Shown: piece after piece, positions 1 through 64,000 of the stretch | Numbering within the stretch: the stretch's first letter is position 1 | Layout of the letters: every line of letters begins with the position of its first letter | Assembly: GCA_032027085.1 (NCBI GenBank) | Contig: JAVSMS010000001.1 | Location: 1,566,332 to 1,630,331 of the forward strand | Reading direction: 5' to 3' | Source of the DNA: Pseudorhodoplanes sp. | GTDB taxonomy: Bacteria; Pseudomonadota; Alphaproteobacteria; Rhizobiales; Xanthobacteraceae | Length of the DNA: 64,000 nt | Made by a program: the position numbers and the translations under genes | The notes under the pieces: model-generated | Told to the model about the DNA's origin: nothing | The model's database searches: none | Seen by the model: the letters and a program-made list of their open reading frames with translations, nothing else

Positions 1-1
1 C

Positions 2-253
2 GCGGTGAAGCTCGGCGCGGTCGATTATCTCGCCAAGCCCGCCGATGCCGATGATGTCGTTGCGGCCTTGCTCGCCATGGACGGCAAGAAGCCTGAGCCG
101 CCGGACCATCCGATGTCGGCGGACCGCGTGCGCTGGGAACATATCCAGCGCATCTACGAATTGTGCGGACGCAATGTCTCGGAAACCGCGCGTCAGCTCA
201 ATATGCATCGGCGGACGTTGCAGCGCATTCTGGCCAAACGCGCGCCGCGCTAG
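2..253 (+). CDS. regA: RegA/ActR/PrrA-family redox response regulator, C-terminal part
   Basis: This is the C-terminal end of a two-component response regulator; the start lies left of the window. The visible part begins at the end of a receiver domain, with the conserved Lys of LAKPAD. A short linker follows, then a Fis-type helix-turn-helix with the signature NVSETARQLNMHRRTLQRIL. That helix and the basic tail KRAPR are typical of RegA/ActR/PrrA, which respond to redox state through the RegB/ActS/PrrB kinase and control energy and carbon metabolism genes. The reading frame is open to the left edge. The gene ends just before a palindromic repeat and faces mmcB convergently. The family call is firm; the exact orthologue name is conventional. 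Confidence 0.85.
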   Translation, partial: AVKLGAVDYLAKPADADDVVAALLAMDGKKPEPPDHPMSADRVRWEHIQRIYELCGRNVSETARQLNMHRRTLQRILAKRAPR

Positions 254-260
254 CTATTCC

Positions 261-398
261 GCCCTCTCCCTTCGCGGGAGAGGGCAACTCGGAATTTCCG
301 CAAACGATGACGGGTGAGTGGTGAAAACCTTTCGACGGTCCGTCATCCCTCACGACTCGTGGACACTCATTCATGCCCTCTCCCGCAAGGGAGAGGGC
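261..398. repeat. Two inverted copies of a short palindromic repeat between convergent genes
   Basis: Two hairpins share the same 10-base arms, GCCCTCTCCC and its complement. One is at 261-284 with loop TTCGC, the other at 375-398 with loop GCAA. The loops are roughly complementary, so the second copy is an inverted version of the first and the two could also pair with each other. They fill the gap between the regulator end at 253 and the mmcB end at 420. Hairpins of this form are common intergenic repeats in rhizobia. They may also end transcription from both sides, although there is no T-run. Confidence 0.7.
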
Positions 399-419
399 GC
401 ACTAGCAACCGCCGCGGAG

Positions 420-908
420 TCACAGCTCATTCCCATACGGCCCGGCCGGATCGATCAGCGACTGCAGCCGCAGTGCCGCGCATTGGGCGACGCGCAGCAT
501 CATCGCCTTGCGGGTCGGCGCGGCAACCTTGTGCTGCGGCGCCTCGCAGACGATCTGCCCGCCGAACGCGTCAGCAACGATGAGCCCGGTATCCTGCGGA
601 AAAATCTCGCACGGCACCTCGAGCGTTGTCGCGAAAAACAGCCGGTCACAATGCGCGCGATAATCCATCCATTTGTGATCGGCGCGGAAATCGGCGACCG
701 AGGACTTGATCTCGACGATCCAGATTTCGCCGGACGCGTCGAGCGCCACGAGATCCGCGCGGCGACCTGACGGCAGCGGCAATTCGCTGACGCAGCAGAA
801 GCCGTGCGAGAGCAGGAGCCGCATGGTCCCGCGCGCCACGGCGAGTGCAGTCTCAGACTGGCGGCCGTCCACCGGAACTTCCGCGATGCGTGCGACCAGA
901 TTGCTCAT
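420..908 (-). CDS. mmcB: MmcB-family DNA repair protein
   Basis: This 162-residue protein matches the MmcB family, small PD-(D/E)XK-fold proteins widespread in alphaproteobacteria and linked to mitomycin C tolerance in Caulobacter. The nuclease-like core is visible: an early Glu-rich helix, then [11 protein letters not shown] (Asp of motif II), and WIVEIKSS (the E-x-K of motif III) at about residues 62-70. It probably acts in the cytoplasm on damaged DNA. Its ATG overlaps the TGA of mtnA by four bases (ATGA, 905-908), so the two genes are probably co-transcribed and translationally coupled. No LexA box was identified. The family call is firm; the biochemical activity is inferred. Confidence 0.82.
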
Positions 909-2029
909 TTGGCAGCCGTACGTTTCGCCTTGTGCGAGGGGTGATCCGGGAAGGCATTTTCCAATGCCTCGCGCCCGGCCGCCACGATACCCCGTTCCGT
1001 GATCAAACCGGTGACAAGCCGTGCCGGGGTGACGTCAAAGCCGTAATTCGCCACCTGCGATCCTTCCGGAATGACGGTGACGGTCACAAGCCGGCCGTCC
1101 TGCGTGCGCCCGGTCATGGCGGAGACCTCATCGCCCGCACGTTCCTCGATCGGGATTTCGGCGACGCCGTCGGCAACAGCAAAGTCGATGGTCGGCGAGG
1201 GCAGCGCTACATAGAACGGTACGTTATTGTCTTGCGCGGCCAGCGCCTTCAGATAGGTGCCGATCTTGTTGCAGACATCGCCTTGCGCGGTCACGCGGTC
1301 GGTGCCGACAATGACCAGGTCGACCTTGCCGTGCTGCATCAGATGCCCGCCGGTATTGTCGGGGATCACGGTGTGCGGCACCCCATGCTGGCCGAGCTCG
1401 AACGCGGTGAGCGACGCGCCCTGATTGCGCGGCCGGGTCTCGTCGACCCAGACATGCACCGGAATCCCCTTGTCATGCGCCATGTAGATCGGTGCGGTCG
1501 CCGTGCCCCAGTCCACTGTCGCCAGCCAGCCGGCATTGCAATGCGTGAGCACATTGACTCGCTCGCCCGGCCTCTTCCTTGCCGCGGTCTCCTCAATCAG
1601 TTTCAGCCCGTTGCGGCCGATCGCTTCGTTGATGGCGACATCCTCGTCGCAAATTTCTTGCGCACGCTCATAGGCGGCGGTAACGCGCTGATCGCGCGGG
1701 CGGTTTCGGACAGCGGCCATCATCTCGTCCAGCGCCCATTTCAGATTGATCGCCGTCGGCCGTGTCGCCAGCAGCGCTGCATAGGCGCGTTCCAGACTTT
1801 CGTCCGATGCATCCTCGCGCAGCGCCAGCGCGATACCATAGGCGGCGACCGCGCCGATCAGCGGCGCGCCGCGCGTTTGCATCGATGTGATCGCGTGCGC
1901 GGCGTCCTGCCAGCGCGCCAGGCGCAGCGTCGCACAACGGTGCGGCAGCAGGGTCTGGTCGATGACGCCGACCGACCATCCGTCCGGCTCCAGCCAGACG
2001 CTGCGCGTGTGCTTGCCGTTGATTTTCAT
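905..2029 (-). CDS. mtnA: S-methyl-5-thioribose-1-phosphate isomerase
   Basis: This 374-residue protein converts 5-methylthioribose-1-phosphate to 5-methylthioribulose-1-phosphate in methionine salvage. The family motifs are clear: [13 protein letters not shown] near residue 53, the active-site Cys164 in [11 protein letters not shown], and Asp244 in [17 protein letters not shown]. The N-terminus [18 protein letters not shown] is typical. I chose the ATG at 2029 because the open frame upstream of it (to 2179) overlaps the divergent VWA gene and has no family similarity. The stop overlaps the mmcB start. No other methionine-salvage gene is present in the window. Confidence 0.95.
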
Positions 2030-2177
2030 GTCTGAGAAATAGCCGCCCTGCTCAACCGCGCCAAGCGCCAAATCAGCCGCTATTGCGCCTGTTCTCCGCC
2101 CCAATTCGGACCTGCGCCCGACGCGAAGGGAACCGAGCATGGTTCCCGGTGGAAGATTCTTCACGAGGGGTGAAGCC

Positions 2178-3299
2178 ATGCTTTCTTGTTTTTCGCGGGC
2201 GCTTGCGCCTGCTTTTTTGTGTGTCTCTTTGCTTTCGCCTGCCCAAAGCCAGCCGGTTCAAGCCAAGCCCGTCGTCGAAGTCGCTTTCGTTCTCGACACG
2301 ACAGGCTCCATGGCCAGCCTGATCGAAGGCGCCAAGCGCAAGATCTGGTCGATCGCGACCTCGATTGTCGATGCCAATCCCGACTCGGAAATCCGCATGG
2401 GGCTCATCGCCTATCGCGACATCGGCGACGAATATGTGACGAAACGCTTTGAGCTGACGACCGACATCCAGGACCTCTACGCCAATCTGCTCGAATTGAA
2501 AGCGCGCGGCGGCGGCGACTGGCCGGAAAGCGTGAACGAGGCCCTGCACGAGGCGGCCGCGAAAATGTCCTGGAGCAACGGCGCCGCCAATTGCCGTATC
2601 GTGTTTCTGGTCGGCGACGCGCCGCCACACATGGACTATGCGCAGGACATGAAATATCCGCAGGTGCTGGCGGTTGCCAGGCAGAAGGACATTCTGGTCA
2701 ACGCGGTGCAGGCTGGCGGCGCGCGCGATACCGAGCGGGTATGGCGCGACATCGCGCAGATGGGTGGCGGCAAATACATCCCGATCCCGCAGGACGGCGG
2801 CAAGATTGTCGTGATCGAGACGCCTTACGACATTGAGATCATCGAGTTGCAGCGCGAACTGAACGGCACGGTGATTCCCTATGGTCCGCGCGCGCAACGC
2901 TCCAGTGTGGAGCAGAAGACACGGCAGGCCGCATCCGCGCCGTCGGTCGCCTCCGAGATGGCGAGCTATCTCAACAAGCGCGCCAGAACGGCCTCAGCGG
3001 TCGAGGCGGTCACAGGCGGCGGCGATCTCGTCGCTGATGTCGCGGCCGGGCGGCAGAAGCTGTCGTCGCTTAAGGATGACGATTTGCCTGACTCGTTCCG
3101 CGGCATGAGCGCCGCCGAGCAAGAGGCCGCCCTCGGCAAACAGATGGCGCAGCGCAGGGCGCTGAACGAGCGCATGTCGGAGCTTGTGAAGAAACGCGAC
3201 CTTTTTGTCGCTGAGAAACGCAAGTCCGAACCGGTGAAAGCCGGCGATTCCTTCGACCGTGTCGTTGAGGAAACATTGCGGGCGCAGATCAAGCGCTAG
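2178..3299 (+). CDS. Secreted von Willebrand factor type A domain protein
   Basis: The 373-residue product starts with a signal peptide (hydrophobic residues about 8-22, cleavage near AQSQ). A VWA domain follows, whose MIDAS metal site DTTGS lies at residues 40-44. The VWA fold runs to about residue 220. The C-terminal 150 residues are charged and likely helical, rich in Lys, Glu, Arg and Ala. Such proteins usually bind partners through a divalent metal and need not be enzymes. The ATG at 2178 is preceded by GAGGGGTGA, a good ribosome site, and puts the signal peptide at the N-terminus. The gene diverges from mtnA with about 150 bases between starts. Its partner is unknown. Confidence 0.8.
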
Positions 3300-3326
3300 C
3301 AGCTTGCTGATCCTGTCTCAATGGCG

Positions 3327-3358
3327 CAATCTCCCGCTGCCTAACGAGCGGGAGATTG
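3327..3358 (+). promoter_or_regulatory. Perfect 12-bp hairpin covering the ribosome site of the next gene
   Basis: Arms CAATCTCCCGCT (3327-3338) and its exact complement (3347-3358) flank an 8-base loop. The right arm contains GGGAG, the likely Shine-Dalgarno of the hydrolase that starts at 3360, and the left arm is its complement. The hairpin could end transcription of the VWA gene, although no T-run follows. It could also hold the ribosome site closed. Only the pairing is seen; function is inferred. Confidence 0.6.
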
Positions 3359-3359
3359 C

Positions 3360-4214
3360 ATGACCATTGACAACAGCGCGGCTTTTGACAACCGCGCGGC
3401 GGTGCCCGAGCATCCGCAGATTTTCGCGCAATGGGCGAAGGATGCCGCCGTTTTCCGCGAAGTTGCTGCGAAAGATGGACGCGCGGAATTCGACATCCCT
3501 TACGGCCCGAGCCCGCGGCAATATATCGACCTGTTCAAGGCGAAGGAGCCGAATGCGCCGCTCGCTATGTTCATCCATGGCGGCTATTGGCGGGCGCTCG
3601 ATCCGAAATTCCACAGCCATGTCGCAAGGGGCCTGAACGCGCGCGGTGTGACCGTGGCCGTGGCAGGCTACGATCTTTGTCCGCAGGTCAGCATCGCCGA
3701 CATCATCGAGGAGATGCGCGCGGCTGCCTTGTTCCTGTGGCGGCGCTTCGATCGGCGCGTCATGGTCTATGGCCATTCGGCGGGCGGTCATCTCGCGGCC
3801 GCGATGATCGCGACCGACTGGACGAAGCTCGATCCCAAGGCGCCGGCCGATCTGGTACCGGCCGCCTATTCGATCTCCGGCCTGTTCGATCTGACGCCGC
3901 TCATTCACACGACAATGAATGCTGACCTGAACCTCGATGAAGCCTCCGCGAAGGCGTCATCGCCGCTGTTCTGGCCGCTGCCGGGCAGGCGCGCGTTCGA
4001 TTCGGTTGTGGGCGGCGCCGAGCTGCCGGAATTCCTGCGGCAGGCGAAAAGCATCGTCGATGCTTGGCCGAAGGACAAGGTGCAGGCGCGCTACGAAGAA
4101 ATTCCCGGCGCCAATCATTTCACCGTCCTCGCGCCGCTTGCGGATGCGCAGAGCAGCATGACGGCAAGACTGGTGGAACTGTCCAACCTGGCCATTCCGG
4201 CACGCGCGCGCTGA
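3360..4214 (+). CDS. Alpha/beta hydrolase, arylformamidase-like esterase
   Basis: This 284-residue cytoplasmic alpha/beta hydrolase resembles kynurenine formamidase and carboxylesterase relatives. The oxyanion-hole motif HGGYW is at residues 73-77, the nucleophile Ser140 lies in GHSAGG, and the likely catalytic His253 is in GANHF. The substrate cannot be named: no kynurenine-pathway gene lies nearby, so arylformamidase is a similarity and not a function call. The ATG at 3360 directly follows a perfect hairpin that contains its ribosome site. The gene lies downstream of the VWA gene in the same direction. Confidence 0.8.
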   Translation: MTIDNSAAFDNRAAVPEHPQIFAQWAKDAAVFREVAAKDGRAEFDIPYGPSPRQYIDLFKAKEPNAPLAMFIHGGYWRALDPKFHSHVARGLNARGVTVAVAGYDLCPQVSIADIIEEMRAAALFLWRRFDRRVMVYGHSAGGHLAAAMIATDWTKLDPKAPADLVPAAYSISGLFDLTPLIHTTMNADLNLDEASAKASSPLFWPLPGRRAFDSVVGGAELPEFLRQAKSIVDAWPKDKVQARYEEIPGANHFTVLAPLADAQSSMTARLVELSNLAIPARAR

Positions 4215-4274
4215 TCTCGGGTTTACCCGAGATCAGCCATGAAACATGCGCAAGTCGGCTACAGCCGACTTGCG
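4211..4274. repeat. Two adjacent perfect 12-bp hairpins between convergent genes
   Basis: The first hairpin has arms CTGATCTCGGGT (4211-4222) and complement (4225-4236), with effectively a four-base loop. The second has arms CGCAAGTCGGCT (4249-4260) and complement (4263-4274). The first begins inside the last codons of the hydrolase. They are followed to about 4370 by imperfect repeats built on ACCCGGAATCC and GAATCCCGGTTCGCG, a common rhizobial intergenic element. Together they fill the gap before the end of gcdH and may act as bidirectional terminators. Confidence 0.6.
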
Positions 4275-4379
4275 TGCGCGCGGACCCGGAATCCAGATAG
4301 ACGTTATGATGTTGCTTGCCGAATCCCGGTTCGCGGGCGCACGCCCGCGCCCCGGAATGATGGACGACAAGCTTTCCGC

Positions 4380-5600
4380 TCAGAAGAACGCCTGAATGCC
4401 TGTCTGCGCGCGGCCGAGGATCAGCGCATGGATGTCATGCGTGCCCTCGTAGGTGTTCACCGTTTCCAGATTCGACATCACGCGCATGACGTGGAATTCG
4501 TCAGCGATGCCGTTGCCGCCGTGCATATCGCGCGCCATGCGCGCGATATCCAGCGCCTTGCCGCAATTGTTGCGCTTGAGCAGCGAGATGGCCGGCGGCG
4601 CAGCGCGTCCCGCTTCCATCAGCCGGCCGAGACGAAGCACGCTGTGCAGGCCGAGCGTGATTTCGGTCTGCATGTCGGCGAGCTTCTTTTGGACGAGCTG
4701 GTTGGCGGCGAGCGGACGGCCGAACTGCTTGCGGTCGAGCGTGTATTGCCGGGCCCGATGCCAGCAGAATTCGGCGGCGCCGATCACGCCCCAGGCGATG
4801 CCATAGCGGGCATTGTTGAGGCAGCCGAAGGGACCGGCGAGGCCCGAGGCATTCGGCAAGATATTCTCTTCCGGCACCACCGCGCCGTCGAGCACGATTT
4901 CACCGGTGATCGAGGCGCGCAATGACAGCTTGCCTTCGATCTTCGGCGTCTCGAATCCTTTCGTGCCGCGTTCGACAATGAAGCCGCGGATCTTGCCGTC
5001 GAGCTTCGCCCAGACCACCGCGATGTCGGCGATCGGCGAATTCGAGATCCACATCTTGTTGCCGGTCAGTTTGTAGCCGCCCGCAACCTTCTCGGCGCGC
5101 GTCGCCATCGAGCCGGGATCGGAACCGTGGTCGGGCTCGGTCAGGCCGAAGCAGCCGATCATCTCACCCGAGGCGAGCTTGGGCAGGTATTTCTTGCGCT
5201 GCGCCTCGCTGCCATAGGCATAGATCGGATACATCACGAGCGAGGACTGCACCGACAGCGTCGAGCGATAGCCGGAATCGACCGCTTCGATTTCGCGCGC
5301 GATCAGGCCATAGGCGACATAGCCGAGACCGGCGCCGCCATACTCTTCCGGGATGGTCGGGCCGAGCAGACCGAGGCTGCCCATCTCCTTCATCAGGCCG
5401 GGTTCGGTTGTCTCATTGCGATAGGCTTCGAGGATGCGGGGAAACAGCCTGTCCTGCGCATAGCCGCGCGCAGTGTCGCGCACCATGCGCTCCTCTTCGG
5501 ACAGTTCGCTCTCCAGATCGAGCGGATCCTCCCAATTGAACGGAGCGTCCTTGATCGAACCGGGGCGCTTGGTGGTAATTTTTTCGGCGGGCTGACTCAT
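4380..5600 (-). CDS. gcdH: Glutaryl-CoA dehydrogenase
   Basis: This 406-residue acyl-CoA dehydrogenase oxidises and decarboxylates glutaryl-CoA to crotonyl-CoA, using FAD and an electron-transfer flavoprotein, in lysine, tryptophan and benzoate breakdown. The N-terminal [22 protein letters not shown] is characteristic of the glutaryl branch. So is the C-terminal [19 protein letters not shown], with the catalytic base at about Glu385. The FAD and substrate loop [16 protein letters not shown] is intact. The length is normal for the family. It is a single gene facing the hydrolase convergently; no CoA-transferase or regulator lies next to it. Confidence 0.93.
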
Positions 5601-5798
5601 CGTTTTTCCCAGATTGCGAGGTGTGCCTGCAAAGGCGGCATTGGATACCCTGGCCCCACACTACCCCGCCACGGATCGGGCGGAAAGCGCGCCTAAAGTG
5701 ACCGGGTGGCGCCGTTCTACTAACATTCTGTTGGGAATCGACAGGATAAAGTCAAAAATGGCCGCTTCCCGGGAAGTATAATTTTGGGCGTATTTGCG

Positions 5799-7088
5799 AT
5801 GTTTGACCGCTTTTCTGGCCCTGACGCGCGGGGTTGCGCGAGCCTGGCCTTCATTGCCGGTATCATGGCAGCGACGCTCGCGGTGGAACCCGCCGACGCC
5901 CAGAGCCGCCACCGTCCAAACCCCACCGAAAGAGCAAGAAAACAGAAGGTTCCGCCACCGCCGCCGGGGCCGCATCTGTTTATCGTCTCGCTCAAGGCCC
6001 AGCGCGGCGCGCTCTATGCGAATGGCCAGTTGGTCGCGCATACGCCGATTTCGTCCGGCACCGCCAGTCATCCGACGCCGACCGGCGTGTTCAGCGTCAT
6101 CCAGAAGAACCGGCATCACCGCTCCAATATCTATAGCGGTGCGCCGATGCCGTACATGCAGCGTCTGACCTGGTCCGGCATCGCGCTGCATCAGGGTCAA
6201 TTGCCCGGCTATCCGGCTTCGCACGGCTGCATCCGGCTGCCCGGCGATTTTGCGCAATTCCTGTGGCGCACGACCAAACTCGGCGCGCGCGTGATCGTCA
6301 CCCATGACGAGATTGAGCCTGCGGCCATTTCGCATGCGAAGCTTTTTCAGCCGAAGCAGCGCGTCGATGTCGGCGACGCCAGCAACCTGCGCCGCTCGAT
6401 TGAAACGGACGTCGCCGCCAACGTGGCGACGCCCACCGCGACCGACGCATCCTCAACTGAAGGGGCGGAATCCGAGCCCGAGATTGCGAAGTCCCGCGAA
6501 CCCGTCACCGACATATCGGCGGCCGCACAGAACGACATCCCGGCGTCCATCCTGGCAAGCTTCTTTGACACGCTGGACGCGAAGGCGAAGAAGCCGGCCC
6601 CGGCCGGACCCATTTCCATTTTCATTAGCCGCAAGGAAAAGCAGCTCTATGTGCGGCAGGGATTTCACGCGCTGTTCAATGTGCCGGTCAGCTTCCGTAG
6701 TGAAAATGCGCCGATCGGGACGCACGTCTTCACGGCGCTGGAGAGAACAGACGGCACCAGCGGGCTGCGCTGGATCGCGATGAGCATGCCCGGCAATACG
6801 CCGAAGGTGGAACACAGGATCGCCGGGGACGAATACAAGATCGTCTACCGCTATGACGATTTCGGCCGCCGCATTCGCGTGAAGCGAAAGGTCGCCGCAG
6901 CCGCAAAGCCTGTTGAAGCTCAGGCCGGGCCCGCCGCCTCCGACGTCCTTGAACGCATCGACGTGCCGCAAGACGTGGTCGACCGCGTCTCCGAATATGT
7001 CACGGCGGGCGCGACCCTGATCGTGTCGGATCAGGGGCTGGGTCCGGAAACCGGCGCCTATACCGATTTCATCGTGCTGACACGCTGA
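5799..7088 (+). CDS. Secreted L,D-transpeptidase (YkuD) with a second C-terminal YkuD-like region
   Basis: The 429-residue protein has a signal peptide (cleavage near ADA-Q at residue 34), a proline-rich spacer, and a YkuD domain from about residue 60 to 165. The active site SHGCIR is at residues 141-146, with nucleophile Cys144. It would form L,D cross-links in peptidoglycan or attach proteins to it. After a low-complexity stretch, residues about 265-330 again look like the start of a YkuD fold (IFISRKEKQLYVRQG, then SENAPIGTHVF), but no SHGC motif follows, so the second copy is probably inactive. A TTG at 5784 could add five residues; I prefer the ATG because it starts the signal peptide. 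Confidence 0.85.
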   Translation: MFDRFSGPDARGCASLAFIAGIMAATLAVEPADAQSRHRPNPTERARKQKVPPPPPGPHLFIVSLKAQRGALYANGQLVAHTPISSGTASHPTPTGVFSVIQKNRHHRSNIYSGAPMPYMQRLTWSGIALHQGQLPGYPASHGCIRLPGDFAQFLWRTTKLGARVIVTHDEIEPAAISHAKLFQPKQRVDVGDASNLRRSIETDVAANVATPTATDASSTEGAESEPEIAKSREPVTDISAAAQNDIPASILASFFDTLDAKAKKPAPAGPISIFISRKEKQLYVRQGFHALFNVPVSFRSENAPIGTHVFTALERTDGTSGLRWIAMSMPGNTPKVEHRIAGDEYKIVYRYDDFGRRIRVKRKVAAAAKPVEAQAGPAASDVLERIDVPQDVVDRVSEYVTAGATLIVSDQGLGPETGAYTDFIVLTR

Positions 7089-7143
7089 CGCGGCTTCCTC
7101 GATTGCAGCCGTGACGCCGGCATTTGATCGTGCGAGGGTGGCG

Positions 7144-7401
7144 ATGCCTCGATATTTCTTCAATACACGCATCGGCGACCGGTTCATCCCGGATCCGGAG
7201 GGTGCCGATTTGCGCGATCCGGATCAGGCCTGGCTCGTCGCGCAATCCATGATCCAGGACTTGCTGCAGGAGGAAGGCGCTACGCCTGATCTTCTCACCG
7301 CGACACTTGAAGTCACCGACGAAAACGGCGATGTCGTGCTGGAATTTCCGTTCTCGGAGGCGCTGATCCCGCCGCCCGACGAGCCGCAGACCCGCCACTG
7401 A
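7144..7401 (+). CDS. Small DUF6894-type protein
   Basis: This 85-residue protein begins MPRYFFNTRIGDRFIPDPEG, which fits the short family of rhizobial proteins with a PRYFF..G start and a glycine-aspartate turn (DUF6894-like). It has no signal peptide or membrane segment and is acidic. Function is unknown. The ATG at 7144 is preferred over an upstream in-frame start at 7111 because the family motif begins there. It lies 55 bases after the L,D-transpeptidase and 15 before the metallo-hydrolase, so the three may share a transcript. Confidence 0.65.
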   Translation: MPRYFFNTRIGDRFIPDPEGADLRDPDQAWLVAQSMIQDLLQEEGATPDLLTATLEVTDENGDVVLEFPFSEALIPPPDEPQTRH

Positions 7402-7416
7402 ATTTCTCGGACGGAC

Positions 7417-8064
7417 ATGTCAGACGCCAATCGCCTCAATGTCATGATCGTTCCGGTGACGCCGTTCCAGCAGAACTGCTCCCTCATCTGGAACGAGTCC
7501 ACCAAATCCGGAGCCGTGATCGATCCCGGCGGCGATCTCGACCTGATCCGCCAGGCGATCGCGAAAGCCGGCGTCAGGATCGAGCGCATTCTCCTCACGC
7601 ATGGTCATATCGACCATGCCGGGGGCGCGGCGGACCTGAGGACGGAGCTCGGCGTGCCGCTGGAAGGGCCGCACGTCGCGGACCAATTTCTGCTCGACAA
7701 TCTGGAAGAGACGGCCGCCGTCTATGGACTGTCCGGCGCGCGCGATGTGACGCCCGACCGGTGGCTGCAGGAAGGCGAGCAGGTTACGATCGGCGGCGTG
7801 CCATTCGACATTCTGCATTGTCCCGGTCATTCGCCAGGAAGCGTTGCGTTCGTCAGTCGCGACCTGAAATTCGCCGTGGTCGGTGATGTGCTGTTCCAGG
7901 GCTCGATCGGGCGCAGCGACCTGCCGGGCGGCGATCACGAGATGCTGATCCGCTCCATCACCGGCAAGCTGCTGCCGCTCGGCGACGATGTCGCATTTAT
8001 CTGCGGCCATGGCCCGGCCAGCACGATGGGCGAGGAACGGCGCTCCAATCCGTTCTTGCGATAG
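7417..8064 (+). CDS. MBL-fold metallo-hydrolase, glyoxalase II-like
   Basis: This 215-residue metallo-beta-lactamase-fold hydrolase has the metal motif THGHIDH at residues 61-67. Downstream ligands are also present: the His of HCPGHSPGSV, the Asp of VVGDVLF, and the His of ICGHGPAST. The short length and the C-terminal GPASTMGEERRSNPFL match the YcbL branch of glyoxalase II-like proteins, which hydrolyse hydroxyacyl-glutathione thioesters in vitro. The natural substrate is uncertain. It starts 15 bases after the small DUF6894-type gene and faces the truncated hemoglobin convergently. Confidence 0.85.
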   Translation: MSDANRLNVMIVPVTPFQQNCSLIWNESTKSGAVIDPGGDLDLIRQAIAKAGVRIERILLTHGHIDHAGGAADLRTELGVPLEGPHVADQFLLDNLEETAAVYGLSGARDVTPDRWLQEGEQVTIGGVPFDILHCPGHSPGSVAFVSRDLKFAVVGDVLFQGSIGRSDLPGGDHEMLIRSITGKLLPLGDDVAFICGHGPASTMGEERRSNPFLR

Positions 8065-8253
8065 CAACTGAACCGGCGACAACGCCCGCTTAGAATCCAA
8101 TTGGTGCTGGAGTCACTCTCCGCGAAATCATCGAGTTACGATCAGCGCCAGCCGGTCCGCATTGGCCTCTCGAACACAGTACTGACCCCCAACCCGGCCG
8201 CCATTAGCCGCCGACCTCCCGCTTTCAGGGGGAGGTAATTCTGCGGCTTACAA

Positions 8254-8706
8254 TCAGCTGCTCCGCGCTTCCCAGCGCGGCGTCCTGATCTCGCCGCGCG
8301 TCGTGGCAATCCCGAGTTCGAGGCTGTCGGCAATGCGGTGCGCGCGTTCGATAAAATGCGCGGCGGCTTTCGGCGGACAGATCGCCCTGGCCGTCGTTTC
8401 GAACAGCGCCAGCCAGCGCTCGAAATGCTCGTTTCCGACCGGCAGCGACATGTGCGCCTGCATGGGGCGGCCGTGATAGCGGCCCGTCATCAGCATCACC
8501 GACGACCAGAAGGCGCATAGTTTCTCAAGGTGAAGGTCCCAATCCTCCACCTTTTCCTCGAAGATCGGACCGATCAGCGGATCCTGGCGCACGCCCGCGT
8601 AAAACGCCCTCACCAGCGCGGCGATCATCGGCTCGTCGATGCCCGTGCGCTCTTTCAGGTCCTGGATGAGGCGATTCCGCCTCTCCTCGCTCTCATCCGA
8701 CCCCAT
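8254..8706 (-). CDS. Group III truncated hemoglobin
   Basis: This 150-residue protein is a group III (P-type) truncated hemoglobin. It has Tyr36 of the B helix (AFYAGVRQDPLIGPIF), the FWSSVMLMTGRYHGRP core, and proximal heme ligand His85 in the motif YHGRPMQAHMSL. Group III members such as Campylobacter Ctb are tied to nitric oxide and oxygen responses. Here the gene is divergent from a cluster that ends in an NsrR-like repressor, which supports a nitric oxide role. That role is inference from context. It acts in the cytoplasm. AT-rich dyads lie immediately upstream of its start. Confidence 0.88.
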   Translation of the reverse strand: MGSDESEERRNRLIQDLKERTGIDEPMIAALVRAFYAGVRQDPLIGPIFEEKVEDWDLHLEKLCAFWSSVMLMTGRYHGRPMQAHMSLPVGNEHFERWLALFETTARAICPPKAAAHFIERAHRIADSLELGIATTRGEIRTPRWEARSS

Positions 8707-8719
8707 GCATGGCTCCCAG

Positions 8720-8748
8720 AAGATATATTTTGCATATTGCTTTTATGC
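8720..8748. promoter_or_regulatory. AT-rich dyads between divergent genes, candidate operator
   Basis: This AT-rich stretch stands out in GC-rich DNA, between the truncated hemoglobin start (8706) and the small membrane protein start (8797). It contains AAGATATATTT, close to an NsrR half-site, and an inverted repeat GCATA (8732-8736) / TATGC (8744-8748) with a 7-base spacer. With an NsrR-like gene in the same cluster it is a reasonable operator candidate. The match to a full NsrR palindrome is poor. Confidence 0.35.
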
Positions 8749-8796
8749 GATGCCGGCTTATTGTCAATCGTGGATTTCCTCATATGGGAGATATCG

Positions 8797-8973
8797 ATGG
8801 GCCAGCTATCCTCCGCCGCCAATGCGGTGACGTACCTCCTCCTCCTGCCCGGCGACCTGATCTGCAACGCCGTCGGCGTCGGCACGGCGAATAATCGCGA
8901 CCTGCTTCGGATGCTGGTCAATTCGTTCGCATGGGCCTTCGTCGGCGCATTGGTCGTCATCGCCGTGGTCTGA
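8797..8973 (+). CDS. 58-residue single-pass membrane protein
   Basis: This small gene encodes 58 residues with a hydrophobic N-terminal half (AVTYLLLLPGDLICNAVGVG) and a clear C-terminal membrane segment (FAWAFVGALVVIAVV). The ATG at 8797 follows GGGAG at 8786-8790 with six bases of spacing, so translation is credible. Longer in-frame extensions upstream overlap the hemoglobin and lack a ribosome site. I do not recognise the family. It heads a row with the PAS protein and the NsrR-like regulator (gaps 50 and 41 bases) and diverges from the truncated hemoglobin, so a role in nitric oxide or oxygen response is the best guess. Confidence 0.65.
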   Translation: MGQLSSAANAVTYLLLLPGDLICNAVGVGTANNRDLLRMLVNSFAWAFVGALVVIAVV

Positions 8974-9023
8974 CCGCGGCGTCAGGCGCGCAGGTTGCAG
9001 TGGTGCGGCGAGGAGACGGGACG

Positions 9024-9467
9024 ATGTCCGAGACCATCGTTGACTGGCAGAACTGCTTTGCGTCGGCGCTGCTCAACAGCAGGGCCGATGCGATGCTGCT
9101 TTGCGATGGCGAGGGCATCATCCGCTGCTGGACGCCGGGCGCCGAACGGCTGTTCGGATATACCGAGACGGAAGCCGTCGGCCGGTCGCTCGACATCATC
9201 ATCCCGGAGCGGCTGCGCGCGCGCCATTGGGCCGGCTATCGCGAGGTGATGAACGGCGCGCCGAGCCGCTACGGCGACGGCGAGGTGCTCGCCGTTCCCG
9301 GCCTGCGCAAGGACGGATCTCAGTTGTCCATCGAATTCACCATCACGCCGGCCACCGACCCGCAAAACCGGCTGGTCGGGCTTGCCGCCGTCATTCGCGA
9401 CGTGACCGCCCGCTTCGAGGAGCTGAAAGCGTTGCGCAAGCAGCTCCGGACGGCGGCGCCGACCTGA
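9024..9467 (+). CDS. Single-domain PAS protein with a FixL-like histidine
   Basis: The 147-residue protein is one PAS domain (about residues 12-130) with a short helical tail and no kinase, GGDEF or HTH part. The PAS core is typical: AMLLCDGEGIIRCW, ERLFGYTETEAVG, LRKDGSQLSIEF, VIRDVTARF. His68 in RARHWAGY sits where FixL has its heme-ligand histidine (R-x-RH-x-x-Y), so heme binding is possible but unproven; the FixL arginine of the FG loop is not conserved here. The ATG at 9024 follows AGGAGA. It lies between the small membrane gene and nsrR, which suggests a gas or redox sensing partner. Confidence 0.78.
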   Translation: MSETIVDWQNCFASALLNSRADAMLLCDGEGIIRCWTPGAERLFGYTETEAVGRSLDIIIPERLRARHWAGYREVMNGAPSRYGDGEVLAVPGLRKDGSQLSIEFTITPATDPQNRLVGLAAVIRDVTARFEELKALRKQLRTAAPT

Positions 9468-9508
9468 CCGGCGATGATCGCCCCACGCATTCACACAACG
9501 GATCCGAC

Positions 9509-9973
9509 ATGCGCCTGACCATGCTTTCCGACTACGCCCTGCGCGTCCTGCTCTATGCGGCGGCCAACCCCAACCGTCTCATCACCATCGAGGAAACCGC
9601 GAGCGTGTACAGGGTCTCCCGCGCGCATCTGATGAAGGTGGTCAATGTCCTGACCCGCGGCGGCTTTCTCAAAGCGGTGCGCGGCCGCGCCGGCGGCTTC
9701 ACCCTGGCGAGATCCCCGGGCGCCATCAATATCGGCGCCGTCATGCGCCTGACCGAGCCGGACTTTGCGCTCGTGGAATGCTTCGCCACCGGCAATCAAT
9801 GCATCGTCACCGGCTGCTGCAAACTCCCGACGATCCTCAACGAGGCGCTCAACAATTTCGTCCTCACCCTCGACCGCTACACGCTCGCCGATCTGATGCT
9901 GACGAAAGCCGATTTCGCCCCGCCAAAAAAAATGAATCAGAAGACGCGCGGGCCGACATTTGCCGCGTCATGA
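9509..9973 (+). CDS. nsrR: NsrR-like Rrf2-family transcriptional regulator
   Basis: The 154-residue Rrf2 protein has a winged helix at residues 1-65 starting MRLTMLSDYALRVLLYAA. It carries the cluster-binding cysteines Cys91, Cys98 and Cys103 in a pattern close to NsrR (C-x6-C-x4-C), followed by the NsrR-like dimer helix ending DRYTLADLM. NsrR binds an iron-sulphur cluster and releases DNA on reaction with nitric oxide. Likely targets are the adjoining truncated hemoglobin and itself. The start at 9509 gives the standard family N-terminus; longer in-frame extensions would read through the PAS gene. Confidence 0.82.
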   Translation: MRLTMLSDYALRVLLYAAANPNRLITIEETASVYRVSRAHLMKVVNVLTRGGFLKAVRGRAGGFTLARSPGAINIGAVMRLTEPDFALVECFATGNQCIVTGCCKLPTILNEALNNFVLTLDRYTLADLMLTKADFAPPKKMNQKTRGPTFAAS

Positions 9974-9994
9974 CCTGCTGACCCGCGCTTGGGA

Positions 9995-10273
9995 TCAGCG
10001 GTTCTTGATCGCACCGATAATCGCGGTCAGGATCGCACCGCCTGCGCCGCCGGCAACAACCTGAGAAATAATACCACCTATGCTCAGGTCACCAGCCTGC
10101 GCCGCGGCTGTGACGGCGGGAAGCAAGGCCGTCACGACCTGGCCAAGAACGCCACCGCCGACGGCTCCTGCAATCAGATTTCCGATCATGCCGAGATCGA
10201 ATGTCGGCGACGCCTTCCCGGCACCTGCACCACCAAGCGCGCCGGCCACGAGGTTGATGAGGATGCTTTCCAT
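9995..10273 (-). CDS. Glycine- and alanine-rich small hydrophobic protein
   Basis: This 92-residue protein is made of small hydrophobic residues with many Gly pairs (LVAGALGGAGAG, IAGAVGGGVLG, VVAGGAGGAILTAIIGAI). It resembles glycine-zipper membrane proteins, with two or three possible membrane segments and the basic end KNR. There is no signal peptide. The ATG at 10273 follows a GGGGG stretch on the minus strand. I do not recognise a named family. It is convergent with nsrR and stands alone. Confidence 0.55.
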   Translation of the reverse strand: MESILINLVAGALGGAGAGKASPTFDLGMIGNLIAGAVGGGVLGQVVTALLPAVTAAAQAGDLSIGGIISQVVAGGAGGAILTAIIGAIKNR

Positions 10274-10544
10274 GTCCGCCCCCCTTTTAAAAAACCTCAG
10301 TTTGAAAATTCTATCCGGCGGACCGCGCCTCGTCGAGCGCTCCGGCAGCTTCACGTGATTCAAAGCGACTCTTTCAACTGCAAATGACAACCCGTTCAAC
10401 TACCTCCATTCCGCAGGCGGCGCTGCACTGCGCCAAGCGGCTTTGCGCCTCACATCTTTGTGCGAAGGAGTGAATTGCGCAGAAACCCCTTCAAAACCCC
10501 GGCCATTGCCGCGCCCCCGCCGCATCGGCTATGAAGGCCGCCAC

Positions 10545-10621
10545 GCACCCGTAGCTCAGCTGGATAGAGCGTTGCCCTCCGAAGGCAAAGGTCACAGGTT
10601 CGAATCCTGTCGGGTGCGCCA
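10545..10621 (+). tRNA. tRNA-Arg, anticodon CCG
   Basis: The gene folds as a full cloverleaf. Acceptor arm GCACCCG pairs with CGGGTGC, the D arm is GCTCAGCTGGATAGAGC, the anticodon loop is CTCCGAA with anticodon CCG, and the T arm holds GGTTCGAATCC. The discriminator is G and CCA is encoded. It reads CGG arginine codons. tRNA-Arg genes are frequent integration sites, but no integrase or duplicated 3' end was seen here. Confidence 0.97.
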
Positions 10622-10650
10622 TCATTCAGTGCTGGGCCTCAACGCGGCGC

Positions 10651-11820
10651 TCAGCAGGCCCGCTTCCAGCCGGCCATGGCGGCCGGCATCGCCGTTTCGC
10701 ACAGGCCGGTTCTGAACGGCGACATTGTCAGAATGTGGAGCAGGAACAATTCCGATTGGCGGTTGATGCCAAGCTTCAGCATGATGCGCTTGGTGTAGGT
10801 GCGGATCGTCGCTTCGGTAAGATGCAGTTCGGCCGCGATCCGGCGCGGGCAATGGCCGTAAAGGATGCGCGCGACGATCTTCTCATCGGCCGAATTCAGT
10901 CCGAACGCCATCGCGATGCGCCGGGCGCCGGCCACGGCGTCGACGCGCGGCACCAGCACCAGCATCTGGTCGGGGTCATGCGGGATCGGCAGCGCCCCTA
11001 CCCAGGCGAACGCAAAGCGTTGACCTTCGATCGAGAGCGGAATGGTCGCATTGGTCCAGCCGCGGTTGAATTGCGACTGCATCGCCTTGCGCACGGCATT
11101 CTTCAGGCGCTCGGTGATCGGCGCATTCCCACCCGCCAGCAATCCGTGATTCGTGCGCAGCAACTTTCCCTCGACCAGCAGCCGGCGTCCCAGACTGTTC
11201 ACATCATGCAGACGCAATCCCTCGTCGACGACGAAAGCCGGCGAGACCAGTTGCTCGAGGAACACGCGGATGCCGGAGGGCGAGGCTTGCGGATGCAGCA
11301 GGCTTTCCGCCGTCGACCAGATCACCGAGACGGCGCGCGTAAGCCATTCGATTTCAGCCTCCTGGAACGGAGCCCGGCGCCAGCCGGCCGCGAATACGAT
11401 GTCGCTTCCGTCGCTCGCCCGCAATTGCCCAATGACCGAATGGCCGCCATGGCCGTTCTCGTGGCCGATCAGGTTGCGGGCCACCGGATCGTCGGGCCTC
11501 AGGATCGGAAACGACGCATTGCGCGAGAGGCGCGTGCAAATGAGTTTGTCGATTGTCGCCGGCAGGCGGACGGGAGCGTCGCCGACGCAAATCTGCTCGG
11601 CCACAACGCCCGACCTCGCAACGGTCGAGACGAAACAGCGCGTGCAGGCTAGCAAATCGACGATGGCATTGCCGAAATGCTCGATCATGATCTGACGCGA
11701 GCGCCTCGGGGCCGCCGGAGGCAGGATCGGCTGCAGCGGAGGAGTGATGATGTTCGACTCGCACTCGGCAAGAAGGCCGGAGCCATTCCGCCGCACGGTC
11801 AGCACTTTTCTTCCATCCAC
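10651..11820 (-). CDS. LuxR-type transcriptional regulator of the secretion locus
   Basis: This 389-residue protein ends in a LuxR-type helix-turn-helix at about residues 325-375 (LNSADEKIVARILYGHCPRRIAAELHLTEATIRTYTKRIMLKL). The N-terminal 300 residues look like a PAS or GAF-like sensor region without a confident family; several Cys lie early (LLACTRC). A GTG at 11820 preceded by GGAGG is the best start. It lies directly downstream of the HlyD/ABC/RTX genes on the same strand (39-base gap), so it probably controls that locus. Confidence 0.75.
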   Translation of the reverse strand: MDGRKVLTVRRNGSGLLAECESNIITPPLQPILPPAAPRRSRQIMIEHFGNAIVDLLACTRCFVSTVARSGVVAEQICVGDAPVRLPATIDKLICTRLSRNASFPILRPDDPVARNLIGHENGHGGHSVIGQLRASDGSDIVFAAGWRRAPFQEAEIEWLTRAVSVIWSTAESLLHPQASPSGIRVFLEQLVSPAFVVDEGLRLHDVNSLGRRLLVEGKLLRTNHGLLAGGNAPITERLKNAVRKAMQSQFNRGWTNATIPLSIEGQRFAFAWVGALPIPHDPDQMLVLVPRVDAVAGARRIAMAFGLNSADEKIVARILYGHCPRRIAAELHLTEATIRTYTKRIMLKLGINRQSELFLLHILTMSPFRTGLCETAMPAAMAGWKRAC

Positions 11821-11859
11821 GGCCGCCTCCGCACCTTCCGCGGCCCTGTGCTACGCGCG

Positions 11860-13215
11860 CTAACTTTCCCTGAAAGCGCGATTCACGCGCAGCAACACAG
11901 GCTGCAACAGATATTCAGCAAAGGTTCTCTCCCCCGTTTCGATGAAAGCTTCCACCGGCATTCCCGGCTGCAACGACGACAGGTAAGGCTGAACATCGGC
12001 CGTCGGTTGCAGCTCAATTTCTGCGAGATATGAGGCAACCCCGGTCTTCGGATCGATCAGCGCGTCAGCCGATACCGACGTGACGGTACCGGGCATGATC
12101 GGCGTGCGCCGGATGTTGAACGCAAGAATGCGAATGCGGGCCGATTGCCCGACATAAACCTCGTTGCGATCCGATGGCCGCAATGTCGCTTCGATGATCA
12201 GCCGGTCTCGCGCGGGCACGACCTCAAGCAGGGTCTCGCGCGGGCCCAGCACAGCATTGAGGTGCCTGGTGTTGAGGCCGACCACGACGCCGCGCTCCGG
12301 CGCGCGCAAGTCGCTGCGCGCAATCTGGTCGCGCAAGGCGGAAACCCGGTGCCGCACGTCCGCGATCTCCTCGCTTGTCGCGTGGCGCTGCTTGGCGATT
12401 TCCTGGCTCCGGTTGTAAGTCAGTTGCCGCCGACGGTCTTCCAGTTCCGCGATTTTTCCGTGCGCTTCCGCGTTTGCGGCGGCATTGCGCGCGATCTGGC
12501 CTTCCGCTTCGGCTTCGGCGCGCCTCAACGCGAGGACCTTCGGCTTTCGCGCAAGCCCCCGGGCCATCAGATAATCGCCGTCCCTGATTTCCTCCTGAAG
12601 CGCCGCAAGCTGTTGCTCCAGCGCCTTGCTGCTGCTTTCCAGGCCCCTGATCGTGTGTTGCAATTGAAATATTTGTTGATCGAGAAGCCTGCTCTCGCCT
12701 TCGAGCGAAGCCGCGCGTGCAACGAATTCAGCTTCCTGGGTGCGCATGGCCAGCTTCGCCTCCTGCCGCGTCGTATTCAGAAGCTCGTCCGGGAAGGCAA
12801 TTTTTGTCGCACCGGTTTGTTCCGCAATGAGGCGCGCTTCCGTCGCCAGATCGGCAAACAACTTTGTCTCAAGGACGCCGAGACTCGCCTCGATCTGGGT
12901 GGTGTTCAGTCGGGCCAGAACCTGTCCGGCTTCGACGAGATCGCCTTCACGAACGAAGATCGATTTGACGATGCCGCCTTCAAAATGCTGAACCGCCTTG
13001 CGTTTCGACATGACCTTGACCACGCCCGGCGCGATGACGGCGCTGCGCAGCGGCACCGTACCGGCCCACACGCCAACAGCGCCAAGGTTCAGAATGAGTA
13101 ACACGCTCCCCCAAAGGATGAGCCGGCGCATCTCCGATCTCGGTCTTTCGGAGGAAGCATCCTGAGGCCGGATCACTGCCGGCAGTTGCCGGATTGCAAC
13201 AAGCGGATTCTTCAT
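11860..13215 (-). CDS. Type I secretion periplasmic adaptor, HlyD/PrtE family
   Basis: The 451-residue membrane fusion protein has one N-terminal membrane segment (LILWGSVLLILNLGAVGVWAG, about residues 31-50). A lipoyl half-motif VQHFEGGIVKSIFVREGDLVEAGQVLARL follows. A long coiled coil lies between about residues 150 and 300, and the C-terminal beta-barrel begins RDQIARSDLRAPERGVVVGL. It would link the ABC exporter to an outer-membrane TolC-type channel, which is not in this window. Its ATG overlaps the TGA of the ABC gene by one base, showing translational coupling. The open frame extends upstream but only inside the ABC gene. Confidence 0.9.
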   Translation of the reverse strand: MKNPLVAIRQLPAVIRPQDASSERPRSEMRRLILWGSVLLILNLGAVGVWAGTVPLRSAVIAPGVVKVMSKRKAVQHFEGGIVKSIFVREGDLVEAGQVLARLNTTQIEASLGVLETKLFADLATEARLIAEQTGATKIAFPDELLNTTRQEAKLAMRTQEAEFVARAASLEGESRLLDQQIFQLQHTIRGLESSSKALEQQLAALQEEIRDGDYLMARGLARKPKVLALRRAEAEAEGQIARNAAANAEAHGKIAELEDRRRQLTYNRSQEIAKQRHATSEEIADVRHRVSALRDQIARSDLRAPERGVVVGLNTRHLNAVLGPRETLLEVVPARDRLIIEATLRPSDRNEVYVGQSARIRILAFNIRRTPIMPGTVTSVSADALIDPKTGVASYLAEIELQPTADVQPYLSSLQPGMPVEAFIETGERTFAEYLLQPVLLRVNRAFRES

Positions 13216-14993
13216 CAACGGCCTCCTGCTGTCGGCAATCGCAGCGGCTCGGTCCGCGCGGGGGCTTGCGGGCGTTGCAGCGGCGTGGCGCCCTTGATGG
13301 TCTGCGGTAGCACGCCGGAGGGCGGACCAAACGCGATCTGCTTTCCGTCGCGCAGGAACAACACCGAATCGGCAATGGTCAGAAGGCGGGGCCGATGCGT
13401 GACGATCACGAATGTCGCCCCCCGTTGCTGCGCCGCTCGCACCGCCGCGCACAAGGCTTCCTCGCCTTCGGGATCGAGATTGGAATTGGGCTCGTCAAGC
13501 AGCATCAGCGTCCGCTGGCCGTAAAAGGCACGCGCAAGGCCGATGCGCTGACGCTGGCCGCCGGATAATCGGCCGCCGTCCCGGCCGATCTCGGTCTGAT
13601 AGGCCTGCGGCAAGGACAGGATCATCTCGTGCGCATTGGCGAGCATGGCTGCGGCGACGATATCCTCATCGCGCGCCTGATCGTCGAAACCGGCAATGGC
13701 TTCCGCAACCGTTCCACCCAGGAGCTCGACATCCTGCGGCAGATAGCCGACGAACTGGCCGAACAGGTTGGGATCCCAGTTGTCGAGCGACGCGCCGTCC
13801 AGCCGGACTGTGCCGGCGGTCGGCTGTTCCAATGCCGCGAGCATGCGCAGCAGCGTGGATTTGCCGGCGCCGGTCGGTCCGATCACGACAACAATCTCTC
13901 CGGGCCTGCTGGCAAAGGAAATGCCCTGCAGGACGGGCCGTTTCGCGCCGGGCACCTGATAGGTCACACGCGAGACCTCGAGCGCGCCGGTCGGAGCCGG
14001 CAGGCGCGTGTGCCGCCTGCGCAAGCTGCTGGCCGCAAGAACCGCGCCGACATGCGCCCATGCATCCTGCGCCGAGGTCAGCGCGCGCCAGGCCGACAGG
14101 AGACTCTCGACCGGCTGCAACGTCCGGCTGATCAATATCGAGCCCGCGATCATACCGCCGGGCAGGAGTTCGTTCTGCAGCACAAGCCACGCCCCCAATC
14201 CTATGGCGGCGATTTGCAGGATCATCCGCAGCGCCCGCGCGATGGCGGCGATGGCGGCGACCTGCTCGGTGGCCCGCACGACAGGGGCGAGCGCCGCATC
14301 GTTGATGCGCAGGAATTCGCGAATGGCGCCCCGGCTCCAGCCCATGGCCCGCACCAGACGGGCGTGCTTGACGATGCTGTCCAGCAGCGATTGCGTGCGA
14401 AGGGCCGCGCCCGACGCCTGGGCAACTTCGGCGCGGGAAATGCCGGCACTCAGGAATGCGAGCGCCAGCAGGATCGCCGATCCGATCAGCGTCAGCACGC
14501 CGAACCAGGGATGGATGAGATAGAGGATCAGCAGAAACGCGGGAAGGAACGGCGCGTCGAGCAATGTCGAAACCATGCCGCTCGACAGGAAATTTCTCAG
14601 TTCGCGCACCCGCACAAGGTCCTGCGGACCCGCCTCATCGGCGCCTGACCGGAAGATCGACGCTTCCAGGACTCTCGGCGCAACATAATGTTCGAAAGTG
14701 ACGGCGAAGCGCGTCAGGATTCGTCCGCGGATCGCATCGAAAGCCGCGCTGAAGGCCAGTGCGACGACGGCAATCGCCGTCAGTCCCACCAGCGTTTCCA
14801 CGCTGCCGCTGGTGATCACCCGGTCAAAGACCTGAATGCAGTAAAACGGCAGGACCAGCAGAAGCGCGTTGGTCGCGAGGCTGAAGACAATCGCCCACAG
14901 CAAAGCCTCGCGCGCCGGAATCATCGCATACAGCGACTTTCCCTTCGCCGCAGGCATTCGCTGACGCATAACGGAACGCATACTCTGTACCAA
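13215..14993 (-). CDS. Type I secretion ABC exporter, permease fused to ATPase (PrtD/AprD type)
   Basis: The 592-residue protein has an N-terminal membrane domain (about residues 25-300) and a C-terminal ATPase. Walker A is GPTGAGKS at 372-379, the signature is LSGGQ at 476-480, and Walker B is LMLLDE at 496-501. There is no C39 peptidase domain before the membrane part, as expected for exporters of RTX proteins with a C-terminal uncleaved signal. It works with the adaptor gene that overlaps its stop and most likely exports the RTX protein encoded just upstream. A GC-rich hairpin separates it from that cargo gene. Confidence 0.92.
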   Translation of the reverse strand: MVQSMRSVMRQRMPAAKGKSLYAMIPAREALLWAIVFSLATNALLLVLPFYCIQVFDRVITSGSVETLVGLTAIAVVALAFSAAFDAIRGRILTRFAVTFEHYVAPRVLEASIFRSGADEAGPQDLVRVRELRNFLSSGMVSTLLDAPFLPAFLLILYLIHPWFGVLTLIGSAILLALAFLSAGISRAEVAQASGAALRTQSLLDSIVKHARLVRAMGWSRGAIREFLRINDAALAPVVRATEQVAAIAAIARALRMILQIAAIGLGAWLVLQNELLPGGMIAGSILISRTLQPVESLLSAWRALTSAQDAWAHVGAVLAASSLRRRHTRLPAPTGALEVSRVTYQVPGAKRPVLQGISFASRPGEIVVVIGPTGAGKSTLLRMLAALEQPTAGTVRLDGASLDNWDPNLFGQFVGYLPQDVELLGGTVAEAIAGFDDQARDEDIVAAAMLANAHEMILSLPQAYQTEIGRDGGRLSGGQRQRIGLARAFYGQRTLMLLDEPNSNLDPEGEEALCAAVRAAQQRGATFVIVTHRPRLLTIADSVLFLRDGKQIAFGPPSGVLPQTIKGATPLQRPQAPARTEPLRLPTAGGR

Positions 14994-15046
14994 TCCGCCT
15001 GCTGATGCGTCGAATGTCTTAGCGCAGCATAGAGACAGAACTAAGG

Positions 15047-15074
15047 TCGGGCGGCGGCCTCAGCCGCCGCCCGA
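15047..15074 (-). terminator. GC-rich hairpin between the RTX gene and its exporter
   Basis: Perfect 12-base arms TCGGGCGGCGGC (15047-15058) and complement (15063-15074) with a 4-base loop lie 10 bases after the RTX stop codon on the minus strand. There is no long T-run, so it is more likely a partial terminator or an mRNA 3'-end stabiliser than a complete stop. Placed between cargo and exporter, it could let the cargo be made in excess. Confidence 0.6.
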
Positions 15075-15084
15075 TAAAAGTTGC

Positions 15085-16980
15085 TTATACCAAGGCGACC
15101 GCATCATACCCGGCCGCGGTATTGATGTCCTCGATCGACTCAAACGCCGTTCCGCCTCCGGTGACACCGTCGAGGGTGATGGTGCCAAAACCGAAATCGA
15201 GCGTTGTATCGACTCCGTTGTCATCCACGACAACGGTTTCGGGATCGAAGCCGTCGACAACGTCAACTTCGACCACGTCAAAGTCGGCAAAGCTCAGGTC
15301 CTCGATCTCGTCGTCGCCGAAGTCGCCGCCGGCGCCGTCACCGACATGGTGCGTATCCTGTCCGGCACCGCCGGCCGATACGTCGTCGCCGGCCTCTCCA
15401 TAGAGATGATCGTCGCCGTCGCCGCCGTCGAGCGTATCGTCGCCGTCGCCGCCGTGGATCTCGTCGTCGCCGGCGCCGCCGCTCAACTCATCGTCACCGG
15501 CATCACCCCACAGGCTGTCGGCACCGTCGCCGCCATCAATCGTGTCATCGCCGTCGCCGCCGGACACGAAGTCGGCACCGTTGCCGCCGTTGATGGTGTC
15601 GTCACCGGCATCACCCCACAGGCTGTCGGCACCGTCGCCGCCATCAATCGTGTCAGCGCCATCGCCGCCGAACGCAACGTCGGCACCGTTGCCGCCGTTG
15701 ATGGTGTCGTCGCCATTATCACCGAACAGCAGGTCCGCACCGTTGCCGCCATTGAGCTCGTCGGCGCCCTCACCGCCACTGAGCACGTCGGCCCCTGCAT
15801 CGCCATTGAGGACGTCATTGCCGTCCCAACCGTTCAGGGTGTCATTTCCGGCACCGCCGCTCAGCGTGTCGTCGCCGTCGTCGCCGTTCAGCGTGTCGTC
15901 GCCGCCGTTGCCTTCCATATAGTCGTTGCCGGCGCCGCCATTCAGCAGATCCGTACCGCCGCCACCAAACATCGTGTCGTCGCCGTCATCGCCGTTCAGC
16001 GTATCGGCACCGCCATTGCCTTCCATCCAGTCGTTGCCGGCGCCGCCATTGAGCAGATCGAGGCCAGCGCCACCGCTCATGGTGTCATCGCCGTCATCAC
16101 CGTTCAGCGTGTCGTCGCCGCCATTGCCTTCCATGAAGTCGTTGCCGGCGCCGCCATTCAGCGTATCGTTGCCGGCATTGCCGCTCATGGTGTCGTCGCC
16201 GTCATCACCGTTCAGCGTGTCGTCGCCGCCATTACCTTCCATGAGGTCGTTGCCGTCGCCGCCATTGAGCAGGTCGAGGCCGGCGCCACCGCTCATGGTG
16301 TCATCGCCGTCGCCGCCGTTCAGCGTGTCATCGCCACCATTGCCTTCCAGGGTGTCGTTGCCGCCGTTGCCGTCGATTGTATCGTTTCCGGCGCCGCCGC
16401 TCACGAAGTCATCATCGAGGCCGCCGGCCAATGCGTCATTGCCGGCTTGCCCGTTGATGGTGTCGAGGCCCGCACCGCCGCTCAGCGAGTCGTCGCCGTC
16501 GCCGCCATTGATCGTGTCGTCGCCGGCGCCGCCATCGGCTGTATCGTTGTCGGCACCGCCGTCGATCGCGTCATTGCCGGCCCCTCCTTCCAGCGTGTCA
16601 AGACCGGCGCCACCGTTGATCGTATCGTTGCCGGCATTGCCGGACAGGACGTCGTCGCCGTCCCCGCCATCGATCAGGTCGTCGCCGGCATCGCCGTCGA
16701 CCGTATCGTTGCCTTCGTTGCCGTTCAGTGTATCAAGACCCGCGTTGCCGCGGATGATGTCGTCTCCGTCATTGCCGTTGATGGTGTCGTCTCCGGCATT
16801 GCCGTTGAGCGTATCGTTGCCGGCATTGCCGTCGATGAGATCGTTTCCAGGGCCGCCGTCGACGGTATCGTCTCCGGCATCGGCAGTGACCGTGTCGTTC
16901 CCAGCCAGGCCGCTAATGGAATCAGGATCAGGGGTGCCAACGAGATTATCGTCATTCGGCGTTCCAACGATGACAGCCAT
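15085..16980 (-). CDS. RTX repeat protein, probable type I secreted cargo
   Basis: The 631-residue protein is built almost entirely of nonapeptide repeats of the GGxGxDxLx kind, from about residue 5 to 545. These bind calcium and fold as parallel beta-rolls outside the cell. The last 80-90 residues are non-repetitive and acidic, end in DAVALV, and probably form the C-terminal secretion signal. No enzyme domain is present, so it is more likely a surface or matrix protein than a toxin. The ATG at 16980 follows AGGAG on the minus strand; the first residues MAVIVGTPNDDNL enter the repeats at once. Very low pI is expected from the Asp content. Confidence 0.9.
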   Translation of the reverse strand: MAVIVGTPNDDNLVGTPDPDSISGLAGNDTVTADAGDDTVDGGPGNDLIDGNAGNDTLNGNAGDDTINGNDGDDIIRGNAGLDTLNGNEGNDTVDGDAGDDLIDGGDGDDVLSGNAGNDTINGGAGLDTLEGGAGNDAIDGGADNDTADGGAGDDTINGGDGDDSLSGGAGLDTINGQAGNDALAGGLDDDFVSGGAGNDTIDGNGGNDTLEGNGGDDTLNGGDGDDTMSGGAGLDLLNGGDGNDLMEGNGGDDTLNGDDGDDTMSGNAGNDTLNGGAGNDFMEGNGGDDTLNGDDGDDTMSGGAGLDLLNGGAGNDWMEGNGGADTLNGDDGDDTMFGGGGTDLLNGGAGNDYMEGNGGDDTLNGDDGDDTLSGGAGNDTLNGWDGNDVLNGDAGADVLSGGEGADELNGGNGADLLFGDNGDDTINGGNGADVAFGGDGADTIDGGDGADSLWGDAGDDTINGGNGADFVSGGDGDDTIDGGDGADSLWGDAGDDELSGGAGDDEIHGGDGDDTLDGGDGDDHLYGEAGDDVSAGGAGQDTHHVGDGAGGDFGDDEIEDLSFADFDVVEVDVVDGFDPETVVVDDNGVDTTLDFGFGTITLDGVTGGGTAFESIEDINTAAGYDAVALV

Positions 16981-17265
16981 AGGGGTCGCTCCTTGTTTGT
17001 CAGGATAAGTTGACGTTCCTTGGAGAATCTCAACGCAGGACGCGACCATGCGTCCGCTCCGAGATTCCTCGGGAGCATTCTGGTGACATCTGCCCGGCGA
17101 GCTTGAATCGCTTGCGTTAAAGCGATGAAGCTAAGCTCGGAAGCCGGGACGCTATGCTTGGGGGTTATCGCCAACAATCCCCATTTGGGGACAAATCTTC
17201 CACGCAAATTTTGCGGGCGCCGCGAATTTTTCTTTGCGCCTGCGCAGAAGAGAGTGTTGGCGCCG

Positions 17266-18240
17266 TCAGTGCAATTTCGGCGACTTCAAAAATCGCATGC
17301 GGTCGCCGGAATTCACGCGCACGTCGAACGTGTCGCCATCGCGAAAGATGGTGAGAGGCACTTCCACTCCGGCAACGCCCAACGACCATATCTTCCGATA
17401 CAGCGTTGCGAGCTCGTCAACCTCTTCGCCATCCACGGCGACGATGATGTCGCCGGTGCGCAAATCGGCGCGGGCGGCGGGCCCGCGCGCCGCCAACCCG
17501 ACGATGATGATGCGGCCTTCGGCTTCAGTGGAATAAATGCCGAGCCAGGGACGCGCCGGTTTTTGTGCATGACCCAACGTCAACAGATCGTCGAGGATCG
17601 GCGTCAGCAAATCGATGGGCACGATCAAGTTGAGATATTGCCCCTCGGCATTGCCGCCGCGTTCGAGTTGCAGCGAGCCGATGCCAAGGAGTTCACCATT
17701 CATGCCGATCATCGCCGTGCCGCCCCAATTAGGATGCGCGGGTGCGGTGAAGATCGCCTCGTCCAGGACATATTCCCAATAGCCTGCGAATTCCTGCTTG
17801 CCGACGATGCGCGCAGCAACCGACCGCTCGCGCCCGCCAGATCCCGCGATAACCACACGCTCACCAATTTGCGCAGTGGCCGACCGTCCCAATGGCAATG
17901 CCGGCAGATTGAGCCGCGCCAGCGGCTGCACCAGTCCGAAGCCGGTCTCCTGGTCGAAGGTCAACGCGTGGCCGGGAACGACGCGGCCGTCACTCAGATG
18001 CAACCAGATCGTCTCGGCTTCCGTGATCAGATAGCCGATGGTGAGGATGAGTCCGCTGGTGCGGATGATGACGCCGTGGCCCGCGCGTTCGGTTCCGAGT
18101 GTCTCGGCCGTAAAGGCATCCGCCGGAATCAGGGATCGCAATCCGACCATTGAGGCCAGTGCGGCATCGAGATCATAGTCATAATCGCCGGGCCGGGGCT
18201 GGGCCGAGACCGGAACTTTCCAGTCGCTCAAGGACGCCAT
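17266..18240 (-). CDS. HtrA/S1C-like protein with PDZ domain, catalytic triad missing
   Basis: The 324-residue protein aligns by eye with the HtrA fold: a chymotrypsin-like domain (about residues 45-210) and a PDZ domain (about 231-312, PWLGIYSTEAEGRIIIVGL). All three catalytic positions are changed. The His of TNxHV is Tyr70 in ILTIGYLI, the Asp of DxxxDLAV is Gly100 in DQETGFGLV, and the Ser of GNSGGP is Trp172 in PNWGGTAM. It should not cut peptides and may be a binding or chaperone protein. There is no signal peptide. The ATG at 18240 follows AAGGAG. It diverges from an L,D-transpeptidase gene. Confidence 0.8.
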   Translation of the reverse strand: MASLSDWKVPVSAQPRPGDYDYDLDAALASMVGLRSLIPADAFTAETLGTERAGHGVIIRTSGLILTIGYLITEAETIWLHLSDGRVVPGHALTFDQETGFGLVQPLARLNLPALPLGRSATAQIGERVVIAGSGGRERSVAARIVGKQEFAGYWEYVLDEAIFTAPAHPNWGGTAMIGMNGELLGIGSLQLERGGNAEGQYLNLIVPIDLLTPILDDLLTLGHAQKPARPWLGIYSTEAEGRIIIVGLAARGPAARADLRTGDIIVAVDGEEVDELATLYRKIWSLGVAGVEVPLTIFRDGDTFDVRVNSGDRMRFLKSPKLH

Positions 18241-18436
18241 GCCAGCCACTCCTTACCCATTCCAACGGCCGCCCAAGCCAACCTGCAGCGATGCGGCGGG
18301 CGAAATCAAGCCCGAAAGACGAGCGCCGAACCGGCTGTCGACGGCGTGAGACGCTTTGCCGACGCCTTCATCCTGCCTAATCTCTAGGGCACAGCATCCG
18401 GACAAATCACCTTCATCGTGTCGGGGACATCAAGGC

Positions 18437-19543
18437 ATGCGTTTGCGGGAACAATCCGCCCTGGTTGTGGCGATGGCTGGACTGGCCATTCTGATGGGCG
18501 ATGCCGCGGCGCAGACACCCTATAGTTATCCGCAAGGCGGCTATCGCGGCGTAGCTGGACCTGACGGGGTCGTGACCGCGGCCCCAGATGACGACGGCGA
18601 GGAAATTGCCTCGCGGCCGCTGCCCCCGCTTTCGACGCCCGGCCCTGCGCCTTCTGGCGAACGGCGGCCCTATTATCCGACGGAGCAGAGCATCGGCCGC
18701 GACACGGCGCCTTATCCGATTGAGCCGCGTTACGACCGCCAGACTTCGCAGCCCTCGATTGCGGCGCCGGAGCCCTATCCCGAACCGCAGATTGTGCGCC
18801 GGCCGCCCGGCTATAACCCGCCCGCCTATGGCGTCATGCCGCCTTATCAGGAAGGACCGGCCCAGGGCGACGTCAGCACGGCGCGCCCGGATGCCATGCA
18901 GCCAGGATTGCAGCCAGGATTGCAGCCGGGTTTGCGGCCACCCTCCGCAATCCCGAACGCGCCGGATGTCGCTTCCCCATCACAGGCAATGCCGGGCCGT
19001 GTTGCCGCGCTGCCGCCCGAAGACCAGCCAGAGGAAGGCGAGCCGGCGGAGCTGCCTCCGCAATTCAAGCGGCAGGTCGTCAGCTATCAGACCAAAGAGC
19101 CGGCCGGCACCATCATCATCGATACGCCGAGCACCTTCCTTTATTACGTCAACGGCGACGGCACCGCGATTCGCTACGGCATTGGCGTCGGCCGCGAAGG
19201 TTTCACCTGGGCCGGCACCGAGCGCATCAGCCGCATGGCCGAATGGCCCGACTGGCATCCGCCCGCCGAGATGATCGAGCGCCAGCCTTATCTGCCGCGC
19301 TTCATGGCCGGCGGGCCGGGCAATCCGCTGGGCGCGCGCGCACTTTATCTCGGCAAGACCATCTATCGCGTGCATGGCACGAACCAGCCCTCGACCATCG
19401 GGAAATTCGTGTCGTCGGGTTGCATCCGCATGCTCAATGAGGACGTCCAGGACCTTTATACCCGCGTCAAAGTCGGCACGAAGGTTGTGGTTCTCGGCGG
19501 CGCACGCGGACCGTCCGCCTCCAACGCGCCGACAACGCGGTAG
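18437..19543 (+). CDS. Secreted L,D-transpeptidase (ErfK/YbiS/YcfS type)
   Basis: The 368-residue protein has a signal peptide (cleavage near DAAA-Q, residue 25), a long Pro/Tyr/Gln-rich spacer (about 30-230), and a C-terminal YkuD domain. The domain carries VHGTNQP and the active site SSGCIRM with nucleophile Cys329. It would make peptidoglycan cross-links or anchor lipoproteins in the periplasm. The spacer contains a short Gln-Pro-Gly-Leu repeat (three tandem QPGL units) that also shows as a DNA repeat near 18900. The ATG at 18437 is chosen because it begins the signal peptide; the ribosome site is weak. Confidence 0.88.
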   Translation: MRLREQSALVVAMAGLAILMGDAAAQTPYSYPQGGYRGVAGPDGVVTAAPDDDGEEIASRPLPPLSTPGPAPSGERRPYYPTEQSIGRDTAPYPIEPRYDRQTSQPSIAAPEPYPEPQIVRRPPGYNPPAYGVMPPYQEGPAQGDVSTARPDAMQPGLQPGLQPGLRPPSAIPNAPDVASPSQAMPGRVAALPPEDQPEEGEPAELPPQFKRQVVSYQTKEPAGTIIIDTPSTFLYYVNGDGTAIRYGIGVGREGFTWAGTERISRMAEWPDWHPPAEMIERQPYLPRFMAGGPGNPLGARALYLGKTIYRVHGTNQPSTIGKFVSSGCIRMLNEDVQDLYTRVKVGTKVVVLGGARGPSASNAPTTR

Positions 19544-19705
19544 TGTGGTCGTTCGGAAGTCCGCTTCATTCTTGCCGTATGCTCTTCCAGCGGTCCTCCG
19601 AACCAAACCACACTAGAAACATGGGGTTTGCTAGTGTCCTTCCAATCCAAAGTGCGCTCACGGCCATGCCGCAGATGAAGCGGACTTCGGATTCGGGACA
19701 CTAGC
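19541..19705. repeat. Pair of related palindromic repeats with TAGTGT/ACACTA ends
   Basis: Two tandem units each end in complementary TAGTGT and ACACTA sequences. The first runs 19541-19615 with arms TAGTGTGGT...GTTCGGA and TCCGAAC...ACCACACTA. The second runs 19630-19705 with perfect 10-base arms GCTAGTGTCC and complement. Both also contain GAAG/CGGACTTC-like internal sequence. They look like small non-coding repeat elements common in rhizobial genomes. The rest of the gap to 20002 shows no gene. Confidence 0.6.
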
Positions 19706-20002
19706 GGGTACCGCCAATTCTCTCCGTCACGCTGTGATTTGCATGCTGTGTTCTGCGTGCAACGACGGCTGCAATTGTTGCTGCGCGCGACCGGCAGAAT
19801 CATCGCGGCAGGAAAGCTGTGCGTGACCTCGGGAACCGAATCAGCAAAAATCCTGTCCACAGGGAAATTTGGCGCGAATTTGTGCTGCGCATCGCCCCTT
19901 CCCGACCGCGAGACCGCCGCCGCTGTGCTTTCGCGCGAAGATTCTATTTTTGGTGTCGCGTGAGCCGCCCGCGTTCGGGCGACCGTGGAAGGACTCTGAT
20001 TC

Positions 20003-21016
20003 ATGCTGCCCGATCTGCGGATCGTCATTGCAGCCGTCGTCTCGACGTTCATCCTGACCGTGGGCGTCGGGTTTTTTGCGTCCTCCCGGCTCATTCACGA
20101 GCAGATGACCGCCCGCGTCGACACCAAGGGTCATGACGACACGCCAATCAACCGTATCGCGCTGAATTGGCCGGAGCCGGCAAACTTCGAACCTCACATC
20201 AATCTTGATTTCGCCATCAGCGCCAAGACCGCCAAGAACCCTGTCCGCGACGTCACGCCGGAGACGATTTCGGCGCCACACTTGGCAAAGACAGACGCTG
20301 AGGCTCCAGTCCCGCCGCCGTCCGAAACTCCGGGACCGGCGCATGAAACGCCCGCCGCTTTGTCGCAGGAGCCGACAACCTTAACGCCGGCGCCTTCCGC
20401 CGTAACGCAGGACGTTGCCGCGCCCGCAGCGGAATCCTCCGCGGCTGAGTCTTTAGTCGCCGAGCCGATCACGCCGACACCGGACATGGTCACTGCGACG
20501 CCGGATGCCGTCACATCCGCGCCGGAAAAAGAAATGGATACAGTCAGCGAGCCGGCGCCTGCCGCATCTGTCGCGAAGGCGCCCGATCCGATCGAGGAAA
20601 TCCCGGCTGCCGCCGTCGAAGCGCCGACGTCGAAGGCCGATACGCAGGTCGTGGTGCATCTGCACGAAACGGCGCTTGCAGAATCAACCGGCTCGATCCC
20701 CGCGCCGACAACGGAAACGCCGGACGCCCCGCTTCCGGCGTCGCGCCCGAAACTGGCCCTAAGGCACGAACCCGGCAATGCCGGCAACGCATCCCGGCCG
20801 ACCCAGACCGAGCCCGCGCGCGCGCCGGTCAGCGAGAGAAAGCGCCCCCGCAGAGCCTCGATCAGGGCGCACCATACGCCGCGGCCGCAGCCGCAGCCGC
20901 AGCCCGCGCAAACTCCGCAAATGCAGCCGTTCGATTTCTTCGGTTTGTTCCGCAATTCGCAGGCGGCGCAGCGGCCGCCGGTGCAGGTCGCAAGGCCGAC
21001 CACGCCGATCAACTAG
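20003..21016 (+). CDS. Membrane-anchored proline- and alanine-rich protein, unknown function
   Basis: The 337-residue protein has one N-terminal membrane segment ([20 protein letters not shown], about residues 7-26). A short conserved-looking part follows ([21 protein letters not shown]), then about 230 residues of low-complexity Pro/Ala/Thr/Glu sequence. It ends in a basic stretch and a QPQPQPAQ run. The layout suggests a periplasmic spacer anchored in the inner membrane. I do not recognise a family with certainty. The ATG at 20003 follows GGAAGGA. It is followed closely by the flavin monooxygenase gene in the same direction. Confidence 0.6.
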
Positions 21017-21104
21017 CAGCCGTCGTTCGCATTCTGCGCCATCTTCCCATATAAACGCGCGTCCTGAGAGCGCCCGTGCTTGCGGGCCGGAGGTGCGCCG
21101 CATC

Positions 21105-22112
21105 ATGGTTGCTCTGTCAGTTCTGGACCTGTCGCCCGTCGTCGCGGGCGGATCGGCCGCGCAGTCGCTGCGCAACACGCTCGATCTTGCCGAACACGCC
21201 GATCGGCTCGGCTATCATCGCTACTGGGTCGCCGAGCATCACAATCTGTCCAACATCGCGAGCACGGCGCCCGACATCATGATCGGTCAGATCGCGGCGC
21301 GCACATCGCGCATGCGCGTCGGCTCCGGCGGCGTGATGCTGCCCAATCACGCGCCGCTCACGGTCGCGGAACGGTTCAAGGTGTTGGAGGCACTGTTTCC
21401 CGGGCGTATCGATCTCGGCATCGGCCGTGCGCCGGGCACCGACCATGTCACCTCCATCGCGCTGCGCCGCCGCCAGAATATCCGCGAGGACGATGATTTC
21501 CTCGAGCGCTTTCAGGAATTGCTGCTGATCGAGAATGGCGGATTCCCGAAAGAGCACCCCTTCAGCAGCATCCGCGCCATGCCGTTCGATGTCGCGCTGC
21601 CGCCGATCTGGCTGCTCGGATCGAGCGACTACAGCGCGCAGCTTGCAGCCTCGATCGGCGCCGGTTTTTCCTTCGCCCACCACTTTGCCCATCACGATGC
21701 GGTGCACGTGATGCGCCTTTATCGCGAGCGCTTTCAGCCGTCGCCGGCTCTGCCGGCGCCTTATGCCATTCTGGCGACGGCCGCCGTTGTCGCCGACAGC
21801 GACGAGGAGGCCGAGCGCCTGGCCTCGACCATCGATCTGAATTTCGTACGCCGCGCCAAGGGCGATTACCTGCCGCTGGAAAGTCCGGACACGGCGCTCG
21901 CCTACGCCTATTCGCCGATCGATCGCGAGCGCATCGCGCAGAATCGCTCGCGATTGTTTGTCGGAACGCCGGCAACGATCAAGCAGAAGCTCGCGCCGTT
22001 GCTGGAAGCCACACAGGCCGACGAGTTGATGATCACCAGCATGATCTACGATCACGACGCGCGGAAGAGATCCTACACTCTGCTGGCGCAGGCCTTTGGC
22101 GTGAAAGCGTGA
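21105..22112 (+). CDS. LLM-class flavin-dependent oxidoreductase
   Basis: The 335-residue protein is a luciferase-like monooxygenase of the group that includes YhbW, with [15 protein letters not shown] at the start. It has the family motifs [40 protein letters not shown] and [14 protein letters not shown]. It would use reduced FMN and oxygen; the substrate is unknown. The ATG at 21105 follows GGAGG with 11 bases of spacing. The dienelactone-hydrolase-like gene follows in the same direction. Confidence 0.85.
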
Positions 22113-22170
22113 GTCATTGCACCACGTCAGATGGCGCATTATTGAACCGCAGAAACGACGGGAGAGAGCC

Positions 22171-22845
22171 TTGGGCAAGCAACTTTCACTTACGACGTCC
22201 GACCAGCATCAGCTTGGCGCTTATCGCGCCGAGCCGAGGGGAGATGATCATATCAAGGGCGGTATCGTGGTGGCGCAGGAGATTTTCGGCGTCAACAGTC
22301 ACATCCGCAATATCTGCGACCGCCTCGCTGCCGCCGGCTATGTTGCCGTGGCGCCGGCTCTGTTCGATCGCTTCGCGCGCGATTTCGAGTGCGGCTATTC
22401 GCCGAACGAAGTCGCGCATGCACGCAACTATCTCGGCAAGATCGACTGGAACAAGATGCTGCTCGATATCGAAGCGGGCGTGAAGAATGTGCAATCCTCA
22501 GGTCCGGTCGGCGTCGTGGGCTTCTGCATGGGCGGCAGCGTGGCGTATCTCGCCGCGACGCGCCTGTCGGGGTTATCGGCCGCGGTCGCCTTCTATGGCG
22601 GCCAGATCGTGAAATACGCCGACGAGAAGCCAAAATGTCCGGTGCAGATGCATTTCGGCGAGCAGGACGCCGGCATTCCGCTCAGCGATGTCGAGATCAT
22701 CAAGCAGAAGCGGGCCGACGCCGAAATCTATACATATCCGCCCGGACACGGCTTCAATTGCGATGAACGCTCAGCGTATCACGAAGCGAGTGCAAAGCTG
22801 GCGTGGCAGCGCACGCTGAATTTTTTGGACAGGCACATGAAGTGA
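22171..22845 (+). CDS. Dienelactone hydrolase family protein
   Basis: The 224-residue alpha/beta hydrolase has the dienelactone hydrolase triad: nucleophile Cys119 in GFCMGG, Asp166 in EQDAGIP and His193 in GHGF. The N-terminal half carries VVAQEIFGVNSHIRNICDRLAAAGYVA, typical of the family. Cytoplasmic hydrolysis of a lactone or ester is likely, but the substrate is not evident because no aromatic ring-cleavage gene is adjacent. I chose the TTG at 22171 because it follows GGGAGAG with good spacing; upstream in-frame codons lack family similarity. Confidence 0.85.
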   Translation: MGKQLSLTTSDQHQLGAYRAEPRGDDHIKGGIVVAQEIFGVNSHIRNICDRLAAAGYVAVAPALFDRFARDFECGYSPNEVAHARNYLGKIDWNKMLLDIEAGVKNVQSSGPVGVVGFCMGGSVAYLAATRLSGLSAAVAFYGGQIVKYADEKPKCPVQMHFGEQDAGIPLSDVEIIKQKRADAEIYTYPPGHGFNCDERSAYHEASAKLAWQRTLNFLDRHMK

Positions 22846-22860
22846 GCGTAAGCGCGCCGC

Positions 22861-23535
22861 TCACAGCCATCTCTCGATGATGGTGACGGTGTCGCCGGGG
22901 CGGATCGGAAAATTGAGCGGCACGTTCTGGCGCAGCATCTGGCCGTTGATGTTGCGGGTGACGGTGATCTTCTTCCTGTCGGCGCGCGGGGCATAGCCGC
23001 CGGCAATCGCCACCGCGCTCTCCGCCGTCATGTTGGCGACGTAAGGGTATTGGCCGGGCGCGTTGACCTCGCCGAGGATGAAGAAGGGCCGGTAGGCTTC
23101 GACCTCCACCGACACATGCGGCTGGCGGATATAGCCGTCCTGCAGCCGCGCGGCGATGGCGCGGGCGAGCTCGGCGGTGGTGAAGCCGCGCGCGGCGACC
23201 GGCCCGACCAGGGACAGCGAGATATTGCCGGCGGCGTCGACGATGTAGGAATTCGTCAGACCGTCCTGGCCGAACACCTGCACCCGCAGCCGGTCGCCGG
23301 AATCAAGCCGGTAGGGTTCGATCGGCAGTCCCGCAGGCTGTGCCGGCAGATAGGGATCGACAGCCGAGGTCAGGACCGGAGCGGGCTGCGCCAGCGGCGC
23401 CGGCACATAGGGCCCGCCGACGGCGGCCTGCGGCACATAGGCATAGGTCGCAACCCCGCGCCGCGCGCAGCCGGCGGCGGCCAGCGCTGCCAGCATCACC
23501 GCCACTACGCGGTTCCAACGCGTCAAACGCCGCAT
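22861..23535 (-). CDS. Polysaccharide export lipoprotein, Wza/KpsD-like
   Basis: The 224-residue protein starts with a lipoprotein signal whose lipobox ends at Cys23 (LAAAGC). It contains a polysaccharide export domain (about 95-170: YRLDSGDRLRVQVFGQDGLTNSYIVDAAGNISLSLVG) and an SLBB-like unit (FFILGEVNAPGQYPYVANMT). It would sit in the outer membrane or periplasm as a short Wza-type channel component. It is shorter than Wza and lacks its C-terminal helix. No glycosyltransferase or Wzc gene is nearby. It is convergent with the dienelactone hydrolase gene. Confidence 0.82.
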   Translation of the reverse strand: MRRLTRWNRVVAVMLAALAAAGCARRGVATYAYVPQAAVGGPYVPAPLAQPAPVLTSAVDPYLPAQPAGLPIEPYRLDSGDRLRVQVFGQDGLTNSYIVDAAGNISLSLVGPVAARGFTTAELARAIAARLQDGYIRQPHVSVEVEAYRPFFILGEVNAPGQYPYVANMTAESAVAIAGGYAPRADRKKITVTRNINGQMLRQNVPLNFPIRPGDTVTIIERWL

Positions 23536-23620
23536 CTGAAGAATCCGGGGCTTCCCACTAAGCCGGATTAACGCGTCATATGGTTAACAAAACCTCACCA
23601 GGTCTGTGAGAAGCCTTGTC

Positions 23621-24166
23621 TCAGGCAGCGCGGCGTCGCTTCGAGACCGGCTTCTCTTCCGCGGGCTTTGTTTTCTCCGCCAGACGATCGGCAATGGCCA
23701 CGACCAGCATCGAGCCGAGGAACACAACGTGGATGCCGGCAAGCCAATAGAGTTTCTTGTCGTCATAGTTGCCGACATTCATGAATGCCTTCAGCAACTG
23801 GATTGCCGAAATGGCGACGATCGATGACATCAGTTTCTGCTTGAGACCACCGAAATCTACCTTGGTCATCCAATCGGGCCGGTCGTGACCGACTTCCTCG
23901 AAACGCGAAACGAAATTCTCGTAGCCGGAAAAGATCACGATCACGATGAGATTGCCGACCAGGACAAGATCGACCAGACCGAGCACCCCGAGAATGACGT
24001 CGGATTCGGAAGCGATGTGAATATGTCCGATGAAGGACACAAGTTCGATGAAGAAGTGAATGAACAGAAGCACCAGGCTGATGACAAGGCCGATATAGAA
24101 CGGCGCAAGAAGCCAGCGGCTTTGGAAAAGAACCAGCTCCAGCAAAAGCTCGATGCGTCGCATCAT
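23621..24166 (-). CDS. UPF0114 (YqhA-like) membrane protein
   Basis: The 181-residue protein matches the UPF0114 family, with three or four membrane helices and the motifs ELVLFQSRWLLAPFYIGL, DLVLVGNLIVIVIFSGYENFVSRFE and KVDFGGLKQKLMSSIVAISAIQLLKAFMN. It sits in the inner membrane; the function of the family is not established. The C-terminus is basic and disordered (EKPVSKRRRAA). The ATG at 24166 follows GGGAGGGCGGGACC. It is a single gene between msrA and the export lipoprotein, all on the minus strand. Confidence 0.85.
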   Translation of the reverse strand: MMRRIELLLELVLFQSRWLLAPFYIGLVISLVLLFIHFFIELVSFIGHIHIASESDVILGVLGLVDLVLVGNLIVIVIFSGYENFVSRFEEVGHDRPDWMTKVDFGGLKQKLMSSIVAISAIQLLKAFMNVGNYDDKKLYWLAGIHVVFLGSMLVVAIADRLAEKTKPAEEKPVSKRRRAA

Positions 24167-24260
24167 GGTCCCGCCCTCCCGGTCTTCGAAAAATGACGCG
24201 GCCCGTGATGCACGTCAATCGACATGCATCTCAAGCCGCGTGGTCAGCGGGACAAAAGGA

Positions 24261-24917
24261 TCAGGCGGTGATGCCGGTTCCGATCTGGCAGCTCACGCCG
24301 GTCCCGCCCAGGCCGCAATAACCCATGGGATTCTTCGCCAGATATTGCTGATGATAATCCTCGGCGAAATAGAAGTCCGGCGCATCGAGAATCTCGGTTG
24401 TGATCGGGCCGTAATTTCTGGTCGCGATCGCCTTTTCGTAGAAGGCCTTCGAGGCCTCCGCCGCTTTACGCTGCTCTTCGCTGAAGACATAGATTCCGGA
24501 CCGGTATTGCGTTCCGATATCATTGCCCTGCCGCATGCCCTGCGTCGGGTCGTGGTTTTCCCAGAATGTTTTCAGCAATTGTGCGTAGGACATCTTCTTC
24601 GGATCGAACACCACCAGCACCACTTCATTGTGGCCGGTCTGTCCCGAACACACTTCCTGATAGGTTGGATTCGGCGTCAGGCCGCCGGCGTAACCGACCG
24701 CGGTGACATGAACGCCGTCGCCCAATTCCCAGAATTTCCTTTCGGCGCCCCAGAAACATCCCATGCCGAACATCGCCATCTCGCTGCCCTGCGGATAGGG
24801 CCCCTTCAACGGGTGACCGTTGACGAAATGATCGCGGGCGGTGGGAATGGTGTTGGCGCGGCCCGGCAAGGCCTCGCCCGGGCCTGGAAGGGTCAGGGAT
24901 TTCTTGAACATGAACAT
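24261..24917 (-). CDS. msrA: Peptide methionine sulfoxide reductase A
   Basis: The 218-residue enzyme reduces the S form of methionine sulfoxide in proteins. The active-site motif GMGCFWGAE has nucleophile Cys54. Further family motifs are [27 protein letters not shown] and [15 protein letters not shown]-like sequence, with resolving cysteines near the C-terminus ([12 protein letters not shown]). Length and N-terminal extension match the long MsrA form common in proteobacteria. The ATG at 24917 follows GGGAGAAG. It diverges from the GlcG-like gene. Confidence 0.94.
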
Positions 24918-25089
24918 GTCGGCTTCTCCCGATGTCGCCGCCAATATATGTGCTAGGAGGACCATTCGCATCGGCCCCCGGTACGCCGGACGCTGCGAGG
25001 AGTTCACAGCCCTGCGAGGGCTGCTTTCTATTGGATAATACGCGCTTTATGCTGCGCGCCGATCGGCGGACGAGGCCACAGGAGTGATT

Positions 25090-25578
25090 ATGACGTTGAG
25101 ATTGTTTGCGATCGCATTCGCGACCTTTTTTTTGGCTGCGTCGCCCTCGTCCGCTCAGCAGACCCCGCCGCCCTATGGGCCGCCTATTGCCCTCGAGGTC
25201 GCCAAGAAGATCATGGCCGCGGCCGAGGCGGAGGCGGTCAAGAACAACTGGCAGGTCGTCATCACCATCATCGACAGCGGCGGCCACATGGTCATGATGC
25301 AGAAACTCGACAACACCCAGCTTGCATCGATCTCAGCATCCGAGGGCAAGGCGCAGACCTCGCTCGCCTTCAAGCTGCCGTCGAAGGCGCTGGAGGATGC
25401 CGTCACGGCGGGCGGCGCGGGCACCCGTCTGCTGGCGCTGAAGAACATCGCGCCGTTCGAAGGCGGCCTGCCGATCGTGATCGAGGGGAAGATCGTCGGC
25501 GCCATCGGCGTGTCCGGTGGCCTGTCCGCGCAGGACGCGCAGGTGGCGCGCGCCGGTCTCAGCGCGCTCGGGAATTAG
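25090..25578 (+). CDS. Secreted GlcG/HbpS-family protein
   Basis: The 162-residue protein has a signal peptide (cleavage near SSAQ, about residue 23) and one GlcG/HbpS domain. The conserved parts are ALEVAKKIMAAAEAEAVKNNW, VVITIIDSGGHMVMMQKLDNT and GGLPIVIEGKIVGAIGVSGG. HbpS members bind heme; other members accompany glycolate or cobalamin genes. The periplasmic role here is unknown. The ATG at 25090 follows AGGAG with five bases of spacing. A small GC hairpin (25579-25598) separates it from the convergent gene. Confidence 0.83.
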   Translation: MTLRLFAIAFATFFLAASPSSAQQTPPPYGPPIALEVAKKIMAAAEAEAVKNNWQVVITIIDSGGHMVMMQKLDNTQLASISASEGKAQTSLAFKLPSKALEDAVTAGGAGTRLLALKNIAPFEGGLPIVIEGKIVGAIGVSGGLSAQDAQVARAGLSALGN

Positions 25579-25609
25579 GCGCGTCCGTCCAGACGCGCTA
25601 CAGCCAGGA

Positions 25610-25930
25610 CTAATCCCGCCCGTAGCCGATCACCGGCTTTTTCTTGCGCCCCAGCAGAATGGACAACACGCCCACGACGCCGAGAACCAGCCAGGCCGGC
25701 TGCTCCAGCAGCGTCAGCGCGACCGGATTCCAGGCCTGCGCCGGAAGATTTGCCTCGACGCTTGCCTGCAGCGACTGCAGGCTGTTCGCATTAATGTCGG
25801 TCCAGAGCTGGCCAAGCTTGTAAATATAGATCCGGCTGTCGGCGATCGACTTCGCCCCGTCATAGACCAGGAGAATGAACGCGGCGGCGAGGATCAAGAC
25901 GCCCAGGAATCGGAAAAGAAACCGGATCAT
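25610..25930 (-). CDS. Small membrane protein with two helices, unknown function
   Basis: The 106-residue protein has a hydrophobic segment at each end (LFRFLGVLILAAAFILLVYD and WLVLGVVGVLSILLG). A soluble loop of about 55 residues between them begins GAKSIADSRIYIYKLGQLWTDINANSLQSLQASVE. The C-terminus is basic (RKKKPVIGYGRD). Both ends probably face the cytoplasm. I do not recognise a named family, although the loop looks conserved and not random. The ATG at 25930 begins the first helix; its ribosome site is weak. It is divergent from maeB. Confidence 0.6.
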   Translation of the reverse strand: MIRFLFRFLGVLILAAAFILLVYDGAKSIADSRIYIYKLGQLWTDINANSLQSLQASVEANLPAQAWNPVALTLLEQPAWLVLGVVGVLSILLGRKKKPVIGYGRD

Positions 25931-26110
25931 TGCAAGTCCGAATCGGTCATCGGGAAAATCACAGGCTGGGGACGGCTTAACCTCCCGGTCTGTCGCCTTC
26001 AACCGGCTCCCGGTTCACAGTCACGGCATCGGCGTACCGTCTCTTGAGCTTGGCGCTTTTCTGCTAACGTCACGGAGAAGGCGCCCCTGACCGCCCTCAA
26101 GGGAGTTGAA

Positions 26111-28393
26111 ATGACGTCGAAATCCAAAAGCCGTAATAACCGGCCGACCTTCACCGAGCAGGAAGCGCTGCAATTCCACTCGGACGGCCGCCCCGGCAAA
26201 CTTGAAATCGTGGCCACCAAGCCGATGGCGACGCAGCGCGATCTCTCGCTCGCCTATTCCCCTGGCGTCGCCGTGCCGGTGCTGGCCATCGCCGAGGATG
26301 AGAGCAAGGCCTTCGACTACACCACCAAAGGCAATTTCGTCGCCGTCATTACCAACGGAACCGCCATTCTCGGGCTCGGCAATCGCGGCGCGCTGGCGGC
26401 CAAGCCCGTCATGGAAGGCAAGGCGGTGCTGTTCAAGCGCTTCGCCGACATCGATTCCATCGACCTGGAAGTCTCGTCCGAAAATCCCGACGAGATCATC
26501 AATTGCGTCAAGCTGCTCGGCAAGGGCTGGGGCGGCATCAACCTGGAAGACATCAAGGCTCCGGAATGCTTCATCATCGAGCAGAAGCTTCGTGAATTGC
26601 TCGACATCCCGGTCTTTCATGACGACCAGCATGGCACCGCGATCATCGCCTCCGCCGGCCTGTTGAATGCGCTCGATCTCACCGGCCGCAAGATCGAGGA
26701 GACCAAGCTCGTCTGCAACGGCGCTGGCGCCGCCGGCATCGCCTGTCTGGAATTGCTGCGCGCCATCGGCTTCCGGCCGGACAATCTCGTCCTCTGCGAC
26801 ACCAAGGGCGTCATCTACGAGGGCCGCAAGGACGGCATGAACCAGTGGAAGTCGGCCTACGCGATCAAGACGTCCGCCCGCACGCTGACCGACGCGCTGA
26901 AGGGTGCCGACGTTTTCTTCGGCCTCTCGGCCAAGGGTGCTGTCACCAAGGACATGGTGGCATCGATGGCAGACAAGCCGATCATCTTCGCCATGGCCAA
27001 TCCCGACCCGGAAATCACCGCCGAGGAAGTGGCCGAGGTGCGCGACGACGCCATCATGGCCACCGGCCGTTCGGATTATCCGAACCAGGTCAACAACGTG
27101 CTCGGCTTTCCCTATATCTTCCGCGGCGCGCTGGACGTGCGCGCCACCACCATCAACATGGAAATGAAAATTGCGGCAGCGCGGGCACTGGCGGCACTGG
27201 CACGCGAGGACGTCCCCGATGAAGTCGCCGCCGCTTACGGCGCCCGTCCGAAATTCGGACCCGATTACATCATCCCGGTGCCCTTCGATCCGCGGCTCAT
27301 TTCCTATGTGCCGCCGGCGGTTGCGAAAGCGGCGATGGAATCCGGCGTGGCGCGCAAACCGATCGTCGACATGGAGGCCTATCGCCAGCAATTGCGCACG
27401 CGGCGCGATCCGGTCGCCGGTGTGCTGGCGCGGGTGCATGAACGGCTGCGACGGTCGCCGAAGCGCGTCGTGTTTGCCGAAGGCGAAGAAGAGCAGGTGA
27501 TCCGTGCGGCGGCGAGTTTTGTCGCCGAGGAGCTTGGCACGGCATTGCTGGTCGGCCGCGAAGATCGCGTGCACGAGAGCGCGCACAATCTCGGCATCGA
27601 GCTTGGCGGCAAGATCGAGATCGTCAATGCCAGGCTGTCGAAGCGCAACTCCGACTACGCCTCCTATCTTTACGAACGGCTGCAGCGCAAAGGTTATCTG
27701 TTCCGCGATTGCCAGCGCCTGGTGAACCAGGACCGCAATCATTTCGCCTCATGCATGGTGGCGCTCGGCGACGCTGACGCCATGGTGACCGGCGTGACCC
27801 GCAATTTCTCCGTCGCACTCGAGGACATCCAACGCTGCATCGATCCCAAGCCGGGACATCGTGTGATCGGCGTCTCCCTGGTGCTGGCACCGCGCGGCCG
27901 CACCGTCATTGTTGCCGATACGGCGGTGACGGAAATGCCCAGGGCCGATGAATTGGCGGACATCGCGGTCGAAGTCGCCGGCGTGGCGCGCCGGCTCGGC
28001 TACGAACCGCGCCTCGCCCTGCTCGCCTTCTCAACCTTCGGTCATCCGCCCGGCGAACGCTCCGCGCATGTGCAGGAAGCGGTGCGCATTCTCGACAAGC
28101 GCGGCGTCGATTTTGAGTATGACGGCGAAATGGCCGCCGACGTTGCTCTCAATCCGGATGCAGCCGCGGCCTACCCGTTCAACCGCCTCACCGGCCCCGC
28201 CAATGTACTCGTCATGCCGGCATTCCATTCCGCCTCGATCTCGACCAAGCTCCTGCAGGAGCTGGGCGGGGCAACAGTCATCGGCCCGATTTTGGTCGGG
28301 CTGGACAGGCCGGTGCAGATCGTTCAATTGGGCGCCAAGGATACCAACCTCGTCAACATGGCGGCCCTCGCTGCTTTCAATGTCAACGGGTAG
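26111..28393 (+). CDS. maeB: NADP-dependent malic enzyme with C-terminal phosphotransacetylase-like domain
   Basis: The 760-residue protein is the bacterial chimeric malic enzyme that decarboxylates malate to pyruvate with NADP. The N-terminal malic part (to about residue 430) has DLSLAYSPGVAVPV, FHDDQHGTA and the nucleotide fold VCNGAGAAGIACL. The C-terminal part (about 430-755) is phosphotransacetylase-like (RVVFAEGEEEQVIRAA, VMPAFHSASISTKLLQ); in homologues it is regulatory and binds acetyl-CoA. The length is standard. The DapA-family gene follows 24 bases later and may be co-transcribed. Confidence 0.95.
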   Translation: MTSKSKSRNNRPTFTEQEALQFHSDGRPGKLEIVATKPMATQRDLSLAYSPGVAVPVLAIAEDESKAFDYTTKGNFVAVITNGTAILGLGNRGALAAKPVMEGKAVLFKRFADIDSIDLEVSSENPDEIINCVKLLGKGWGGINLEDIKAPECFIIEQKLRELLDIPVFHDDQHGTAIIASAGLLNALDLTGRKIEETKLVCNGAGAAGIACLELLRAIGFRPDNLVLCDTKGVIYEGRKDGMNQWKSAYAIKTSARTLTDALKGADVFFGLSAKGAVTKDMVASMADKPIIFAMANPDPEITAEEVAEVRDDAIMATGRSDYPNQVNNVLGFPYIFRGALDVRATTINMEMKIAAARALAALAREDVPDEVAAAYGARPKFGPDYIIPVPFDPRLISYVPPAVAKAAMESGVARKPIVDMEAYRQQLRTRRDPVAGVLARVHERLRRSPKRVVFAEGEEEQVIRAAASFVAEELGTALLVGREDRVHESAHNLGIELGGKIEIVNARLSKRNSDYASYLYERLQRKGYLFRDCQRLVNQDRNHFASCMVALGDADAMVTGVTRNFSVALEDIQRCIDPKPGHRVIGVSLVLAPRGRTVIVADTAVTEMPRADELADIAVEVAGVARRLGYEPRLALLAFSTFGHPPGERSAHVQEAVRILDKRGVDFEYDGEMAADVALNPDAAAAYPFNRLTGPANVLVMPAFHSASISTKLLQELGGATVIGPILVGLDRPVQIVQLGAKDTNLVNMAALAAFNVNG

Positions 28394-28417
28394 TTGCCGC
28401 TCGCCAAGGAGTGTCAC

Positions 28418-29314
28418 GTGGCCAATTCTGCATTGCGTGGTGTGATTGCTGCGATCGCCACCGCGATCGACGACAAGGGCGCGCCAGACCACGAACGCGC
28501 ATTGAAGCTGGCGCGGTATCTGCTCGACAATGGCTGCAACGGACTGAATGTGCTCGGCACCACCGGCGAAGCCACGTCGTTCTCCCTATCGGAACGCATG
28601 GGCCTGATGTCGGCCTATCGCGAAGCCGGCATGCCAATGGATCGTTTGATGGTCGGTACGGGCGCTGCAGCCGTTTCCGATGCCATTGCGCTCACGCGGC
28701 ATGCCGCCGAGCTCGGCTTCGCCGGCGCACTCATTCTGCCGCCCTTCTATTACAAGGGTGTCCCGGATGACGGGCTAGCTGCCTATGTCGATGCCATCGT
28801 GAAGGCGACAAGCGACAAGCCCATTCCCATCTATCTCTATCACTTCCCGGCGCAATCGGGACTGCCGTGGCACCTCGCACTGATCAAGCGGCTGGTCGAT
28901 GCGTACAGCTTGCGGATCGTCGGTCTCAAAGATTCCTCCGGCGACATGACGTTCGCGCGTGAAGCCGCCAGAGTGGCGCCCGGCTTTGCGGTGTTCCCCT
29001 CGAACGAAGCCGCGCTGATCGAAGCCCGCAACGGTGCTTTCGCAGGGGTAATCTCGGCGACCGCCAATTGTAATGCCGACCTCTGCGCCCGCGCTTGGTC
29101 CCACGGTGAGCAGTTTGCGCTCGATCAAGCGGTTACCATCCGCAAGCTATTCGACGGCAAGGCGCTGGTGTCCGGGGTGAAGGCTCTGCTGGCCCATATT
29201 CATGGCGATCCGGCTCTGGCCAGGGTGAAGCCACCGCTGGCGGCCTTTCCGGCCGCGGACAAAGCGGCGGTTTTGGCGGGATACGACGCCGTCCGGGCCA
29301 AGAAGGTCGCCTGA
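28418..29314 (+). CDS. DapA-family (dihydrodipicolinate synthase-like) lyase or aldolase
   Basis: The 298-residue TIM-barrel protein carries the Schiff-base lysine Lys171 in GLKDSSGD, the GTTGE motif at 48-51 and Tyr141 in YLYHFP. These mark the DapA/NAL superfamily. The lack of the strict DapA arginine context and the placement outside a lysine operon argue for another keto-acid substrate, so I leave it unnamed. The GTG at 28418 follows AAGGAG with six bases of spacing and is the best start. A strong terminator lies at 29385-29413. Confidence 0.82.
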
Positions 29315-29384
29315 AACCAGCCTCCAGGCTGGATTCTGGCGCGTTGACGCCTTCCGGGCCTGCCATTATAAGCGTGCGCAGATC

Positions 29385-29413
29385 GCGGCGGCTTTTGAGC
29401 CGCCGCATTTTTT
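29385..29413 (+). terminator. Rho-independent terminator
   Basis: Perfect 8-base GC arms (29385-29392 and 29399-29406) with loop TTTTGA are followed by ATTTTTT. The terminator lies 70 bases after the DapA-family gene and separates the malic enzyme transcript from rpsT. Confidence 0.88.
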
Positions 29414-29474
29414 ACCGACACAAACCAGGCCGGCGCCGTATCGATCAGGCAGCCCCGCGCCGTGGAGAGGGCTC

Positions 29475-29741
29475 ATGGCCAATACGAAGTCCGCAAAGAA
29501 AAAGACGCGCGTGATCGCGCGCCGCACCGAGATCAACAAGAACCGCCGCTCCGGCATGCGGACCTATGTCCGCAAGGTCGAAGAGGCGATTGCCAGTGGC
29601 GATCAGACCGCCGCGCTCGCCGCACTACGGGCCGCCGAACCGCAGGTGATGCGCGCAAGCCAGAAGGGCGTGCTGCACAAGAAGACCGCGAGCCGCAAGA
29701 TCTCGCGCCTGATGCATCAGGTGGCAAAGCTCGCCAAGTAA
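29475..29741 (+). CDS. rpsT: 30S ribosomal protein S20
   Basis: The 88-residue basic protein is ribosomal protein S20, which binds 16S rRNA early in 30S assembly. The N-terminus [23 protein letters not shown]-type sequence and the C-terminal [19 protein letters not shown] are diagnostic. Its place just before dnaA is typical for Caulobacter and many Rhizobiales. A strong terminator follows at 29800. Confidence 0.97.
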
Positions 29742-29799
29742 AGTTCGAGGCAAGCGAGTTCGCAGCGTAAGCTGCCGACAAAGAATTCTTTATTCCAGA

Positions 29800-29830
29800 A
29801 AAAGCCCGGCCCGCGCCGGGCTTTTGTTTT
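29800..29830 (+). terminator. Rho-independent terminator after rpsT
   Basis: Perfect 11-base arms AAAAGCCCGGC (29800-29810) and complement (29815-29825) with a 4-base loop run into TTTTG-TTTTT. It is strong and would also work in the opposite direction because of the A-run. It isolates rpsT from the dnaA region. Confidence 0.9.
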
Positions 29831-30461
29831 TCTGAAACGCGCAGGCTTAGACGGCTTTCCCGTATTGCGGTGCAATTTTGCGCTGCACGCTGATGTCGAA
29901 AACCCCTGCACCTCAAGGGTTACTTGAAATTTTGGACACGAAAAGCAGCGAAACAAGAACAGCTTAACGCCAAAGCGTGTTCGGGGCTTTGGATTCTCAT
30001 GCCGCCGGTCACCCGGAATCCGGCAAGACTTGCGGCGCGCAATGTCGGTAGCGAGATATATTGGCGCAATAGACCGCAAAAAACCGCACGACGATTCAAG
30101 ACGTTGTCATGACGCTTCGCGACCGCGTGCTGACCGGAACGACACACAGGTGTTACGATCGAACTAACGCCGACAAAATCCGTTGCAGTTTGCAGGCGCG
30201 TGTGTATTTTTAAATCGCTGTCGCGCCAGCGGCGGTTCTCAGTAAAAGGTCTTTCTTCGAGCTCATCGAAGATGAGAGCGGGCGACATGTGTCTGGAAGT
30301 CTCAATTTCGAAGATTCCTCGGCGAAGACCGGGTTGCGTAGACGACAAGCTGATCATCGCGATAGTATATTGATTTCTGAAATCGCGACGCAGGCTCCCG
30401 TAACTAAATTTTGAAAATAAGCGGTCCACCGCGCCTATGGTGCGGCTGGGAGGGGGAATTC
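29831..30461. other. rpsT-dnaA intergenic region without recognisable DnaA-box cluster
   Basis: About 630 bases hold no convincing gene. I searched by eye for TTATCCACA-like boxes on both strands and found none. Four GANTC (CcrM methylation) sites occur near 29992, 30016, 30093 and 30312, and a local AT-rich patch lies at about 30361-30421. A small hairpin CTCATC-GAA-GATGAG is near 30262. The region probably carries dnaA promoter elements; I do not call it oriC. Confidence 0.5.
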
Positions 30462-30599
30462 ATGACGACGGAATATAACAAAGCAGAAGACGAGGCTCTT
30501 CCAGGCTGGCTCGGTTTTAACAAGCCCATGATGCCGCGCTTCGGTTTTTCGACGATTGCAATTGGCTCGCACGGAGCCGCGTCTCCGCCCACAAGATGA
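30462..30599 (+). CDS. Candidate 45-residue small protein upstream of dnaA
   Basis: A 45-codon frame starts with ATG at 30462, preceded by an unusually strong ribosome site (GGGAGGGGG, six bases of spacing). The product begins MTTEYNKAEDEALPGWLGFN and ends in a small Gly/Ala/Pro-rich tail. It has no membrane segment and matches no family I know. It could be a real small protein or a leader peptide that affects dnaA, which starts 160 bases later. Confidence 0.4.
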   Translation: MTTEYNKAEDEALPGWLGFNKPMMPRFGFSTIAIGSHGAASPPTR

Positions 30600-30761
30600 G
30601 GCTGCGCGCATCATTTCCTGCCGATAAGCGTTGCGCTGTCCGGAGCTGAGGCTTCGGGACACGACCAACCGACTGCAGGACGTGATGCCGCGTCGACGAC
30701 AGCGACAGGGGCGCTGTCACTCACTTGTATGGAATTCGACATTCGGGAAGAGGCGACCGAG

Positions 30762-32192
30762 ATGACGAGCATGGATCAGGAGCGCTGGTCGCGCGTTAAA
30801 GGCAGATTGAAAGCAGAAGTCGGCGACGACATCTTTTCAAGTTGGTTTGCAAGAATGGATTTGGAATCGGTCGAGAACGACACGGCAAGGCTGTCGGTGC
30901 CGACACGGTTTCTAAAGAGCTGGATCCAGTCGCATTACAGCGACCGGGTGCTGAGTTGCTGGCAGGCGGAAGAAGAGCGCGTGCGCCGCATCGAACTGAC
31001 AGTGCGCTCGGCCGCGCTGCGCGCGAACCCGCCCAAACTCAAGCAGGACGATCATCCGCAGCCGGCGCTTGAGTCGCGCCCGGCCAAGACACTGAACGGC
31101 GAACAGCGGATCCTGATTGCGCCGGTGTCGGCGGCGCATGAGGCGCTGGGCGGCTCTCCGCTCGATCCGCGCCTGACCTTCGACACCTTCCTGGTCGGGC
31201 GCTCAAACACGCTCGCGCACGCGGCGGCGAAACAGGTCTCGATAGCGCGCCGCGGCGAACCGGTGATGTTCAATCCGCTTTACATCCATGCCGGTGTCGG
31301 GCTCGGCAAAACCCATTTGCTGCATGCCATCACATGGGCGGGCAATGCTGGCGGCGACCGCAAGGTGCTGTACCTGACCGCCGAGAAGTTCATGTATGGC
31401 TTCGTGTCGGCGTTGAAGACGCAGACCGCCTTGGCCTTCAAGGAAGCGCTGCGCGGAATCGACGTGCTGGTGATCGACGACCTGCAGTTCCTCACCGGCA
31501 AGAATTTGCAAGCCGAGTTCTGCCACACCCTGAATGCCCTGATCGATGCCGGGCGGCAGGTGGTGATTGCCGCCGATCGTCCGCCGACCGACCTCGAAAG
31601 CCTGGACGATCGCGTCCGTTCGCGTCTGGCCGGCGGCCTGGTGGTGGAAATGGGTGCGCTCGGCGAGGACCTGCGGCTGGAAATCCTGAAAAACAGGGCT
31701 GCCGCCGCGCGCGTGCATCATCCCGGCTTCGACGTGCCGGAGCCGGTGATTTCCTTCATCGCCAAATCCGTCACCCATAACGGCCGCGATCTCGAGGGCG
31801 CGCTCAACCGCCTGCTTGCGCACAGCAAATTGACCGGCCAACCGGTGACACTGGAAATGGCTGAGCGTGAAGTGCGCGACCTGATCCGCCCGCAGGAACC
31901 CAAACGGGTCAAGATCGAGGACATCCAGCGCGTGGTGGCCCGGCAATACAATGTCAGCCGCGGCGACCTGCTGTCTTCGCGCCGGACCGCCAATGTCGTG
32001 CGGCCGCGGCAGGTGGCCATGTATCTCGCGAAGACGCTGACCTTGCGGTCGCTGCCGGAAATCGGCCGGAGGTTTGGCGGGCGCGACCACACCACCGTGC
32101 TGCATGCGGTGCGCAAGATCGAAGGCTTGGTCGGCAATGACACCGCTCTGGCCGACGAGATCGAGCTTCTGAAGCGCCAGCTTCAGGAATAG
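30762..32192 (+). CDS. dnaA: Chromosomal replication initiator DnaA
   Basis: The 476-residue initiator opens oriC and loads the helicase. Domain I (about 1-80) starts [21 protein letters not shown], as in Rhizobiales. A short variable linker follows to about 135. The AAA+ domain has Walker A GVGLGKTH at 178-185 and Walker B LVIDDLQF. The C-terminal DNA-binding domain has [15 protein letters not shown]. An in-frame ATG at 30729 would add 11 residues; I prefer 30762 because it matches the usual N-terminus and has AAGAGG upstream. Confidence 0.96.
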
Positions 32193-32350
32193 GCCTCGAA
32201 AGCTCTTGCCCTCCGCGCCCCGCCGCGCCAAATTTCCGTCCCCCCGGCCGCCCGCCTGACAGCGGACGGCCGGGGTTGTCATCACCGCGGCGCCCCAGAA
32301 TATCCATTCCACGGGCTCCGAATGTCCTTTCCCCAAGCGGGGTCACGCCT

Positions 32351-33469
32351 ATGAAGGTTACCGTCGAGCGCGCGCAATTGCTGAAGTCTCTGGGCCATGT
32401 GCATCGCGTGGTCGAACGGCGGAACACGATCCCCATCCTCGCCAATGTGCTCATCCGCTCGGAGAAATCGAAGCTCGCGTTGAAGGCGACCGACCTCGAT
32501 CTGGAAGTCAGCGAGACCGTTGCCGCCGATGCCGGGCCGGGCGGCTCCACCACCGTGCCGGCGCACATGATCTACGACATCGTGCGCAAATTGCCGGACG
32601 GCGCGCAGGTCGTGCTGGAATCCACGGGCGACCGCGCCATGCTGACCATCCGCGCCGGGCGTTCGCGCTTCACCCTGCAGACGCTGCCGGAAAGCGATTT
32701 CCCCGATCTCAATGCCGGCGAGATGACTCACAAATTCACGCTGCCGGCCGCCGATCTCAAGCGCATGATCGACAAGACGCAGTTTGCGATCTCGACCGAA
32801 GAGACGCGCTATTATCTCAACGGCATCTATCTGCACGCCGCGGCTAGCGGAAAGAATGAGACGCTGCGCGCGGTGGCGACCGACGGGCACCGGCTCGCGC
32901 AATATGAAATCACACTCCCCGCGGGCGCGAAAGGCATGCCGGGCATTATCGTGCCGCGCAAGACCGTGGGCGAGGTGCAGCGCCTGATTGAAGACAACGA
33001 GGCCGAGATCGGCATCGAATTATCGCAGGCCAAGATTCGCTTCACCATCGGCGACGTGGTGCTGACCTCGAAACTGATCGACGGCACCTTCCCCGATTAC
33101 GCACGCGTCATTCCGCTTGGCAACGATAAGGAGCTGAGGGTCGACAAGAACGAATTCGAGCATGCGGTCGATCGCGTCTCGACGGTCTCCAGCGAGCGTG
33201 GACGCGCGGTGAAGCTGTCTTTGGCCAATGGCAAGCTGACGCTGTCGGTGACCAATCCGGATTCCGGCAGCGCCACGGAAGAAATCGAAGTCGAATACGA
33301 GGCCGACCCGCTCGATATCGGTTTCAACTCCCGTTACCTGCTCGACATCGCCTCACAGATCGAAGGCGAGACCGCGCTGCTCAAGCTGTCCGATCCCGGA
33401 TCGCCGACGCTGATCCAGGACAAGGACGCCAAAGGCGCCCTCTATGTGCTGATGCCGATGCGGGTGTGA
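32351..33469 (+). CDS. dnaN: DNA polymerase III beta subunit (sliding clamp)
   Basis: The 372-residue protein is the ring-shaped clamp that holds replicative polymerase on DNA. It has three repeated domains of about 120 residues, begins MKVTVERAQLLKSLGHVHRVVERRNTIPIL-like sequence, and ends in the family C-terminus YVLMPMRV. The ATG at 32351 gives the standard N-terminus. It follows dnaA by 158 bases of non-coding sequence with no obvious terminator. Confidence 0.97.
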   Translation: MKVTVERAQLLKSLGHVHRVVERRNTIPILANVLIRSEKSKLALKATDLDLEVSETVAADAGPGGSTTVPAHMIYDIVRKLPDGAQVVLESTGDRAMLTIRAGRSRFTLQTLPESDFPDLNAGEMTHKFTLPAADLKRMIDKTQFAISTEETRYYLNGIYLHAAASGKNETLRAVATDGHRLAQYEITLPAGAKGMPGIIVPRKTVGEVQRLIEDNEAEIGIELSQAKIRFTIGDVVLTSKLIDGTFPDYARVIPLGNDKELRVDKNEFEHAVDRVSTVSSERGRAVKLSLANGKLTLSVTNPDSGSATEEIEVEYEADPLDIGFNSRYLLDIASQIEGETALLKLSDPGSPTLIQDKDAKGALYVLMPMRV

Positions 33470-33503
33470 GTTGGGTTCGACTATTCGTGACGCTGCTTCT
33501 CGG

Positions 33504-33573
33504 CCCTCATCCTGAGGAGCCTTCGAAGCAGGCGTCTCGAAGGATGAGGGCGCCTTCCTCAGGACGAGGGCGG
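33504..33573. repeat. Palindromic intergenic repeat between dnaN and recF
   Basis: Outer arms CCCTCATCCT (33504-33513) and complement (33541-33550) enclose a nested palindrome CTTCGAAG. A partial second unit (CTTCCTCAGGACGAGGG) follows to about 33573. The CCTCATCCTGAGGAG core is a widely dispersed repeat in Bradyrhizobium-like genomes. It fills most of the gap and could weaken read-through into recF. Confidence 0.65.
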
Positions 33574-33578
33574 GTTAG

Positions 33579-34763
33579 ATGACTGCCGCTCGCATCCGCC
33601 GCCTCACCGTCACCAACTTCCGCAACTATCGCGCGGCGAGTCTTGATGTCGGCGCGCTGTCCATCGTGCTCGTCGGCCCGAACGGCGCCGGCAAGACCAA
33701 CCTGATCGAAGCCATTTCCTTCCTGACGCCGGGCCGCGGGCTACGCCGTGCCACGCTGGAAGAGGTGGCATTCAGCGAAGGCGACAGCGGCAGCGAACCG
33801 GCGCCAGAAGACGCGTCCGATAAATCCTGGGCGATCTCCGCCGAAATCGAGGGCGCGCTCGGCCTCGCGACGTTGGGCACCGGCATCGAGCCAAGTCTAT
33901 CCGGCGAGGCTACGATGTCGCGCAAATGCCGCATCGATCGCGAGCCGGTTGGCTCGGCGGCCGCGTTTGCCGACCACCTGCGAGTGATCTGGCTGACCCC
34001 GGCAATGGATGGCCTGTTCTCAGGCCCGGCATCAGAACGGCGGCGCTTTCTTGACCGCCTCGTGCTGGCCGTCGACGCCGAACATCCCGGTCGCGTTTCA
34101 GCCCTGGAGCGCGCGCTGCGCTCGCGCAATCGGCTTCTCGAAGAGCAAAGCCCCGATCCACATTGGCTCGACGCGGTAGAGCACGAAACCGCGGAGTTGG
34201 CCGTTGCCGTCGCTGCTGCGCGTGCGGAGACCGTGCGGCGCCTGCAAGGCGCGCTCGCCACCGGCCGCGCGATCGATCCGGCATTTCCCTTTGCAGAAAT
34301 CGCGCTCGCCGGATGGATGGAAGAGATGCTGCTCACGGCGCCCGCGAGTGATGTGGAGGACCGCTATCGAGCGATTCTGAAGAACAACCGAGCGCGCGAC
34401 GCTGCCGCCAAACGGACGCTCGATGGTCCGCACCTGACCGATCTAGCGGTCACTTATGGCCCGAAAAATATCGCAGCGGCGGATGCTTCAACCGGCGAGC
34501 AAAAGGCGTTGCTGATCCGCCTTGTGCTGGCACATGCCAATCTCATTGCCGAGATGACCGGGTTTTCTCCAGTGCTGTTGCTCGACGAGATTGTCGCGCA
34601 TCTCGACCCCAACCGCCGCGCCGCTCTTTACGATTCGCTGGAGAAGATCGGCGCGCAGGTCTGGATGACCGGCGCCGACCCGCAAGCCTTCTCCGACATC
34701 GCCGGCCGCGCCGAGATTTTCGAAATCGGCGGCGGCCAGATCCAGCCCAGCAAGGCGATCTGA
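33579..34763 (+). CDS. recF: DNA replication and repair protein RecF
   Basis: The 394-residue SMC-like ATPase helps load RecA at gaps during recombinational repair. Walker A GPNGAGKT is at 33-40 within IVLVGPNGAGKTNLIEAISFL. The C-terminal signature and Walker B appear as STGEQKALLIRLVLAHANLIA and PVLLLDEIVAHLD. The N-terminus RRLTVTNFRNYRAA is typical. The position after dnaN is conserved. Confidence 0.96.
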   Translation: MTAARIRRLTVTNFRNYRAASLDVGALSIVLVGPNGAGKTNLIEAISFLTPGRGLRRATLEEVAFSEGDSGSEPAPEDASDKSWAISAEIEGALGLATLGTGIEPSLSGEATMSRKCRIDREPVGSAAAFADHLRVIWLTPAMDGLFSGPASERRRFLDRLVLAVDAEHPGRVSALERALRSRNRLLEEQSPDPHWLDAVEHETAELAVAVAAARAETVRRLQGALATGRAIDPAFPFAEIALAGWMEEMLLTAPASDVEDRYRAILKNNRARDAAAKRTLDGPHLTDLAVTYGPKNIAAADASTGEQKALLIRLVLAHANLIAEMTGFSPVLLLDEIVAHLDPNRRAALYDSLEKIGAQVWMTGADPQAFSDIAGRAEIFEIGGGQIQPSKAI

Positions 34764-34872
34764 CGCTCCTTGTCATTTCACAGCGGCCGGTTCCCGCGTG
34801 TTGCGCCAAAGTCTTGGCGCCGGTCCGGAACAGCAGGGCTGGCTGTCGCTTTACTTTTACAAAGGAGAAAGC

Positions 34873-35055
34873 ATGCCACGCGATGGTGTCGAGGATATTC
34901 GTGAGCATTTGCGCGACGCGATCGAGGAACTGCGCCGGCAATTGACGCGCGTGGAAATGTGGGCGGGCGCGCTCGATGGCTTTTCCCGTCCTGTTCCCAG
35001 CTACCAGCCCGACAACAAATTCCTGCTGTCCGGCAGGTCTCGAAAGGACCGCTGA
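34873..35055 (+). CDS. Conserved-looking 60-residue helical protein between recF and gyrB
   Basis: The 60-residue product begins MPRDGVEDIREHLRDAIEELRRQLTR, a strong amphipathic helix with coiled-coil character. A turn-rich tail follows (SRPVPSYQPDNKFLLSG). The ATG at 34873 follows AAAGGAGAAAGC, an excellent ribosome site, so the gene is very likely translated. I do not know a function. Its place inside the replication gene row makes a role in DNA metabolism possible but unproven. Confidence 0.68.
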   Translation: MPRDGVEDIREHLRDAIEELRRQLTRVEMWAGALDGFSRPVPSYQPDNKFLLSGRSRKDR

Positions 35056-35216
35056 AGGGCGGCTCGCGGGGCGTCAAAAAAACGCTCCAAAACGGGCCTC
35101 GGCGAGGGCTTGAAAATCCTTTGAAAGCAAATACTTAAATGGCATCAAATTGGGCTGTACGGCACCCTGTTTTCGTGCCACACAAAACCCAATTCCACAC
35201 GCATTTGTCTCGCTGA

Positions 35217-37661
<2,445 letters not shown>

Positions 37662-37775
37662 CCTTGCTTATGTTTGTCGGGTGACGCATAAGTCTGGATC
37701 TTTGGGCCATAAGTCTGTGTCAAATGACGCAAAAGCCTGACTCAGATTTTTTCAATCATTGGTTGTAGAGAAAGC

Positions 37776-37904
37776 TACGCGGCCAAGCTGAGTAATCTTT
37801 GGCGGCCCGGCTCGCTCGTTGCTCATCTTGGATCAGCCGTAAGAGAGATAATACGCAGTCCCTTCGGTGCGGAGAAACCTTGGCACAATTTCAACGAATC
37901 AAAA
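37776..37904. repeat. Direct repeat, left copy, 129 bp
   Basis: This 129-base stretch recurs in the same direction at 61225-61353 with four single-base differences and no gaps. Homology starts and stops sharply on both sides. On the minus strand both copies keep an overlapping gene junction: the last 26 or so codons of one frame (ending TADPR-stop) and, overlapping its stop by ATGA, the first 17 codons of another (MSNERAGPPKITQLGRV). Both frames lose similarity at the repeat edge, so the unit looks like a fragment of a larger element. The family is not recognised. Confidence 0.9.
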
Positions 37905-38305
37905 GCCAATCAGGTCGTGCAGCGCAAAGGCATTCCGAGCTTGCAGAAGACGACTTTGACGAAGGCTATGCCCTTATAGGGGTAACTTCGTCCCGGCGGA
38001 CACCTCTAGGTAAACAGGCCAAGATTGAATTGGACTGACTGCTGATCTGCTAGTGGATCTAATCAAATAGTCTGCACCATCTCAAGGTAACGGCAGAAGG
38101 CATTTGCGAGCTGCATCTGCTGTGGTGTCCGGCATTCCGCTCAAACAGCAAAGGCGATCCGACAAGAATGCAAATGCAACGCGCGCGGGAGGTTGCGCGC
38201 CTGAGGCGCTCAATAGTCGACCTCATGGGAACGAGGTCTTGAATAGCTCACCGAATGTATGCTCGCCATCACGTTTATCCAGCCAAGTCTTCATCTTCAC
38301 CCTCA
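37905..38305. other. Non-coding stretch inside the left repeat border
   Basis: About 400 bases between the left repeat and the aconitase-like gene hold no convincing gene. Short open frames exist (for example across 37799-38038 and 38104-38319), but they lack ribosome sites and family similarity, and one overlaps the repeat. The sequence is less GC-rich than the gyrB side. Just before the repeat (37680-37740), imperfect copies of GACGCATAAGTCTG occur three times. Confidence 0.6.
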
Positions 38306-40897
38306 TCACTTTCCATTAGAAGTCATCCATCTCGCTATGCTGAAGCGAAATAGGTCGCCGGCCTTCAGCAAATCCAATTCCGCTGCGGTATCGATCCGTA
38401 CGACGGCATCATAGTTTTCGACCTTCCCCGCGACTCGCAAATAAACGCCACATCTCGGATGCGGCCGCACCGGCTCGCCTCTGAACTTGATATCGATCTG
38501 GGCATCGGTGCATCCACGCAGTTGCTCTCCGAGCCTGCGCGCGTCGGCGCTAGCCGACAATTGCACCGGCAGCACTCCGAGCCGAACCAGATTGCTCCGG
38601 TGAATGCGTTCGAAGCTTGCGGCGATGACCGCGCGGACGCCAAGCAGCGCCGTCCCCTTGGCCGCCCAATCACGCGCACTCCCTGTCCCATATCGCTCGC
38701 CTGCGACGATCACGAGCGGAACAGACTCGCCACGATAGCGTTCGGCAACCGTGAAAATGCGATCGATCTGTCCCGACGGCTGATGGAGCGTGAAAGACCC
38801 CTCTTTGCCATCAAGTAGCAGATTTTTCAGACGTTCATTGGCGAACGTGCCGCGCACCATGACATGATGATTCGCTCGCCGTGCGGCATAGGTATTAAAA
38901 TCTTTTTCGTGCACTCCGAGTTCCCGGAGATAGTCCGCCGCGACCGACTTGCTGCCGATCTTGCCGACCGGGCTGATGTGGTCCGTCGTCACGGCATCGC
39001 CGAGCACGAGGAGCGGCCGCGCCGCGACGACATCGACAAGCGCGCTGTCGGCCGGCGCCTCGAAGAACGGCGGCGGCACGAAGTAGGTCGACGAGGAACT
39101 CCACGGGAATTGGGCGCCGCGACAGGCCGGCAGATTCTTCCACGCCGCCGGCGAAACCAGCTCGGCCTGTCGGCCGCCTGCCTTTCTTGCCAGAGCCTTC
39201 ACTTGCTCCGACGAAGGCCACAAATCAGCCAGGTAAATGTCGGCGCCTTGAGCGGTTCGTGCCAGTGGGTCTTTCAGCAGGTCGATGTCGACCCGCCCCG
39301 CCAACGCGAAAGCGACGACCAGCGCTGGATTCATCAGGTAGGCCGACCGGATGGCCGGATGAATGCGCGCCTCGAAATTGCGGTTTCCCGAAAGTACGGC
39401 AATCGCTTGGCCGCCGTCTCTTGCGAGGCGCTCTTCGAGTCCGGGAGCGAGCCCGCCGGAATTGCCGACGCACACGGCGCATCCGTACGCCGCCACGACA
39501 AAGCCCAGCTCGGCGAGCGGTTCAAGCAATCCGACATCGGCAAGATAGCCGCTAACAGCACGGGAACCGGGCGCGAGCACCGTCTTGATCTGCCGGTCGA
39601 CTGTAAGCCCGAGCTTTCGTGCGTTGAGCGCGAGCAATCCGGCCGTGATCATGGATTCCGGATTTGCGGTGTTCGTGCAGGATGTAATCGCGGCCAACAA
39701 CACTCTTGCATCGAAAACGCCGCCCGTTTTTGGGACCGTTGTCGCCAATTCTGATAACGATACGCGTTCATCGGGTCGGGTCGGACCTGCGACGCAGGGA
39801 ACGACGTCTGACAAGTCGATGCAGATGCGGCGGTCGTACTCGATCAGTTCGGGCTGACCGCGGCCAAACAGACCTTGCGACGACAGATAGGTTCGAATGA
39901 GTTCGATTGCCGAACGCGGTCGCCCGCGGTCCGCAAGCCACTGCAGAACATCTTCGTCGGTAGGAAAGAGCGCCAACGTCGCCCCATATTCCGGCGCCAT
40001 GTTGGCGATCGTGCAGCGATCTGCGACCGAAAGATGATCGAGGCCATCACCAAAAAATTCCAGGAACGCGCCAACCACGTTTTCCGCGCGGAGCCGTTGC
40101 GTCAGCGTCAGCGCAATGTCAGCCGCCAGCGTGCCCGGGCCGGGCGAGCCGTGAAGCTCGACGCCGATCACTTCGGGGCGGGACAAGTCCTGCAAATCGC
40201 CGAGCAGAGCAGCCTCGGCTTCGATGCCCCCGACACCCCAGCCCAGCACCCCTAGGCCGTTGACCATCGGCGTGTGACTGTCTGTGCCGATGACGGTATC
40301 GCAGAAGACCCAGCCGTCCCGAACGGACACGATCTCCGCCAGCGATTCGAGATGCACCTGGTGGACGATGCCGTTCCCGGGCGGCACTACGGTCAAGCCA
40401 GGGAATGCCTGCTGCGCCCATTTCACAAAGACATATCGTTCAGCGTTCTGCTCGAACTCGGCAGCCAGGTTCTTTTCGAACGCGGCGGACGAGCCGTAGT
40501 GGTGGCTCTGCACCGAATGGTCCACGACCATCGCGACCGGGACGCGCGGCCGAACCGTATCGGCCGGCAGCCCCGCCCGAACTACTGCATCCCGGAATGC
40601 CGCCAGATCGGCAAGGAGCGGAAGACCGGCGGCGTCCTGCAGCAGCACACGCCCTACGGGAAACGCAATCGTGCTGTCGCCAGCACGCCCGCGCAGGATG
40701 CCAAGCGGCAGTTCTTTGGCGGCAAGGCCTGTCGCGCTTGCTCTCAATGCAGCTTCGAGAATGATCCGTATCGAGCGTGGCAGCGTCTCGGGCCGAATTC
40801 CGTGCTTGATGGAGAATTCCGGCACCGACACGATGCGAGCCGTGCCAAGAGTCTCGAACGACGCCGTTGAACGTCCGGTCACCTGTGCAGTCGTCAT
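38306..40897 (-). CDS. Aconitase-family hydratase (AcnA-like)
   Basis: The 863-residue protein is an AcnA-type hydro-lyase. Iron-sulphur ligands Cys407 (ITSCTNT), Cys473 and Cys476 (YGCAVCVGN) are intact. The swivel domain has GTGSARDWAAKG near 738-748; the usual second Ser of GSSRD is Ala741, while the preceding catalytic Ser740 and Arg742 remain. SGNRNFEARIHP also differs from the usual FEGRIHP. It lies last in an operon with a CoA-transferase and a citryl-CoA-lyase-like gene, so I think it acts on a citrate-like tricarboxylate of a catabolic route and is not the housekeeping aconitase. Confidence 0.85.
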   Translation of the reverse strand: MTTAQVTGRSTASFETLGTARIVSVPEFSIKHGIRPETLPRSIRIILEAALRASATGLAAKELPLGILRGRAGDSTIAFPVGRVLLQDAAGLPLLADLAAFRDAVVRAGLPADTVRPRVPVAMVVDHSVQSHHYGSSAAFEKNLAAEFEQNAERYVFVKWAQQAFPGLTVVPPGNGIVHQVHLESLAEIVSVRDGWVFCDTVIGTDSHTPMVNGLGVLGWGVGGIEAEAALLGDLQDLSRPEVIGVELHGSPGPGTLAADIALTLTQRLRAENVVGAFLEFFGDGLDHLSVADRCTIANMAPEYGATLALFPTDEDVLQWLADRGRPRSAIELIRTYLSSQGLFGRGQPELIEYDRRICIDLSDVVPCVAGPTRPDERVSLSELATTVPKTGGVFDARVLLAAITSCTNTANPESMITAGLLALNARKLGLTVDRQIKTVLAPGSRAVSGYLADVGLLEPLAELGFVVAAYGCAVCVGNSGGLAPGLEERLARDGGQAIAVLSGNRNFEARIHPAIRSAYLMNPALVVAFALAGRVDIDLLKDPLARTAQGADIYLADLWPSSEQVKALARKAGGRQAELVSPAAWKNLPACRGAQFPWSSSSTYFVPPPFFEAPADSALVDVVAARPLLVLGDAVTTDHISPVGKIGSKSVAADYLRELGVHEKDFNTYAARRANHHVMVRGTFANERLKNLLLDGKEGSFTLHQPSGQIDRIFTVAERYRGESVPLVIVAGERYGTGSARDWAAKGTALLGVRAVIAASFERIHRSNLVRLGVLPVQLSASADARRLGEQLRGCTDAQIDIKFRGEPVRPHPRCGVYLRVAGKVENYDAVVRIDTAAELDLLKAGDLFRFSIARWMTSNGK

Positions 40898-40941
40898 AGC
40901 GGCCCCTTGATCTTGCTGGTCGCCCTCACGAACAAAGGCGG

Positions 40942-42168
40942 CTAGCCACCCGACGATCCGGATACTGTCTCCCGGCCGGCAACGACAACGACACCATCTG
41001 CAGCCAGTTTCTCGATTTTTGTCTTGCTGAAGCCAAGATCCGACAACACTTCACGGGTGTCGGCACCGGTTTGCGGCGGATCGAGTCGGACGGACAAATT
41101 GGCGCCGGCAAAATTGACCGGCAACTTGGGAAGTGCCGTCTTGATGCCGTTAGGAAGCACCGTCGGCATCAGGCCGTCTGTCGCCAGCAAATGCGGATCG
41201 GTGAACAGGTCCTCCGCTCGCGCGATCGGTGCGAATGGAATGCGCGCGTCTTCCGCGAGCTTTAGCGCCTCATCGAGCGTGAGCTTGCCAAGTATCTCCG
41301 TGATGATCGGAAGCAGGATCGGACGGGCCTCGACGCGGGCGTTGTTGGTTGCGAAAGCCGGGTTGTCAAGCAAGTCTTGCCGCCCCATCAGGGCGCAAAA
41401 GCGCTGCCAGTGGCTATCGGTGGTGATGCCGATGAAGATCTGCCGGCTGTCCTTGAGCGTGAAGGTTTCATAAATGGCCCAAGCAGACACACGCTCCGGC
41501 ATCGGCGGAATGGGACCTGTCGATTGCGCGGCGTAACAGAGATGTTGCCCCATGAGAAACACCGCCGTCTCGAACAGGGCGGACTCGACGACACGCCCTT
41601 CCCCAGTGCGGTCGCGATCGCGCAACGCGAGAAGAATGGCGATGACGGCAAACATCCCGCCGGTGATATCAACGACCGACGTCCCTGCACGCAGCGGGCG
41701 TCCACTCGGGCCGGTCATGTAGGCCAGGCCCGACATCATTTGCACGACCTCATCGAGCGCCAGCCGGTTCTTGTAGGGGCCGTCGAGAAACCCCTTCAAG
41801 CTCGCGTATATAAGCCGCGGATTGAGCGCCATGACCGTTTCAACACCAAGGCCGAGACGGTCCATCGTTCCGGGCGCGAAGTTTTCGATAAGGACATCCG
41901 CCCGCCGCACGATGTCGCGCGCAATCTCCTGCCCCTCGGCCGTCTTCAGATTGATGGCGATGGACCGCTTGTTGCGGTTGAAATAGCCGAAATAGCCGGT
42001 ACCGAATCCCTTCAGATGGCGCGTCGGATCGCCATTGGGCGCGGGCTCGATCTTGAGCACATCCGCGCCGAAATCGGCAAGAATCATCGCGCAGGAGGGG
42101 CCCATCACTGTATGCCCGAAATCCAACACCCTCACGCCCGACAGTGGCAAGGTCCGCTTTGCATTCAC
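40942..42168 (-). CDS. Class III (CaiB/BaiF) CoA-transferase
   Basis: The 408-residue enzyme belongs to the formyl-CoA transferase family. The nucleophile Asp167 lies in VVDITGGMFA. The N-terminal PLSGVRVLDFGHTVMGPSCAMILADFGADVLKIEP and NRNKRSIAINLK are standard. It would move CoA from a donor such as succinyl-CoA to a carboxylic acid. The GTG start overlaps the stop of the upstream citryl-CoA-lyase-like gene by four bases (GTGA). That coupling suggests the two act in sequence: activation, then cleavage. Confidence 0.9.
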   Translation of the reverse strand: MNAKRTLPLSGVRVLDFGHTVMGPSCAMILADFGADVLKIEPAPNGDPTRHLKGFGTGYFGYFNRNKRSIAINLKTAEGQEIARDIVRRADVLIENFAPGTMDRLGLGVETVMALNPRLIYASLKGFLDGPYKNRLALDEVVQMMSGLAYMTGPSGRPLRAGTSVVDITGGMFAVIAILLALRDRDRTGEGRVVESALFETAVFLMGQHLCYAAQSTGPIPPMPERVSAWAIYETFTLKDSRQIFIGITTDSHWQRFCALMGRQDLLDNPAFATNNARVEARPILLPIITEILGKLTLDEALKLAEDARIPFAPIARAEDLFTDPHLLATDGLMPTVLPNGIKTALPKLPVNFAGANLSVRLDPPQTGADTREVLSDLGFSKTKIEKLAADGVVVVAGRETVSGSSGG

Positions 42169-43025
42169 GATTTTTTTTCCGACTTTTCGAGCTGTTGACG
42201 AACGGGCACCGGGCGCGGCGCAGGACCCTCGTAGCGATATCCCGTCGCCGGAGGCATTGGGCCTTTGATGCGGGCACCCTGGGTATGCTGCTCATAAGCG
42301 TGGGCCAGAATTCCAACCGAGCGCGACAGAATGAAAAGACCGCGTCCATGCTCCGGGCTGAAGCCAAGCTCGGAGTAGATGACGGCCGTGGCACCGTCGA
42401 TATTCATGGGCAACCGCCGGCCGGTTTTGCGTTCGAGCGCGCTCTCGCACGCCCGGCCGATTTCCGCGAACGTGCCGACGATCTCCTTTCTCGAAGCAGC
42501 CGCGTCGACCAGTTGGAGAAGCCGGATTGCCCGAGGATCGATGCGGTGGAAGCGATGGCCGAAGCCCGGGATATGCTGTCTTCTGTCTATGCGGCTGCCG
42601 ACTTCACGCTCGGCTGCCTCGTTGGCCGAGAGTCCTGCCTTCATGGACGAAGTAATGGCCGCATAGAGCTGCATCGCCTGCTGCCCGGCACCCCCGTGCA
42701 CATCGCCAAGAGCGTTCACGCCGGACGCCATTGCATTGTTGATGCCAACGCCGCAGGTCATGGACATGCGGGCAATCGCAATCGAGGGCGCCTGCGGCCC
42801 ATGGTCAACCGCGGCAACCAGCGCGGCCTCAAGAAGCTCGGCCTGCGCCAGGGAAGGCAGTTCTCCCCTGAGCATCAGCCAGATCATCTGCGGGAAGCTG
42901 CAATTCCCGATCAGGTCTTGGATGGGGTAACCGCGCATGCGGATGGATCCCGGCGCGATATCGATGATGGAGGTCCGCCACCAATCGTTTGGCGCCTCCT
43001 CACGGTCTCTTCTATCTGACGTCAT
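42165..43025 (-). CDS. Citrate synthase-fold protein, citryl-CoA lyase-like
   Basis: The 286-residue protein is a short citrate synthase-fold member. Catalytic-type histidines are His110 in GDVHGGAG and His157 in PGFGHRFH. It is much shorter than citrate synthase (about 430) and fits citryl-CoA lyase-like proteins, which cleave a CoA thioester into acetyl-CoA and a keto acid. The start at 43025 is the only good ATG that begins the conserved region. It lies directly upstream of, and overlaps, the CoA-transferase. The exact substrate is unknown. Confidence 0.78.
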   Translation of the reverse strand: MTSDRRDREEAPNDWWRTSIIDIAPGSIRMRGYPIQDLIGNCSFPQMIWLMLRGELPSLAQAELLEAALVAAVDHGPQAPSIAIARMSMTCGVGINNAMASGVNALGDVHGGAGQQAMQLYAAITSSMKAGLSANEAAEREVGSRIDRRQHIPGFGHRFHRIDPRAIRLLQLVDAAASRKEIVGTFAEIGRACESALERKTGRRLPMNIDGATAVIYSELGFSPEHGRGLFILSRSVGILAHAYEQHTQGARIKGPMPPATGYRYEGPAPRPVPVRQQLEKSEKKS

Positions 43026-43035
43026 GCCGGTCACC

Positions 43036-45003
43036 TCAGACTGTTCTGGCGAGTGCGTTGGCCGCGTAGGTCGCCTGCAACAGCGCGTGCGGAGCGTTCG
43101 CGTCGCCGATGCTGCGAACCGCGACGTCCGCTTGTTCGAAATCGTTGAGCATCTTGAGACGAGAAACGCCGCGCGTGGCGACGACGACGTGGGTGAACGG
43201 TCCGAGGATGGTTTCGCGGCCGACCGACGTTTCCCGCACGGTGACGGTGCCGCCATCATAAAGTACGGGCGCGGCGCGCGTCTGAATGAAGACATTGCGT
43301 TCGCGCAGCCTCTCGAACGCAATCATGCGGCTGTAAAGGTTGATGTCCCAAAGCGCCGTCTCGGGCTTGCCGACGATGCTTACCTCTGCACCGCTTGCCG
43401 CAAGCGTCTCCGCCGCCGTCAGCGTGCCCCAGCTTCCGGACAGGTCGTAAATCAGGACCGACCCACCGCGCCAGAGATTGCGATCCATAGCCAGCGCCTC
43501 CGTGACCGTAAGCGCCTTCGCGAGCCCGGGAATCGCGACGGCGTCCACCTCGGCGCCAGCGGCAACGACAACTAGATCCGCGCCAAATGCCCGGACGTCG
43601 TCGACTGTCGCTTCCCTCTCGCATTCGACGATCGCGCCCGACTCTAGAACTTCCCGCTCCAGATAAGCTTTCATCTTGCCGAGATCGCTGCGGCCGACAC
43701 CGGTCGCCGCGATCGTCAGCAGGCCACCAAGCGACGGGCTCTTCTCCCAAAGCGTCACACGATGCCTGCGCAATGCGGCGACGCGTGCGAACTCCATGCC
43801 GGCCGGACCTCCGCCAACCACAAGGATGCTCTTGCTCTTCTCAGACTGCGGCGGCGGGACGGGCCAGTCCTTCTCCTTGCCTACACGCGGGTTCATCATG
43901 CACGTGATCGGCCGGTGCAGTGCCAGTTGCTCGATGCAGAAATTCGACGCAACGCAGGGCCGGATGCGATCCTCGCGGCCTTCAAGCGTCTTCTTGATGA
44001 TCTCGGGATCGGCGATGTGCGCGCGCATCATGCCGACCATGTCGATCGCGCCGGTTGCTAGAGCTTCTTCCGCGTCCGCCAGCGTGGTGTAACGATTCGC
44101 AGTCAACATTGGCAGCGAGCCTATGGCGTCGCGCAGCCGCACCGTCAGATCGAGATACGGATGAGGCGGATAACTCATGTCGGCGACGTGGTAGCCGATG
44201 CTGGGCCAGTTGTAAGACGCCACCGATGCATTGATGAAGCTGACGCCAGCCTCCGTCGCCGCCCGATGGGCGATATGCCGGCTCGCATCGGCATCGAGGC
44301 CGCCCGTCATCAGTTCGTCCACGCTCAGCCGTACGCCCAACGGCGCACGGTCCCGGAGCTGATCAACTACCGCACGCAACACTTCCATCGGGAAGCGCAT
44401 CCGGTTCTCGTCGCTGCCGCCATACTCGTCAGTGCGGTTGTTCGACGCTGGCGAAAGAAACTGGTGCAACAGATGACCGTGGCCGAAATGGATCTCCATG
44501 CCGTCGAAACCCGCCTCGAGCGCCAGTTCGACCGCGTCGCGGTAGCAGGCGATCACTTCCCTGATCTCGCTCCGCGTCATTGCGTGCGGCATTTCGCCTG
44601 AGCCGGTCCACGGAATCGAGGACGGCCCCCACGCCGGCAGTCGTTCGACGAAGTTCTCGCTGTGCCGGCCAGCATGTGTGATCTGGACGAATGCCGGGAT
44701 ATTTTCGGCGTGAATGACATCGACAATCTTTCGCAACCCCGGCAGCGTGCGTCGGTCATTTCCGCTCAATCCGCCCGAACGGCCGAGACTGGTCTTATGC
44801 ACGCGCAGGCATTCGATGATGATCAGCCCGACGCCGCCCTTCGCGCGCTCGCGGTGATAGTTGACGTGGGTCTCGGTCGGGCGGAAGTCTTCCGCAAAAT
44901 TGGTCGTATGCGCCGGCACGAAAATCCGGTTCTTGATCTCCACCCTGCCGATCCGGAACGGTCGAAAAACGTGACCGTAGCGTTTGCGAATCTCGCTGTT
45001 CAT
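43036..45003 (-). CDS. Old Yellow Enzyme-type NADH:flavin oxidoreductase with FAD domain
   Basis: The 655-residue protein has an FMN-binding TIM barrel (1-370) and a C-terminal FAD/NAD(P) part with VVGGGPAGMEFARVAALRRH. It resembles 2,4-dienoyl-CoA reductase and trimethylamine dehydrogenase (IHFGHGHLLHQFLSP). The iron-sulphur site keeps Cys350, Cys356 and Cys368, but the second usual Cys is Ser353 (RPCVASNFC). It probably reduces a C=C bond or oxidises an amine in the cluster's pathway. It starts 17 bases after the SDR gene. Confidence 0.88.
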   Translation of the reverse strand: MNSEIRKRYGHVFRPFRIGRVEIKNRIFVPAHTTNFAEDFRPTETHVNYHRERAKGGVGLIIIECLRVHKTSLGRSGGLSGNDRRTLPGLRKIVDVIHAENIPAFVQITHAGRHSENFVERLPAWGPSSIPWTGSGEMPHAMTRSEIREVIACYRDAVELALEAGFDGMEIHFGHGHLLHQFLSPASNNRTDEYGGSDENRMRFPMEVLRAVVDQLRDRAPLGVRLSVDELMTGGLDADASRHIAHRAATEAGVSFINASVASYNWPSIGYHVADMSYPPHPYLDLTVRLRDAIGSLPMLTANRYTTLADAEEALATGAIDMVGMMRAHIADPEIIKKTLEGREDRIRPCVASNFCIEQLALHRPITCMMNPRVGKEKDWPVPPPQSEKSKSILVVGGGPAGMEFARVAALRRHRVTLWEKSPSLGGLLTIAATGVGRSDLGKMKAYLEREVLESGAIVECEREATVDDVRAFGADLVVVAAGAEVDAVAIPGLAKALTVTEALAMDRNLWRGGSVLIYDLSGSWGTLTAAETLAASGAEVSIVGKPETALWDINLYSRMIAFERLRERNVFIQTRAAPVLYDGGTVTVRETSVGRETILGPFTHVVVATRGVSRLKMLNDFEQADVAVRSIGDANAPHALLQATYAANALARTV

Positions 45004-45019
45004 TGCTCGACCTTCTCGC

Positions 45020-45682
45020 CTACGCCATCCACATTCCGCCGTTGATATCGATCACCATGCCGGTGATCGACTTGGCGTCCGGCGAGCACAGCCATCCCAC
45101 CGTACCCGCAATCTCGCTCGCGGCGACGATGTTGCCGAGCGGCATGGTCGCGCGCAGCTTCTCTATTTCCTCGTTCGACAACCGCCCCAGCATCGGCGTC
45201 TCAACCGGACCCGGCGCGATTGCATTCACGCGAACGCCGCGCGGCGCAAGATCCTTAGCGAGGTGCTTCGTCAGACCGATGATGGCCGCCTTCGCCGACG
45301 CATAAGCAGGGCCGGATAGGCGATTGCCGCCGTGCCGTCCGTTGACCGAGCTGAACAACACGATGGAGGCGCCACGACGCAGCAGCGGAAACGCCGCCTG
45401 GCATGCAACAAAGGCCGACGTCAGATTGTCGTCGAGCACGCGGCGCCATTCCGCGATCGTGCAATCCTCGATTCCGCCGACCCCGACGGAACCCGCCGCG
45501 TTGACAACAACATCGAGATGCGTGACGCCGGCCAGAACCTTCTTATAGTCATCGGAATTGGCCGCGTCCTGCCCTTGCTCGCGGTCAAGCGTGAAGAGCG
45601 TGTCGCCCCGCGATTCGAACCACTCAGCGCATGCCTTGCCGATGCCCCCGGAACCGCCGACCAAGAGGATGTTCCTGCTCAT
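45020..45682 (-). CDS. Short-chain dehydrogenase/reductase
   Basis: The 220-residue SDR has the nucleotide motif GGSGGIG at 9-15, NAAG at 61-64, and catalytic Tyr127 and Lys131 in YASAK. The C-terminal ITGMVIDINGGMWMA is typical of FabG-like members. It would oxidise an alcohol or reduce a ketone with NAD(P). Its ATG overlaps the stop of the OsmC gene by four bases, so it is translationally coupled in the leftward operon. Confidence 0.9.
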   Translation of the reverse strand: MSRNILLVGGSGGIGKACAEWFESRGDTLFTLDREQGQDAANSDDYKKVLAGVTHLDVVVNAAGSVGVGGIEDCTIAEWRRVLDDNLTSAFVACQAAFPLLRRGASIVLFSSVNGRHGGNRLSGPAYASAKAAIIGLTKHLAKDLAPRGVRVNAIAPGPVETPMLGRLSNEEIEKLRATMPLGNIVAASEIAGTVGWLCSPDAKSITGMVIDINGGMWMA

Positions 45683-46140
45683 TGGCCCGTTCCAGCGACA
45701 CTCTTGGTGATGCGCACATTGCCCCGTAGCGCGCCGGAAATGGGACATCGAGTATCGGCGATTTCCAACACCTTCTCGATCTCATCGACGGCCAGCCCGC
45801 TTATGCCGACAGACAAAACCATCTCTTCGATTTTCCAGGTCGTACCGTCTATCGCCAGCACGCAGGTCGCCTCCACATTGACCACAGCGTCATTTGCCGC
45901 CGGATACTGTGCCGCCATCGCGTCGAGGACAGAGCGCACCGACATGGCGAAGCAGGAGGCGTGCGAAGCGGCGAGCATTTCCTCAGGCGAAGTACTGGCC
46001 GACGCACTCTCGCTCTTGCGCGTCTCTAGCGAAACCGACATCTCCGGTGCCGCCTTCGACGCGAGCGCCAACTTGCCGACTCCGGCTTTCACCGAACCGA
46101 TCCAGTTCAAGCTGGCCCTTCTGCGCAATCTCGCAACCAT
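45679..46140 (-). CDS. OsmC-family protein
   Basis: The 153-residue protein is an OsmC/Ohr-fold member with two conserved cysteines, Cys63 in SHASCFAMS and Cys132 in TRCPIS. These could reduce organic peroxides. In a catabolic operon such a protein may protect against reactive by-products. The ATG at 46140 follows AAGGAG. It overlaps the SDR gene by four bases and lies 58 bases after the ABC transporter genes. Confidence 0.85.
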   Translation of the reverse strand: MVARLRRRASLNWIGSVKAGVGKLALASKAAPEMSVSLETRKSESASASTSPEEMLAASHASCFAMSVRSVLDAMAAQYPAANDAVVNVEATCVLAIDGTTWKIEEMVLSVGISGLAVDEIEKVLEIADTRCPISGALRGNVRITKSVAGTGQ

Positions 46141-46198
46141 CTGAAACTCCTTTCCGATCCATGTCGCGGGCGGCACCTGGCAGCGGCGGCCGCTTGGC

Positions 46199-46900
46199 CT
46201 AGACGCCGAGGTACTTCTCGTGCAGGTCCCTGCGGTGGTGAAAGTCGGCCGTCGTTGCTGAATAGACGATCTGGCCGTCCTCCATGATGTAATGGAAATC
46301 GCCGACGGCGAAGCACACACTCAGGTTCTGCTCGACCAGAAGCAGCGAAATGCCCGCCTTGCGAACGTCCTTGATAACCTCAACGATCTGATCGACGACG
46401 ATGGGTGCGAGGCCCTCCGTCGGTTCGTCAAGCAGCACGAGTTGCGGATCCGTCAGCAAGGCGCGGCCGATAGCGAGCATCTGCTGCTCGCCGCCAGAAA
46501 GCGCGTTGCCAGCATTGTCTTGGCGCTCTTTCAGGCGCGGAAACAGGTCGTAGATATCAGCGACTTGCCAGCGGGACTTCTTGCGCTGCGCGATTTCCAG
46601 ATTTTCGCGCACGGACAAGCTGCTGAAGATGCCGCGGTCGTCGGGCACGAGGGCCAGGCCCATCCGCGCTCGCGCGTCCGGAGTCAGATCGTCGAGCGGC
46701 TTGCCGTCAAGCGTAACGGAGCCGCTTGCGCAACGGCACAGGCCCATGACCGTGCGCAACGTCGTCGTTTTGCCGGCACCGTTGCGGCCGAGAATGGTCA
46801 CCGTGGAGTTCGGCGGCACCTCGAGCGACACGCGATGTAGCACTTCTCCGCCGCTGTAACCGGAGCAAACATCCTTAAGCCGGAGCATGGGAGGTCCCAA
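46199..46900 (-). CDS. ABC importer ATPase, LivF type
   Basis: The 233-residue ATPase has Walker A GRNGAGKTT, signature LSGGEQQM and Walker B LVLLDEPTEGLAP, all of the LivF branch. It would power the importer together with the LivG-type ATPase. It overlaps that gene; starts at 46900 or 46888 are both possible, and the overlap (26 or 14 bases) signals coupling. Substrates of this class include amino acids, amides, urea and aromatic acids, so the liv name only describes the family. Confidence 0.92.
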   Translation of the reverse strand: MGPPMLRLKDVCSGYSGGEVLHRVSLEVPPNSTVTILGRNGAGKTTTLRTVMGLCRCASGSVTLDGKPLDDLTPDARARMGLALVPDDRGIFSSLSVRENLEIAQRKKSRWQVADIYDLFPRLKERQDNAGNALSGGEQQMLAIGRALLTDPQLVLLDEPTEGLAPIVVDQIVEVIKDVRKAGISLLLVEQNLSVCFAVGDFHYIMEDGQIVYSATTADFHHRRDLHEKYLGV

Positions 46901-47642
46901 GATAAGCCGCCTTCACCGCCTCGTTGCGTTGAATATCGTGCGGCGCGCCGGTCACGAGCAGCGCGCCGCGAACGAGGACGGACACGGTCTCGGAAATTCC
47001 GAGAACGACGCTCATGTTGTGCTCAATGAGAATAACGAGGTGATCCTCGCCCAGCTTCTCGATCAAGCGGCGAATACGGGGAATATCGTCGATACCGACG
47101 CCGGATGTGGGCTCGTCGAGCAGAATGATGCCCGCCTCGCCCGCGACGCAAAGCGCGATATCCACGATCCGCTTGAGGCCGTGCGAAAGCTGCGATACCG
47201 GCGTGTCCGCAACCCTCTCAAGCCCGAAAAGGCCAATGAAGTGGCGGGTGCGGTCAGCAATGTCCGGATTGTGATCGGCACGGCGGAAGAACTGTGTGCG
47301 CTTTCCGCGCTTCGCCTGAACGGCCATCCTGATGTTTTCCATCACCGTTTCCTCCTCAAAGAGGGACGTGATCTGGAACGAGCGCGCGATGCCAAGCGAC
47401 AGGCGCGAGGAAGGATTGAGCCGCGTTATATCGCGGTTGCCCGCGAAGATGCGGCCGGTCGACGCCGGCAGGATCCCGCTCAGCGCGTTGAAAAAGGTCG
47501 TCTTTCCTGCGCCGTTTGGCCCAATAATGGAATGCACGCCGGGGCCTGTGCAGTTCAGGCTCACCTCCTGGACGGCGAGGAAGCGGCCGAAACGAACGCT
47601 GAGATTCTCGGTGCGAAGCGTCAGCATGTCAGGTTCGTGCAC
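46875..47642 (-). CDS. ABC importer ATPase, LivG type
   Basis: The 255-residue ATPase has Walker A GPNGAGKTT, a weak signature QLSHGLKR, and Walker B IILLDEPTSGVG. The C-terminal YLGTS marks the LivG branch. The signature LSHG in place of LSGG is common in this branch. It overlaps LivM at one end and LivF at the other, consistent with one transcript. Confidence 0.92.
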   Translation of the reverse strand: MHEPDMLTLRTENLSVRFGRFLAVQEVSLNCTGPGVHSIIGPNGAGKTTFFNALSGILPASTGRIFAGNRDITRLNPSSRLSLGIARSFQITSLFEEETVMENIRMAVQAKRGKRTQFFRRADHNPDIADRTRHFIGLFGLERVADTPVSQLSHGLKRIVDIALCVAGEAGIILLDEPTSGVGIDDIPRIRRLIEKLGEDHLVILIEHNMSVVLGISETVSVLVRGALLVTGAPHDIQRNEAVKAAYLGTSHAPA

Positions 47643-48612
47643 TGCTTTGCGGCGGCTTGCCGGGTTTCACGCGCAGCACGAGACGGCGGAGGATGTCTCG
47701 TGGCGCGAAACCCACCCGTTGTTCGAGACCAAAGGCGATGACGATGATGATGAGGCCCAGCACCAACATCCAGCGCGGCCACAGGCTCGCCAGCATGTCC
47801 GACAGTCCGGTGAAGATGCTCGCGGAGAACAACGCTGCCAGGAAGGACTGGCCGCCACCAAGCAGCGTGACGATGACGATGCGCTCGCTCATCCCGACCG
47901 AGACGTTAGAGAGCGAAACGAAATGCATGAGACCCACATTGAGCGCGCCGCCGAGCCCCGCGAACGCGGCTGCGATTGCGAAGGACGCGATCTTGTAGAT
48001 GCGCGCATTGTATCCGAGAATGACCGCACGCCGCTCGTTTTGCCGCACCGCCCGCAGCACGCTGCCGAAAGCAGAGCGCCTAATCGCCAACATGACGAGA
48101 TAACCGACGAAGGTAAGCGCGGCGCACAGCCCGTAATAGACCGTGCTATCGCCGAGATTGACCCCAAGGGCCTGCAGGATTCCGGTTCGCCGCGGCACGT
48201 CGAGCAGGCCGTTTTCGCCGCCTGTCACGCCAGAGGCGGAATAGGCGAGGAAGAAGCCAAGATTGCTGAACGCAAGCGTCAGCATCACGAAGTAGATGCC
48301 GCTGCGGCGGATGCTTACGGCGCCGACCGCCACCCCAATCGCCAGCGCCGCGACCGTCGCACCGGCAACAGCGGGGACGAGAGCGTAGCCGGCTTCCTTC
48401 ATCAACAGCGCGGCGACATATGACCCGGCACCGAAGAAGAGCGCTTGCCCGAAGGACAGCAGCCCCGAATAGCCGAAAATCAGCGTACCGCCGAGCACCG
48501 GCAATGCCAGCGTTACGGCTTCGGTGGCCAGGGTGTTGGAGCCCAGCGTCCAGGGCAGGCAGACGAGCAGCGCCGCGGCTACGAGCGGCTCAAGATAAGA
48601 CTGCAGACGCAT
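47629..48612 (-). CDS. ABC importer permease, LivM type
   Basis: The 327-residue inner-membrane protein has about eight to ten helices and the LivM motif FGYSGLLSFGQALFFGAGSYVAALL. The transporter loop around SVLRAVRQNERRAVILGYNARIYKIASFAIAAAFAGLGGAL contacts the ATPases. The ATG at 48612 overlaps the stop of the LivH gene by one base. It works with the LivH permease as a pair. Confidence 0.9.
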   Translation of the reverse strand: MRLQSYLEPLVAAALLVCLPWTLGSNTLATEAVTLALPVLGGTLIFGYSGLLSFGQALFFGAGSYVAALLMKEAGYALVPAVAGATVAALAIGVAVGAVSIRRSGIYFVMLTLAFSNLGFFLAYSASGVTGGENGLLDVPRRTGILQALGVNLGDSTVYYGLCAALTFVGYLVMLAIRRSAFGSVLRAVRQNERRAVILGYNARIYKIASFAIAAAFAGLGGALNVGLMHFVSLSNVSVGMSERIVIVTLLGGGQSFLAALFSASIFTGLSDMLASLWPRWMLVLGLIIIVIAFGLEQRVGFAPRDILRRLVLRVKPGKPPQSSART

Positions 48613-49469
48613 CACACAGCCTTTCCAAACAAGCCGCGCGGACGGATCAGAATGACGGCGGCCATGGCGATATAGAGCATCAGGCTCGCCCCTTCCGGCC
48701 AAGCCGTAGACATCACGCTCTGGATCACGCCAAGGATGAGCGAAGCGACGACGACACCGCTATAGCTACCGAGGCCGCCGATAGTGACGGCGATAAAGGC
48801 GATGCCGAGCGCCTCCGCGCCTATATTCGGATCGACGCCACGCAAAGGCGCAAACATCACGCCAGCGAATCCGGCCAGCGCAATGCCGGTGCAGAACGCC
48901 CCACTGAACACCGTGCTGGTGCTCCGGCCGAGCAGCATCAACATCTCCGGCCGCTCGCTGCCAGCGCGGATGATCGCACCGACGCGTGTACGCTCAAGCA
49001 CGTACCAGAATGTAAGCGTGATCATGATACCCAAGCCGATCACGAAGGCGCGGTAGACCGGAAATGTGAAGCCCGCCACGCTGATGAACCCGGCGAGCGA
49101 CGGCGGCGTGGACACGTTGTGCGGCTGCGGCCCGAACACCCAAATCAGAGCCTCACGGATAACAAGCGCGATGCCGAAAGTGACCAGAATCTGAACAGTG
49201 TGCGAGCGGTCGTAGGTGAAGCGGATCAACGATTTCTCCAGCGCCCATCCGAAAGCCAGAACCATCAGGGGCACCAGAACAATCGCGATCCAGAAGTCAC
49301 CTCCGAGCCGCTCCACGACAAAGGCGAGATAGGCCGACAGCGCGAACATCTCGCCATGGGCGAAGTTCACGAAGCGCAAGAGTCCAAAGATGACGCTCAG
49401 ACCCAGCGCCAGGATGCAGTAGAGCATCCCCAATCCCAGGCCGTTAACGATCTGGAATGCGTAAATCAT
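48612..49469 (-). CDS. ABC importer permease, LivH type
   Basis: The 285-residue permease has the LivH signature LALGLSVIFGLLRFVNFAHGEMFALSAYLAF and the coupling region RTRVGAIIRAGSERPEMLMLLG. It has about eight membrane helices. It lies 17 bases after the substrate-binding protein gene and overlaps LivM. Together the five genes form a complete importer. Confidence 0.92.
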   Translation of the reverse strand: MIYAFQIVNGLGLGMLYCILALGLSVIFGLLRFVNFAHGEMFALSAYLAFVVERLGGDFWIAIVLVPLMVLAFGWALEKSLIRFTYDRSHTVQILVTFGIALVIREALIWVFGPQPHNVSTPPSLAGFISVAGFTFPVYRAFVIGLGIMITLTFWYVLERTRVGAIIRAGSERPEMLMLLGRSTSTVFSGAFCTGIALAGFAGVMFAPLRGVDPNIGAEALGIAFIAVTIGGLGSYSGVVVASLILGVIQSVMSTAWPEGASLMLYIAMAAVILIRPRGLFGKAV

Positions 49470-49486
49470 CGCCGCTCTTCACTATC

Positions 49487-50680
49487 TTAGGCGAACTTGC
49501 AAAGGCTTTCGCTTTGCGCGGGATAGCTCGACGAGGTTTCGACAATGTCCGCCAAATCGTATTGGTTGGCCATGCTCGCCTTCGGCTTGCACTTGAGCAG
49601 GAAGTACGACTTGGTGATCTCGTGGTCGAAGGGACGGATGGTCTCCGGGCCCGTCACGCCGTTGATCGTCTTTCCCTCCATGCGCTGGATGATCTGCGGA
49701 ATGTCAACTTTGTCCGAGGTCATGCCGGCGGCAATCGCCATGGTCATCGCGTAACCGGCCGCAGTATTGTTGTTCGGCGGAGCCTTGGTATGCGAGGCGC
49801 AAGCTGCCACAAAAGCACGGTTCGTCGCATCGTCGCGGGTATGCCAATATTGGGCGCCGACATAAATGCCTTCGAGATTGTCCGGCCCGAGGCTCAGCAA
49901 TTGATCGAGGCCCGCTGACCAGACCATGACAATCTTCATCTTCGATTTCAGGCCGAAGCTGACGGCCTGACGCAGACACGCGGCGCCCTGTGCCGAGAAG
50001 TTGTGAAGCACAAGCACATCCGGATTGGCTGCAGCCGCGTTCACCAAATAGCCTGAAAATTCCTTTTCGGTCAGTGAGTGATAGCTGTTACCGACCAACT
50101 CTGCGCCGCCGGCTTTGAGTACACGCTCGGTGTTCCTGAGGAGCGCGTCGCCAAAAACATATTTCGGCGTGATCGCATACCAACGTTTTGCGTTGGGAAT
50201 CAGTTTCATGAGCGGCTTAATGGTACCGTCAACGGCGCCGCGAGTCGGAACGGCCCAACGGAACATGGACTTGGTGCAATCCTTGCCGGTGATCTCGTCA
50301 GCGCCTGCCGATGTGACATAGATGGCGCCGATATTGCGGGCTTCCTTCCCGAGCGCGAGCGCCTCGGATGACAGGTTGGCACCGACGAACAGCCTCGCTC
50401 CCGAACTTGAGGCTGCTTCCTGCATCTTTCGGACGGCGACCGACGGATTGCTCTCGGAGTCGACGCGAATGTATTCGAAATTCAAGTTGCGCTGCTTGCG
50501 CAGCTGCTCGATAGCAACCTTACAGCCAATTTCTGTGTCCGGGCCGAGTTCCGCCAGCGCGCCGGAGAAGGGAGTTATGTGAGCGAAAGGGATTTTTTGA
50601 GATTGCGCCCGAACGATTGTCGGCATGGCAGCGACATATGCAGTTCCCGCTAACCCCTTGATAAAGCTCCGCCGTTTCAT
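49487..50680 (-). CDS. Periplasmic substrate-binding protein, LivK type, with Tat-like signal
   Basis: The 397-residue protein begins with a twin-arginine-like signal (KRRSFIKGLAG, cleavage near VRAQ). It has the two-lobed LivK fold (IPFAHITPFSGALAELGPDTEIGCKVAIEQL). It captures the substrate outside the inner membrane for the LivHMGF importer. Homologues bind amino acids, short amides or aromatic acids, so the ligand cannot be read from sequence. It is the first gene of the leftward operon, divergent from the amidase. Confidence 0.9.
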   Translation of the reverse strand: MKRRSFIKGLAGTAYVAAMPTIVRAQSQKIPFAHITPFSGALAELGPDTEIGCKVAIEQLRKQRNLNFEYIRVDSESNPSVAVRKMQEAASSSGARLFVGANLSSEALALGKEARNIGAIYVTSAGADEITGKDCTKSMFRWAVPTRGAVDGTIKPLMKLIPNAKRWYAITPKYVFGDALLRNTERVLKAGGAELVGNSYHSLTEKEFSGYLVNAAAANPDVLVLHNFSAQGAACLRQAVSFGLKSKMKIVMVWSAGLDQLLSLGPDNLEGIYVGAQYWHTRDDATNRAFVAACASHTKAPPNNNTAAGYAMTMAIAAGMTSDKVDIPQIIQRMEGKTINGVTGPETIRPFDHEITKSYFLLKCKPKASMANQYDLADIVETSSSYPAQSESLCKFA

Positions 50681-50737
50681 CTGCGATCTCCCTGTTGCAC
50701 GGCCACGATCCTTGTTCTATCAGATCGAATGACATAC

Positions 50738-50751
50738 TGTTCGTCAGAACA
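50738..50751. promoter_or_regulatory. Dyad in the divergent promoter, candidate IclR operator
   Basis: The sequence TGTTC-GTCA-GAACA is a perfect 5-base inverted repeat midway between the divergent substrate-binding protein (start 50680) and amidase (start 50804). A second TGTTC half lies at about 50713. An IclR-family gene in the same cluster is the likely binder. The site is proposed only from symmetry and position. Confidence 0.35.
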
Positions 50752-50803
50752 CGGCTGTTGTCAAGCGAACGGCTTGAAGACGCCTTTGTTGGAGAGGCCA
50801 GGT

Positions 50804-52063
50804 ATGGGATTGAAAACGGTATGTGAACCTTTGCCCCGCCTGCATGCGGCTCTGTCTCAAATTCGCGAAACGGATCACACGATCAAGGCGTGGGAGACGA
50901 TCGACGAGAAGAATGCCTTGCGGCGCGCAGCAACATTGCCTGCAACTTCCCGCTACAAAGCTGCGTCGAAATTGCGGGGCCTCATTGTCGGCATCAAGGA
51001 TGTGATCGATGTCGCCGGGATGCCTACCAAGGCAGGGAGCGCCGCACGAGCTAAAGCAAAACTTGCTGATGCAGACGCGACCGTGGTGAAGCGACTGAAC
51101 GAAGCGGGCGCAATCATTCTCGGCAAAACCAAGACAACCGAATTCGCCTATACCGATCCAACCGACACAGCCAATCCGGCCAATCCGCGTCATACGCCAG
51201 GTGGATCAAGCAGCGGTTCGGCTGCAGCGGTGGCGGCCGGAATGGCTGATCTGGCGCTTGGCACGCAAACAGTCGGCTCGGTCTGTCGTCCGGCAGCCTA
51301 TTGCGGTGTCGCGGCGTTCAAGCCCTCGACCGGCTCGACCCCATGCCATGGTGTCGTGCCCCTGGCGCGCACGTTCGACACGGTGGGCTTTCTCGCCAGA
51401 GACATGCGCCTCGCCGTTGAGGCATTTGCCTGTTGCGCGGGCGGCGCACCCTTGGAGTTCAAAACGGTATCGATATCTTGGCCTGCGCTACGCATCGGTC
51501 TTGTCGCAGACCCATTCTATCTCGACTGCGCCCCCGACATCGCGGCGGCGCTGGAGACGGGACGCCATACACTGGAACGCCTGGGCGCGACGGTCATCGA
51601 CATCAAAGCGCATGTTGATTACGAGGCAATGCGCGAGCAGCATCGTGTAATGATGTTTCGTGAGGCGGCTCTCGCGCATGGCCACCTGCTCGAACAGCCC
51701 GAATTGCTCGGTCCCAACTGGCGCGCAGCACTGGAGCGCGGCGCGGCCTTGTTGGAATCCGACTATTGGGAGGCCCGCGACAATCTTGCGGAAGCCAAGG
51801 TTAGGCTCGCCGCCGCGTGCGCGCAGGTGGATGTTCTGCTGCTGCCGCCGACGCGGACCACAGCACCGGAGGGCCTCCACTCAACCGGAGATGCTGGCTT
51901 TATCCTACCCTGGACCGTGGTCGGCGGACCGCTCGCGGTTTTGCCGGTCGGCACGACGCGCAACGGCCTGCCAACCGCCGTCATGATCGCAGGCAAACCG
52001 TGGACCGACCTCGCAACCGGCCTCCTCGCCGCCAGCCTCCAAGCCGAGCTGGGCCACCAATGA
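50804..52063 (+). CDS. Amidase-signature hydrolase
   Basis: The 419-residue enzyme has the Ser-cisSer-Lys triad of the amidase family: Lys65 in GIKDVIDV, the Ser-rich loop GGSSSGSAA near 133-141, and nucleophile Ser159 in TQTVGSVCRPA. It hydrolyses an amide to acid plus ammonia in the cytoplasm; the substrate is unknown. The ATG at 50804 follows GGAGAGG with six bases of spacing; an in-frame start at 50729 lies in the promoter region. Its stop overlaps the next start (ATGA). Confidence 0.9.
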   Translation: MGLKTVCEPLPRLHAALSQIRETDHTIKAWETIDEKNALRRAATLPATSRYKAASKLRGLIVGIKDVIDVAGMPTKAGSAARAKAKLADADATVVKRLNEAGAIILGKTKTTEFAYTDPTDTANPANPRHTPGGSSSGSAAAVAAGMADLALGTQTVGSVCRPAAYCGVAAFKPSTGSTPCHGVVPLARTFDTVGFLARDMRLAVEAFACCAGGAPLEFKTVSISWPALRIGLVADPFYLDCAPDIAAALETGRHTLERLGATVIDIKAHVDYEAMREQHRVMMFREAALAHGHLLEQPELLGPNWRAALERGAALLESDYWEARDNLAEAKVRLAAACAQVDVLLLPPTRTTAPEGLHSTGDAGFILPWTVVGGPLAVLPVGTTRNGLPTAVMIAGKPWTDLATGLLAASLQAELGHQ

Positions 52064-53025
52064 GTTCAACCAAGCAATCCGCTTCAACAAAGCAATCCGT
52101 GAATGACTGTGAGGATATCATGACTTGGGCGCGAGACGTCTGGCCGCCTTATCCTCGGCCGCCAAAGTCGCAATTGCCGGTTATCGAATGGCCCAACGAC
52201 GCGCGCGTCGCATTCTGGGTCGCGCCGAACATCGAGTTCTACGAGGTCAATCCACCTCCGAATCCGGTCCGGCCGCCCTGGCCGCGGCCACTGCCGGACG
52301 TGCTGAACACCTCGTGGCGCGACTACGGCAACCGCGTGGGCGTCTGGCGCTGCCTGGAGCTGTTCGACCAATACGGGATCGTCGGCTCCGTTTCCCTGAA
52401 CTCGGCCATGTGCGCGCATCTCCCCGAGGTAGTCGGCGCCTTTTGCGACCGGGGCTGGGAGCTGTTCAGCCACGGCATCTACAACACGCGCTATCTCTAT
52501 GGTCTGAGTCCCGAAGAGGAGATCGCGACCTTGCGCGAATCCTGCGAGGAGATCGAGGCGTTCTGCGGACGGAAGGTGCGCGGCTTCCTGGCGCCAGCGC
52601 TGACCTATAACGAAAGCACCTTCGACAGCCTTGCCAAGATCGGCCTGAGCTACACACTTGATCTCTTCCACGAGGATGTGCCCCTGCCCCTCAACGGCGA
52701 ATACAAGGGCATGGTCAGCGTTCCCTACCAGGTGGAACTCAACGACTTTCATGCGCTCGTCGCCTCGGGCATGGCGGCCGAGCTTTATCTTCAGAGGTTC
52801 AAGGATCAGTTCGACCAACTCTATGAGGAAGGCGCCGAATCCGGCACAGTCGTCGGCCTGCCGCTGCATCCCTACGTGATCGGAATGCCGCAATATATCT
52901 GGGTATTGGAGGCGATCCTCGCGCATGTGCGCGCGCATGACGGCGTGTGGGTCACCACCGCGGCCGACATTTCCGACCATTACGTGACGCACGTTCTCAA
53001 AAGAGCGCCTAGCGGAGATTTGTAA
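52060..53025 (+). CDS. NodB-fold polysaccharide deacetylase/PuuE-like hydrolase
   Basis: The 321-residue protein has the NodB fold in the variant seen in PuuE-type allantoinases and cyclic-amide hydrolases: WVAPNIEFYEVN at the start, GWELFSHGIYNTRYLYG with the metal His, and GFLAPALTYNESTFD. It is therefore a candidate for opening or deacylating an amide ring and need not act on polysaccharide. It overlaps the amidase gene by four bases. The second, related gene follows immediately. A start at 52120 is possible. Confidence 0.82.
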   Translation: MSSTKQSASTKQSVNDCEDIMTWARDVWPPYPRPPKSQLPVIEWPNDARVAFWVAPNIEFYEVNPPPNPVRPPWPRPLPDVLNTSWRDYGNRVGVWRCLELFDQYGIVGSVSLNSAMCAHLPEVVGAFCDRGWELFSHGIYNTRYLYGLSPEEEIATLRESCEEIEAFCGRKVRGFLAPALTYNESTFDSLAKIGLSYTLDLFHEDVPLPLNGEYKGMVSVPYQVELNDFHALVASGMAAELYLQRFKDQFDQLYEEGAESGTVVGLPLHPYVIGMPQYIWVLEAILAHVRAHDGVWVTTAADISDHYVTHVLKRAPSGDL

Positions 53026-53937
53026 ATGCTGAATCAGGCAACCAGCCGCTGTCGCGGGCTCGACCACGACCTGTTTCCGTTCCGCACGATCCGCGACGCC
53101 ATTCCTTTCCGGCTGCCGGGCGATGCTCGAATCGCGCTCAACCTGATCGTGGTGCTGCAACGCTTCCATATCGACGCGAAGCCGCCATTCCCGATACCGG
53201 GCATGATCGACCGTCCCTATCCTGATGTCGGAAATGCCACACAACGCGAAGTCGGCCTTCGTAGCGGATTCTGGCGGATTCGCGACGCCATCGGGCGGCT
53301 CGGGATCAGCGCCACCTTCGTCGTCGAGCAAGATGCACTCGCTTTGCTCGAAGGCGACCTGGACATTCTGCGCGACGGCCGCCACGATGTCGTCGCGGGC
53401 GGCAAGCATGCGGCCAAACTGCATACCGCGGCGATGCCGGTCGACGAAGAACGCGAGCTAATCCGCGACTGCCGCGACACACTCGCGCGAACGCTTGCGC
53501 GGCCGATCAGGGGCTGGCGCTCGCCATCCTGTGCCCAATCGCCCGCAACGCTCGACCTCCTCGCCGAGGAGGGCTTCGCTTATTGCGGCGACTACAACAA
53601 TGACGACCGCCCATATGTCATGACCTCGAAATCGGCACAGCTGGTCGCGATGCCGATGCATCACTTTTCCAGCGACCTGCACAATTTGATCGTGATGAAG
53701 CAGCCGACCGAAATGTTCTTCAATTCCATAAAGCAGGGTGCGCAGTGGATTCTTGGGCGAAGAGAGGAGCCTGCCCTCTTGCTACCGTTGGTGATACACC
53801 CTTGGATTACCGGGACTCCGCACCGCTTTCAGCAATTTAACCTGTTCTTAGCGGACTTGGTTAAGCTAGACGGCCTTGTTCCCATAAACTGCGGCCGCTT
53901 GGCAGGGTCGTTTGCTGAGACCCGCCCCAGAACGTGA
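53026..53937 (+). CDS. Second NodB-fold hydrolase-like protein, metal site altered
   Basis: The 303-residue protein is a diverged paralogue of the preceding gene (ALNLIVVLQRFHIDA, then GWRSPSCAQSPATLDLLAEEGFAYCGDYNNDDRPY). Where the first has SHG with the metal-binding His, this one has AGG (VVAGGKH), so its metal site looks incomplete. It may be an inactive partner subunit or use other ligands. Its ATG directly abuts the TAA of the first gene, so equal expression is likely. Confidence 0.78.
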   Translation: MLNQATSRCRGLDHDLFPFRTIRDAIPFRLPGDARIALNLIVVLQRFHIDAKPPFPIPGMIDRPYPDVGNATQREVGLRSGFWRIRDAIGRLGISATFVVEQDALALLEGDLDILRDGRHDVVAGGKHAAKLHTAAMPVDEERELIRDCRDTLARTLARPIRGWRSPSCAQSPATLDLLAEEGFAYCGDYNNDDRPYVMTSKSAQLVAMPMHHFSSDLHNLIVMKQPTEMFFNSIKQGAQWILGRREEPALLLPLVIHPWITGTPHRFQQFNLFLADLVKLDGLVPINCGRLAGSFAETRPRT

Positions 53938-53995
53938 TTGAATGTATTGTGTATCTTTTAGTCACGGATTGTCTTTTTATCGGCCGGAGCGTTGA

Positions 53996-54691
53996 ATGCC
54001 CAGAAAAGCAAAGTCGGAAGGGATTGTCACTGAATTGCCGGGAGTGGCCGCCGTCAGCCGGGCACTGAGCATCCTGAGTGCGTTCCAACAGGGCGATCAG
54101 AAGTTAACGCTTGCCGAAATTGCGCGCCGCGTCGGCATGTACAAAAGCACGATCTCACGCTTGACGGAGTCGCTCGAAGCCTATGGCATGCTTGTGCGCG
54201 AGGAGGATGCAACTTACCGACTTGGAACCGAGCTAATTCGATTGGGATCCATCGCACGAAACTCCGTTAGCAGATATCCAGAAATTCATGCGACTCTCCA
54301 TCAATTGATGGAAGCTACAGGTGAGAGCGCGACCTATTATGTTCGCCGTGATAGATTTCGTTTGGCGCTCTTTCGCGTCGACTCCCCGCGGACGATCAGA
54401 GATCACATACGAGTGGGCGATTTGTTGCCATTGGATCGCGGGGCTGCGGGGCGAGTACTGCTATCTGACGGAAGCAAAGGATCAAATGCTTTCCGTACAA
54501 TCGTCTCGCTGGGCGAACGAGACCCGGAAGTGGCAGCTATTGCCGGCCCTGTGTTTGCGCGCGATCAAGTGGTCGCCGCTCTGTCAGTTTCAGGTCCAAT
54601 CGGACGCTTCACAAAGTCATCCATCAAGAAAATGTCGTCAATTGTCGAAGAGAAGTGCCAATATTTATCCTCTCTTCTAGTCCTCGACTAA
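53996..54691 (+). CDS. IclR-family transcriptional regulator
   Basis: The 231-residue protein has an N-terminal winged helix (LTLAEIARRVGMYKSTISRLTESLEAYGMLVREE, about residues 35-70) and a C-terminal effector domain (about 95-230). IclR proteins usually sense a small acid or aromatic compound and control adjacent catabolic genes. It follows the amidase/deacetylase operon in the same direction after 58 bases, so it is the likely regulator of both divergent operons. Its codon use is more AT-rich than the genes to its left. Confidence 0.88.
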   Translation: MPRKAKSEGIVTELPGVAAVSRALSILSAFQQGDQKLTLAEIARRVGMYKSTISRLTESLEAYGMLVREEDATYRLGTELIRLGSIARNSVSRYPEIHATLHQLMEATGESATYYVRRDRFRLALFRVDSPRTIRDHIRVGDLLPLDRGAAGRVLLSDGSKGSNAFRTIVSLGERDPEVAAIAGPVFARDQVVAALSVSGPIGRFTKSSIKKMSSIVEEKCQYLSSLLVLD

Positions 54692-54738
54692 GGCTATCGC
54701 CGTTATGGAGAAGCGAAGAGCGATGGTACGCGACGCAT

Positions 54739-55611
54739 TTACGACACTCGCAACGGCAGGATCGGCTCATATACTCCAGCTTTGAACACAAGCACGCGGA
54801 ACGAATAAAACCCCGCAAGCACGCCACATGCCGCAATTACAAAAATGGGCAATGTACTGCTACCCAGCCAAAGGATGCTGATCGGCAATACGATCCCAAT
54901 TCCGACTGTTACGCTGTAGAACCATGCGGCGTAGCGTGTCCTTGTCAGAAGCTCAGCCGAGAGCCTGCTCCCCGGTGAAATGAAATATGCCGTATGCACG
55001 ATGCTGAGCAGCATTAGCCCCACGCCACCTACGGCTATCAGCGCTAAATTTTTGAGGTTAAGCATTGCCTCCGGCGTCATCCAAGACGACTGCAAGGCCA
55101 AACTAAGAACGAGGCCGCTCGTTAGGCCGTAGATCAGGCCTGCGAATGGCATTATGGACGCGTTCCACAACGCAATCGCCGGCGAGTCCGCCATGGCAAA
55201 GCCCTGATAGAGCATGACCACGAGGGCAGCTAAAGCTGCGATCACTGCCAAACCAACGCCATATGGAAGAACTCTCCCCATCATCAGATCCACAGTGTGC
55301 AGGGTGCCTGCGCCGCAGAACACCACTATGGCCATGAGGCCGCGACTCACCCAGGAACGATCCGGGCGCAGTATGGCCCGCCACGACCTGCCGGGGACGC
55401 CCATGTGCGTAAGATGAAATAGAGACTTCCCAATGCCGGTAACCAGTAGTCCGAGAATTAGGCCGGGGATAAACTCGTAAAACATGGCCACGACGAATAA
55501 ACCAGCGCCCAGTTCGCCGCAGAAGAAGGCACTTGCCATCGACACGTCCCAGTGACGTTGAAATCGATATCCGAGGCGAAAGCTGTCGCCAGCCATCTCA
55601 AAACCACTCAT
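54739..55611 (-). CDS. NrfD/PsrC-family membrane subunit
   Basis: The 290-residue integral membrane protein has about eight helices and belongs to the NrfD/PsrC/SoeC family, which passes electrons between quinone and an iron-sulphur partner. Features include FFCGELGAGLFVVAMFYEF, HLTHMGVPGRSWRAILRPDRSWVSRG and LALWNASIMPFAGLIYG. It is the last gene of a three-gene complex with the ferredoxin-like and molybdenum subunits. The cluster points away from the IclR gene and is visibly AT-richer than the operons to its left. Confidence 0.86.
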   Translation of the reverse strand: MSGFEMAGDSFRLGYRFQRHWDVSMASAFFCGELGAGLFVVAMFYEFIPGLILGLLVTGIGKSLFHLTHMGVPGRSWRAILRPDRSWVSRGLMAIVVFCGAGTLHTVDLMMGRVLPYGVGLAVIAALAALVVMLYQGFAMADSPAIALWNASIMPFAGLIYGLTSGLVLSLALQSSWMTPEAMLNLKNLALIAVGGVGLMLLSIVHTAYFISPGSRLSAELLTRTRYAAWFYSVTVGIGIVLPISILWLGSSTLPIFVIAACGVLAGFYSFRVLVFKAGVYEPILPLRVS

Positions 55612-55648
55612 TCAGACGACTCCGTACGATCTCGGTTACCTGCTTTGG

Positions 55649-56263
55649 CTAATCTACGTAAAAGACTTTTGGACGTGTGTTCTTCTCCGGCAACGGCGGT
55701 GTACCATTGCGCTGACGGAGTACTTTGTTTGGCGCGCTATCTGGATCGTCGAGATCGCCAAAAATGCGAGCTTCGGTCGGACATGCCCCGACACAGGCCG
55801 GCAACAGGCCGTTATCAATACGTCGACTACAGAAGTCGCATTTGCTCACTGTCCCGGCCAACCAGCGCTCCGTTCGAGGCTCTTCAAAACTCGCCAATTC
55901 TCCCTCACCGAAGTAACTGCGCTCCAGCTTCTCTTTCGAGAATTGAGTGCGATTGTCGTAAGGACAAGCCACGGCGCAGGCAGAGCATCCAATGCACTTT
56001 TCCTGATCAACCATGACGATCCCGTCATCCCGGGTGTAGGTGGCGCCGCTGGGGCACGCCCTCTCACACGGTGCGTCCTCACAATGATTACATAGGCTTG
56101 GGATATAGACGCGCTTCACGTTTGGAAACGAACCAATCTCTGCGACGAAAGTGCGCGTAAAGAAGGTATCTTCAGGCAGCATATTCTCTGTCTTGCATGC
56201 AACGACGCAGGCGTTGCATCCGATACAGCGCTTCAAATCGAATACCATTCCCCATCTTGGCAT
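55649..56263 (-). CDS. Four-cluster ferredoxin-like subunit of a molybdenum oxidoreductase
   Basis: The 204-residue protein has four cysteine groups for [4Fe-4S] clusters: CIGCNACVVAC, CNHCEDAPCERAC, CIGCSACAVAC, and CDFCSRR...CVGAC. This is the DmsB/PsrB/SoeB plan. It carries electrons between the molybdenum subunit and the NrfD-like membrane subunit. It has no signal peptide, which agrees with a complex that could face the cytoplasm or be carried out with a partner. It starts 65 bases after the catalytic gene. Confidence 0.92.
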   Translation of the reverse strand: MPRWGMVFDLKRCIGCNACVVACKTENMLPEDTFFTRTFVAEIGSFPNVKRVYIPSLCNHCEDAPCERACPSGATYTRDDGIVMVDQEKCIGCSACAVACPYDNRTQFSKEKLERSYFGEGELASFEEPRTERWLAGTVSKCDFCSRRIDNGLLPACVGACPTEARIFGDLDDPDSAPNKVLRQRNGTPPLPEKNTRPKVFYVD

Positions 56264-56328
56264 AGCTGCTTATTGTCCTCTTCTGCTGCCTTCCACAAGC
56301 CATCCAGTTCGCCCGTGCAACCAGGGGA

Positions 56329-58881
56329 TCAATCTTTGGATTTGTAGATACGGACCTTTCCGACGGTCTCCATTGACCCGCCAAGGAAGCCAGAATGAGC
56401 AAGATCAATTGCCAAATGAGCGTTCTGGCTTATGCCTTTGCCGTGAGCGACGGGGTGTTTAGTCCATCGACCAAAGCCGCCCGACACGGCTGCTGTTTCC
56501 GGATGAATGCCTTCACTGAGGCCGATGACCCCTTTGGCCTTCGCATAGCGGGATTCCACCCACGCCAGATCGCCACTCTCTAGGCCTCGCTTCCTTCCTG
56601 CCGCTGTATTGATCACAATCCTCATTAAGTGTGGATCGTGCTTGGCGACATCCATCAAAATGGGATTCGTCGCGGTGTCCGCATAGGTCGTCATATAGGA
56701 CTTGTAGGAGATAATATAGAAATCGAATTCATTATCGGCATGAATCGGACTCGGCTCCCAATACGGAAGTCCCTTATATATATCGGTCCGTATTTTCAGG
56801 CCGTGTTTCGCTTCGATCTGGTATTTTTCGAGGTTGCGTTTTAGTTCATCGCCAGCCGACTTGATGTAGTTATAGAAAAGCGGCAGGCGTGCGTTTCCGT
56901 AAATCTGATACTTTTGGTTTGGCTCTACGAAGCGCAAATCATTTCCGTGCTGGCAATACCATGCGAGATCTCGCTTGCCTTCAGAATGGCACTTCGCCTG
57001 CACATCGAGAATTTCACGATAGGTGTACTTGCGGTTCAGATCCAGCTGATGAGGCTCCGTCAAGCCAAGGGTCTTGTTCAGTTTCGCGTTGTATCCGTCG
57101 GGACCGAATAGAAATTCCGCTCGGTCCGCCAGCTCTATTAAGATGTCCATCCCATCCATAGTGTCGTAGATGGGATCTACAGCAGGCTGGCTCACCTGCA
57201 ATCCCCGCATGTCGTGAGTCCAGTTAACTAGATTATAGCGCTCGAGATTGCTGTGTTCGGGCAGAACTACATCCGCGAAGTCGGTCGACTCATCGAGATA
57301 AATGTTGATGCTGACGACTAGATCCAGTTTCTTCAGCGCCTTTTCAATGATCGAGTTGTCGCCGCTGTTAGTAAACGGATTGCCATGATAGATGATCAGC
57401 GCTTCGGGCTCATAATCAAATCCATATTTTTTTGGATCGAGTGCCACGAATGGAACGAGATGTCCCATATCGGTAGCCATCGGAGCATAGTCCCGGAGTT
57501 CCAGGCTCTTCGGTGGATATGAAAACGGCGTATAGAGGTGCCATCCTGTCGCCGCTGGCTGGATCATTCCGTCGCTCCCCATCGGCAGGGGACGCGGTGC
57601 TCCGCCGAAGCGACGGGCGTCCATGCTTTTTGGTAGCAAACCACCCGGCACACCGAGCGCACCAACAAGCATCATGACGGTCTCCTGAGCCATCATGGCC
57701 AGAGTGCCATTAGTGTGAGCCTGCAGGCCACGATAGGAAAGGATCGCAGCCGGCCTGAGAGGATAGACAACGCCATCGATGGTGATGGTCTGCCCTATGG
57801 CCGCGGCCTCAACAAATTCCCGTGTGATACGGCGTATCGTGTCAGCTGGAATGTCGCAGATTGCAGCAGCCCATTCAGGGGTGTTCGATATTGTTTCATC
57901 CTTCAGATACTGAAAACAGGTGATGCATTCAGTGTCATTCACCGTGTACTTGCCTTCCAGGGCGACTTGTTTGATGGTCGAATCGTCAAACGGCTTCGGC
58001 AGATCATCGACCAAATCCCAAACAAGCGGTTTGCCGGACGTTGGATCCAACACAAAGTGCCGATCTGGCCCCAGCAAGTATGGGGCATTCGTTCCCTTTC
58101 TCAGCCAGTCGACATCGTAGGTACGATATTCATGTACCATGAGATGAATCATGGCCAACAATAGCGCCAAATCTGTCGCCGGCTTGATAGGGAGCCATTC
58201 GTCCGCTTTACCTGCTGCAACGGACAAGCGAGGGTCCGCGACGACTAATTTCAGGCCCCTGGCGCGGGCATCCGCGAGTTCACGCGCGATCCTGACGAAG
58301 GACTGGTAGGCGCCAAATCCGTACTCTGATCCGAGGAGGATGAGATAGTTACAATACTTTAGATCCGGAAATTCGACGAGCGCACCATGCGTGATCATTC
58401 CGATGAAATGGTTGGGGTTAGCGCACTGATTGCTTGCCCCACTAAAGCTAAAGCCACCGTTCTCGGTGCCGAATGCGGTACCCCAAGTAAAAGCTTGAAC
58501 GTATTTTTCGTATGCCCACAAAGAGCATATGAGTTTGTTGGGATTTTCCTGCCTGATGCGCTTCAACTTTGCGGCGATCAAGTTTAGCGCTTCGTCCCAG
58601 CTTGCTTCTCGCCAGCCAGGATCAACATTTCTTCCCTTTTCGGGATTGGTGCGGATGAGCGGCTTCTTGAGCCGATGAGGGTCATAGAACTTGGCGACGC
58701 CCGCCAAGCCCCGGGCACAAAGGTGTCCGCGGGTGTTGGGATCGTCAGCGTCGCCGCGAATTGTAATCGGCCGACCGTTCTTTACCTTTACAACAATGCC
58801 GCAGGAGTTGAAGCACTGCTGGCAATGACTCTTAACCCAGCGCTCCTCTGTCTCAGACATTGCAGCAGATCGCATTTCCAT
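56329..58881 (-). CDS. Molybdopterin oxidoreductase catalytic subunit
   Basis: The 850-residue protein is in the DMSO reductase superfamily. An N-terminal [4Fe-4S] site has Cys20, Cys23, Cys27 and Cys55 (HCQQCFNSCG...LCARG). Cys153 in GASNQCANPNHF is a plausible Mo ligand. No twin-arginine signal is seen, unlike periplasmic PsrA or PhsA. With NrfD- and DmsB-type partners this resembles cytoplasm-facing SoeABC-like complexes, but sulphite oxidation is only one option; thiosulphate, polysulphide or other substrates are possible. I prefer the ATG at 58881 because GGAG precedes it; 58860 is an alternative. Confidence 0.85.
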   Translation of the reverse strand: MEMRSAAMSETEERWVKSHCQQCFNSCGIVVKVKNGRPITIRGDADDPNTRGHLCARGLAGVAKFYDPHRLKKPLIRTNPEKGRNVDPGWREASWDEALNLIAAKLKRIRQENPNKLICSLWAYEKYVQAFTWGTAFGTENGGFSFSGASNQCANPNHFIGMITHGALVEFPDLKYCNYLILLGSEYGFGAYQSFVRIARELADARARGLKLVVADPRLSVAAGKADEWLPIKPATDLALLLAMIHLMVHEYRTYDVDWLRKGTNAPYLLGPDRHFVLDPTSGKPLVWDLVDDLPKPFDDSTIKQVALEGKYTVNDTECITCFQYLKDETISNTPEWAAAICDIPADTIRRITREFVEAAAIGQTITIDGVVYPLRPAAILSYRGLQAHTNGTLAMMAQETVMMLVGALGVPGGLLPKSMDARRFGGAPRPLPMGSDGMIQPAATGWHLYTPFSYPPKSLELRDYAPMATDMGHLVPFVALDPKKYGFDYEPEALIIYHGNPFTNSGDNSIIEKALKKLDLVVSINIYLDESTDFADVVLPEHSNLERYNLVNWTHDMRGLQVSQPAVDPIYDTMDGMDILIELADRAEFLFGPDGYNAKLNKTLGLTEPHQLDLNRKYTYREILDVQAKCHSEGKRDLAWYCQHGNDLRFVEPNQKYQIYGNARLPLFYNYIKSAGDELKRNLEKYQIEAKHGLKIRTDIYKGLPYWEPSPIHADNEFDFYIISYKSYMTTYADTATNPILMDVAKHDPHLMRIVINTAAGRKRGLESGDLAWVESRYAKAKGVIGLSEGIHPETAAVSGGFGRWTKHPVAHGKGISQNAHLAIDLAHSGFLGGSMETVGKVRIYKSKD

Positions 58882-59041
58882 GCATCGACTCCGCCCAATC
58901 AGCACCAACGCAGCGTGGGCCGAGCCGCACACTGATTTCGATCAAGCGGGCGTGCGTTTTTGCTCAACCAGAGCCTGTTGCACTTCGACCAAATGAACTC
59001 TTGGCGCTCCAGCCTCCGAAGAGGCTTTCGCCCTGCTTCGA

Positions 59042-59284
59042 TCATGAGACGAAGCAGAATACTTGCCGTTCTGTAGGACAGTCAATAGTTCTATTGTTCA
59101 GAACATTGAAGGCCGCCGGCGGATCAACGGCTCCCGGCTGGGTTCGCACGCGGATCGGTTGGACCACACCGTTTTTGGCCAGAAGATCAGACCCATCCAA
59201 CCGGCCATCCCGCAATTGAAAGATGTGATCGAAGCGGTCGAATATCTTCTCGTCGTGTGTGACGGCGATGGCGGCGTCATGAAG
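59042..59284 (-). pseudogene. C-terminal remnant of an ABC transporter ATPase
   Basis: On the minus strand a frame reads AIAVTHDEKIFDRFDHIFQLRDGRLDG from about 59272 downwards, the H-loop and end of an ABC ATPase. It stops at 59042. There is no Walker A or signature region upstream in any frame; an in-frame stop lies at 59288 and the preceding DNA belongs to a different gene remnant. It is therefore a fragment joined by deletion or rearrangement. Confidence 0.68.
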
Positions 59285-59472
59285 AAGTCAGGGCGCCCCT
59301 GGATGACCCGCCATCCGGTCCGAACGCCCGCAGCATTCATCAACAGTGTCAAGGAGGAGAGAAGTTCAGCAACACCGCCGCCGTAGTATGTCGAGTTGAT
59401 ATGCACAATGTGCAGGTCGTGAAGGCGCTGGGCCTTCTTGATGATACGGTCCACCGCTTTGTTTGGCGCCAC
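59281..59472 (-). pseudogene. N-terminal remnant of a trehalose-synthase-like glycosyltransferase
   Basis: A GTG at 59472 begins a frame reading NKAVDRIIKKAQRLHDLHIVHINSTYYGGGVAELLSSL and on to GRPDFF, the start of TreT-type GT4 glycosyltransferases. The similarity ends after about 63 residues, at 59281, exactly where the ABC-ATPase remnant begins in another frame. The complete enzyme would be about 400 residues. Only the N-terminal piece remains here. Confidence 0.65.
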
Positions 59473-59657
59473 ATTAATTCCACCATCACCTGGATCGCGT
59501 CGAGCCGGCCCGCATCTCAGCTTCCCTTGCTCCGAAGTGAACACGAATGGCGGCTTCGGGTCCTGTTCGCGCTGAAGCGGGCAGCGGGGGGATCTTCGGT
59601 ACGGTGGTATGATGCTTGTGACTTTCGGATAGGGGCCGCTCCGCGCTCCTAGCGAGC

Positions 59658-60899
59658 ATGACCGAGCCATGCCTCGAGGAGATCGAGTTGCCTGAAGTGA
59701 AAAAGTCCGCAACCTGGCGACAGATACCCAAGGGCGTTTGGGCGCTTGGCTTCGTCTCATTGCTGATGGACGTCTCCTCAGAGATGATCCACGCGCTTTT
59801 GCCTGTTTACCTCCTGGTGGGGCTCGGCGCATCGGCCCTTACCGTCGGGGTCATTGAGGGGATTGCCGAAGCCACCGCCGCCATCACGAAGATATTTTCC
59901 GGAGCCTTGAGCGACCGGCTGGGGAAACGAAAGCTGCTCGCTGTCTTGGGCTACGGGCTGGCTGCTTTCACCAAGCCGATCTTCCCGCTCGCCCCATCGG
60001 TCGCCTGGCTCGTGGCCGCGCGATTCATCGATCGCGTCGGCAAAGGAATCCGTGGCGCACCGCGTGACGCTCTGGTAGCCGATATCAGTCCGCCTCCAGT
60101 GCGAGGCGCCAGTTTCGGCCTGCGGCAATCGCTCGACACCGTCGGCGCCTTCCTGGGGCCGCTTGCGGCCATCGGACTGATGTGGCTCTTTGCTGACGAC
60201 TTCATTCCAGTGTTCTGGATCGCCGTCATCCCCGCTTTTCTGGCGCTGGGACTGATCATCTTTGCCGTGCACGAGCCGAAGCGGCAGGAGGGTCTGCGCA
60301 AGGTGAAGATGCCGCTAAGTCACGCCGAACTCACACGGCTCAGTTCGACATACTGGTGGATCGTGGTTGTGGGCGCGTTCTTCACCCTGGCTCGTTTCAG
60401 CGAGGCTTTCCTCATTCTACAGGCCCAATCCGTTGGCCTCCAATTAATGATGGTTCCGGCGGTTCTGGTCGTCATGAACATCGCCTATGCCCTGTCCGCC
60501 TATCCCGCAGGGGCCCTTTCGGACCGGATGGACCGCGTGACAATCCTTCTGATCGGCATAGTCCTCCTTATCGCAGCCGATGTCATTGTTGCGCTTGTTC
60601 CCAACCTTGCAGGTATCGGAGTCGGCGTCGTTCTATGGGGGCTGCATATGGGCTTCACGCAAGGCTTGTTCGCGACGCTCGTCGCCGATGCGGCTCCGGC
60701 AGAGCTCAGAGGAACGGCCTACGGCATGTTCAACCTTGTGACTGGTATCGCGATGCTAGCTGCAAGTGTCGTCGCGGGAGCGCTGTGGGACCTGATTGGA
60801 CCGCAGGCAACATTTATTGCCGGTGCTGTATTTGCTGCTTTGACTGTGGTTGGACTTCTGCCGGTGCGCCGTCGGCTCGATGGGCGTAAAGTGAGCTAA
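59658..60899 (+). CDS. MFS transporter
   Basis: The 413-residue protein is a 12-helix major facilitator. Its family signs are DVSSEMIHALLPVYLL and VARFIDRVGKGIRGAPRDALVADISPP, the latter close to a subgroup often annotated as drug or unspecified MFS exporters. The loop between helices 2 and 3 has SDRLGKRK and the second half SDRMDR. The substrate is unknown. The frame is intact, unlike the decayed genes just to its left and the cut eamA gene to its right. Confidence 0.85.
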   Translation: MTEPCLEEIELPEVKKSATWRQIPKGVWALGFVSLLMDVSSEMIHALLPVYLLVGLGASALTVGVIEGIAEATAAITKIFSGALSDRLGKRKLLAVLGYGLAAFTKPIFPLAPSVAWLVAARFIDRVGKGIRGAPRDALVADISPPPVRGASFGLRQSLDTVGAFLGPLAAIGLMWLFADDFIPVFWIAVIPAFLALGLIIFAVHEPKRQEGLRKVKMPLSHAELTRLSSTYWWIVVVGAFFTLARFSEAFLILQAQSVGLQLMMVPAVLVVMNIAYALSAYPAGALSDRMDRVTILLIGIVLLIAADVIVALVPNLAGIGVGVVLWGLHMGFTQGLFATLVADAAPAELRGTAYGMFNLVTGIAMLAASVVAGALWDLIGPQATFIAGAVFAALTVVGLLPVRRRLDGRKVS

Positions 60900-60992
60900 G
60901 TAATTTTATGGACTGAAAGCTTCTGATGATTGGAACCGTGAATGGGCGAGGCAGGCGGTGATGCCCCATACTGAAGTCAGGACCGTTGCGGC

Positions 60993-61224
60993 ATGAATCG
61001 AACCGCCGTTTTGTACGCGCTGATTTCCGCCGCGTTGTTTGGCGCCTCCACGCCGGCCGCGAAAATCCTGGTCGGCACGGTGCAACCTGCCGTGCTGGCG
61101 GGTTTGCTGTATTGCGGCGCGGGCCTCGGGATCGCGCTGTTGCGGCGCGCTTTGCCCTCACTGGTGCCGGGCGCTCCCGAAGTCGCACTCACACGCACGG
61201 AACTCCCCTGGCTTGCGGGCGCGT
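60993..61224 (+). pseudogene. EamA-family transporter gene truncated at the right repeat
   Basis: The frame starts MNRTAVLYALISAALFGAST, a typical first helix of an EamA/DMT transporter, and continues through the second helix to LPWLAGAL. It then runs into the 129-bp repeat at 61225 and stops at 61244. A complete protein would have about 300 residues and ten helices; only the first 76 or so remain. No other part of the gene appears after the right repeat or near the left one. Confidence 0.82.
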
Positions 61225-61353
61225 TACGCGGCCAAGCTGAGTAATCTTTGGCGGCCCGGCTCGCTCGTTGCTCATCTTGGATCAGCCGTAGGAGAGATGA
61301 TACGCAGTCGCTTCGGTTCGGAGAAACCTTGGCACAATTTCAACGAATCAAAA
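61225..61353. repeat. Direct repeat, right copy, 129 bp
   Basis: This copy matches 37776-37904 at 125 of 129 positions in the same direction, without gaps. It begins exactly where the eamA gene loses similarity, so it marks a recombination or insertion junction. Three of the four differences would change an amino acid in the minus-strand frame both copies share, so the coding potential is no longer maintained. The following 75 bases to 61427 hold no feature. Confidence 0.9.
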
Positions 61354-61427
61354 CATTTGTAGGGAAGCAGCCGATGAGCTCCCACGCGAATGGACGCTTC
61401 AGGTCGTTTCAGATTCGAGCAAATGCA

Positions 61428-64000
61428 TTATGGCTTAGCGTTGGCTTTAGCGCGGCTTTCAGTCAGCGTGTCAGTGAGGGCCTGGTGCAGACGGTCTAGT
61501 GCGTCCTCAGTGTTGAACCACCAGTCTGTCGACCAGACTCGCAGGATCTTCCAGCCAAGACCGACCAGCACCTGTTCGCGCACCTTGTCGCGATCCCGAG
61601 CGGTCGCTGCGCTATGGTAGGTTGCCCCATCACATTCGATGCCGGCGAGATAGCTCCCGGCAAAATCCGGATGCTTAACGCCCAAATCGATCCGGAAGCC
61701 TGAAACACCAATCTGAGTTGCGACCTGCCAGCCGCGTCTTTCGAGTGCATCCTTGACTGCCGCCTCGAACGGGGATTCGATGGGTCCGGCGGAGCCTTGG
61801 TCCTGTGCCGGAAGGGAAACCGCGCCGCGCACTGCATAGTCGAGGAAAGCTTTGAGGTGTTGGACGCCCAAGGACTTCGTACGGCCAAGATCAATGTCGT
61901 CCGCCCGGATCCCGGAAAACACACGCAGTTCTCGGCGAGCACGCGTGACGGCGACGTTAAGGCGCCGCTCGCCGCCCTGCCGATTAATTGCGCCGAAATC
62001 CATCGGCAATTTTCCGGCAGCGTCCTTTCCAAAGGTGATCGAGAACAGCATGACGTCGCGTTCGTCGCCCTGGATATTCTCGAGGTTCTTTACAATGACC
62101 GGTTCAAATCGGTCATCGGAGAAGAACCATTCGAAATCCGGCTTTTCGCGGCGCAAATCATCGAGGAGATCCTGGATGAGCGTTTGCTGCTGGACATTGA
62201 AGGTGATGACGCCGAGCGTCGGGCGCTCCTCTTCCGGTAGCTTGAGCCATTCATCGAGACGCGAGGCGATGTAGCGCACAATCTCTTGCGCCTCGACGCG
62301 ATTAGTGCGGCTTTTGCCACGGTCGTAAATACCATTTGGCACTGGCATTAAGGTGACCGCCTGATCCTGCGTCACCGGGCTTGGGAAGGTGATCAGATTG
62401 TTATTGTAGTAGTGCCAGTTGGAGAAAGCGATCAGCGATTCATGCCGGCTGCGGTAGTGCCAACGCAAATTGCGCGTGGGCAGGCCGGAGGAGCACGCCT
62501 CATCGAGGATGCTTTCGAGATCGCGTTCGTGTTGGGGTATGTCGTCGTCATCATCCTCGCTGCGGCCGAAGAAATTCGTCGGGGGAAGCTGCTTAGGATC
62601 GCCTACGATAATGGTTTGTTGCCCGCGCGCGATCGCGCCGACCGCATCCCAGGTCGATATCTGCGAGGCCTCGTCGAAGATCACGACGTCGAAGAGCTCC
62701 TGGTTCGGGGGCAGGTATTGCGCGATGGAAAGTGGGGACATCAGAACGCAGGGAGCGAGCTTTCCAAAGGTCTCGGGCATCGCGCCGATCATGTCGCGGA
62801 TGGAGGCGCTCGGGCGCTGCAGGTTCATCTGATGCCGCAAGCGTCCGAGTTCGGAGTTCCTCGGCACGAGGCTCACCTGCGGCAAATTGTGCAGCAGGGC
62901 CTGGGCGACGCGGGCAGAGGCGGCCTCGCGAACGGCGTCATCTATCGCACGGAAATCGACGATTGCGTGTTCGTGCTCGAAGCGCCGGAAGTCCCGCAAG
63001 ACCTTGTTGCGATCGATGATGAGCGGCAGCCACCAGCGTGCGTATCCAAGCCTGAAGGCGGAGAGCGCGTCTTCGGGCAAAACAGCCCCCGCTTCAAGAT
63101 CCTCGACGAGTGGGCCGAGCCCCTGCGCGATTGCGCGTTCGCGCACGTCACACCAGGACGACCAGTCCCGCAACATGGACCTTGCCTGGCTGAGCTCATT
63201 CATGAGCGTCGACAGGTTCATAAGGAAATGCTCATCGTCTTTGGGCAGCGTTGCGCCCGCTATCGCCTCGAATGTCTCCATGGCGATGACAAGGACGCGA
63301 TATTTCTGCAGGAAATCTTCCGCCGCGCGCACCTGTGGCAGGTTGATTTCGCCGGTGAGATTTGCCGCAATGCTTGTGGCAATCGCGTGCATATTGCCGG
63401 CGAATTCACCGAGCTGTGTGATGGCCGTGCGGAATTGCTGGGCAGTGTCGAGATGGCTGCGTAGGGCCTGGGTATTGGTGTCGAGGCCAGCTACCGGCAG
63501 GTTGGTGCGGGCTAGGTCATTGTCGGCAACAATAGATGCGGCATTCTGCATCTGCCGGATCAGGCCAATGTCGATTGCCGGATCGACAGACTTGGCACCG
63601 GCATAGCTCGCAAGCAGGCGGCGGATCCGTCGCCGGGCAAAGAACGATTTCGGCCACATGGCAGCATTGGCCGCGCGCCAATCGCGGTCAATTTCCTCAA
63701 CCGGAATGCGTACAAGTTCGTCACGTGGATAAGGGGCGGAAAGCTTCGCCTCCAAATCGCGATAGGAGGCGATCGCGCCTTCCATGTCGCTTAATGCGTC
63801 GGCGAGAAGCGAGAAATTGCGATCGAGAATGACGTCGAAGTTCTTCCCCGAGGTTGAAATGATATTACGCGCGAGGTCCGCGAAATATTTCAGACCGTCT
63901 AATCGCGTGTCCTGGACACTATCGAGGTTAAGCCGGCGGCTCCAGCGCATAAGCGCCTCGCGCAAGTCGTCCGCCGCCTTTCCAAGCGTGCTTGCGGCCG
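61428..64000 (-). CDS. Large SF1 helicase with C-terminal Vsr/MTES_1575-type nuclease, partial
   Basis: The frame is open to the right edge, so the N-terminus lies outside. About 856 residues are visible. They contain helicase motifs II (VVIFDEASQIS), III (TIIVGDPKQLPP), IV-V (VIVKNLENIQGDERDVMLFSITFG) and VI (RLNVAVTRARRELRVFSG); Walker A must lie upstream. The last 130 residues form a Vsr-like endonuclease domain (AGIECDGATYHSA...RDRDKVREQVL..GLGWKILRVWSTDWW). This is the layout of DUF4011/DUF3320 giant helicases, often found in defence islands. It is probably involved in foreign DNA restriction or repair; the role is inferred. Confidence 0.85.
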   Translation of the reverse strand, partial: AASTLGKAADDLREALMRWSRRLNLDSVQDTRLDGLKYFADLARNIISTSGKNFDVILDRNFSLLADALSDMEGAIASYRDLEAKLSAPYPRDELVRIPVEEIDRDWRAANAAMWPKSFFARRRIRRLLASYAGAKSVDPAIDIGLIRQMQNAASIVADNDLARTNLPVAGLDTNTQALRSHLDTAQQFRTAITQLGEFAGNMHAIATSIAANLTGEINLPQVRAAEDFLQKYRVLVIAMETFEAIAGATLPKDDEHFLMNLSTLMNELSQARSMLRDWSSWCDVRERAIAQGLGPLVEDLEAGAVLPEDALSAFRLGYARWWLPLIIDRNKVLRDFRRFEHEHAIVDFRAIDDAVREAASARVAQALLHNLPQVSLVPRNSELGRLRHQMNLQRPSASIRDMIGAMPETFGKLAPCVLMSPLSIAQYLPPNQELFDVVIFDEASQISTWDAVGAIARGQQTIIVGDPKQLPPTNFFGRSEDDDDDIPQHERDLESILDEACSSGLPTRNLRWHYRSRHESLIAFSNWHYYNNNLITFPSPVTQDQAVTLMPVPNGIYDRGKSRTNRVEAQEIVRYIASRLDEWLKLPEEERPTLGVITFNVQQQTLIQDLLDDLRREKPDFEWFFSDDRFEPVIVKNLENIQGDERDVMLFSITFGKDAAGKLPMDFGAINRQGGERRLNVAVTRARRELRVFSGIRADDIDLGRTKSLGVQHLKAFLDYAVRGAVSLPAQDQGSAGPIESPFEAAVKDALERRGWQVATQIGVSGFRIDLGVKHPDFAGSYLAGIECDGATYHSAATARDRDKVREQVLVGLGWKILRVWSTDWWFNTEDALDRLHQALTDTLTESRAKANAKP

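Follow-up and report, generated by a model that had tools for sequence, protein, structure and literature searches.

NsrR regulons are well known. With the NsrR proteins of Streptomyces, E. coli and Bacillus, the regulator described below shares an Rrf2 fold, an Asp8 and three Cys residues, and, by prediction, a palindromic operator and target genes for the detoxification of nitric oxide (NO) (PMC1274295). Yet nsrR was found in only one alphaproteobacterium in a survey from 2005 (PMC1274295). Truncated hemoglobins have no built-in reductase, and ferredoxin-reductase-like electron donors have been proposed for them (PMC3820574). In Legionella, a truncated hemoglobin gene under NsrR control forms an operon with a ferredoxin reductase gene (glbN-ferredoxin reductase), and in Campylobacter, the hemoglobin Ctb is under the control of the CRP/FNR protein NssR (PMC3820574).

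In the window, i.e. the whole stretch of 64,000 nucleotides analysed here, a truncated hemoglobin gene (trHb) diverges from a row of genes for a small membrane protein, a lone PAS protein and an NsrR-like repressor (Table 1). This four-gene arrangement had been claimed in the initial annotation, and all four open reading frames are indeed at their positions. The divergent starts are separated by 90 bp, the membrane protein and PAS genes by 50 bp, and the PAS and nsrR genes by 41 bp. We read the locus as an NO-defence unit under NsrR control, with all four genes as members, and put the probability of this reading at about 0.72. Its core of NsrR and trHb is an already known type of system. It resembles the Legionella glbN operon in having a truncated hemoglobin under NsrR control, which is predicted here, but the co-transcribed partner is a reductase there, and a PAS protein and a membrane protein here. 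What is new is the PAS partner and its reductase fusion.

Table 1. Features of the predicted NO-defence locus (positions in the window)
Feature	Position	Strand	Remarks
trHb, group III (P) truncated hemoglobin	8254..8706	-	Pfam Bac_globin; solved group III relative
Predicted NsrR operator AAGATATATTTTGCATATTGCTT	8720..8742	between divergent transcripts	best site in 64 kb
58-aa membrane protein, PGD..C..GV...R..LR...N motif	8797..8973	+	first gene of nsrR transcript
Lone PAS protein, 147 aa, FixL/DosP-like fold	9024..9467	+	His68 aligned with FixL heme ligand
NsrR-like Rrf2 repressor	9509..9973	+	Asp8 and three Cys aligned to Streptomyces NsrR Fe-S ligands

The trHb is the sole Bac_globin match in the genome (4.3e-06), and its best solved relative is the group III truncated hemoglobin 2ig3 (2.7e-16), with the Tyr, two His and Trp of the heme pocket aligned as expected for group III. 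Campylobacter Ctb is thus similar in its group III sequence and aligned heme pocket, but differs in its control, which is by NssR there and predicted to be by an NsrR-like regulator here. A flavohemoglobin (Hmp) was sought in the own genome and not found, with only partial reductase-like matches. Among 80 named loci with a homologue of the regulator, 33 have a trHb gene less than 2 kb away, and trHb adjoins the NsrR-like gene in all three genus members where the regulator was found, so that the arrangement is not due to chance.

The regulator is an Rrf2 protein (Pfam match, 2.4e-28). In its alignment with Streptomyces NsrR (5n07, 6.1e-14), Asp8 and all three cluster Cys residues are matched, which are the Fe-S ligands given for the Streptomyces protein in PMC5411485. 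The genes that recur next to its homologues are those for trHb, NnrS, NnrU, DUF2249 proteins, pseudoazurin, CRP/FNR regulators and cbb3 genes (names read off the sequences; Pfam scans covered only some of these genes). With the three Cys and Asp8 in place, and with NO-defence genes both as neighbours and as predicted targets, the assignment as an NsrR-like NO repressor is supported, and an NO-dependent release from DNA is predicted. The name NsrR-like reflects the score against the NCBIfam NsrR equivalog NF008240 (116.4 bits), which is under the curated cut-off of 182. The score against the RirA model NF008886 (116.6 bits, cut-off 193) is likewise too low, and the two models do not separate the alternatives. 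This tie is what could be said for a RirA-type iron regulator or an oxidative-stress regulator, in which case the trHb would handle O2 or peroxide instead of NO. We regard this as highly improbable. Candidate identity as RirA was rejected on the grounds of genomic context (neighbours and motif targets are NO genes, norCB included), of the reported absence of RirA from Bradyrhizobiaceae (PMC8822346), and of the Cys-ligand pattern in the genome, where the other Rrf2 proteins lack the Cys ligands, with the exception of one paralogue (in L099, see below).

The predicted operator was compared with that of a sister species. The organism appears to group with Pseudorhodoplanes and Pseudolabrys, and its closest named locus is L014, in the Pseudorhodoplanes MAG G007. 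In the 90-bp gap, the arms AAGATATAT-N5-ATATTGCTT are kept between the two, and the spacers differ; the sister operator reads AAGATATATATAATATATTGCTT, with arms identical to those of the window. Near-palindromes of the form AAGATATATTGNCAATATATCTT with up to 6 mismatches are present in 39 of 81 upstream regions of other nsrR homologues, but in no more than 3 of 81 stretches used as control. From these upstream sites of other species, 25 were taken to train a matrix, leaving out the window and L014; it ranks 8720-8742 first in the 64 kb with a score of 27.8 (runner-up 7.7; top score in 30 Markov-simulated 64-kb sequences 18.0), and also places the gap site of L014 first in that locus (32.0). 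In the own genome, the palindromic motif (the same on both strands) occurs at 12 sites, and the reversed control at none. Among these, the strongest are found between DUF2249/Nfu-like genes, at a further nsrR locus (L099) and ahead of an operon of norC-norB type, whose products match solved structures (NorB with 4xyd, 6.9e-61; NorC with 3o0r, 6.2e-13). Scans for sigma-70 promoters and terminators found none. Known NsrR operators follow the consensus gATGyAT-N5-ATrCATc (PMC1274295), which the predicted operator matches only partially: the alphaproteobacterial form reads AAGATATATTGNCAATATATCTT, compared with which the site at 8720-8742 is a poorer palindrome, and it goes with a protein that scores below the equivalog cut-off. 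The alphaproteobacterial palindrome looks like a class-specific version of the NsrR operator, and the locus thereby supplies a predicted operator for alphaproteobacterial nsrR. That NsrR and trHb are NO partners had been taken as known in the initial annotation; for this locus, the idea is now backed by the cluster-ligand residues, the NO-gene-rich neighbourhoods, the common operator and the other motif sites of the genome.

Two of these other sites deserve a description. The second nsrR locus (L099, G000:C1:1002500-1013500) encodes an NsrR-like paralogue, 67% identical, with two motif sites nearby. Its gene is clustered with those for DUF2249-like, ferredoxin-like and DUF1858-like proteins and for a multi-pass membrane protein that matches no Pfam family. 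In L252 (3487-6293; G000:C1 around 791786), a perfect motif palindrome lies between two uncharacterised operons for Nfu_N/FeS_assembly_P and DUF2249 proteins, which are likely further NsrR targets.

The 58-aa membrane protein has no Pfam or NCBIfam match, and structure prediction gives two helices only, at low confidence. Its orthologue in G007 is 59% identical and occupies the same slot in the trHb-nsrR gap, encoded on the same strand as nsrR. The nucleotide differences between the two genes are distributed 19/9/33 over codon positions 1/2/3, and because of this third-position bias and the conservation, the open reading frame can be taken as a real translated gene. Relatives were found by profile searches in few genomes; a class-wide search added only seven, two of them with unconvincing matches inside long frames. 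Two further genera have a member of the family between these two genes, trHb and nsrR. In L239 and L240, which belong to another order, the homologue is in the same trHb-nsrR gap, but on the trHb strand, and in L238 it stands behind the locus's best motif site (24.8), with no trHb or nsrR nearby. A probable role for the protein is that of a small helper or anchor in the membrane. Further relatives (L094, L095 and L097, around 5600-5970) are located beside CRP-type regulators and YeeE-like or persulfide-dioxygenase-like genes, named from sequence. Since these neighbours include sulfur genes, the family is not tied to NO alone, and it may serve more than one reactive small molecule.

The PAS protein belongs to the Pfam PAS folds (4e-12), and FixL is its nearest NCBIfam equivalog. 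FixL is also its best relative, together with DosP, in a profile search of solved structures (FixL, 4.6e-18), and is ranked first by Foldseek for the AF2 model (pLDDT 75.6). His68 aligns with His200 of FixL, which is a heme ligand (PMC10765370), and is present in every sequence in which the column is filled; around this residue, the confidence of the model is low (blocks of 56-63). The distal Arg220, which holds O2 in FixL, aligns with a Leu (Leu89) that is invariant in the PAS family, in a region where the alignment is approximate. A point against is that the 'RH' motif is widespread among PAS domains. The likeness to FixL and DosP thus consists of the fold and the proximal His, whereas the distal Arg is replaced, and the kinase or phosphodiesterase output is missing. 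The protein, with 147 aa and a PAS domain only, is not a FixL, and it resides in a predicted NO-defence locus. We predict, with moderate confidence, that it binds heme, and the Leu in place of Arg220 might be better suited to NO or redox chemistry than to the sensing of O2. Overall, a heme protein for NO detoxification or sensing is probable.

Is the PAS protein a regular part of the NO response? It is not a constant member of the locus even in close relatives, since the sister locus has trHb, membrane protein and nsrR but no PAS gene; either PAS joined the window copy or it was lost in G007. To place it, the neighbourhoods of relatives with 42-62% identity, which came out of two genome searches, were read. 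In a tree of 71 sequences, 22 members form a clade beside formyl-CoA transferase (frc) genes (support 100/99), 13 form a clade in which PAS is fused to the C-terminus of a reductase (support 99/97), and the remaining bush consists of lone PAS proteins, including that of the window. Outside the frc clade, at least one of nsrR, trHb, hmp and nnrS lies within 5 kb in 17 of 43 loci, and these 17 represent 14 genera; for the frc clade itself, the count is 0 of 22 (Fisher 2.6e-4, a value that overstates independence, as loci of one family are related). This count omits the seed, the loci from the NsrR search (L076, L026) and four distant matches; L026 re-entered independently as L210. Clear gene rows are nsrR-trHb-PAS (L140), trHb-MTHFS-PAS divergent from nsrR (L211), nsrR-trHb-MTHFS-PAS facing nnrS (L210) and hmp-PAS divergent from nsrR (L198). 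Among the fusions, nsrR is followed by reductase-PAS, with hmp divergent, in L160, and is divergent from reductase-PAS in L206 and L135.

The remaining 26 of the 43 loci have no NO gene within 5 kb. Together with the sister locus, they give some weight to the idea that PAS and the membrane protein are hitchhikers, i.e. neighbours of nsrR that take no part in the NO response. The PAS tree adds to this, as it requires about 15 changes of the NO-linked label, barely fewer than with shuffled labels (mean 17.6); the association is therefore scattered over lineages, and the tree does not separate gains from losses. Against hitchhiking, the association is repeated in 14 genera, as fusions or gene rows, and the membrane-protein family holds the same slot in a different order. 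The operator-like sites also argue against it. For 6 of 13 fusions (L135, L147, L148, L160, L205 and L206; L151 is excluded, its best site being below 0), the best site of the locus scores positively and directly precedes the fusion gene, compared with 0 of 20 frc-linked PAS genes. In L140, L143, L198 and L211, the best site lies where the nsrR, trHb or hmp unit begins. We consider hitchhiking unlikely. The membership of the two proteins in the NO response, first argued from close spacing alone, can now be argued from the conservation of gene neighbourhoods that had been proposed as a check, i.e. from the membrane-protein homologues in the trHb-nsrR gap of two further genera and from PAS with nsrR, trHb, hmp or nnrS in many lineages. 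Two uncharacterised protein families would thus be added to the response.

Two side observations concern the PAS relatives. The frc-linked sister clade (L153 5486-5938, L213-L235) often also has oxalyl-CoA decarboxylase nearby, which links it to an oxalate pathway, and keeps the His. In many loci, the PAS gene has as neighbours a LysR regulator and a 5-formyltetrahydrofolate cyclo-ligase-like gene (L150 4284-5135; L211 4369-4905).

The reductase-PAS fusions consist of FAD_binding_6, NAD_binding_1 and a C-terminal PAS domain. Their FAD and NAD domains are of the Hmp type, 45-60% identical to an Hmp, but Hmp has a globin, and the fusions have PAS instead, at the C-terminus. With PAS alone in the window protein and no globin in its fused relatives, neither has the full set of globin, FAD and NAD domains of a flavohemoglobin. 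In the open-access papers searched, we found no description of a reductase-PAS fusion or of a PAS protein in an NsrR locus. Since the reductase in these fused relatives is of the kind that powers flavohemoglobin, the PAS protein may act together with the globin or its reductase, as a redox or gas-binding partner. The main rival reading makes it a sensor of gas or redox state that adjusts regulation, e.g. by binding NsrR, trHb or a kinase, without a part in catalysis or electron transfer; the NO-defence reading would otherwise be unchanged. The closest solved relatives, FixL and DosP, are sensors, and lone PAS proteins usually act through partners. The PAS protein has no output domain, however, and redox chemistry accords better with the clade in which a flavohemoglobin-type NAD(P)H reductase is the fusion partner. 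We give a redox role even odds, and hold the sensor to be a serious but less favoured candidate. A bolder generalization, which we consider doubtful, would make the PAS family a non-globin heme module of NO detoxification, the reductase fusion a "flavo-heme-PAS" NO dioxygenase or reductase, and the window protein its free-standing form beside trHb. The architecture pointed to is a flavohemoglobin-type reductase with a FixL-like PAS in place of the globin, and at stake is whether heme-PAS domains can do chemistry that has so far been ascribed to globins.

From the gene content, the cluster ligands, the predicted operator, the recurrent linkage and the fusion, which are all read from sequence, we infer a model that covers repression, NO response, heme binding by PAS, electron transfer and the role of the membrane protein. 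Without NO, the Rrf2 protein with its Fe-S cluster would occupy 8720-8742 and shut the promoters of trHb and of the membrane protein-PAS-nsrR transcript. As nsrR is inside this transcript, the repressor would also repress itself. NO would damage the Fe-S cluster, so that the repressor leaves and trHb, membrane protein and PAS are produced. The trHb would then remove NO, probably as a dioxygenase or reductase. As the search of the genome turned up no flavohemoglobin, its electrons would come from a separate donor. The PAS protein would most likely bind heme via His68 and serve as an accessory heme protein; in the simplest joint reading, this module would swap electrons or gas ligands with the globin/reductase system, with the membrane protein as probable helper or anchor.

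Just downstream of the NO locus, the window has a tRNA-Arg (ccg) gene at 10545-10621, and further on (11860-15972) genes for an RTX-like repeat protein and for type I secretion-like ABC and membrane-fusion proteins.

Follow-up and report, generated by a model that had tools for sequence, protein, structure and literature searches.

A shortened ProA-family helicase-nuclease gene in a probable Tn7-like island next to gyrB in Pseudorhodoplanes

The right edge of the 64,000-nucleotide stretch of Pseudorhodoplanes DNA analysed here (the window) cuts through a very large minus-strand reading frame (61428-63998), which is still open where the window ends. A sequence-only reading had taken it for an SF1 helicase with a terminal Vsr-like nuclease, facing a direct repeat at the edge of an island, and had suggested that more defence genes may follow to its right.

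The gene and its family

In the full 4,968,360-base contig the helicase-nuclease frame has 1779 codons without an internal stop (coordinates above 64000 are extended window coordinates, window position x being G000:C1:1566331+x). Candidate starts are a TTG at 66758 (1776 aa) and an ATG at 66668 (1746 aa). The ATG, which has a weak ribosome-binding site, is probably the start of a protein of about 1746 aa, judged by eye from the point at which homologues begin. The gene does run off the window, as a single open frame from 61428 to about 66668. Pfam profiles locate a DUF4011 domain at residues 427-597 of the 1776-aa frame, an SF1 core split into AAA_11 and AAA_12 halves about 570 residues apart, and at residues 1664-1761 (61476-61769, minus strand) a Vsr/PD-(D/E)XK-like nuclease domain, REase_MTES_1575, matched over the whole model (1-96 of 96, 121 bits), so that both the helicase and the nuclease proposed earlier are borne out. 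The gene also faces the right repeat as described, with 74 nt between its stop codon and the 129-nt direct repeat at 61225-61353.

The NCBIfam model NF058533, "anti-phage protein ProA", matches the protein with 2038.5 bits (2039.2 in a second scan) against a curated cut-off of 1500, and on these profile scores the gene is a shortened member of this already known anti-phage family, in keeping with the suspected kinship to defence genes. The match takes in positions 2-1716 (to 1718 in the second scan) of 1903, whereas the homologue L046 covers positions 2-1903; the window copy clears the cut-off but lacks the last ~190 model positions, including DUF3320. Likewise, PADLOC PDC-S37, which we take to be a candidate defence gene only, scores 1169 bits over model positions 9-1350 of 1550, the C-terminal 200 positions being absent. 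The PADLOC model for Hhe, another anti-phage protein with DUF4011, gives 552 bits, and both its helicase and nuclease halves align; membership was rejected at 803.4 bits to NCBIfam NF042953, below the curated cut-off of 2000, and Hhe is a related but different family. Mokosh systems combine a helicase with a kinase or phospholipase-D partner or domain. The MkoA/MkoC helicases of PADLOC are alike only in the SF1 core (at most 104 bits), and a Mokosh assignment was rejected, there being no kinase or phospholipase-D domain in the protein or its scanned neighbours and no adjoining Mokosh gene set. Solved relatives detectable by sequence (E up to 0.001) are the SMUBP-2 and SEN1 helicase cores only. 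A literature search on ProA, PDC-S37, DUF4011, DUF3320 and gyrB-side Tn7-like elements, to which subscription papers were mostly closed, found no paper describing ProA as a defence protein, so that the experimental basis of the NCBIfam name was not seen by us. The parts of one study that we consulted describe a DUF4011 gene present in every P. aeruginosa isolate and flanking a defence hotspot (PMC10250203). As another member of a named anti-phage family the single gene matters little.

When 84,980 species, each represented by a single genome, were scanned with a pattern-based method, 44 related loci emerged; going by record titles, almost all are alphaproteobacterial (one is from Arenimonas), and their identity to the window protein is 52-64%. 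Among the 36 homologues with a called frame above 1500 aa, 35 extend 234-261 residues beyond the end of the window protein; the exception, L062, on a separate branch of the tree and in a metagenome contig, ends a mere 14 residues further. Scans of two full-length homologues, L046 and L083, place DUF3320 in this extra C-terminal part, and all eight plasmid ProA copies viewed are annotated as "DUF3320 domain-containing". It is absent from the window protein by Pfam, no tail-coding frame was seen by eye in three frames across the 660 bases that surround and follow the stop, and DUF3320 was not found elsewhere in the genome by a search that, as a control, was positive in one of 14 named genomes. 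The nuclease is terminal in the window copy because some 240 residues with DUF3320 are missing; the earlier description therefore holds for this copy but not for the family.

Walker A (GPPGTGKS) and DEAS occur in the window protein and in 35/35 long homologues, and of the strings taken from the window protein itself VAVTRAR recurs in 33 and GDPKQLPP in 32 of the 35. The other five of nine strings so copied are found verbatim in 0, 0, 5, 8 and 10 homologues, a rarity that would be expected at 58% identity and is no proof of activity. Of the columns invariant in the other homologues, 51 of 597 differ in the window protein and 51 of 648 in the full-length L058, which lies at similar distance; all remaining rows deviate in only 0-12. 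The alignment hence gives no sign of decay beyond distance, and a recent truncation would look the same. The tree joins the window protein to L058, both being long branches, and the program, a quick method, flags the join as possibly false. Since its nuclease domain is complete and the principal helicase motifs remain, the copy probably still makes a motor-nuclease core.

Conservation of the helicase at this place in relatives, which the sequence-only reading had named as evidence against itself, was not found: the gene is absent after gyrB in all seven congeners (stretches of 3.6-12.5 kb fetched), and genome-wide six of the seven have no match and G006 a partial, distant one. These stretches hold no island, but they have no blastn match to the strain's own 120 kb either, and no clean empty site was seen. 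Some ProA match (E up to 0.001) is present in 8 of 61 genomes, its own included; G040, at 40% identity, is the only other one matching near full length, and partial matches lie partly within long frames (2116 codons in G019, 2008 in G041 and 1638 in G006). Among 72,556 plasmid records, 85 carry homologues at E up to 1e-100, and in 67 of these at least 80% of the query is covered; among 50,697 phage records, one does (E up to 1e-20; 36% identity). The ProA proteins of an Arenimonas (L086) and a Paramesorhizobium (L071) are about 95% identical across two proteobacterial classes, a likeness reflecting either recent transfer or a binning error in a metagenome contig.

Mre11/Rad50-like partner genes of the relatives

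An SbcD/Mre11-like neighbour, whole or as a remnant, accompanies ProA at 33 of the 39 informative loci; the other five of the 44 (L063, L064, L075, L087 and L088) end too soon to tell. Behind ProA, 16 loci have SbcD/Mre11-like and Rad50-like genes (the contig of L047 ends within its Rad50-like gene), two (L056 and L072) have the SbcD-like gene with the Rad50 frame absent or only a 100-aa one called, and four (L048, L053, L057 and L060) retain a mere SbcD-like remnant of the first 21-88 codons. Eleven loci carry a different, divergently oriented SbcD/Rad50-like pair before ProA (of which L066 shows the SbcD-like member only), and six (L055, L058, L062, L067, L070 and L079) have no SbcD-like neighbour. 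In the downstream SbcD cluster 13 of 16 members start -3 to +11 nt from the ProA end. Other recurrent neighbours are a PDC-S06-type protein and a UvrD-nuclease protein, at four loci each.

Family scans identify the partners as SbcD/Mre11-like phosphoesterases and Rad50-like ATPases, all below the curated NCBIfam cut-offs, with no NCBIfam match at all for the 1156-aa ATPase of the divergent type. Metallophos in both types and AAA_27 in the divergent type exceed the Pfam cut-off, and the 874-aa Rad50-like protein of the downstream type has three Pfam matches, all under it. GNHD is found in 15/16 downstream and 11/11 divergent SbcD-like proteins, and LSGG in 15/15 downstream Rad50-like proteins; the textbook Walker A expression matches none of the Rad50-like proteins (0/15 and 0/10), whose representatives read NEFGKS and NEAGKS.

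The two arrangements are unrelated to each other. In the ProA tree the divergent one forms a single clade (one change, support 100), and the co-directional one, with L056, L057 and L072 scored as "down", is scattered, requiring 9 changes where shuffles give 12.6 (16 of 500 shuffles come out as low). The co-directional pair is either old with many losses or was gained several times; we prefer the former because remnants exist. Outside the close clade, the five plasmid loci viewed (Paracoccus, Thioclava, Pseudomonas, Klebsiella and Comamonas) have by annotation a ProA without an exonuclease neighbour, and for this reason the pair is optional within one clade rather than a fixed part of ProA; these five solitary copies are all annotated as keeping DUF3320. 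On the three plasmids viewed from Bosea, Rhizobium and Sinorhizobium a "DNA repair exonuclease" adjoins ProA, followed in two of them by an "AAA family ATPase". Neither pair is near the window ProA, SbcD-like and Rad50-like genes having been sought within 120 kb, and a genome-wide search, run with no positive control, found no Rad50-like partner in this strain.

We tentatively propose, with slightly more doubt than belief, that this clade has a three-gene anti-phage machine, to which ProA would contribute the motor-nuclease and the SbcCD-like pair a second DNA-end nuclease. On this view two unrelated pairs were recruited, one co-directional behind and one divergent before ProA, as an option repeatedly lost to leave ProA alone as in the window. 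The literature on ProA, PDC-S37, DUF4011, DUF3320 and gyrB-side Tn7-like elements, as far as we searched it, does not report this linkage, which makes a testable claim on how such helicase-nucleases work and matters more than the single gene.

A probable Tn7-like island and its cargo

The 129-nt repeat at 61225-61353 is 97% identical to a direct copy at 37776-37904 (both plus strand), with partial copies at 90245-90308 and at G000:C1:820060. At 37776, 90245 and G000:C1:820060 the repeat lies just inside a transposon end that starts TGTCGGGTGACGCATAAGTCTG (altered at 90146) and has repeated sites; at 37776 it is directly inside a complete end. The copy beside ProA is the inner part of such an end, devoid of the outer three TnsB-type sites. 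The 22-base end recurs at seven places in the genome at up to 3 mismatches, and a reversed control pattern at none. The left end of the island (TGTCGGGTGACGCATAAGTCTG, three sites, 37675-37740, plus strand) begins 13 bp beyond the gyrB stop codon, with ATGTT immediately before it at 37670-37674; the right end, beyond the window at 90142, has four sites and again ATGTT on its outer side. Five bases would agree by chance in about one case in 1024. No ATGTT match accompanies a second, inner pair of ends, which meet at 88276/88281, and the piece 88281-90142 has the look of a distinct small element stacked on the same site. Repeated insertion there is suggested by the stacking of ends at 88276/88281 and at 90142/90146.

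Between the outer ends of the island, on the plus strand at 74302-82350, are tnsA-like, tnsB-like and tniB/tnsC genes and two tniQ genes. TniB (66 bits), TniQ (58 and 37 bits) and Mu-transpos_C (27 bits) exceed their cut-offs; rve (32.3 against 32.6) and TnsA (21.5 against 26.5 in Pfam, 44.8 against 110 in NCBIfam) fall short of theirs. The locus has all four gene types expected of a Tn7-like element (TnsA, TnsB, TnsC and TniQ) together with inverted site arrays and a 5-bp duplication at the ends, and the island more likely runs from 37675 to 90142. The right repeat is probably not the island edge that the sequence-only reading had made of it, its outermost sites being absent and the island seeming to extend on both sides. 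To us the arrangement as a whole suggests a composite Tn7-like island; in the presumed order of events, a rearrangement at 61.2 kb would have taken away an outer transposon end along with the ProA tail. By eye, an 83-aa frame at 60993-61244 resembles the first part of a DMT transporter, truncated where the repeat lies; it has no Pfam match.

Tn7-like transposons carrying defence cargo have been described (PMC8649781), and as far as the parts consulted go they share with the island the TnsA/B/C and TniQ-type genes, the end-site arrays and a cargo of toxin-antitoxin and defence-type genes; the island also has the 5-bp flank match. It differs from them in its divergent TnsB and its site after gyrB, neither gyrB nor DUF4011 occurring in that paper's main text. 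No TnsB relative above 31% identity was found in 385 genomes drawn from the class (E up to 1e-40). A divergent Tn7-like transposon 3' of gyrB with defence-type cargo likewise matters more than the single gene. The idea that the same transposon carries ProA elsewhere was rejected: none of the Tns proteins of this island was matched in the 44 ProA loci, in which the end-site motif gives isolated single matches only and no array. L062, with gyrB about 2.7 kb before its ProA, was considered as the same insertion and dismissed, no end motif being found, and its place after gyrB may be shared by chance. Far away in the genome, near 820 kb of G000:C1 (L019 and L098), stands a 311-bp stretch (89%) that duplicates the gyrB 3' end together with transposon end and repeat.

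To the right of ProA, profile scans recognise a DUF2130 protein (66838-68274, minus strand), rejected as an operon partner since blastp at 1e-5 finds no homologue among the frames of the 44 ProA loci. A phosphoesterase (69432-70232; PDC-S10, 51 bits), an 832-aa AAA-M41 (FtsH-like) protease (70495-72993; IetA-like AAA, 77 bits only) and a DUF6634 gene (72990-73430, by profile scan) stand in a row over 69432-73430, and frames matching the protease (31-38% over ~200 residues) occur at two of the 44 ProA loci. After the transposition genes comes an NYN gene in two pieces around what by eye is an apparent IS3-type element (82460-84366), with a ~50-bp tandem repeat at one edge of the interrupted gene. 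It is followed by a 1050-aa protein (84806-87958) with an N-terminal nucleoside-phosphorylase (PNP) domain, which scores 28 bits to effector-type PADLOC models and is possibly a defence effector; its long C-terminal part has no Pfam match. An MntA/HepT-like pair (89204-89919; HepT-like 69 bits in Pfam, PDC-S09 92 bits) lies in the small stacked piece. Genes further right, from roughly 90.8 kb on, seem ordinary: two were scanned (MgtE and a LonB-like protein) and the others inspected. Annotation beyond 64000, with five transposition genes and the defence-type genes, shows that the right-hand side is not only housekeeping; the forecast of further defence genes was right insofar as a few defence-type genes follow, but among the genes scanned there is no complete recognised system.

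Competing accounts of the window copy

In our judgement these observations rather probably reflect the horizontal acquisition of an anti-phage gene, a ProA-family member with kinship to Hhe, as cargo of a composite Tn7-like island just after gyrB; the copy lacks tail and partners and probably keeps its motor-nuclease core. From the domains, the DUF4011 half would recognise or gate, the split SF1 motor would load on foreign or damaged nucleic acid, presumably DNA, and translocate, and the Vsr-like domain would cut it. The loss of the DUF3320 tail and the absence of Mre11/Rad50-like partners would most simply stem from rearrangement beside the transposon-end repeat. One point against continued defence in this copy is that the tail, kept by 35 of 36 long homologues and all eight plasmid copies viewed, may be essential. 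The same facts could fit a decaying remnant, an open frame devoid of defence activity, from which the rearrangement joining the transposon-end repeat to the gene cut the tail and any partners. The tail missing from the protein, with no DUF3320 found elsewhere in the genome, the repeat copy bereft of outer sites and the 3' side of the operon broken at several points in relatives (the four loci with SbcD-like remnants) agree with it; against these stand about 1750 open codons with the main motifs intact and a conserved-column deviation no greater than that of L058, though only in part, since a recent truncation would leave the same picture. We consider it unlikely, while giving it more weight than any other rival.

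A natural short form, working with neither DUF3320 nor partner genes, is improbable: L062, from a separate branch, ends at nearly the same point, and the solitary ProA genes on five plasmids suggest that partners are not always needed, but L062 is the only short protein among the 36 other long homologues, and comes from a metagenome contig, and those plasmid copies all retain the tail. More improbable still is an ordinary DNA-repair or housekeeping helicase with no part in defence, to which the SMUBP-2/SEN1-type cores as sole solved relatives, the resemblance of the relatives' partners to the repair pair SbcCD and, in the part of the study seen, the core status of the DUF4011 gene in P. aeruginosa (PMC10250203) would point; its patchy distribution, with near full-length matches in one of the 61 genomes besides its own, the homologues on plasmids and the copies up to 95% identical in different proteobacterial classes argue otherwise.

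Elsewhere in the window, a minus-strand gene at 15085-17049 has a long array of 27-nt repeats which by eye encodes glycine/aspartate-rich repeats of the RTX kind.
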